Program-made: the position numbers and the translations under genes
Part shown: piece after piece, positions 1-24,069 of the stretch
Position numbering within the stretch: the stretch's first letter is position 1
Layout of the letters: each line of letters begins with the position of its first letter
The notes under the pieces: model-generated
Seen by the model: the letters and a program-made list of their open reading frames with translations, nothing else
Database searches by the model: none
What the model was told of the DNA's origin: nothing
IMG/VR virus record: IMGVR_UViG_3300034104_000826
Location: 1 to 24,069 of that record
Source of the DNA: a virus
Length of the DNA: 24,069 bases
Strand: one strand, 5' to 3'

Positions 1-1414
1 GTTGATTATAAGTCCTAAAATAGTTTTTGTTTACAAACGATTCGCTTTCTTGATATTTAAAGTTTATTTTCTTAAATAGCTTAACTCGTTCAATATCTAT
101 TGAGTCTAAATCCGTATATTCGGTTATATCTACAATAGCTCCTTGACTATACCATAAATCTAAAGGCAATACTTGATAAACATTTTCTTCTACGCCTACG
201 CAAGTCATATTGAAATCTAATAAAACACCACGTAAAAAATCCTCAACTTTCATATCTGGAACAACGTTATTTAAATTCACGTTTCCTGTTAGTGCTGTTT
301 GAACTGTACTTATTTGCGCTATATTACTTAATCCTTGATTGCTTGTTATTTGATAAATAATATTTAAATCAACATTCATAGGTGCTGTTGCTCTTAACTT
401 AAATGTTAATTTAGTATCTAAACCAATTGTATTTTGAAAAGATACGTTTCCGAAATTGCCAGTAGTATCTTCAGTTATTGTTTGGTTGTAGTTCCCATCT
501 TGGAAAACATCAATATAAAAAGTCCCTGCTGCCGATAAATTTAAAACCTCAAAATATACTGTATGCGTTTGAGTTGGTATCGGTGCGTATTTTATATTAA
601 TATAATCTTCGTAAATATTTACATATTCAAGTGAAGAAGGGTCAGGAATATCAGGGTCTGCAATAACAGTTGCTATAATTTGGTCTATTAAAATATCAGA
701 TTGTTCACTTACCCAAGTATATTCATTCGTGTTTTTGCCCCATAAAAACAACCTTGTAAATCTTTGGTCATTAAAAAAAGAACTTTGAAATGTTATTCCG
801 TATTTATCTTCAATAGCTTCAAATATCTTACTTACTTTGACAGCAGGAAAAAGTTCATCGTATTGGATAGCATGAGCGTTTTGCGTTATGTCTTGCGCTC
901 CATGAAAATAAGTCCATAACCTTGTACTTGCAATTAACGGATAGCGAACATCGTAATCTGTTGACGTGTCAGTTATTCTATTATAAATATTAGTTCCAGT
1001 AAAGGCAAATTCTAAACTACTAAAATCTAAGTCTTTTAATTTATCCTCACCAAACTTGTCTTTTAATGAAAGTATGTCGCCATAAAATGTTATAGTGTAG
1101 CTTTCTACTTGTCCGTTTTTTAAGTTAGACTTTTCAAGTTGTATTTTACCACGTCTAAAAAAAGTAAGGTCTATTTCTATAAATGCTGAACGCCTTATAT
1201 TAGGATCTATTGTTGGGTTTACGTCCGATTGATAAAAGTGTTCAAATATCTCGTTGTTATGAGGCGTAGCAGGAACGGTGAAACTTTGCGAAAAGTCAGT
1301 AAATACTTTTGATATATCCGAAATGTTTTGAACGCTTGAAGTAACGTTTATTTGTTCGTCGTTGAATAACTCTACTTGAACACCCTCTATAAATACGCCT
1401 ACTATCCGATTCAT
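1..1414 (-). CDS. Phage tail protein, C-terminus outside window
   Basis: An open frame starts at ATG 1414 and stays open for 471 codons to the left edge, so the C-terminus is missing. The start overlaps the stop of the upstream tail gene as ATGA. The N-terminus (MNRIVGVFIEGVQVELF, then SKVFTDFSQSFTVPAT near residues 35-50) has the style of large tail proteins that follow the distal-tail gene in Bacteroidetes phages. I see no catalytic motif, signal peptide or membrane segment. The protein is rich in aromatic and beta-prone residues, as expected of a structural baseplate or tail-tip component. Its position at the end of a terminase-tail block supports a virion role. The precise role (distal tail, baseplate hub or fibre attachment) is not decidable here. 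The frame and tail context are certain; the function is inference. Confidence 0.75.
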   Translation of the reverse strand, partial: MNRIVGVFIEGVQVELFNDEQINVTSSVQNISDISKVFTDFSQSFTVPATPHNNEIFEHFYQSDVNPTIDPNIRRSAFIEIDLTFFRRGKIQLEKSNLKNGQVESYTITFYGDILSLKDKFGEDKLKDLDFSSLEFAFTGTNIYNRITDTSTDYDVRYPLIASTRLWTYFHGAQDITQNAHAIQYDELFPAVKVSKIFEAIEDKYGITFQSSFFNDQRFTRLFLWGKNTNEYTWVSEQSDILIDQIIATVIADPDIPDPSSLEYVNIYEDYINIKYAPIPTQTHTVYFEVLNLSAAGTFYIDVFQDGNYNQTITEDTTGNFGNVSFQNTIGLDTKLTFKLRATAPMNVDLNIIYQITSNQGLSNIAQISTVQTALTGNVNLNNVVPDMKVEDFLRGVLLDFNMTCVGVEENVYQVLPLDLWYSQGAIVDITEYTDLDSIDIERVKLFKKINFKYQESESFVNKNYFRTYNQ

Positions 1415-2487
1415 ATTACATTGTTAATTGCATTGTAAGCAAATTCAAACTCCATTTGGTAGTTAATCATTTTCGTGTTTATGCTTTTGAATAACTCCGT
1501 GCTTTGCGTGTTTAGTTTTACTGGCAAAGAATTAAGTAATATCCTTTCACTCAACATTAACTGCTTAACTATTTCTTTAAAGTCTTCACGCACCCAATCT
1601 GTATTTACTTTAATTGTTTTTTTGCCGTTTACGTTAAATGATTTTCTTTGTCCTACTAAAGTGCTGTAATTAGGAAAAGTTCCTTGCATTAAATTATAAT
1701 CCGTCTTTTCAACGCTTAACGTATCATTAGAAGCGCCGAAAAACCACGTCCTTTGCCAACCTCCATACTTGTTTACAAAGTCGCATACAATCGGAGTATA
1801 CTTACAGTTTAAATAAGGCTCAAAATATGCAGTATATAAAACAACACCTGACAAAACATAAAATATTTCTAACTTGTTTCCATCTGCATAATAAGATTGA
1901 TGAACTTTACGAACATCAATTACTGAACTATTGCTTATTGATTGAACTTGAGTTGCTCCAGTTCTTAAATTAGTCCATCTTGCGCTTACTGCTGTTGAGG
2001 TTGTAGCTACAGTTATAAAGTTACTTCTATAATCCGTGTTTGTGCTTGGATTAATATTAGAATCATAAGCATAAAAGAAAGTCCCTTCATCATGTAAAAT
2101 ATCGTAGCTTAAAGTTGGGTTATAACCTTGCTCATAATAACCAAACCCATCAAATGCTTTATAGCTTGTAGTGTCTAATAAAGTGTAAGTTGTTCCGTCT
2201 AATTTATAACGTTTTACTTGCACGTTACACCATTGAGCTGTTGGAGTAGTTGTATTGTTATTCCAGTTAGTTTGACGTTCATCAAAATTTAGGTATTCAC
2301 GAATGTAAGGTGAGATATTATAATACGTGTTTACGTTGTTTGAAGCTGGAATTAATTTGCTAAGTGTATATTGAGGGTCTGTTGGAGCTGAACCAGTGCC
2401 ATTCCAAATTCTTAATTCTATCTTTGAACCTTCTTGTCCAGATTCGGCTATTGTTACTATAAAAGGTGAACGTGCAAAAATACTCAT
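1411..2487 (-). CDS. Phage tail structural protein (358 aa)
   Basis: A 358-residue protein with no enzymatic motif. It starts MSIFARSPFIVTI and contains GGWQRTWFFGAS at about residues 242-253, then GQRKSFNVNGKKTIKVNT and the conserved-looking ending NTKMINYQMEFEFAYN. I recognise this as a tail protein type recurring in Bacteroidetes phages just before a large tail protein. Its start overlaps the stop of the gp10-like gene as ATGA and its stop overlaps the next start as ATGA, so the three genes look translationally coupled. Many Thr, Ser, Asn and Tyr residues and few charges suggest an extended beta-rich virion component. A distal-tail-like role is possible but is inferred from position only. 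Confidence 0.7.
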   Translation of the reverse strand: MSIFARSPFIVTIAESGQEGSKIELRIWNGTGSAPTDPQYTLSKLIPASNNVNTYYNISPYIREYLNFDERQTNWNNNTTTPTAQWCNVQVKRYKLDGTTYTLLDTTSYKAFDGFGYYEQGYNPTLSYDILHDEGTFFYAYDSNINPSTNTDYRSNFITVATTSTAVSARWTNLRTGATQVQSISNSSVIDVRKVHQSYYADGNKLEIFYVLSGVVLYTAYFEPYLNCKYTPIVCDFVNKYGGWQRTWFFGASNDTLSVEKTDYNLMQGTFPNYSTLVGQRKSFNVNGKKTIKVNTDWVREDFKEIVKQLMLSERILLNSLPVKLNTQSTELFKSINTKMINYQMEFEFAYNAINNVI

Positions 2488-3008
2488 TTTATATTTTTTA
2501 AGTTTTGATTTAATATTGAATTTAAAAGCGTTTCGGCGTCTAATCCGTATTTATCTATTAATACATCAGGAAGCTTTTTAAATGCTTTCTCAAATGGCTT
2601 AGTAAAGAATAAAGAAGGTTTGATTCCGTATTTTTGTATATGCGCTGCCAAAGCAAATTTAATTCCTGAACGCGAAGCGAATTTTCCACTTTTTGTTCTC
2701 GGTGCTAACCCTTTACGAACTACCCATTTATCAAAATGTCTTGGGCTTGGTCTATTTGATAAACCTGATTTATATGAATAATCTGTATTGTATTTTTTAT
2801 CTGTACCAGAAACTCCTTTATCCTGAAAGTTCCCGTAATCCTCCATGTCAAAGTAAATACCTATTGAGTTAGGAAACTCTTTAACCTCGCCTTGTATTGA
2901 TTGTGCTAATTTACCAGACGAGTTTTTATTTTGGCGTTTAAGTTCGGCTTTTGCTTCCTTAACAACCTCATCTCTGAATTTCTCTAAAGCCTTTAGAACT
3001 TCACTCAT
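2484..3008 (-). CDS. HK97 gp10-like / minor tail protein
   Basis: About 174 residues, starting at ATG 3008 (MSEVLKALEKFRDEV), which overlaps the upstream stop as TGATG. A TTG two codons upstream is in frame but less likely. A basic amphipathic N-terminal helix is followed by SGKLAQSIQG and IGIYFDMEDYGNFQDKGVSG, where the tyrosine/glycine-rich stretch with FQDKG resembles the YxxxxEfGT region of HK97 gp10-like proteins acting at the head-tail or tail-completion interface. The C-terminus has PSLFFTKPFEKAF, matching the usual PRPFLRPAL-type ending of the family. Its place between a tail-completion-like gene and tail genes fits a neck or tail-terminator protein. Family assignment is by pattern only. 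Confidence 0.6.
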   Translation of the reverse strand: MSEVLKALEKFRDEVVKEAKAELKRQNKNSSGKLAQSIQGEVKEFPNSIGIYFDMEDYGNFQDKGVSGTDKKYNTDYSYKSGLSNRPSPRHFDKWVVRKGLAPRTKSGKFASRSGIKFALAAHIQKYGIKPSLFFTKPFEKAFKKLPDVLIDKYGLDAETLLNSILNQNLKNIK

Positions 3009-3463
3009 CAGCAAATTGTCATTGAGTTAGGAACTAAAATATCTAAGGTCATTGTCCAACCTGCTAAATAGTTTTCAAATCTTTCTGCAAATGGTTCTAC
3101 TGTTGCGTTGCCGTCAACCATAAAATTATCGCTGAATAAGTCTCCACGTCTTAGACTTTCGTAAAGTCTATTTTGAACAGCAAACATTGTATTTAAAACG
3201 TCTTGTTCGTTATTGTCTCCGATAAATATATTCGTGTTTTCGTTCTTTGAAATGTCAACAATATCCATACATAAAATAGATACATTAAAACGAATGATAT
3301 TATTTTCAATTGAACTTGAATTAACTATCAAATGAGCCAACGGAAAAATAGTTTGCTTAGATAAATCAACCGCAAATATATCGCCTTCAGTAACCGTATT
3401 AATAAACGCGTCGTTATCGAAGTGTCCTTTTAAAGTGTCAAGTAAATTATAATAGTTACCCAT
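3008..3463 (-). CDS. Tail completion/terminator-like phage protein
   Basis: A 151-residue protein beginning MGNYYNLLDTLKGHF, with TEGDIFAVDLSKQTIFPLAHLIVN in the first third, NEQDVLNTMFAVQNRL in the middle and ENYLAGWTMTLDILVPN at the end. This pattern occurs in small Bacteroidetes phage proteins encoded among neck and tail genes, with the mixed alpha/beta arrangement expected of tail-terminator (gpU-like) proteins. Its stop overlaps the start of the gp10-like gene (TGATG). It has no signal peptide or membrane segment. The upstream gap of 30 bases holds no clear promoter. The virion role is inferred from neighbours and resemblance; exact function unknown. Confidence 0.6.
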   Translation of the reverse strand: MGNYYNLLDTLKGHFDNDAFINTVTEGDIFAVDLSKQTIFPLAHLIVNSSSIENNIIRFNVSILCMDIVDISKNENTNIFIGDNNEQDVLNTMFAVQNRLYESLRRGDLFSDNFMVDGNATVEPFAERFENYLAGWTMTLDILVPNSMTIC

Positions 3464-3493
3464 GTCTCATTTTTCTTTTTAATTCGTTATTCT

Positions 3494-4225
3494 CTATTTC
3501 AGTTCTTTGTCTTTCGTAAGTAAGGTAGGTAAGGCACTTCCGTATTCCCAATTTGGTAACTTCATCAAACTTTGTAACATCTCCTTTAGCGAGTGCATAG
3601 ATTGAATTATACCATCCCCATTGCTTGTTGAACTGAGCGCGCTCTGAATAGTCGTTTGTAGCTCCTTGTTCTTCATCATCTCCTGCTCCAAAGAGATAAG
3701 CGTAGCTTGAACTAAGTCGTTTCCTAAACGATAAAAAAAAACCGAAGCAGCCATTGCAATATCTAACGGAGCGTATTTCATTAGTTCGGCAAATTCATCC
3801 GTTCCTGAATAACCCATTATTTCATACGTGCCTTGTTTCGTCTTTTTGGTTATCGGTCTGTATAAAACCGACATTGCTTTATGGAAACTTTCGACCTTAC
3901 CGATATTATGGTCTAAGTCTACATACTCACCGAAACTCATATCCTCGAGATTAGGAATGAAGCCAAACTCCATACCTTGTATTTTAAATGTTGTTTTGAA
4001 CTCCGTCTTTTGCTGGAATAGTTCGTTAAAATGATTCGCTAACCCAACAACATCGCTCCATTTAATCTTTAATACGTCTTTCATATTTAAACCGCAGAAA
4101 ATCTCAATAGACTTTTGTGCTATTAACTCTTCATCGTTTGAACCCTCAACAAGTTTTATAAACTTTTGATAGTTCATTAATGGAATTTCACTTAAACTTG
4201 TAGGAATTACTATTTCCGTTGTCAT
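3494..4225 (-). CDS. Phage tail-region protein, possible tail assembly chaperone (243 aa)
   Basis: A 243-residue soluble protein. Early residues (MTTEIVIPTSLSEIPLMNYQKF) lead into an acidic, helix-rich body with FKIQGMEFGFIPNLEDMSFGEYVDLD near residues 80-105, HKAMSVLYRPIT near 114-125, then MKYAPLDIAMAASVFFYRLGNDL. I recognise this as a protein common in Bacteroidetes phage tail modules, usually upstream of tail genes. Size and position are compatible with the tail-assembly-chaperone slot (lambda gpG analogue). I looked for the frameshifted second product usual for that slot: no long overlapping minus-strand frame lies at the 3' end, which makes the analogy uncertain. No membrane segment. 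Confidence 0.5.
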   Translation of the reverse strand: MTTEIVIPTSLSEIPLMNYQKFIKLVEGSNDEELIAQKSIEIFCGLNMKDVLKIKWSDVVGLANHFNELFQQKTEFKTTFKIQGMEFGFIPNLEDMSFGEYVDLDHNIGKVESFHKAMSVLYRPITKKTKQGTYEIMGYSGTDEFAELMKYAPLDIAMAASVFFYRLGNDLVQATLISLEQEMMKNKELQTTIQSALSSTSNGDGIIQSMHSLKEMLQSLMKLPNWEYGSALPTLLTKDKELK

Positions 4226-4237
4226 AATTATTTAACT

Positions 4238-4408
4238 TTATATTTGATAATTGTAGTAAGCTAAGGCAATATCAAACGCTTTCGCTAACATTTGAGTATG
4301 TATTCGTATTTTCATAGGATCATCAAACACTATCCTAACCCTAATACCTTTTTTTTCTAAGATGAATTTCTCAACTATGCGCACCATTAACGGTAGGTCA
4401 TCTGTCAT
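4238..4408 (-). CDS. Small conserved-style phage protein (56 aa)
   Basis: A short frame from ATG 4408 to TAA 4240-4238 encodes 56 residues: MTDDLPLMVRIVEKFILEKK, then GIRVRIVFDD and a C-terminal helix ending YYNYQI. It starts 9 bases after the terminase large-subunit stop and ends 12 bases before the next start, filling what would otherwise be a 190-base gap in a tight operon. That and the sensible amphipathic composition are the evidence that it is real. I do not recognise a family. It could be a small head- or tail-associated protein. No membrane segment or cysteines. Confidence 0.6.
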   Translation of the reverse strand: MTDDLPLMVRIVEKFILEKKGIRVRIVFDDPMKIRIHTQMLAKAFDIALAYYNYQI

Positions 4409-4417
4409 TTATGTAAA

Positions 4418-5578
4418 TTAATGAATAAAATACTGCCCATAATGAGGGTTAACTCCCAACACTTCCATTTCGTGGTAACGGATTGCGTCTATTGAGTGGT
4501 TATTAAAGTCGATAGGCTTATTAAGACGAACGCCAGTTTTATCAGTGTCCCAAATGTAACCGCGCAATTCTTTGATTAGATTAGTGCTGTTTGAGGTTAC
4601 CAAATACTCTTGGCTTTGCATTATTTGAATACCGAAGTTTATTGAGTCTTTGCCTTTTGTTACGCCTTTAATCGTCTTTCCGTATCTTCTTATTTCTTCG
4701 ATTGACTTAGGTTCTGAGCTGTCCGCATAAATTGGTACGTTACCAGGTAGCACTTTAGCTATGTCGCTGTTTATCATTCCTGTTTTGTAAACAAGTTCGT
4801 TTAAGATTCTTTGACCATTCCATGTATAAACTTCAACGGCTGCTGTTGGGTCGTTTGTATATCCAAAGTCAAGTCCTATTCCTATCAATCTCGCATCACT
4901 TGGAACTTTGTCTATTTGTTTCCAGTTGCTGAATATAACGCCTTCTAACATTCCTATTTCACCTAAACCATATACACGCCACCAATTACTCCAATAAGTG
5001 CTTGTAAGAGCTTTTTCTCTATTCTTTTCTATTTGGTCAATAATTGACTTGTCAAGAGCTTCGTTGTCTTTGTAGGTTAGAATTATAAAGTCTGCATCAG
5101 GTTCGTCTTTTAGTTCGGTATGTACCCAGAATTCGCTGGTAGGGTTAAAATCTAAGTAAACAAATTTCTTTGTTCTAATATTAAGCTGCTGGAAACTTTC
5201 AAAGTTTACGTTGTTACATTCGTTTATAAATAGAATATCACGCCTTGCACCCCTTAATTTGTCGGGTTGGTCTGCGCTAAAAAATTCAATGTAACTGCCT
5301 TTATTAAATCGATATGTGAGACTTGACTGATTGAAATTACCTTCGTTAAAATTACCTATCCATCGCATTATTTTTATAAAATCTTTTAATGCTCCTCTTT
5401 TAATATGTGGTATTGATTCAGCAACTACCGATATTTCGCTGTTCGGGTTATCAATAGCATACTGAATTAAAAAAGTAAGTATTGTAAACGTTTTCGAACT
5501 TGAAGTTCCGCCCTGGATAATTCTAATTCTTTTTTTTAATTGTGCTATTTTTTTCTGCGCTGTTGTTTTAGTCAACAT
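4418..5578 (-). CDS. terL: Terminase large subunit (packaging ATPase/nuclease)
   Basis: A 386-residue packaging motor subunit that drives DNA into the prohead with ATP and cuts the concatemer. Walker A is GGTSSSKT at residues 23-30 and Walker B is DILFINE at 114-120, with E120 as the likely catalytic carboxylate. The C-terminal RNase H-fold nuclease shows its acidic residues in GLDFGY (D237), IYADSSEP (D286) and NHSIDAIRY (D364). Length is normal for compact TerL proteins of the phage terminase large subunit/PBSX type. The start overlaps the 3' end of the small-subunit gene by 11 bases, the classical TerS-TerL arrangement. It is separated from the portal gene by most of the window, unlike the usual TerL-portal neighbourhood. 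Confidence 0.93.
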   Translation of the reverse strand: MLTKTTAQKKIAQLKKRIRIIQGGTSSSKTFTILTFLIQYAIDNPNSEISVVAESIPHIKRGALKDFIKIMRWIGNFNEGNFNQSSLTYRFNKGSYIEFFSADQPDKLRGARRDILFINECNNVNFESFQQLNIRTKKFVYLDFNPTSEFWVHTELKDEPDADFIILTYKDNEALDKSIIDQIEKNREKALTSTYWSNWWRVYGLGEIGMLEGVIFSNWKQIDKVPSDARLIGIGLDFGYTNDPTAAVEVYTWNGQRILNELVYKTGMINSDIAKVLPGNVPIYADSSEPKSIEEIRRYGKTIKGVTKGKDSINFGIQIMQSQEYLVTSNSTNLIKELRGYIWDTDKTGVRLNKPIDFNNHSIDAIRYHEMEVLGVNPHYGQYFIH

Positions 5579-5918
5579 CTATATCAAGTTTATTAAATAT
5601 AGGTTTTTCAGCTTCTTCGGTTACCGTGTGGTTCATTGCCAATTTACGTAGCTCTTCAGGTGAAGCAATCAGTTTCATTAACGCCATTTGTAAAGCTGGT
5701 GCGTTTGACTTATACCATTTTGAACGCATTGAAACTTTTAATTCAGTTCTGTTTTGGTTTAATAATTCTTTTAGCTCCTCCGATTTTTCCATTTCCCAAG
5801 CATAAAATGTACTGGAGGAAATAGGAAGGTAGGCTATAATATCATCAAAAAAAAACAATCGGTGTTTAACAATCATTTCTTTTGCTTGTTCGTATATCTT
5901 TTTTTTATCGTATCCCAT
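5568..5918 (-). CDS. terS: Terminase small subunit-like protein
   Basis: A 116-residue protein directly upstream of and overlapping terL. The N-terminus (KKIYEQAKEMIVKHRLFFFDDIIAYL) followed by PISSSTFYAWEMEKSEELKELL reads as a helix-turn-helix followed by an oligomerisation helix, the usual layout of small terminases that bind pac/cos DNA and regulate TerL. The C-terminus is acidic (EEAEKPIFNKLDIDVD), as expected for the TerL-contacting tail. Identification rests on position, size and HTH character, since small terminases are poorly conserved. It starts 21 bases after the folE stop, so packaging genes share a transcript with the base-modification cassette. Confidence 0.8.
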   Translation of the reverse strand: MGYDKKKIYEQAKEMIVKHRLFFFDDIIAYLPISSSTFYAWEMEKSEELKELLNQNRTELKVSMRSKWYKSNAPALQMALMKLIASPEELRKLAMNHTVTEEAEKPIFNKLDIDVD

Positions 5919-5939
5919 TGTACGTTGTAATTTCGTTGT

Positions 5940-6485
5940 TTATTTTATTAAATTTAAAAATTCATTACGAGCGTTTAAATCAGTTTTGAATACTCCTAAC
6001 ATTTTGGATGTTGATGTCCATGTATCATGTTTTTTAACGCCTCGCATACACATACAAAGGTGCTGCGCCTTTAAATGAACTGCTACTCCTTTTGGATTAA
6101 GTTCGTTTTGTAATCGTTCTGCAATTTGTGATGTTATTCTTTCTTGGTTTTGAAAACGATTTGCGTATAAATCAACCGTTCGTGCTAATTTACTTAAACC
6201 TACTATTTTTTCATTAGGAATATAAGCTACGTCAGCAGTACCAAAAAATGGTGCAGTATGGTGTTCACATATCGAATAAAAAGGAATATTTGTTTGAATT
6301 ATCATTTCATCAGTTCCTTCAGCATCAAAAGTTGTAAAATTAAATTCCTTTGGTTCTAAAAATTCACGCATAAATTTGATGTAACGCTTTGGTGTATCTT
6401 TTAAACCTTCTCGATTAGTATCTTCTCCTAAATGTTCTAAAATAGCTTTAAAATGCCATTCAGGGCTGTTTATAATATATTCCAT
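5940..6485 (-). CDS. folE: GTP cyclohydrolase I
   Basis: A 181-residue GTP cyclohydrolase I, converting GTP to 7,8-dihydroneopterin triphosphate, the entry step to 7-deazaguanine (and folate) synthesis. Family signatures are present: EGLKDTP (residues 26-32), SICEHH (71-76) and QHLCMCMRGV (141-150). The expected zinc ligands are C73, H76 and C144. GLSKLAR at 96-102 is the conserved substrate-pocket segment. It overlaps the end of queE by 16 bases and is the last gene of the modification cassette before the terminase genes. With queD, queE, queC and a DpdA-like gene next to it, it most likely supplies the DNA-modification pathway rather than folate. Catalytic residues are intact. Confidence 0.95.
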   Translation of the reverse strand: MEYIINSPEWHFKAILEHLGEDTNREGLKDTPKRYIKFMREFLEPKEFNFTTFDAEGTDEMIIQTNIPFYSICEHHTAPFFGTADVAYIPNEKIVGLSKLARTVDLYANRFQNQERITSQIAERLQNELNPKGVAVHLKAQHLCMCMRGVKKHDTWTSTSKMLGVFKTDLNARNEFLNLIK

Positions 6486-7072
6486 ATTTTATGATTTTGA
6501 AGTGATAATTTCCATTTTGGATTTTGTATACATAAGTCAATGCAATGTTTTAAATTATCCGTGTTTATGTTAAAACCATCTGAATGCGGACTTAACCAAT
6601 AATGATTTGCTTGTATACTTGGTTCGGGAATAGATTGACCTTTATGTCTTACATAACGTAATTCACTTACTCCGTTTTGAAAGTTTTTTTTTATTACGTG
6701 TTCTGCTACCTTTGGAGAAACACAGATAAAATCTAAGCCTTCGGGTGCAGGATGAAGACCGCTTGTTTCTACTGCTTGATAATATCCGTTTTGTTTAAAA
6801 TAACAAATAATTTCAAAAGTTAATTGGTCTAAAGGTTCACCACCAGTCCAAGTAATTTCTTTACATCCATTTGCGTTTTCACTAATCCAATTTTCAATTT
6901 CTTGGATTTTCATTTCTTTGCCGCTTTCAAATTCAGTATCGCATTTTATTCCAGCCGAAAAACAAGCATTTTTTGCTTTGCAACCTTGTAATCTTATAAA
7001 TATTGTTGGCGTTCCTATTCTGGCTCCCTCACCTTGAAGGGAATAAAAAATTTCACTTACTTTTAATTTCAT
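6470..7072 (-). CDS. queE: 7-carboxy-7-deazaguanine synthase (radical SAM)
   Basis: A 200-residue QueE-type radical SAM enzyme, converting 6-carboxytetrahydropterin to 7-carboxy-7-deazaguanine (CDG). The opening SEIFYSLQGEGARIGTPTIFIRLQGC is diagnostic. WTGGEP (residues 75-80) is the SAM-binding GGE motif, and LSPHSDG near 156-162 and SLQNHKIWNIL at the end match the family's C-terminus. The Fe-S cysteines are C31, C37 and C44, a CX5CX6C spacing instead of the classical CX3CX2C. QueE proteins with enlarged cluster loops are known, so this looks functional but divergent. It overlaps queD by 20 bases and folE by 16, in one operon. Confidence 0.92.
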   Translation of the reverse strand: MKLKVSEIFYSLQGEGARIGTPTIFIRLQGCKAKNACFSAGIKCDTEFESGKEMKIQEIENWISENANGCKEITWTGGEPLDQLTFEIICYFKQNGYYQAVETSGLHPAPEGLDFICVSPKVAEHVIKKNFQNGVSELRYVRHKGQSIPEPSIQANHYWLSPHSDGFNINTDNLKHCIDLCIQNPKWKLSLQNHKIWNIL

Positions 7073-7460
7073 AAATAACGTTTGAAGATTCTGTTTCTGC
7101 TAATTGTATTTCGGTTATTTTTAAACCTGTTTCGTTTTGTATTCGTGTAAATAACCAAATTGCCATGTTTTCTGCTGAGGTTTCAAAAGGTAGTTTTTTA
7201 ATTGGTTCATTTGCTAACTCCAAAACAAACACCAGTGGGTCGTTTTCATATAATAAAAACCAGTGACAATATTCTTTTATAATTGGTTCAACCAATTTAT
7301 CAATATCTGAAAATAAAAATGTAATTCCTCCTTCGTTAATTTGTTCAAATTTAAACTTACATTTTACTTTGTAAGTATGCCCGTGAATGCGACCACATTT
7401 TTCACCACCAGCTTTATTTCTATGCGCTGCGTAAAAGTGATATTTTTTTTCTATTATCAT
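7053..7460 (-). CDS. queD: 6-carboxytetrahydropterin synthase
   Basis: A 135-residue QueD/PTPS-family enzyme turning dihydroneopterin triphosphate into 6-carboxy-5,6,7,8-tetrahydropterin. Counting from ATG 7460, the zinc histidines are H13 (AAHR), H26 and H28 (HGHTYKVK), and C22 in EKCGRIHGH is the catalytic cysteine. FSDIDKLVEPII and ETSAENMAIWLF are the expected second-half motifs, and LAETESSNVIY supplies the conserved acidic substrate-binding residue. I chose ATG 7460 because it overlaps the queC stop as ATGA, like other junctions here; an ATG two codons upstream (7466) is also in frame. It acts as part of the folE-queD-queE-queC set. Confidence 0.93.
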   Translation of the reverse strand: MIIEKKYHFYAAHRNKAGGEKCGRIHGHTYKVKCKFKFEQINEGGITFLFSDIDKLVEPIIKEYCHWFLLYENDPLVFVLELANEPIKKLPFETSAENMAIWLFTRIQNETGLKITEIQLAETESSNVIYEIKSK

Positions 7461-8119
7461 AACCATCCTTTTTGTTTTGCTTCATAATAACCTTTAACTC
7501 TTAATTCAGTTGCTGGATTATTATTTAATCCATAACCCCACTCATTTTTTATCATATTTCCATTATAATCTGTTAATGTATCATTTATTATTACATCTAA
7601 ACAATTCAAATCTTTTGCCATTTTCCATGTTTCTGCTTTATTCAAATACATTAAAGGAGTGTGTATTTTAACGTCTCCAATTCCCAATCCGAGGCTCAAA
7701 GATAATTCAATTGCATCAATAGTTGTCTGTCTGCAATCTGGGTATCCTGAGTAATCCGTTTGACACACTCCCGTAACTATATTATTTGCTCTAATTTCAG
7801 CACAATAAGAACCTGCAATAGTCAAAAATAAAATATTTCTTCCAGCTGTAAAACTTGCTGGTAATTCTTGATTAATTTTACTTTTTTTATTGTGATTTGT
7901 GTTTTCTGTTAAACTACTCGGCGCAAGTAAATTTTTTACGTCAAATATTTTATAATTAACATCAATATTATTCGCTATTTTTTGAGCCTGTATTAATTCT
8001 TGTTTATGCATTTGTCCGTAATCAAATCCAATAGCATAAATCTCTTTAAAATGTTTTTTTGCCCAATATAAACAGGTTGTTGAGTCCTGACCTCCGCTTA
8101 ATAAAATTACTGTTTTCAT
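7457..8119 (-). CDS. queC: QueC-like 7-cyano-7-deazaguanine synthase lacking the zinc cysteines
   Basis: A 220-residue PP-loop ATPase of the QueC family, which converts CDG to preQ0 with ATP and ammonia. The nucleotide-binding loop SGGQDS is at residues 8-13, GRNILFLT at 93-100, QTDYSGYPDCR at 110-120 and TPLMYLNKAETW at 144-155. The family normally ends with TLTCYNG followed by GCGxCxxC, four cysteines binding structural zinc. Here the region reads TLTDYNG (D184), GYG (Y196), NNN (199-201) and PAT (T204), so all four cysteines are gone while the surrounding sequence (ELR at 205-207, then VKGYY) still aligns. The product could be unchanged or altered. The start overlaps the DpdA-like stop as ATGA. 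Confidence 0.9.
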   Translation of the reverse strand: MKTVILLSGGQDSTTCLYWAKKHFKEIYAIGFDYGQMHKQELIQAQKIANNIDVNYKIFDVKNLLAPSSLTENTNHNKKSKINQELPASFTAGRNILFLTIAGSYCAEIRANNIVTGVCQTDYSGYPDCRQTTIDAIELSLSLGLGIGDVKIHTPLMYLNKAETWKMAKDLNCLDVIINDTLTDYNGNMIKNEWGYGLNNNPATELRVKGYYEAKQKGWL

Positions 8120-8847
8120 AAATTGTTTTCTGCGTATTTTGAAAATTTAACCCATTCGTTAAAATTATTTAGAGCCGTCATATTTGTTTTAACTCTTTGT
8201 CCTATTTCTTTATTTCGTTTTTTCATTGTTTTTCCATCAAACCAATAAACAGAACCAAATCTATTGCCCGATAACCATGATGTACTATCAACAGAATAAA
8301 ATTTATATTTTTCTAATCCTTTTAAATTTGTAAATCCTAATCCGTGAACTTTACAGTTATTTTGTTGTGCTATTTTTAATAATGGAAAAAAAATATTGTA
8401 TTGACTGCTTTTTATTTCTTTAGTAACAATTCCACCAATAGCAATAAAATTATATTCTTTACACATTTGTTTCCAATATTCTAACCCTCTTGACTTATGC
8501 CATACAGGAATACACTGTTTATTTGTCAATTTTTCAAGTTTATTTCTTAATCTCTCAACCTCTTTTATTCCTACAATTGAATCAATATCTAATTCAAAAA
8601 AATATTTTACATTGTATTTATTAATAAAATTAGCATATTCAACTATATAATTATCCCAATTTAAGTTCGAACCTGATTTATTCATATAAGTAAACGCACC
8701 ACTATCCAATAAAAACATATTATATTTTAATATATTTTTTTCTTCACCTTTTATATAAACAAAACTTTCAAGTCTATTAAAATCAAAAAAATCTCTATTT
8801 TCCCAACAATGCTGATTCCATCCACTTCCTGCTAAAAAAATTTTCAT
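8116..8847 (-). CDS. dpdA: DpdA-like DNA 7-deazaguanine transglycosylase
   Basis: A 243-residue TIM-barrel protein resembling phage DpdA, the tRNA-guanine-transglycosylase paralogue that swaps guanine in DNA for a 7-deazaguanine. Motifs: LLDSGAF at 46-52 (D48 is a candidate catalytic or base-contacting Asp), FFELDIDS at 83-90, IPVWHKSR at 113-120, AIGGI at 136-140, VHGLGF at 167-172 and VDSTSWL at 186-192. The strand-by-strand pattern is that of the compact phage DpdA group. The CxCxxC...H zinc site of bacterial TGT is absent. It is coupled to queC (ATGA) and to the ParB-like gene (ATGA). Base composition is much more AT-rich than the flanks. Family call is by motif and context; subfamily not assigned. 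Confidence 0.82.
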   Translation of the reverse strand: MKIFLAGSGWNQHCWENRDFFDFNRLESFVYIKGEEKNILKYNMFLLDSGAFTYMNKSGSNLNWDNYIVEYANFINKYNVKYFFELDIDSIVGIKEVERLRNKLEKLTNKQCIPVWHKSRGLEYWKQMCKEYNFIAIGGIVTKEIKSSQYNIFFPLLKIAQQNNCKVHGLGFTNLKGLEKYKFYSVDSTSWLSGNRFGSVYWFDGKTMKKRNKEIGQRVKTNMTALNNFNEWVKFSKYAENNL

Positions 8848-9386
8848 AAACCTAATAATTTAAAAACTATCTGTTCTTTGCTTCCGCTATGTTTTTTAAA
8901 TGCTTCGGTTACACTTTCAAAATCTTCATCCGTATATTCTAAAATAATTTTATTTTTCTGTTCTTTTGATTCGTTATTCTCTTCAAAAAAATCTTCCAAA
9001 TTTATATCGTTATTAAATATAGGAACTTCTAATCCCCACTCATTTAACTTTTCAGAATCCCATTCGTTTGCAAGTGCATCCCATTCCCATTCTCCAAAAC
9101 CTACGTTGTCTTTTATTAAAAATTCGTGTTTTTGTTCCTCAGTCCATTCGTCTGCTACTATAATTGGTATTTCTTTTAATCCTATCTCTTTACACGCTTT
9201 TAAACGCATATTACCACCCAAGACAACGTATTTATTATCTACGTCCGTAAAAACGATTAAAGGTCGTTTATTTAGCATATCAGGGAACTCCTTTATTGAA
9301 GTTACTAACTTATTAAATTTTCCGTCTTTTATTATTCTTGGGTTCTTTGGGTTTGGTTTAACCTCACTTATTTTAACTAACTTCAT
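8844..9386 (-). CDS. ParB/Srx-fold (ParB N-terminal domain) protein
   Basis: A 180-residue protein whose first 90 residues form a ParB-like nuclease/sulfiredoxin-fold domain: VKISEVKPNPKNPRI, then RPLIVFTD, YVVLGGNMRLKACKEIGL (GGNMR at 57-61) and EIPIIVADEWTEEQKHEFLIKDN. Phage versions commonly accompany DNA methyltransferases and often have an FGEWEWDALANEW-type continuation, present here near 97-109. In chromosomal ParB this fold is a CTPase contacting DNA, and some phage relatives are nicking nucleases. Here no methyltransferase is adjacent and the gene is translationally coupled (ATGA) to the DpdA-like gene instead. A role in DNA targeting or regulation of base exchange is inference. Confidence 0.75.
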   Translation of the reverse strand: MKLVKISEVKPNPKNPRIIKDGKFNKLVTSIKEFPDMLNKRPLIVFTDVDNKYVVLGGNMRLKACKEIGLKEIPIIVADEWTEEQKHEFLIKDNVGFGEWEWDALANEWDSEKLNEWGLEVPIFNNDINLEDFFEENNESKEQKNKIILEYTDEDFESVTEAFKKHSGSKEQIVFKLLGL

Positions 9387-9626
9387 TTAATTAGAATTAT
9401 ATTTATATGTGTTGAATTCGTCTTTTGTTACTGCGTGTATTTCTAAAGAATACAACTTGTAATCAATAAACACACAGTAGTTTATTTCTGCTACTTTCAT
9501 TATTAATCTTAAAGCGTTCCAGTCTGATTTATGTTTACTTGGATTCATAAATACTATGTAATAATCGCTTTTAAGAATTAAGCTACACACTTTTTTCGTT
9601 CGTGTTTTTGGAAAGGTTATCTTCAT
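9387..9626 (-). CDS. Hypothetical protein (79 aa)
   Basis: A 79-residue basic protein starting MKITFPKTRTKKVCSLILK, followed by YYIVFMNPSKHKSDWNALR and NYCVFIDYKLYSLEIHAVT. It reads as a small alpha/beta protein. I do not recognise a family. The stop immediately precedes the ParB-like start (TAA then ATG). The start lies 44 bases inside the end of the upstream 56-residue gene, an unusually long overlap for this window. A later start would remove the overlap but would also remove the basic N-terminus. No membrane segment. Confidence 0.6.
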   Translation of the reverse strand: MKITFPKTRTKKVCSLILKSDYYIVFMNPSKHKSDWNALRLIMKVAEINYCVFIDYKLYSLEIHAVTKDEFNTYKYNSN

Positions 9627-9753
9627 AACTTGTAGAACAAACTGCTAAACGTTGGTCTATGTCTTCGTATTCACTTACCATTGTGTCATCAGTCATGCAT
9701 CGTTGAATGAAATCCGACTTTGTTTCTTCTGCTGTTGGTTTAGGAATTGGCAT
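9583..9753 (-). CDS. Small phage protein of the MPIPKP...DQRLAVC type (56 aa)
   Basis: A frame from ATG 9753 to TAG 9585-9583 encodes 56 residues: MPIPKPTAEETKSDFIQRCM, then TDDTMVSEYEDIDQRLAVCSTSYED. I recognise this N-terminal pattern (MPxPKP, FIxRCM, M, DQRxAVC) from short phage proteins and from the leading segment of some prohead protease/capsid proteins. Its occurrence as a stand-alone gene is also familiar. The two cysteines C19 and C39 are at the conserved spots. It overlaps the upstream gene by 14 bases and the downstream gene by 44. The family pattern makes the gene convincing despite its size; biochemical function unknown. Confidence 0.75.
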   Translation of the reverse strand: MPIPKPTAEETKSDFIQRCMTDDTMVSEYEDIDQRLAVCSTSYEDNLSKNTNEKSV

Positions 9754-10138
9754 CTTCGTAAGTGTTATAAACTTGTTTTAATTGGTTTACTCTTTCTAAA
9801 ATACATGACCCGCAGCTTGTTGGTTCGTTACGTACTCCAAACACTCTTGAATGAATTGCAAGTATTGTTTTTTGTTCACTTGGTTTTATTGCTTCCGCCT
9901 TTTTGTCAAACCATTCTTTTAACCAATCGTACTCAGCTTGTTCTAAACACTTCGCCTTTCTGTACGGAAACAACTCGTTTAACTTTGCTTTGCGTTCATC
10001 GCACCCGCAATCTTCACCTAATAACCATTTAGCTACCTTTGCTACTCCAGTTGCTTCTAATACCTTTTCTACTGTATCTCCTAATCCTTCACTTTGTGCT
10101 GCTAATATTTCAGCTTTAGTTCGTCTTTTTCTTGCCAT
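9740..10138 (-). CDS. Cysteine-motif hypothetical phage protein (132 aa)
   Basis: A 132-residue protein with a very basic start (MARKRRTKAEILAAQ), an amphipathic stretch VEKVLEATGVAKVAKWLLG, then EDCGCDERKAKLNELFPYRK with a CxC pair, and near the C-terminus PTSCGSCILERVNQL with CxxC. The four cysteines could bind a metal ion. I have a sense of similar GCGCDxRKxxLNxLFP segments in other Bacteroidetes phage proteins but cannot name a function. It starts 4 bases after the sigma-factor stop and overlaps the next gene by 14 bases. No membrane segment is convincing. Confidence 0.7.
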   Translation of the reverse strand: MARKRRTKAEILAAQSEGLGDTVEKVLEATGVAKVAKWLLGEDCGCDERKAKLNELFPYRKAKCLEQAEYDWLKEWFDKKAEAIKPSEQKTILAIHSRVFGVRNEPTSCGSCILERVNQLKQVYNTYEDANS

Positions 10139-10142
10139 GTTT

Positions 10143-10685
10143 TTATTTTATTAATTCATAATCCTCGTTTTTGTAGTCCTCATAATGTTCGCCTACTTCT
10201 ATTTTTAAACTATCCTTGCAGTATTTTAACGTTTGCCATACTGACTTAAAACTTATTCCAGTGCATTTTTGTATTTGGCGTGTACTCATTCCAGTATCTC
10301 GGTAAAGTTCATATAGTAATTTGTCGTACCAATGCCAACTATTTACTGTTTCGTTTATTTTATTTTCTAATTCTATTTGTGCTTCCGTCTTTTCGGTTGG
10401 TTCGCTTTCATCTATTAATTGTATTGCCTCCGTTATATCGACTTTTTGAAGCCTTTGTTTAGATTTTTCAAAGTCGTAGTACATATTTCTTAAAACAACC
10501 CACACAAACCCCTTGTAAATAACTCCATTTCGGTAAAATCTTTCTTTGTTTTCGTGTTTTGCTAACTTTAAATACATCTCTTGCACTATATCCTCTGCTA
10601 AACTATACTCGCCAAACGATTTAACTACCTTAATCCAGTGTTTATGTTCAACATACAAGTCATTCAGAAATTGATTAGAGTCCAA
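10143..10685 (-). CDS. Sigma-70 family (ECF-like) RNA polymerase sigma factor
   Basis: A 180-residue protein with a two-domain ECF-type layout: region 2 at about residues 24-75 (YSLAEDIVQEMYLKLAKH, then FVWVVLRNMYYDFEKSK) and region 4 at about 111-161 with the helix-turn-helix TGMSTRQIQKCTGISFKSVWQTLKYC. It would bind host core polymerase and redirect transcription, plausibly to later genes. The only usable start is TTG 10685: an in-frame TAA lies immediately upstream and the next internal methionine is residue 37, within region 2. The weak start suggests low expression. It sits just upstream of the modification, packaging and tail genes. Distant relatives in Bacteroidetes phages are annotated as sigma factors; activity is inferred. 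Confidence 0.75.
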   Translation of the reverse strand: MDSNQFLNDLYVEHKHWIKVVKSFGEYSLAEDIVQEMYLKLAKHENKERFYRNGVIYKGFVWVVLRNMYYDFEKSKQRLQKVDITEAIQLIDESEPTEKTEAQIELENKINETVNSWHWYDKLLYELYRDTGMSTRQIQKCTGISFKSVWQTLKYCKDSLKIEVGEHYEDYKNEDYELIK

Positions 10686-10875
10686 TTAAAATAAACATTA
10701 AAACAACAATCATTCCTATAATAACACGAACTAAACTTTTACCCATTTCAACCTCATTAAACAACCATTTATGAATCGTAATACTTGGAATGTTCCACGC
10801 AAAAAGTAAAACAGCCCTATCCAAAACGAATAAGGCTATTATAAAAGGAAATAAAAGTATAGTTAAATATCTCAC
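10675..10875 (-). CDS. Small two-helix membrane protein (66 aa)
   Basis: A 66-residue hydrophobic protein with two predicted membrane helices at about residues 3-26 (LTILLFPFIIALFVL) and 48-66 (LVRVIIGMIVVLMFILIGL), joined by a short loop. It begins with GTG at 10875, overlapping the stop of the upstream zinc-ribbon-like gene as GTGA, and overlaps the TTG start of the sigma gene. No homology recognised. Two-helix small membrane proteins in phages can be holins, superinfection-exclusion factors or anti-sigma partners. Its position directly before a sigma factor invites an anti-sigma guess, but nothing in the sequence shows it. Confidence 0.65.
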   Translation of the reverse strand: MRYLTILLFPFIIALFVLDRAVLLFAWNIPSITIHKWLFNEVEMGKSLVRVIIGMIVVLMFILIGL

Positions 10876-11228
10876 GCAACTAAGTTATACAATTTTCTTT
10901 TATAGTTCATCAAACGCCCTAAAGCTAAACTACAAATTTCTAATTTATAGACGTATTTTTCTGCTAATTGGTCTAACATACCTTTTTTACAATGCTTAAT
11001 AGTATCGGAATGGCAACGCATTCTTACCTGCATACCTTGTATTAAATCGTTTACTTGGTCTATTTTCTCAAGTAGTTCGTCTTTATCTACTACTCCGCCA
11101 GTTCCATCACATACCATACAAGTATAATCAATTTCATTTTGCTCGTAAGGTATATCAGTATCGTTAATATCGATAGTTACATAACCAGCTGCATCGCACT
11201 CAGGGCATTTTTTAAATAAATCTTTCAT
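10872..11228 (-). CDS. DnaJ-type zinc-ribbon-like protein (118 aa)
   Basis: A 118-residue protein. The N-terminal half has two CxxC pairs, CPECDAAG (residues 8-15) and CMVCDGTG (37-44), matching the CxxCxGxG zinc-finger repeats of DnaJ-like cysteine-rich domains. The C-terminal half is a long helix (ELLEKIDQVNDLIQGMQVRM and KYVYKLEICSLALGRLMNYKRK), probably coiled coil. Zinc binding is likely; partner unknown. It is the first gene after a clear Bacteroidetes-type promoter (11252-11283), with a leader of only about 20 bases. It overlaps the downstream membrane protein gene as GTGA. Confidence 0.7.
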   Translation of the reverse strand: MKDLFKKCPECDAAGYVTIDINDTDIPYEQNEIDYTCMVCDGTGGVVDKDELLEKIDQVNDLIQGMQVRMRCHSDTIKHCKKGMLDQLAEKYVYKLEICSLALGRLMNYKRKLYNLVA

Positions 11229-11251
11229 AATTTTTAGTTTTAATTGTTGAA

Positions 11252-11283
11252 CAAATATAATACTTTTTAATATAACTACAAAA
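11252..11283 (-). promoter_or_regulatory. Bacteroidetes-type promoter for the 11228-to-tail transcript
   Basis: On the minus strand TTTTG (11283-11279) is followed by exactly 19 bases and TATATTTG (11259-11252), matching the consensus TTTG-N19-TAnnTTTG. The next gene starts at 11228. The element lies just downstream of a terminator, so it restarts transcription. Spacer and downstream CAATTAAAA match the other promoters in this window. Confidence 0.8.
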
Positions 11284-11288
11284 TTATT

Positions 11289-11320
11289 TAAAAAAAAAGC
11301 GGAATTTTTTACGTTCCGCC
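11289..11320 (-). terminator. Rho-independent terminator
   Basis: On the minus strand GCGGAA (11319-11314) pairs with TTCCGC (11304-11299) around a 9-base loop, followed by a run of nine T (11298-11290). The orientation terminates transcripts coming from the recombination genes and the structured RNA island, separating them from the sigma-factor/modification transcript. Confidence 0.85.
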
Positions 11321-11449
11321 TTAATGTAACTTTTGCTATACAACACCTAAAAGAGTTACCAACTTTGCCTACTTACGATTAGGACAACCTGAGCGCACAG
11401 TTCTAATGGGATGTGAGTTGTGTTTACGTTCCCGTGTACTTAGGGCAAA
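11321..11449 (-). ncRNA. Structured noncoding region, candidate small RNA
   Basis: No minus-strand ATG occurs between about 11289 and 11460. On the minus strand TTTGCC (11449-11444) pairs with GGCAAA (11369-11364), extended inward past a bulged C and an internal loop by TA/TA and TAC/GTA, closing an 86-base domain. A second hairpin pairs GTAA-CTTTT (11359-11349, with two unpaired bases) with AAAAG-TTAC (11334-11326). The terminator hairpin follows. G+C is higher here than in flanking genes. I do not recognise a known RNA family. It may be the 3' part of one RNA together with the tRNA-like element upstream. Confidence 0.5.
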
Positions 11450-11460
11450 TTAAATTTTAG

Positions 11461-11556
11461 TAGTCAGGGGAGGACTCGAACCCCCAGCGCCCTGTTCATA
11501 TCTTTACAGTGGAGCACCTGATAATGGCTGCGTTACCCATACTTCGCATCCTGACT
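11461..11556 (-). tRNA. tRNA-like gene with abnormal central region; isotype not assignable
   Basis: On the minus strand, AGTCAGG (11556-11550) pairs perfectly with CCTGACT (11468-11462), followed by an unpaired A like a discriminator base. Directly inside the 3' strand is a good T arm: stem GGGGG/CCTCC around loop TTCGAGT. A D-arm-like hairpin GCG...CGC with GGG in its loop follows the acceptor. The middle is irregular: GCC/GGT closes a 7-base loop ATTATCA (formal anticodon UAU, but with C at position 37 and a 3-bp stem), and 28 further bases with a CTGT/ACAG hairpin precede the T arm. Total 96 bases, no encoded CCA. It begins 6 bases after the XRE gene. It may be a degenerate or class II-like tRNA, or a tRNA mimic. 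Confidence 0.5.
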
Positions 11557-11562
11557 AACCTT

Positions 11563-11766
11563 TTATTTACTAAAAAACTCACCCAGCTTTTCTATTGACC
11601 TACTGGATAAACTACTTCCACTCATAAATTTATGTAAGTTAGGTTGTTTTATCTCTACTAACTTAGAAAAAGCGTTTAAACTTAATTCGTGTTTTTGTAA
11701 GTAGTGTCTAATCATTAACCTCGTTAGTTCATTTGCTTCGCTTAAAACCTTTGCTTGTTGTTTCAT
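11563..11766 (-). CDS. XRE/Cro-type HTH regulator (67 aa)
   Basis: A 67-residue protein that is almost entirely a Cro/CI-type helix-turn-helix: LTRLMIRHYLQKHELSLNAF, KLVEIKQPNLHKFMSGSS and SRSIEKLGEFFSK. The recognition helix is around residues 42-52 (QPNLHKFMSG). It should bind DNA as a dimer. It is the last protein gene of the recombination operon, coupled to the preceding gene by ATGA. The repeated promoter elements in this window are candidate targets, which is inference. A lysogeny role is not supported, since no integrase is visible. Confidence 0.78.
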   Translation of the reverse strand: MKQQAKVLSEANELTRLMIRHYLQKHELSLNAFSKLVEIKQPNLHKFMSGSSLSSRSIEKLGEFFSK

Positions 11767-12005
11767 AGGTTATTTAAAAAGTCATCAAACTCTTTTCCGT
11801 ATTGCGGTCTGCCTTGCGGCTTCGCTTGTTCCTGAACTGGTTTAAAACTTAGGCTTTGAAACTTTCCTTTTGCTCCGTCTTTTACCCAACTTGAAACATA
11901 ATATTCTACGCCTCCGATTGTAGCCTTACCTTGATAGTGCGGATGCGTTTCCTTTTCTCTTTTGTCGTTAGTAAATAACGCTCCTGAATTGTCTCTTTTT
12001 TCCAT
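11763..12005 (-). CDS. DUF736-like small phage protein (80 aa)
   Basis: An 80-residue protein with DNSGALFTNDKREKETHPHY, QGKATIGGVEYYVSSWVK and GKFQSLSFKP, a pattern common in small phage and plasmid proteins (DUF736-like). The GALFxN...THPxYxGxxxIxGxxYxxSxW motifs fit a small beta-barrel. The C-terminal GRPQYGKEFDDFLNNL is acidic and resembles the protein-interaction tails of single-stranded-DNA-binding proteins, so an SSB-like accessory role in recombination is possible. Family resemblance is good, function inferred. It sits with ERF and exonuclease genes and overlaps the XRE gene as ATGA. Confidence 0.7.
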   Translation of the reverse strand: MEKRDNSGALFTNDKREKETHPHYQGKATIGGVEYYVSSWVKDGAKGKFQSLSFKPVQEQAKPQGRPQYGKEFDDFLNNL

Positions 12006-12011
12006 TTTTAT

Positions 12012-12347
12012 TTATTTATGATTAATCCAAATTCCATCTTTACCGCCATTCTTTTTTATTTCGTCTTTTGCGTAATTAATGCGATCTAAAGTCATATCTA
12101 AGTCGTCGGTTATAATCATTCGTGTAAACCCAAACTCATCACCCTCCAGCTTTTTAAATAAAGATGCTTCATAATGAAACCACATTGTTTCGTTTAAAGG
12201 TGAAGCACCAATATAATACACTACGTCATCTTGGCGTTTATATGCTTCGCTTTCTTTTAACAACTTATAAATATCTTCTACAAACTTAAAGTAGGCCTCG
12301 TTGCCTATAATGCTTATAAATTCTGTTTCTGTAATTGCTTTTTCCAT
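12012..12347 (-). CDS. Hypothetical protein (111 aa)
   Basis: A 111-residue acidic protein starting MEKAITETEFISIIGNEAYF, with ETMWFHYEASLFKKLEGDEFG centrally and a helix LDMTLDRINYAKDEIKKNGG toward the C-terminus. I do not recognise a family. No membrane segment or metal-binding cysteines. It lies between the exonuclease-side small gene and the DUF736-like gene with spacings of 2 and 6 bases, clearly part of the recombination operon. Confidence 0.65.
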   Translation of the reverse strand: MEKAITETEFISIIGNEAYFKFVEDIYKLLKESEAYKRQDDVVYYIGASPLNETMWFHYEASLFKKLEGDEFGFTRMIITDDLDMTLDRINYAKDEIKKNGGKDGIWINHK

Positions 12348-12349
12348 TT

Positions 12350-12535
12350 TTACTTTGTTTTAATATATAATCGTTTAAATCTTTCAACTGAACAGCAGAA
12401 CTCCGTTATAGGATTTGTTTCGTGTTGCCTTATAGTTTCGTACCAAAGTTTGTCTTTTTTAAAATCTTTGATTTGAACTACTTGGTCTCTGGTTACGTTC
12501 TTGTAGTAACCCATTACTTTTAAATCTTCTTTCAT
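12350..12535 (-). CDS. Hypothetical protein (61 aa)
   Basis: A 61-residue basic protein (MKEDLKVMGYYKNVTRDQVV, then FKKDKLWYETIRQHETNP, CCSVERFKRLYIKTK). The start overlaps the exonuclease stop as ATGA and the stop is 2 bases before the next start, which supports it being real. Unrecognised family. Net positive charge and small size would fit nucleic-acid or nuclease-partner binding, but that is a guess. Confidence 0.6.
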   Translation of the reverse strand: MKEDLKVMGYYKNVTRDQVVQIKDFKKDKLWYETIRQHETNPITEFCCSVERFKRLYIKTK

Positions 12536-13203
12536 AATTCTTGGATTAAATTGTTATAATATTCACGTGCTAACTCTATTCTTTCTTTAATTTGTTCTAT
12601 TACACTTTCGTCTTTTGCTATTTTAAAGACTTTCACTCGTTTTTCTCTTGGGATATGGTCAAAGTTATGTTTAGACTGCACAAAGTCTCTTACATCCAAA
12701 CTTTCATCTATTAATCCTTGTTTCCAATGTTCGCGTCTAACCTCATCCTCTACAATTTGAAAAGGTGTGTTTACAAGGCAGTAACAAAGTAATGCTTCAG
12801 ATTTACCTGATAACCATAAGTAACCCTGAAGCTGGTAGTAATAATCTTTGTTCGGGCATTCGGTTTCAAAAAACGGAAACGTTGTAGCATCCCAACTGCA
12901 TTTAACATCCAAAAGAATTTCATTCGTGTTTACGTCTGGCGTTCCTGTTAGATAATCATTGGTTAGATTCTCGTCATTTTTATAGATAAATCCCAAATCA
13001 AGAACATCGTTAACCAATTCGATACCTTCGTTTTCTACTTCGTTACCTTTATCCGTATATCTGCTCCAAAACTCCTTACGTATTCCGTATTTATGTTCGA
13101 TTGCAAGTTCTTGAATGTAGGTCTTTGTAGTTTTAGAAATAACCTCCCCTTTTGTTTTAGGGGAAGTCATTAATTTTCCTATTTGTGAAGCTCGTATTTT
13201 CAT
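12532..13203 (-). CDS. YqaJ-type PD-(D/E)XK recombination exonuclease
   Basis: A 223-residue nuclease of the YqaJ/lambda-exonuclease fold, expected to resect double-stranded DNA 5' to 3' for single-strand annealing. The N-terminal RASQIGKLMTSPK is the family's opening. The catalytic core shows TGTPD (D90), LLDVKCSW (D99, K101) and YYYQLQGYLWL (Q124), matching the D...(D/E)xK...QxQ pattern. It is coupled by ATGA to the ERF annealing protein gene directly upstream, a classical exonuclease-annealase pair. No truncation; length is usual. Confidence 0.88.
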   Translation of the reverse strand: MKIRASQIGKLMTSPKTKGEVISKTTKTYIQELAIEHKYGIRKEFWSRYTDKGNEVENEGIELVNDVLDLGFIYKNDENLTNDYLTGTPDVNTNEILLDVKCSWDATTFPFFETECPNKDYYYQLQGYLWLSGKSEALLCYCLVNTPFQIVEDEVRREHWKQGLIDESLDVRDFVQSKHNFDHIPREKRVKVFKIAKDESVIEQIKERIELAREYYNNLIQEL

Positions 13204-13766
13204 ATCAGTAATAATGCTTTTTGTTGAACTTCATTTAATTCGAACTTTGCTTGTAGCTCTTCGGCTGTAAATTCACCGTTACGGATAGCTTCTACTGCTT
13301 TTAAGAATCGTTCACCTTGTATGGTTTGTTTTTGTTTGCTTTTTTCTTCTTCTAATCTTTCAGCAAATTTCTTTGGTTCCGTCTTTACGGCTTTTATTTG
13401 TTCTCCAGCTGCATCAACGTCTTTATCGGTTACAATACCTAAAATCGAAGATAGTGCGTAACGTCTTAAATAAGTAATTGCAGAACCTAATACTTGAAAA
13501 TCATTCATTCCTTTTAATTGTACTCCTTGCGGAATATCCGTTTTACTTTCTATGCTTTCTCCACTTTCACAATGGAATAAACACGTTACTATTGTTTGAC
13601 CATTAATTAATTGGGTAAAGCCTAATCCGTGTTTTTGTAATAACGGGTTAATAACTTCAAAGATTTTAGGAAGGTCAGCATACGAATATCCGTAGCCTTG
13701 TGTTCCTTTGTGAATTACTGGCACTTCTTGCTGAAATGCTGCTAAACTTTTAAATAGGTTTTTCAT
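13200..13766 (-). CDS. erf: ERF family single-strand annealing protein
   Basis: A 188-residue ERF-superfamily annealase, which anneals complementary single strands and cooperates with the neighbouring exonuclease. Family motifs: YADLPKIFEVINPLLQKHGLGFTQ (starting near residue 29), then CESGESIES and the core LGSAITYLRRYALSSILGI with DKDVDAAG. The C-terminal part is a charged linker and a short UBA/ruvA-like helix bundle (FLKAVEAIRNGEFTAEELQ). Its promoter lies about 30 bases upstream and matches the Bacteroidetes consensus. Confidence in family is high. Confidence 0.92.
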   Translation of the reverse strand: MKNLFKSLAAFQQEVPVIHKGTQGYGYSYADLPKIFEVINPLLQKHGLGFTQLINGQTIVTCLFHCESGESIESKTDIPQGVQLKGMNDFQVLGSAITYLRRYALSSILGIVTDKDVDAAGEQIKAVKTEPKKFAERLEEEKSKQKQTIQGERFLKAVEAIRNGEFTAEELQAKFELNEVQQKALLLI

Positions 13767-13788
13767 AATATAAATTTTAATTGTTTGA

Positions 13789-13819
13789 CAAATATAACTA
13801 TTCTTTTTAATATAACAAT
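13789..13819 (-). promoter_or_regulatory. Bacteroidetes-type promoter upstream of erf
   Basis: On the minus strand ATTG (13819-13816) is separated by 19 bases from TATATTTG (13796-13789). The spacer (TATATTAAAAAGAAT) and the downstream CAATTAAAA are nearly the same as in the 11252 and 18311 promoters. The annealase starts at 13766. Confidence 0.75.
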
Positions 13820-13834
13820 GGAATCAAAAAAAAA

Positions 13835-14197
13835 TTATAAAAATTTCTTTAATCCAGTCGCGCATCGTTCAATGCTGTTTGCTCGTTCCTGAAGGCTTTT
13901 AATTTGTTCTTGGATAGTTTCCTTACAATCGCTTGTAAAGTAGCCGTTAGAAGTAGCTATTAAAGGAATAATGCCGTTTGTACGTATGTAGTTTACCATT
14001 TTACGCAAACGTACCCCAGTCATTTTAATTTTATAACCTTTCGTGTTTAGGTATTCGTTCATTCGGGTTACTATTAATTCGCTTTTAATAGGGTTCGCCT
14101 TTTTGTAGTTTCGGAATCCGTGAACCACTACTGGCAGAATCTCCATTTCTTCGCTTGTAAGTTCGTGTGTGAACTCTTCAAAATTTGTTACGCTCAT
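13835..14197 (-). CDS. Hypothetical winged-helix-like phage protein (120 aa)
   Basis: A 120-residue protein. Residues 20-100 read as a winged helix: ILPVVVHGFRNYKKANPIKS, ELIVTRMNEYLNTKGYKIK, TGVRLRKMVNYIRTNGIIPL and a turn into GYFTSDCKE, followed by a coiled-coil-like C-terminal helix (IQEQIKSLQERANSIERCAT). This arrangement is common in small Bacteroidetes phage proteins near replication and recombination genes; the role is unproven. It has its own promoter-like element (14221-14250) and is followed by the erf promoter, so it may be separately controlled. Confidence 0.65.
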   Translation of the reverse strand: MSVTNFEEFTHELTSEEMEILPVVVHGFRNYKKANPIKSELIVTRMNEYLNTKGYKIKMTGVRLRKMVNYIRTNGIIPLIATSNGYFTSDCKETIQEQIKSLQERANSIERCATGLKKFL

Positions 14198-14220
14198 AAT
14201 TTAAGTTTTAATTGTTGGTT

Positions 14221-14250
14221 CAAAAGTAATTATATTTTTTAATATTAACT
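14221..14250 (-). promoter_or_regulatory. Divergent copy of the promoter cassette
   Basis: On the minus strand TACTTTTG (14228-14221) fits TAnnTTTG. The spacer (AATATTAAAAAATATAAT) and downstream CAATTAAAA resemble the other promoters, but the expected upstream TTG is replaced by AGTT. It is weaker by sequence than its siblings and drives the gene starting at 14197. It overlaps the last codons of ninG. Confidence 0.55.
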
Positions 14251-14763
14251 TATATCTTTTATCTTTTTTTTATAGATGTTAATTATTTCTTTCAGCTCGT
14301 CTTTTGTAAACTTCCGTGTTTTATGACCTTCCGATTCTAAAAGTGTTAATTGTTCTTCTCCTATCTTGTTAATTAATCCTTTTCGATATTCAATTAGGTT
14401 TCCACTTAAATAGGTATTGCAGTGTTCGCATTGAAGATGGACATTTAACTCATTAAATCGAACGTTCCAATGATTGTTAGCATTGAAGTAATGACCTGCG
14501 TTTTCTTTTAATGGTTTCTTTTGGCAGCTTATACAAACTTGACCTTTATCTCGTAATCTGATATACTTGTTAAAAATAATTTGAGTAGCTTTTATCAATT
14601 CCTGAACAGTCTCTAAATCGTTTTTCATTTTTGCTTTCGTCTTTTTCCAAGTCTTAGCCTTTTCAGATTCTACCCAAACACGAACGCAATCATCTTTTAA
14701 GCAGTATTTCTGCAGGAACTTTACAGGCTCAAATTTCTCTTTGCAGTTTTTACAACGTGACAT
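14245..14763 (-). CDS. ninG: NinG/Rap-like recombination protein
   Basis: A 172-residue NinG family protein; lambda NinG (Rap) is a structure-specific endonuclease acting on branched recombination intermediates. An N-terminal zinc finger has C4, C7, C21 and C26 (KYCLKDDC). The core has CISC (77-80), AGHYFNA (89-95), NVHLQCEHCNTYLSGN (C112, C115) and EYRKGLI. This is the HNH-like C...C...H...C...C arrangement of the family. It overlaps the upstream 97-residue gene by 14 bases. It fits with the ERF and YqaJ proteins as a phage recombination module. Confidence 0.88.
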   Translation of the reverse strand: MSRCKNCKEKFEPVKFLQKYCLKDDCVRVWVESEKAKTWKKTKAKMKNDLETVQELIKATQIIFNKYIRLRDKGQVCISCQKKPLKENAGHYFNANNHWNVRFNELNVHLQCEHCNTYLSGNLIEYRKGLINKIGEEQLTLLESEGHKTRKFTKDELKEIINIYKKKIKDIS

Positions 14764-15043
14764 CTTTAAAATTTAATTGGCTTTTTAAATCTTGAACTTT
14801 GAATTTCTCTTCTTGAAGTAACCTTTCAAGTCTAAAATTTTGCTGTAAAGCTGCTCGATATTCTTTTTCCATAGTTGCGTAAACTAAACTAATTTCTTGA
14901 AGGTCTGCTAAAGTTCTTTCCATTGAATCGATTATATCTTTTCTATTTGGGTGGTTCGTCTTTATCTCTTCTAAACTTATTTTAACTTTCAAGAAAGTAG
15001 TTTGTATTCCTACTTTGGCTGATATAATATTCAATTCGTCCAT
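14750..15043 (-). CDS. Coiled-coil hypothetical protein (97 aa)
   Basis: A 97-residue, almost wholly helical protein with heptad-like hydrophobic spacing (FLKVKISLEEIKTNHPNRK, DIIDSMERTLADLQEI, YRAALQQNFRLERLLQEEKF). No cysteines, no membrane segment. I do not recognise a family. It overlaps ninG by 14 bases and may be a structural or accessory partner of the recombination genes. Confidence 0.65.
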   Translation of the reverse strand: MDELNIISAKVGIQTTFLKVKISLEEIKTNHPNRKDIIDSMERTLADLQEISLVYATMEKEYRAALQQNFRLERLLQEEKFKVQDLKSQLNFKDVTL

Positions 15044-15071
15044 TTATTCGTGTTTTTGCTTGTTATAATAA

Positions 15072-15449
15072 TCAATTTAATTCTTCTCCATTTAATGCAA
15101 AGTATAAATTTTGAAGTTCGTGAACATATTTAATAGAAGTAACATAATAACATCCTGCATCCGAACTATCATTGTTGTAACACCATTCACAATCTTCATA
15201 ATCATAACGTACTGAATTATAATATTTACCTGCTTTAATTTTATAATTATTGTAAAAATTACTATATTCAAAACCTAATTTTAATAACCATTCTTTTGTT
15301 ATTTCAATAGGTGTCAAACAAATTCCAACATAAAAACTACTCGTATTATCGTGTATTTTTACACTGTTATTTGTTCTAATTTCAGTCACTATAACGTGAC
15401 CTTGTTTTCCGTTTAAATAGTTTCCTATTCTTAATTCATTTGTTTTCAT
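15072..15449 (-). CDS. Hypothetical phage protein (125 aa) of the ELRIGNY...VHELQNLYFAL type
   Basis: A 125-residue protein opening MKTNELRIGNYLNG, with CLTPIEITKEWLLKLGFEY centrally and ending VHELQNLYFALNGEEL. This opening and ending recur in Bacteroidetes phage and prophage proteins. The function is unknown to me. The N-terminal half looks beta-rich (GHVIVTEIRTNNSVKIH) like a small barrel. It has four cysteines late in the sequence (CEWC...C and one earlier) without clear zinc-finger spacing. Its DNA is noticeably AT-rich. The start is 2 bases after the upstream helicase-like stop. Confidence 0.7.
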   Translation of the reverse strand: MKTNELRIGNYLNGKQGHVIVTEIRTNNSVKIHDNTSSFYVGICLTPIEITKEWLLKLGFEYSNFYNNYKIKAGKYYNSVRYDYEDCEWCYNNDSSDAGCYYVTSIKYVHELQNLYFALNGEELN

Positions 15450-15451
15450 AA

Positions 15452-16417
15452 TTAAAAAGGGTTTTGTTTCATTTTTTCGCTAAACGAAAGTAATTGTTTT
15501 CCGTTAACTATATCAGGTTCAATTAAAGGTAGTTGTTTAGCTGGAAAACTATTTGACATTTTAGGTCTTACACTTTGCAATGGGTCAACTCCATTAACTT
15601 TAAATCCTAATCCTGAATTAAAATCAAACATAATAGGGTCATTCAATGCTGTGTGCTTACCTCCTGTGTCCATATCTTTTACTTTCTCAACATTTACCCA
15701 CGTTACATATTTCATTGTTTCGTGTTTTACTAACCTATGAATTACAAATAAGTCATCGCAACGATTTGAAAAAGCCTTACCGCCTTCAATATGGTCTTTT
15801 AATGGTGCTTTTAAATGTCCTTTATATTCGCCTTCTTGATAAATATTACCAGTGCGACCACTTTCGCTGTTTGGATGCGTGTTTATGTATATCGTAACTC
15901 CGAACTTATTGCAGAAATCACGGCAAGAATTTAAAAAATTATAGTTAGATTGGAAGTCCATTTGTCTATCTAACCCAGTAAATGGGTCAATTAATGCTAC
16001 ATTGCACTCGCTTTCTTCAAACAACTTCAATAACTCATTTGGCTTGTAAAGATTTTTATTGCTTATGAATTTAAACTGCTGTTCAAGTATTGTTATTCCT
16101 GAATTTATTTGTTGATAGGTTAAATCCTTAAATCTTATTCCATAATACATCTGAAGCAAGTCACGTAATATTGTAGCTTTTTTATTTTCACCGCTCCAAA
16201 TGCAAAACTTTAAATCGTGTTTAAGTGCAAGTGTTAAGAAATACCAATTAATCCAATAGGTCTTACCAACGTTATCGTGTCCGAGAATTATGTTTAGTTG
16301 GTTAGGTTTAAATCTAATGTATTCATCTAAATCGCAACCTATTTTTAGTCCGTCTTTTATTTTGCCGTCTTTGTAATCTAAAAGATATTGTAGGCAATCG
16401 CCTTCTTGTGTTATCAT
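15452..16417 (-). CDS. RecA-fold ATPase, DnaB/RepA-like replicative helicase candidate
   Basis: A 321-residue P-loop ATPase. Walker A is GHDNVGKT at 46-53, FCIWSGENKK at 71-80 resembles the conserved E-containing motif after it, Walker B is NVALIDPF at 139-146 (D144), and YINTHPNSESGRTGN (178-192) matches the motif 3/H-region of DnaB/RepA-type RecA-like ATPases. A DnaB N-terminal collar domain is missing, so a RepA-like or single-domain helicase is more likely than full DnaB. The C-terminus is a disordered-looking tail. It overlaps the DUF6291-like gene as ATGA, which suggests an initiator plus helicase pair. Confidence 0.78.
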   Translation of the reverse strand: MITQEGDCLQYLLDYKDGKIKDGLKIGCDLDEYIRFKPNQLNIILGHDNVGKTYWINWYFLTLALKHDLKFCIWSGENKKATILRDLLQMYYGIRFKDLTYQQINSGITILEQQFKFISNKNLYKPNELLKLFEESECNVALIDPFTGLDRQMDFQSNYNFLNSCRDFCNKFGVTIYINTHPNSESGRTGNIYQEGEYKGHLKAPLKDHIEGGKAFSNRCDDLFVIHRLVKHETMKYVTWVNVEKVKDMDTGGKHTALNDPIMFDFNSGLGFKVNGVDPLQSVRPKMSNSFPAKQLPLIEPDIVNGKQLLSFSEKMKQNPF

Positions 16418-17001
16418 TGTTTAGGTTTTAGGAATCCGAGTTTAATTGCTTTCAGTTCTTCAGGTGAAATACCTTCCGTTTGTTTAGGTTGGTTTCTATT
16501 TAACCAATTTTTAGCTGTCAAATATAAAGAACTAAATTTTTTATTTTGAGAATAATTTTCGATTTGGTCTAAAATATCATCAACCTGTTGTTTAGTATAA
16601 TCAATGCATAACTTGTTAAACTCGTCAACTGAAATAGATAAATGTTTAAATGCTCTATATATATTTTCTTTATTATTATCATTATCATTATCATTCTTAT
16701 TATCGGCTTTTTTGGGTTTTTCAAAAACCACTTGGGTTTTTTGGGTTTCAGTGGTTTTTTTTGGTCGACCACCTTTAGAACCATTATTCCTATTGCGTTC
16801 ACACGTTAAATTGTATTTTTCTAAATCACGTTCAAATTGATTTTTAAACGGAATAAAAGCCATACGCATCGCAAAATCTAACTCAGGTTCTTTTCCTGAA
16901 TTATAATCTCGAATCGCTTTAAATAAAATTCCTGCTTGTTCGTTTGTTAGTTCATCTAATACCGACAAACTGTCTAAGTGTAAAATAAATCCTGTTTTCA
17001 T
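16414..17001 (-). CDS. DUF6291-like, probable replication-initiation protein (195 aa)
   Basis: A 195-residue protein whose N-terminus (FILHLDSLSVLDELTNEQAG, LFKAIRDYNSGKEPELDF, MAFIPFKNQFERDLEKYN, then NRNNGSKGGRPKK) matches the DUF6291 pattern in phage and prophage replication proteins. A low-complexity Lys/Asp/Asn linker (about 97-112) encoded by a microsatellite follows, then a C-terminal helical domain (SVDEFNKLCIDYTKQQVDDI, LYLTAKNWLNRN) like the DnaD/replisome-organiser tail. It precedes and overlaps the helicase-like gene, fitting an initiator/loader role. Function is inferred from layout and context. Confidence 0.72.
   Translation of the reverse strand: MKTGFILHLDSLSVLDELTNEQAGILFKAIRDYNSGKEPELDFAMRMAFIPFKNQFERDLEKYNLTCERNRNNGSKGGRPKKTTETQKTQVVFEKPKKADNKNDNDNDNNKENIYRAFKHLSISVDEFNKLCIDYTKQQVDDILDQIENYSQNKKFSSLYLTAKNWLNRNQPKQTEGISPEELKAIKLGFLKPKQ
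16671..16704. repeat. ATTATC-type microsatellite in the linker of the DUF6291-like gene
   Basis: Plus-strand TATTATTATCATTATCATTA and continuation: about four near-perfect ATTATC units. On the coding strand it encodes the Asp/Asn/Lys linker. In-frame six-base units could expand or contract without breaking the frame. Confidence 0.7.
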
Positions 17002-17105
17002 ATTTACTGCTCTAAAATGAAAAACGCCTTTAAACTTTCGGGGAGCAGCCCTACTTGTCTAAAGACGTTCAATAATGTTTTTAAAAGTTCCTGCTCGAAC
17101 AATTA
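17002..17105 (-). promoter_or_regulatory. Structured 5' leader of the replication operon (candidate)
   Basis: The transcript from the 17106-17135 promoter has a leader of about 100 bases. On the minus strand GAGCAG (17096-17091) can pair with CTGCTC (17048-17043), and a second GAGCAG (17012-17007), six bases from the start codon, can pair with the same CTGCTC. AACTTT and AAAGTT offer an additional crossing pairing. Mutually exclusive pairings near a start codon are typical of regulatory leaders. No known riboswitch consensus recognised. Confidence 0.35.
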
Positions 17106-17135
17106 CAAATATAATAATTATTTTTTAATCAAAAA
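17106..17135 (-). promoter_or_regulatory. Promoter-like element for the replication operon
   Basis: On the minus strand TTTTTG (17135-17130) precedes TATATTTG (17113-17106) with a 16-base spacer, shorter than the usual 19. The downstream GTAATTG and the spacer AATAATTATT resemble the sibling promoters. It overlaps the 3' end of the preceding small gene. Transcription would enter the leader and the gene starting at 17001. Confidence 0.55.
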
Positions 17136-17287
17136 TGATTTTCTTCTAAAATTGTTGGTATTAATTCATCAAGTTGATAAAACTCATCCATTTCACGAAT
17201 ACCATTTGAATAAGTAGCACGATAATAACTTAACCAAGTTTCAGGGTTAGTTTCTAAAATTGCTTTTTTTAATACGTATCTATACAT
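17129..17287 (-). CDS. Hypothetical small protein (52 aa, or 61 aa from an earlier start)
   Basis: From ATG 17287 it encodes 52 residues (MYRYVLKKAILETNPETWLS, then YRATYSNGIREMDEFYQLDELIPTI). I chose this start because it overlaps the stop of the preceding 39-residue gene by only 8 bases. ATG 17314 would add nine residues (MDIIKTLKT) and a 35-base overlap. Unrecognised. Basic N-terminal half, acidic C-terminal half. Last of the tiny-gene string; its 3' end holds the next promoter's upstream element. Confidence 0.5.
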   Translation of the reverse strand: MYRYVLKKAILETNPETWLSYYRATYSNGIREMDEFYQLDELIPTILEENHF

Positions 17288-17399
17288 CGTTTTCAGGGTT
17301 TTTATAATATCCATTCGCTACGTTAACACGAACCCTCCATTGCTTTATTTTACGATAGTCAATCTTTTGCTTAGGGTTGTACAATATAAGAACTCTCAT
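17280..17399 (-). CDS. Hypothetical very small basic protein (39 aa)
   Basis: From ATG 17399 to TAG 17282-17280: MRVLILYNPKQKIDYRKIKQ, then WRVRVNVANGYYKNPENDV. The start overlaps the preceding stop as ATGA, the same junction type as its upstream neighbours, and it fills an otherwise empty 80-base gap. Many Arg/Lys residues. No family recognised. Real on coupling evidence, but short. Confidence 0.45.
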   Translation of the reverse strand: MRVLILYNPKQKIDYRKIKQWRVRVNVANGYYKNPENDV

Positions 17400-17578
17400 A
17401 GCTTTTCTATTTTATAATCCCACTCAATATATTGTTGCAAAGTGTCAAGTTCATTTTCTTTGCCAGTGTAATCATAATCAACTTGCCTTAAATATCCATC
17501 ACCATTATCAAAACAATACCACCAAAAACCACCATTTGGATCCACTGAATCTTCTAACCATACTCTATAATTTTTCAT
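17396..17578 (-). CDS. Hypothetical small acidic protein (60 aa)
   Basis: A 60-residue acidic, aromatic-rich protein (MKNYRVWLEDSVDPNGGFWW, YCFDNGDGYLRQVDYDYTGK). Its strongly negative composition with many Trp and Tyr resembles DNA-mimic or inhibitor-type phage proteins in general character, but no family is recognised. ATGA overlaps on both sides tie it to a translationally coupled string of tiny genes. Confidence 0.55.
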   Translation of the reverse strand: MKNYRVWLEDSVDPNGGFWWYCFDNGDGYLRQVDYDYTGKENELDTLQQYIEWDYKIEKL

Positions 17579-17763
17579 AGCTTTTCTATTTCTGTTATAA
17601 CTTCTTTTAAAAACTTAATCCGTGTTAATGTAAGCGTTTCCTGGATACGCTGGTGACAAGTAAATATAGCGCAGTTGCGTGCCGTCTTATAGTCTTTAAT
17701 ATGCAGTCCTACATAGAATTTATCTACTAATTCAACAGCGAACTTTTTAGGATCTTGGTTCAT
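17575..17763 (-). CDS. Hypothetical small protein (62 aa)
   Basis: A 62-residue helical protein (MNQDPKKFAVELVDKFYVGL, KTARNCAIFTCHQRIQETLT, KFLKEVITEIEKL). The AVELVDKFY and late IQETLTL elements recall short Bacteroidetes phage proteins, but no function is known to me. ATGA overlaps both neighbours. Two cysteines, no membrane segment. Confidence 0.6.
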   Translation of the reverse strand: MNQDPKKFAVELVDKFYVGLHIKDYKTARNCAIFTCHQRIQETLTLTRIKFLKEVITEIEKL

Positions 17764-17975
17764 ACGTTTGATTTTATAATTATTTCGTTATGGTTAATTA
17801 CTTTAAAGCTACGCATTCTTTCGTATTTCTGCATAAACTGAAGGTTCATTTTATCGTAAACATCCTCGTGATATTCTTTGCCTTGTAAAAGCAATTCTTT
17901 TAAACGTTCTATTTGCTGCAATAAGACGGATTCATTCGTCCATTCGAACACCGCTGTAACTTCTTTTGCTTTCAT
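17760..17975 (-). CDS. Hypothetical small coiled-coil protein (71 aa)
   Basis: A 71-residue protein with EWTNESVLLQQIERLKELLLQGKEY as a probable amphipathic/coiled-coil helix and a basic C-terminal half (KYERMRSFKVINHNEIIIKS). Start and stop overlap neighbours as ATGA. Unrecognised family. Confidence 0.6.
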   Translation of the reverse strand: MKAKEVTAVFEWTNESVLLQQIERLKELLLQGKEYHEDVYDKMNLQFMQKYERMRSFKVINHNEIIIKSNV

Positions 17976-18142
17976 ATTCTAATCATATTATTGTTTTCAT
18001 CAAATCTTACATTATAGGCTTTAGCCTCACAAATACGCATATAAAGTTCAATGTTAAACCTACCTAAATTCTTTTTCTTTTGGTCGTGCCAATAGTTAAT
18101 TATTTCAAGAAAAGTTGGTTTCGTGTTTTTCTTCGTTCTCAT
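17972..18142 (-). CDS. Hypothetical small basic protein (56 aa)
   Basis: From ATG 18142 it encodes 56 residues (MRTKKNTKPTFLEIINYWHD, QKKKNLGRFNIELYMRICEA, KAYNVRFDENNNMIRI). The frame is open further upstream, but ATG 18142 overlaps the stop of the preceding membrane-protein gene as ATGA and gives a sensible protein, so I use it. Basic N-terminus, no family recognised. Confidence 0.6.
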   Translation of the reverse strand: MRTKKNTKPTFLEIINYWHDQKKKNLGRFNIELYMRICEAKAYNVRFDENNNMIRI

Positions 18143-18285
18143 CGCATAAAAATTAAAAGTGAATACAATGCACCAATCGTTACAAGAAGTAGCGGGAAAA
18201 AGCCTAAAAAGCACCTTAAAATGTCTTTATGTTCTTCATTCGCTGGGGTAACTTGGTCTAACAAGTCGTAAAAGTAATTTTTCAT
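18139..18285 (-). CDS. Small membrane protein (48 aa)
   Basis: From ATG 18285 to TGA 18141-18139: MKNYFYDLLDQVTPANEEHK, then DILRCFLGFFPLLLVTIGAL and YSLLIFMR. One hydrophobic helix at about residues 25-46. It is the first gene after the 18311 promoter, with a leader of about 20 bases, so it is probably among the earliest proteins made. Function unknown; small early membrane proteins can act in superinfection exclusion or host takeover (inference). Confidence 0.6.
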   Translation of the reverse strand: MKNYFYDLLDQVTPANEEHKDILRCFLGFFPLLLVTIGALYSLLIFMR

Positions 18286-18310
18286 AGTTTAAATATTTAA
18301 TTGTGTTGAG

Positions 18311-18340
18311 CAAATATACTATTCTTTTAAATATAATGTT
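18311..18340 (-). promoter_or_regulatory. Bacteroidetes-type promoter of the early gene string
   Basis: TATATTTG on the minus strand (18318-18311), with the cassette spacer (TATATTTAAAAGAATAG) and downstream CAATTAAA seen at 11252 and 13789. The upstream box at 19-base spacing reads TAAC instead of TTTG, so it may be weaker or activator-dependent. First gene starts at 18285. Confidence 0.65.
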
Positions 18341-18364
18341 ACATTTTTAACAAAATATTTTTTC

Positions 18365-18466
18365 AGAATTAAGAATCAGCAATAATTGCTTACGGGGGTA
18401 TCTCTTAGAAATTTAATTCATTTATACATATATACCCAATAGGAGTGTTTCTTAATTCTTAATTCT
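18365..18466. repeat. Nested inverted repeat in the gene-free gap
   Basis: AGAATTAAGAAT (18365-18376) is the exact reverse complement of ATTCTTAATTCT (18455-18466). Inside it GGGTAT (18396-18401) mirrors ATACCC (18432-18437). The outer arm is flanked by a tandem TTAATTC repeat (18452-18465). No ORF is supported in 18286-18546. Candidate operator, origin or cruciform; nothing identifies which. Confidence 0.6.
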
Positions 18467-18471
18467 ATAAA

Positions 18472-18501
18472 CTAAAAAACCCCTACCGAAGTAGAGGTTT
18501 C
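18472..18501 (-). terminator. Rho-independent terminator after the lysis cassette
   Basis: On the minus strand AACCTCTAC (18499-18491), tetraloop TTCG, then GTAGGGGTT (18486-18478, one G-T pair) and TTTT. A UUCG-type stable loop with a 9-bp stem and T run: a strong intrinsic terminator for the late transcript. Confidence 0.9.
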
Positions 18502-18546
18502 CTAACAATTAAAATTATGAAATATGCAAAAATCAGTACAAAGATA

Positions 18547-18768
18547 TTATTTTATTCTACGTAACAAAACTTTTTTTAATATTTTTCCTACTAACTTGAA
18601 AAAACCGCCGTTAGCCTCAACTTTCACCTCAGACCCTTCGGCAGTCTTCTCAACCTTTACATCTAAATTCTTAGAATCGTAATCTACTTTTACTTCTCCG
18701 TCTTTGCGTTCAACCTTAACGTCTATGTTTTCGGTATCTACTTCTACTTTTAAATTTTTCTTTGCCAT
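18547..18768 (-). CDS. Small beta-repeat protein with cationic amphipathic C-terminus (73 aa)
   Basis: A 73-residue protein. Residues 1-52 alternate charged and hydrophobic residues in an imperfect repeat (LKVEVDTENIDVKVERKDG, EVKVDYDSKNLDVKVEK, GSEVKVEAN), suggesting stacked beta strands. Residues 53-73 (GGFFKLVGKILKKVLLRRIK) form a strongly cationic amphipathic helix like a membrane-active peptide. It overlaps the endolysin stop as TAATG and is the last gene before the terminator, so it belongs to the lysis cassette. I have seen similar VEVxTxNVDVxVER-type small proteins in Bacteroidetes phages without known function. An outer-membrane-disrupting role is a hypothesis. Confidence 0.7.
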   Translation of the reverse strand: MAKKNLKVEVDTENIDVKVERKDGEVKVDYDSKNLDVKVEKTAEGSEVKVEANGGFFKLVGKILKKVLLRRIK

Positions 18769-19286
18769 TATGCTTCATTTGTTGTTATTACTCCTTTTGG
18801 CTCTAAATGCACTTTGCGCACGTTTGAAGGCTGCGCTATCTTCCATGCTGTTCTACGTGCCTGATTCAATCTATTCTTAGCGATACGTGAAACGCTTACT
18901 GAATTGTTTTGATTACCACCCAACACGTGATAGTGCGTTTGGTCTTCACCTACATAAATTCCTACGTGTCCGCCTCCATTTCTTTTGAATGTAAGAACAT
19001 CGCCTAACATTGGTTCAGTTACTTTAGTTCCGTATTTATTCCAGTTTAAAGCCCATAACGGACGCTCAACTACTTGAAGCCCCGCGGACTTTGCGCAGTA
19101 AGCTATAAACAAACCGCACCAAGGTATCTCATCATTCGTGTAAACATTTGATAAACCTAAGTCTTTAGCCCACCCTAATATTATAGGATTATGCGTTTTA
19201 CCTACAAACTCTTTAACTCCAAGTTGTTTAACTGCCTGAACTAATATTCTCGGAGCCTTTTGTTTTTTTAACCAGTCGTAACTCAT
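18768..19286 (-). CDS. Endolysin, papain-like (TIGR02594/CHAP-type) peptidoglycan hydrolase
   Basis: A 172-residue cell-wall hydrolase. IPWCGLFIAYC (C57) carries the catalytic cysteine, GGHVGIYVGE (H107) the histidine and LGGNQNNSVSVS the conserved Asn-containing strand, the TIGR02594/NlpC-P60/CHAP-like cysteine peptidase pattern. PMLGDVLTFKR is the usual PxxGDVV segment. No signal peptide, so export depends on the holin-like protein upstream. It overlaps the holin-like gene by ATGA and the downstream small gene by TAATG. High confidence in fold and lysis role; cleavage bond not determinable. Confidence 0.9.
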   Translation of the reverse strand: MSYDWLKKQKAPRILVQAVKQLGVKEFVGKTHNPIILGWAKDLGLSNVYTNDEIPWCGLFIAYCAKSAGLQVVERPLWALNWNKYGTKVTEPMLGDVLTFKRNGGGHVGIYVGEDQTHYHVLGGNQNNSVSVSRIAKNRLNQARRTAWKIAQPSNVRKVHLEPKGVITTNEA

Positions 19287-19498
19287 TCTTCGTTTATTTC
19301 GTCTTTTGGTATTACAGCGTATTTACTTGTATCGTTTACATCTTGATGAACTGCGGAACTATTGCCTTTTCCGTAACAGTCGTAAAGGCGGTGTTTTAAT
19401 TCCTGAACTTCGCTATGCGTATACCATAACCATAACGCAAGTACTCCAGTAGCGCCTTGCTTTTTAATTATTTCTAAAAATTTGGTTATATCAATCAT
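19283..19498 (-). CDS. Holin-like small membrane protein (71 aa)
   Basis: A 71-residue protein with one short hydrophobic segment (GATGVLALWLWYT, about 15-28) after a basic N-terminus (MIDITKFLEIIKKQ) and a hydrophilic C-terminal half (SEVQELKHRLYDCYGKGNSS). Directly precedes and overlaps the endolysin gene (ATGA), the usual holin position. One membrane helix fits a class III holin or a spanin-like accessory. Identification rests on position and topology only. Confidence 0.6.
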   Translation of the reverse strand: MIDITKFLEIIKKQGATGVLALWLWYTHSEVQELKHRLYDCYGKGNSSAVHQDVNDTSKYAVIPKDEINEE

Positions 19499-19503
19499 TG
19501 TAA

Positions 19504-19752
19504 TTAATTTTCTATTGGTGGGAATGGTGGTGTTGTTACTTCAAAAGTTTCTGGTTCTCCTAAAACAGCTTTTAAACTATCATCAAAAATAATATACCAA
19601 AATATTGGAGTATCATATTCAGCTGTTTGATAGTTAACCCAATTTTGCGTAACGTCATCTGGTGAAACTGGAATACCATAATAAGAATCTATTTGCTCTC
19701 TTGCATTAATAGCATCTTGTTCATTCGTATATTTATATCCTACAATTTCCAT
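19504..19752 (-). CDS. Hypothetical protein after the lectin-like fibre (82 aa)
   Basis: An 82-residue acidic protein (MEIVGYKYTNEQDAINAREQ, IDSYYGIPVSPDDVTQNWVN, IFWYIIFDDSLKAVLGEPE) ending in a proline-rich tail TTPPFPPIEN. The start overlaps the fibre stop as TAATG. Small proteins in this position in phages are often fibre-assembly chaperones or fibre-tip proteins; this is a positional guess. No membrane segment. Confidence 0.65.
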   Translation of the reverse strand: MEIVGYKYTNEQDAINAREQIDSYYGIPVSPDDVTQNWVNYQTAEYDTPIFWYIIFDDSLKAVLGEPETFEVTTPPFPPIEN

Positions 19753-20684
19753 TAGTATATTGAATAATAAGTATTAATGTTTGATTCTATTCCCGTTCTA
19801 TTGCTTGATTGAGATGAATTATAAAAAATAATTTCTTGTAAATGACCATGACAATTATTTCCAGTAAAAGAATACACTCCTATTGTATTAGCCTTCATAG
19901 TTATACTAAAATTTGTAGCACTTGATGATATTGTGTTTCCATTTTTAAACATAGACATTGTTCCAGCATCGTTTAAACCCGTTAATAATAATTGTGAAGT
20001 TGTGCTGTCAGTTGATAAACTTGCTTGATATTGAGTTGATTTAGCTTGCAAATAATAATTATTGTCATTATATAAAGCCCATAAATATTGACCAGCTCCT
20101 GCATCTGAAGATAAACCCAATAATCTTCTTGAACTTGCGTCTCGTTTACCAACAAATGAATTATAATTAGAACTACTTACATTAATAATACTTGTTAAAG
20201 TAAATTGGTCATTTGTTCCATCAAAAGATATTGAAGTTTTTGAATTAATTTTATTAACAACACCGCTTGTAACTATTTGTGGTTGATTTGCTGCAGTTGT
20301 TTGAACGGCATTATTTGCATTACCACTTTGGTCGTACCACGTAGTTACAAAACCATTACCAGCACCAACAAATAAAAGTAAAGCTGTTTCATCTAAAACA
20401 TTATTTGAATCATATCCTATATCTTGCTCCGTGTTATCGCTTGACCTTCTAACTCTAATCAAATTACCCGTATATGTTGAAGATAATCTTCTAACCGAAT
20501 AAGCTGCTGAAGCACCTGAATAAGTATCTAAAATTCCTGTAAAAGCAGCAACACCTACAATATCAGTTAAACCCGCATAGCTTTTAGCGTGTATATCACC
20601 CCAACCAATAGCGTTATTAGCACCTTGCCCCCAACCTATTGCGTTGTTTGCTGCTCCGTCACCCCATCCGTTACTATTTGCCAT
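19752..20684 (-). CDS. Lectin-like tail fibre / receptor-binding protein (310 aa)
   Basis: A 310-residue protein. The N-terminus is a Gly/Trp/Asn repeat (GWGDGAANNAIGWGQGANNA, then IGWGDIHAKSY) of the kind attaching Bacteroidetes phage fibres. From about residue 55 it resembles the arabinofuranosidase-B-like/concanavalin-A-like module: YSVRRLSSTYTGNLIRVRRS, FVTTWYDQSGNANNAVQ, PQIV, ISFDGTNDQFTL and a LamG-like C-terminal jelly roll ending in HGHLQEIIFYNSSQ. The WYDQSGNANN segment is characteristic. It probably binds cell-surface polysaccharide; catalysis is unproven. Located between another fibre protein and the lysis cassette. Confidence 0.75.
   Translation of the reverse strand: MANSNGWGDGAANNAIGWGQGANNAIGWGDIHAKSYAGLTDIVGVAAFTGILDTYSGASAAYSVRRLSSTYTGNLIRVRRSSDNTEQDIGYDSNNVLDETALLLFVGAGNGFVTTWYDQSGNANNAVQTTAANQPQIVTSGVVNKINSKTSISFDGTNDQFTLTSIINVSSSNYNSFVGKRDASSRRLLGLSSDAGAGQYLWALYNDNNYYLQAKSTQYQASLSTDSTTSQLLLTGLNDAGTMSMFKNGNTISSSATNFSITMKANTIGVYSFTGNNCHGHLQEIIFYNSSQSSNRTGIESNINTYYSIY
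20600..20675 (-). repeat. Gly/Trp/Asn coding repeat at the fibre N-terminus
   Basis: The coding strand repeats a unit for NNAIGWGxGA two to three times near codons 4-29, with matching base-level repetition (ACCCCA / CCCCCAACC / CACCCCAACC on the plus strand). It is likely a flexible or trimerising virion-attachment segment. Confidence 0.5.
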
Positions 20685-20714
20685 ACTTTATTAACTTAGT
20701 GATTCGTGTTTTGT

Positions 20715-21026
20715 TCAATTTAAGTCAATAACAACCTCATATCCTAACTGCTCGTAAGCAAGTTTAGCATATTTATGAGCTGTGTCTATGCTTTGTGCTT
20801 CGCCAGCTTCTAAAGTGGCTACTAAAGGACGAGATTCTACATCTGTATAAATAGGCTTATTTTCTTCAAATGTAGCCTTGTTTGAATAAGTTACTATACC
20901 TATCTCTAAATTAATTCCGTTTGAACGCCCTACGAACTCTAAACGCCCATAAACCTCATTTATATTTATATCAGTTCCAGATATTTTAATCGCTTTGTTT
21001 TCTGTTGCTTTAATTAAAATTGCCAT
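20715..21026 (-). CDS. Hypothetical virion-region protein (103 aa)
   Basis: A 103-residue beta-rich protein (MAILIKATENKAIKISGTDI, INEVYGRLEFVGRSNGINLE, FEENKPIYTDVES, YAKLAYEQLGYEVVIDLN). It sits between two fibre genes with gaps of 9 and 30 bases. No family recognised by name. Its place suggests a fibre-associated or assembly protein. No membrane segment or cysteines. Confidence 0.6.
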   Translation of the reverse strand: MAILIKATENKAIKISGTDININEVYGRLEFVGRSNGINLEIGIVTYSNKATFEENKPIYTDVESRPLVATLEAGEAQSIDTAHKYAKLAYEQLGYEVVIDLN

Positions 21027-21035
21027 AATATATTT

Positions 21036-21914
21036 TTAAGATAATAAACCTAAATTTTGTAATATCGTAACCAAATCAGAAACTGTTGTTATTCCAGCAC
21101 TTGATTGTTGGTATAACTTAACAACATTTCCGTTTTCTGTTCTAAAATGCGGAGCCGCATTCCCTGCTGTTATATCAGCTGAATATTGTTGGTAAGCATC
21201 AGCAGGTGAAGAACCTGGGCTTGTTCCAGTATGTTGAACTAAAACTTTAGCAGCACTTGTTCCCGCAGCAGTACCTCCTATATGTAAATTACCTCCATTA
21301 TCAATTCTTATTTTCTCACTATTTGCAGTTGCAAAAGCTATGAATGAAGTTCCAGAACTTGAATTAGATGAATTTATAACTAACCCACTTGAGTCAGCTC
21401 CCGATTCTAAAATAGATAAACCAGCGGCTGTGATCCCTATATAAGTTCCTGCTACGCTGGCTCCGTATTGTAAAGAAGCTATATATCTGTTCCCAGTTGT
21501 TGAGTTTATTGTAATGCACGAAGCACTTGTCCCTGTATTTGTGTTAGAAACTTGTATTCGTGTTTCCCCATTTACACTTTCATTTACATGAAGCTTATGT
21601 GAAGGTGTGTTTGTTCCGATTCCTAAACGTGAGTTTGTATTATCCCAAAAGAAATTACCACTCTGCGCTAAAAAATTACTTGAATCTTCAAATATTATCC
21701 TACCAGCAGTTCCGTTGAATTTTATTTTATAAGTGCTTACATCTAAATTACCACCTAATTGAGGCGAAGTATCTAAGCTAACTTCGTTAATTTCCGAACC
21801 CGTTACATACTTAGTGTCGTAAGTAGTACCATTAAAGTCTGCTATTGGAATTCTATCTGTGCTTTCAACCTTTGCCGCTTTCGCTGTTAGTTGACTTATC
21901 TTTACGTCCGCCAT
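21036..21914 (-). CDS. Tail fibre / appendage protein (292 aa)
   Basis: A 292-residue protein with a head (ADVKISQLTAKAAKVESTDR, IPIADFNGTTYDTKYVTGSE) typical of phage fibre N-termini and a shaft/tip rich in Gly, Thr, Ser, Asn with SRLGIGTNTPSHKLHVNE near residues 97-114 and EKIRIDNGGNLHIGG near 200-215. The LGIGTxTPxxKLHV segment is frequent in trimeric adhesins and phage fibres, here without an intramolecular chaperone. It probably contacts the host surface. Start 60 bases after the connector-like stop. Confidence 0.75.
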   Translation of the reverse strand: MADVKISQLTAKAAKVESTDRIPIADFNGTTYDTKYVTGSEINEVSLDTSPQLGGNLDVSTYKIKFNGTAGRIIFEDSSNFLAQSGNFFWDNTNSRLGIGTNTPSHKLHVNESVNGETRIQVSNTNTGTSASCITINSTTGNRYIASLQYGASVAGTYIGITAAGLSILESGADSSGLVINSSNSSSGTSFIAFATANSEKIRIDNGGNLHIGGTAAGTSAAKVLVQHTGTSPGSSPADAYQQYSADITAGNAAPHFRTENGNVVKLYQQSSAGITTVSDLVTILQNLGLLS

Positions 21915-21974
21915 TTATTTTGTTTAAATAAATTTGTAATTTTTTAATGTTTTCAGCCTTAGGCTTGTATTTCT

Positions 21975-22475
21975 TTAAATGAACCATCCAAAATAATTAT
22001 TTTGTGTGTCTGGATACATGTCCCCATTTGAATTTAAGTTGTATTCAGGAAATAAGTCTTGGTTAAAACTCATGTAATCAATAAATCTTTCCGTGTAGTG
22101 TTGAGCTATTGAACGCTCTTTTTCTATTAAGAAATCAATTTCGTCTTTTTCTACGTTTGTAGCGTTCTCTGAATTGTGTTTAAATACGCCTTTATTAGCG
22201 ATTGTATAAGCCGCAAAGGGTAAGTATTCAACCATCGCCCAATGTATCAGCATAGGCTTTATATACGTCGTTACAAGCGTTAAATAATTACCACCTAAAT
22301 CATCGTTTACAATATCATCTTTTATTTTGTCCAATAACTTAGTGCCTAAGTATGTTTGAATGTGAATATCTTGAGCGACCTTTATCCATTGAATAAAGTT
22401 ATCCGTGTCTACATTGCCATTCATGGCTGTAAACTTCACGATGTCATCTCTTGTTATAAGTAATGCCTCTGCCAT
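21975..22475 (-). CDS. Head-tail connector-like protein (DUF6712-style, 166 aa)
   Basis: From ATG 22475 (MAEALLITRDDIVKFTAMNG) the protein has 166 residues with NFIQWIKVAQDIHIQTYLG, KLLDKI, TYIKPMLIHWAMVEYLPFAAY and a C-terminal FWxF-like NYFGWFI. This helix-rich pattern is that of small Bacteroidetes phage neck/connector proteins encoded after the portal. ATG 22475 lies one base after the portal stop; an earlier in-frame ATG (22511) would overlap the portal end by 35 bases and is less likely. Family name from memory of the pattern. Confidence 0.65.
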   Translation of the reverse strand: MAEALLITRDDIVKFTAMNGNVDTDNFIQWIKVAQDIHIQTYLGTKLLDKIKDDIVNDDLGGNYLTLVTTYIKPMLIHWAMVEYLPFAAYTIANKGVFKHNSENATNVEKDEIDFLIEKERSIAQHYTERFIDYMSFNQDLFPEYNLNSNGDMYPDTQNNYFGWFI

Positions 22476-22476
22476 C

Positions 22477-24069
22477 TTATTTTCTATAATATCCTTGATT
22501 CGGCATATCAATCGGTCGTTGACTTACCAAACTTGGGTTTTTAATAACATAACCTAATTTCGCAGCTTTTGCGCCTGCAATTTGCTTTACTTCTTTGCTA
22601 TCAATATCTAAAGCCTTACCAGAAAGCGTTGCGTAAACTCTTTTATTCCATCTATGGTGACAATTAGCACCGCCTTTATATAACCAAATTGAATATGTAG
22701 GAGCTCCATCAATTCCAAACCCCGGGTTAACCGCTTGACTTCCCATTTTTATAATGTCTTCTTTTCTGTAAACTCTTTTTTGTTTAGCAAGTGACATCAT
22801 TTTTTTACAAAACTCCCTACCATTTTCCTTTTCTTCACCTGCATAAATATATCGAGTAATGAATTTAACACCGTCTATTACTTGATCTTGTGAGCTTCTT
22901 AAATTAGGTCGTGGGTCACCCGTTGAAACTAAATTAACAACCTTAGATAATAAACTTTGTTTAGGTTCTTTGCTTAGTAATTCGTTATCCGTTTCGTCCG
23001 TGTCGTAGTCTACTTCGTGTTCGTCTATTAATATCCATTCAGGATTCTCGTCTTCGCCTAACTCCATTAAAGTGTTAACCGCACTTAGTTCCGTGCCAGT
23101 TTCTTCTGCTACTTGCTCTTCAGTTTGAGCGTTCTCTAAATCAACAAACTCCAAAGGTTGCAAAGTCTTAAAGAATAACTTTAAAGAAATACCATTGTAA
23201 GCTAATATTCTATCAAACGCCTCAAGTAACTCATCTTGCATAGGTTTAATAACCATGTTATCAAACAAAATACTTGAATTTTTAAGTTCATCAGCATTAC
23301 TCGAGAAACCCGTTGAAGTTGCAATACCAAACAATAAAGGTGAAGTTACATTATGCCCTAACATAATTTTACGCAAACACTCCTCACTTAAATACGAATA
23401 ATGTTCAGGCGCATCGTTTAAAGGTAATGAATCAACAGTTGTTTTTTTAGTTTCATCTGCATTAAATGCTACAATAGTTTTTAATCCTTTAGAACCCGTT
23501 AATTGTGCGTTTACCTTGTTTGTAATGATGCTTTGTTGTTCTTCGGTAGGGATTCCATTATTAAAATTAACGACAGTAGTCGGAGCAAATCCTTGTTGTA
23601 CTTCATTAATCAAATAGTCTGCTATTTCTTCCTCAAGTTTAGCATAAGGAACAGCTCCTTGATAATCAGGGTAAGCGTAATACTTCATTCCTACCGTGTA
23701 AGGCTTTATATAAAGTATTTCTATTTGCTCGTTTGAGAATCCGTAAGCAGGTATTCTTTTCGGAGCGTATTTTTTTACGTCTTGCCAGTTATCTGAATAA
23801 TAATATCCCTCTACTTCACCGTCTTTATTACACTTTTCAGCACGTAATAAATTAACAGGCATGTGGTAAGCCTTTAAAATTCTTTTACGGTCTTTAGAGT
23901 AATGTATCTGAATAGAGCACTGCCCTAACATCTTTCTATCGATAAATAATTTACGAACGCAATCAGGATGTAATAAAGCCATCATTTGAGCGTACTCATT
24001 TGGCTTTTTACTTGCATCTAACGCACTTAAACCACGTCCATAAACCAATCTACTTATATTGTTTATTAT
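22477..24069 (-). CDS. Portal protein with C-terminal extension, N-terminus outside window
   Basis: An open frame from the right edge to TAA 22477-22479, 530 visible codons; the start is beyond the window (the frame reads through a TTG at 24048, which is internal). Portal-style segments: YGRGLSALDASKKPNEYAQM, then PVNLLRAEKCNKDG, ILYIKPYTVGMKYYAYPDY, LNDAPEHYSYLSEECLRKIM, then HNVTSPLLFGI and a long C-terminal helix region IKPMQDELLEAFDRIL. The portal forms the dodecameric DNA gate and connects to the neck. The last 150 residues (from FITRYIYAGEEKENGREFCK to GANCHHRWNKRVYATLSG) are an added domain with C and CHHRW motifs, not part of a standard portal. Confidence 0.8.
   Translation of the reverse strand: MINNISRLVYGRGLSALDASKKPNEYAQMMALLHPDCVRKLFIDRKMLGQCSIQIHYSKDRKRILKAYHMPVNLLRAEKCNKDGEVEGYYYSDNWQDVKKYAPKRIPAYGFSNEQIEILYIKPYTVGMKYYAYPDYQGAVPYAKLEEEIADYLINEVQQGFAPTTVVNFNNGIPTEEQQSIITNKVNAQLTGSKGLKTIVAFNADETKKTTVDSLPLNDAPEHYSYLSEECLRKIMLGHNVTSPLLFGIATSTGFSSNADELKNSSILFDNMVIKPMQDELLEAFDRILAYNGISLKLFFKTLQPLEFVDLENAQTEEQVAEETGTELSAVNTLMELGEDENPEWILIDEHEVDYDTDETDNELLSKEPKQSLLSKVVNLVSTGDPRPNLRSSQDQVIDGVKFITRYIYAGEEKENGREFCKKMMSLAKQKRVYRKEDIIKMGSQAVNPGFGIDGAPTYSIWLYKGGANCHHRWNKRVYATLSGKALDIDSKEVKQIAGAKAAKLGYVIKNPSLVSQRPIDMPNQGYYRK

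Follow-up and report, generated by a model that had tools for sequence, protein, structure and literature searches.

A mobile, pseudoknotted RNA of phages that adjoins tRNA genes in larger genomes and occupies an exchangeable RNA slot in small ones

On the minus strand of an uncultured virus record, a small helix-turn-helix (HTH) gene is followed by a GC-rich island that ends in an intrinsic terminator, and the question raised by this locus is what the island encodes. The window analysed here is the whole record of 24,069 bases, in which the long genes lie on the minus strand. A preliminary description of the island had taken it for a single phage small RNA of ~270 nt, perhaps freed by host enzymes from a tRNA-like 5' part. 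Such an island does exist, but it consists of two independent noncoding RNA modules, which close a gene run at its 3' end, and not of one RNA (Table 1). On the minus strand the 67-aa HTH gene is followed by a tRNA-like structure (TLS, module 1), a 14-nt linker, a pseudoknotted RNA (module 2) and the terminator.

The G+C content of the island is 43%, as compared to 32.5% for the window, and its best 60-nt stretch reaches 56.7%, a value attained by only 0.025% of all 60-nt stretches in the window. No sizeable open reading frame was found in the island, in agreement with the earlier view of a GC-rich segment without a supported gene. The accompanying statement that the minus strand lacks ATG codons is false, since these occur at positions 11549, 11540 and 11499, although the longest reading frame started there has 17 codons. 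The terminator was also correctly recognized; its stem, GCGGAA/TTCCGC followed by a T-run, is kept in most relatives. A Pfam search with the 67-aa HTH protein yielded only a sub-threshold match to DUF7726.

Table 1. Positions in the window of the two RNA modules, their structural elements and the borders of the slot.
Feature	Positions	Strand	Remarks
Small HTH (XRE-like) gene, 67 aa, slot border	11563..11766	-	HTH by sequence inspection
Variable cargo slot, HTH stop codon to terminator stem	11320..11562	-	243 nt here, 6 nt in 'empty' relatives
Module 1, TLS, 96 nt including discriminator base	11461..11556	-	occurs alone in L052
TLS acceptor 5' strand AGTCAGG	11550..11556	-	
TLS D-arm TGCG-AAGTATGGGTAA-CGCA	11529..11548	-	
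TLS T-arm GGGGG-TTCGAGT-CCTCC	11469..11485	-	
TLS acceptor 3' strand CCTGACT	11462..11468	-	
Module 2, pseudoknotted RNA, ~121 nt	11326..11446	-	cmsearch match 11323-11447, 108.6 bits (partly by construction, see text)
P1 hairpin CCC-TAAGTACAC-GGG (RNA: CCC-UAAGUACAC-GGG)	11431..11445	-	compensatory changes in L514, L522
P2 5' strand ACAAC	11417..11421	-	
P3 hairpin CACA...TGTG, within P2	11396..11415	-	
P2 3' strand GTTGT	11384..11388	-	
P4 hairpin CCTA-ATCGTAAG-TAGG (RNA: CCUA-AUCGUNNG-UAGG), directly after P2	11368..11383	-	
Pseudoknot strand AAAG in J4/5	11363..11366	-	partner CTTT at 11350-11353 in P5 loop
P5 hairpin GTAACT...AGTTAC	11326..11359	-	
Intrinsic terminator GCGGAACGTAAAAAATTCCGC + T-run, closes slot	11290..11319	-	conserved

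The tRNA-like element of the preliminary description is present as module 1. All seven acceptor pairs and all five T-stem pairs are formed, and the module has several features that characterize a tRNA, namely a 7-bp acceptor, a D-arm, a 5-bp T-arm and a TTCRANT loop, here TTCGAGT. At the anticodon position, where a tRNA has a 5-bp stem and a 7-nt loop, there is merely a 3-bp stem. Because a usable anticodon arm is missing, module 1 cannot play the role of an ordinary decoding tRNA. ARAGORN predicted 0 tRNA genes at module 1, and Rfam RF00005 gave no match to it at E<=10.

Homologues of module 2 were collected by blastn, by motif scans of viral contigs and with a covariance model. The first connection, to the crAss-like phage cr6_1, came from blastn, which in the reference phages matched only cr6_1 and one near-identical fragment. 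Scans with a 17-base and then a 14-base motif produced diverged copies, several of which sit on contigs of ~40-175 kb. The covariance model (R1) was built from 25 sequences that included the window, so that the window's own score is partly a product of construction; another Crassvirales reference, cr4_1, was found by the model alone. The family so defined comprises ~29 further copies in other phages, 54-99% identical and inclusive of cr6_1 and cr4_1, of which 27 score 48-124 bits with R1 and two are weaker. The RNA is ~95-155 nt long; of the 19 matching records, 18 contain it once and one has in addition a diverged second copy in tandem. In L286, two diverged tandem copies are located at 614-707 and 716-838, the second with a different P1 loop, GAAUGCGCAC. 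Both this second copy and cr4_1 illustrate that members are overlooked by a search with the 5' motif.

Searches of Rfam 15, including ROOL, GOLLD, tmRNA and the known ribozymes, left module 2 unmatched at the gathering threshold; at E values up to 10 the scores of the window were far below gathering and the member L283 had no match. The family is apparently undescribed, being absent from Rfam 15 and from the searchable papers; an unnamed earlier listing is possible in the supplementary tables of large RNA screens (e.g. PMC8040213), which lie outside that search.

To what extent is module 2 a structured RNA? Single-sequence folding gave nothing beyond chance, with z=+1.5 for the whole island and z=+1.7 for module 2, and the structure of module 2 was missed by it. 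The proof of structure is covariation in homologues, not stability. In an alignment of 30 sequences, P1, P3, P4, P5 and the pseudoknot covary, with 123 two-sided changes versus 36.7 after shuffling, so that the check for compensatory changes in related phages suggested by the preliminary description came out strongly positive. The pair cells were formed in 89.6% of cases, as compared to 70.9% for shuffled and at most 48.9% for slid structures, and the covariation score was 0.532 versus 0.192, in an alignment that is fitted to the model and in which cells count sequences rather than independent events. A MAFFT alignment, free of any such fitting, agrees (92.2% of pair cells; 65 two-sided changes versus 18.3). 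P2, the strands of which are split by the alignments, was tested by script outside R1 and is complementary in 17 of 19 distinct strand pairs, against 3.7 expected and a maximum of 11 in 5000 shuffles. The pseudoknot has at least 4 Watson-Crick pairs in 10 of 24 cases (1.6 expected). In the first motif search P1 could not vary by design; a further scan therefore left its 3' strand free, and this yielded two new members, L514 and L522, with the compensatory P1 pairs CTC/GAG and CCT/AGG. The P1 of cr4_1 is different (GTATG-GCGCG-CATAC), with P2 (ACCTG/CAGGT), P4, P5 and the pseudoknot retained. In the window all five helices and the pairing between J4/5 and the P5 loop are in register. A position in J1/2 changes in concert with a position of the P4 loop, U accompanying A and A accompanying U in 26 of 28 sequences, which hints at a tertiary contact between the two. 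Covariation and the negative Rfam result both bear out the earlier suggestion of a structured phage RNA outside the known families.

Two helices of the preliminary description are affected by this anatomy. The letters of its 86-base domain closed by TTTGCC/GGCAAA (11364-11449) are there, but the pairing is due to chance: the TTT comes from the linker, it is not kept in relatives, which have TTAGCC or AGCCC, and the bases involved belong to the covarying P1 and P4. Its GTAA-CTTTT/AAAAG-TTAC hairpin survives in part, in that the outer GTAACT/AGTTAC corresponds to P5, whereas the CTTT pairs with the upstream AAAG to form the pseudoknot.

The family belongs to phages. Using R1, it was detected in 1 of 398 Bacteroidota genomes, and a bacterial origin was rejected because the small contig carrying this single copy is nearly identical to cr6_1 around the RNA. 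Seven of nine reference phages besides T4 (six Crassvirales and one Schitoviridae) had no match at E<=0.001, so the RNA is not a core feature of crAss phages. Seven of the larger carriers encode a terminase resembling that of cr6_1 (27-37% identity), from which we conclude that some at least of the carriers are crAss-like. A search for the T4-type capsid (PF07068) gave no match, the control being likewise silent, and the TerL comparison was used instead. Some carriers seem to be recoded, with 14 in-frame TAG codons in the terminase of cr6_1 and 6 in-frame TGA codons in that of G418 (L514). A tmRNA is also encoded by some carriers (L295, L299, L312, L348).

We also examined the position of the island in small related phages, for which slot loci were collected via terminase, HTH protein and terminator searches. 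Among 126 distinct contexts, 37 slots were almost empty, 4 ran off the contig and 16 were unclassified. More than 10 kinds of content were observed, alone or combined, mostly unrelated small RNAs. These include short GGCTCGGCAAAG-type hairpins, a GATTGTG...CACGGTC hairpin that is often enclosed by a covarying outer stem (ACCTGC/GCAGGT, ACTTGC/GCAAGT, GCAGTTA/TAACTGC), an ATTCAG...CTGAAT hairpin, a CCAATT hairpin and, in L201, a different TLS. The GATTGTG...CACGGTC RNA is ~50-60 nt in size and common in small phages (L094, L114, L140, L229 and others); across 398 bacterial genomes the GATTGTG pattern gave matches at chance level only and was dropped.

The TLS of the window is found without module 2 in L052, and module 2 without the TLS in L155, L266 and L161. 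The sequence of module 2 is ~98% identical between the window and L155 while the HTH proteins are 79% identical, indicating that module 2 has moved separately from its neighbours. The slot contents are exchangeable RNA cargo, with the TLS and module 2 gained and lost separately. The tandem arrangement of the two elements in the window, L002, L104 and L110 is what a single RNA of ~270 nt released from its tRNA-like 5' part would predict. Given that each element occurs alone elsewhere, that their order is reversed in large phages and that the 86-base closing helix is not conserved, we consider such a single RNA very improbable.

In the larger phages the family RNA usually adjoins tRNA genes, which makes a link to tRNA processing plausible. 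It ends 0-8 nt ahead of a tRNA in 11 loci and ahead of a TLS in 7, and in cr4_1 it is followed by a TLS; the family RNA comes first and the tRNA or TLS after, the reverse of the order in the window. Numerous TLSs, 60-170 nt in length, occur in the same arrays; their 7-bp acceptors match and a D-arm and a T-arm are present, but the anticodon domain is replaced. A simple search for the tRNA type, covering both tRNAs and TLSs, returned 65 hits in array loci with a total of 161 kb, as against a single hit in terminase loci totalling 676 kb and none in 10 shuffles. In the window's TLS, the 3'-terminal portion (T-arm plus acceptor) is 91-95% identical over 22 nt to an element that immediately follows the family RNA in G013 and G018, both large phages. 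Judged by these sequence features, module 1 is of the type found in the tRNA arrays of large phages, with its anticodon domain replaced.

The acceptors of the array TLSs differ in sequence but match within each element (AGTCAGG/CCTGACT, ACAGGAG/CTCCTGT, TGTAGAG/CTCTACA), and most are missed by ARAGORN. Examples are located in L295 (7630-7727), L312 (3014-3135, 3263-3373), L319 (3841-4009), L321 (4124-4291), L330 (934-1004), L304 (4015-4160) and L309 (401-461). Near the family RNA in L299, L319 and L321 we observed another unnamed conserved RNA, with CTTTAACTGTAGAAAGGGC in a covarying stem; its stem variants are CCTATACC/GGTATAGG, GTATCC/GGATAC and CGTAC/GTACG, followed by AATGCCARTCGTAAAAG and AGATGTCCACGCACCCATCT. 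A conserved element, GTCTTCGGCCGTGTAAAGGTGCCGCTAACTAGAAAGTAGAC, adjoins the family RNA in L295 and L312. The 175-kb contig L289 has predicted genes for tRNAs with four-base anticodons at 5166-5240 and 5657-5732, one of which immediately follows the family RNA.

The distance to upstream tRNAs bears on the possibility that the RNA is a self-cleaving ribozyme which frees tRNAs or mRNAs from adjoining RNA. In 8 loci (L277, L283, L286, L288, L304, L307, L322, L330) the family RNA begins 3 nt downstream of a tRNA, comparable to the theta ribozymes of gut phages, which lie within 5 nt of tRNA 3' ends and perform this job (PMC10879173). The two have in common a small size, a pseudoknot and a place immediately behind tRNAs of phages (PMC10879173), and the compact fold and conserved unpaired bases of module 2 would also suit a ribozyme. 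However, theta ribozymes have an HDV-like fold and self-cleave, while P1-P5 and one pseudoknot follow each other in a different order in module 2, which occurs away from tRNAs as well: none adjoins it in the window, L155 or cr6_1, where a ribozyme would have nothing to mature. In the HDV layout, the partner of the 5' strand is a remote 3' strand, whereas the first bases of module 2 form a local hairpin, P1, with compensatory changes, and a theta/HDV layout was rejected on this anatomy. None of the Rfam ribozyme models matched at E<=10, and we regard a ribozyme of this sort as quite improbable.

A second class of positions raises the question of a role in cis. In many phages (L279, L300, L309, L319, L334, L155) the family RNA is located 2-12 nt past a stop codon, and in the small phages it sits just ahead of the conserved terminator. 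Such a tight spot, which counts against an RNA acting in trans, also fits a 3'-UTR element in which the pseudoknot would block 3' exonucleases, insulate the mRNA from the tRNA array or modulate the adjacent terminator; the other slot contents are likewise short hairpins. Yet several large phages have the RNA between tRNA genes with no adjoining mRNA (L277, L281, L283, L288), 37 of 126 slots hold nothing between the HTH gene and the terminator, and the conserved loops AUCGUNNG and UAAGUACAC exceed the needs of a simple block. On balance, we think a cis-acting element unlikely.

The explanation that we favour, and to which we give about an even chance of being correct as a whole, is a cargo slot with two RNA genes, of which module 2 would be a free-standing, trans-acting RNA of a family from tRNA islands. 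What is observed is a conserved, structured, mobile, phage-borne RNA associated with tRNA genes. In the large phages its ends would be generated by processing of the neighbouring tRNAs, by RNase Z or an equivalent upstream and by RNase P downstream, and in the small phage by upstream processing together with the terminator. The conserved loops of module 2 would then bind a host or phage factor and might help the phage against its host, via counter-defence or by an action on tRNAs or the translation machinery. Help against the host is suggested by the fact that the RNA behaves like other accessory cargo in being transferred, lost and combined, and these two routes are favoured by the niche shared with phage tRNAs and by the pattern of presence and absence; they are nevertheless a guess, and a somewhat doubtful one. 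More broadly, we tentatively raise the possibility that module 2 founds a class of phage RNAs that act in trans (as an inhibitor of host defence or of a tRNA or translation factor, or as a new ribozyme), an accessory gene made of RNA only that moves between unrelated phages and for which the stretch from HTH gene to terminator could be a dedicated loading site.

Phage tRNAs have been proposed to evade host tRNA nucleases by altered anticodon loops (PMC10264068); module 1 shares with them the acceptor, D-arm, T-arm and niche but lacks a usable anticodon arm. Evasion of retron defences by phage tRNAs has been reported as well (PMC11555353). The Racr anti-CRISPRs are small phage RNAs directed against host defence (PMC10651486), but they are described as mimics of CRISPR repeats and module 2 is a multi-helix pseudoknot.

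By niche and not by sequence, the kin of the family are GOLLD, ROOL, the T4 RNAs rnaC and rnaD, and the theta ribozymes. GOLLD and ROOL are structured RNAs of phages and prophages, of unknown function and often near tRNA islands (PMC12286853). Like module 2 they are phage-encoded and lie near tRNA genes, but they are far larger (GOLLD often >800 nt) and form cages, and no Rfam family matches module 2. The stable RNAs of T4 known as species 1 and 2 (rnaC and rnaD) are similar in size, 139 and 119 nt, and are situated inside the phage tRNA cluster, although in another phage group with another host; a tRNA-like fold, akin to that of module 1, is adopted by the 3' part of rnaC. Homology of module 2 to these RNAs was rejected, since the best hit of an unfiltered cmsearch, 9.1 bits at L525:1527-1631, is outside both of them. 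The TLS of rnaC, at 909-1002 on the minus strand of L525, has a ACGGAACG/CGTTTCGT acceptor, a CCGGG-TTCGAAT-CCCGG T-arm and a long variable arm.

An apparently undescribed, well-covarying pseudoknotted family hereby joins the small group of RNAs from phage tRNA islands that have no known function (GOLLD, ROOL, T4 rnaC/rnaD). Its distribution points to an exchange of such RNAs between small phages and large crAss-like ones, and the occurrence of several unrelated small RNAs in the slot suggests that accessory genes made of RNA are collected by phages in much the same way as protein ones. With a size of ~120 nt, the RNA is compact and directly testable. Elsewhere in the window, at 5940-8847, inspection revealed QueC/QueD/QueE/FolE-like genes, and one protein from this region matches the queuine tRNA-ribosyltransferase phrog_887 (DpdA-like); judging from these genes, the phage may carry 7-deazaguanine modifications in its DNA.
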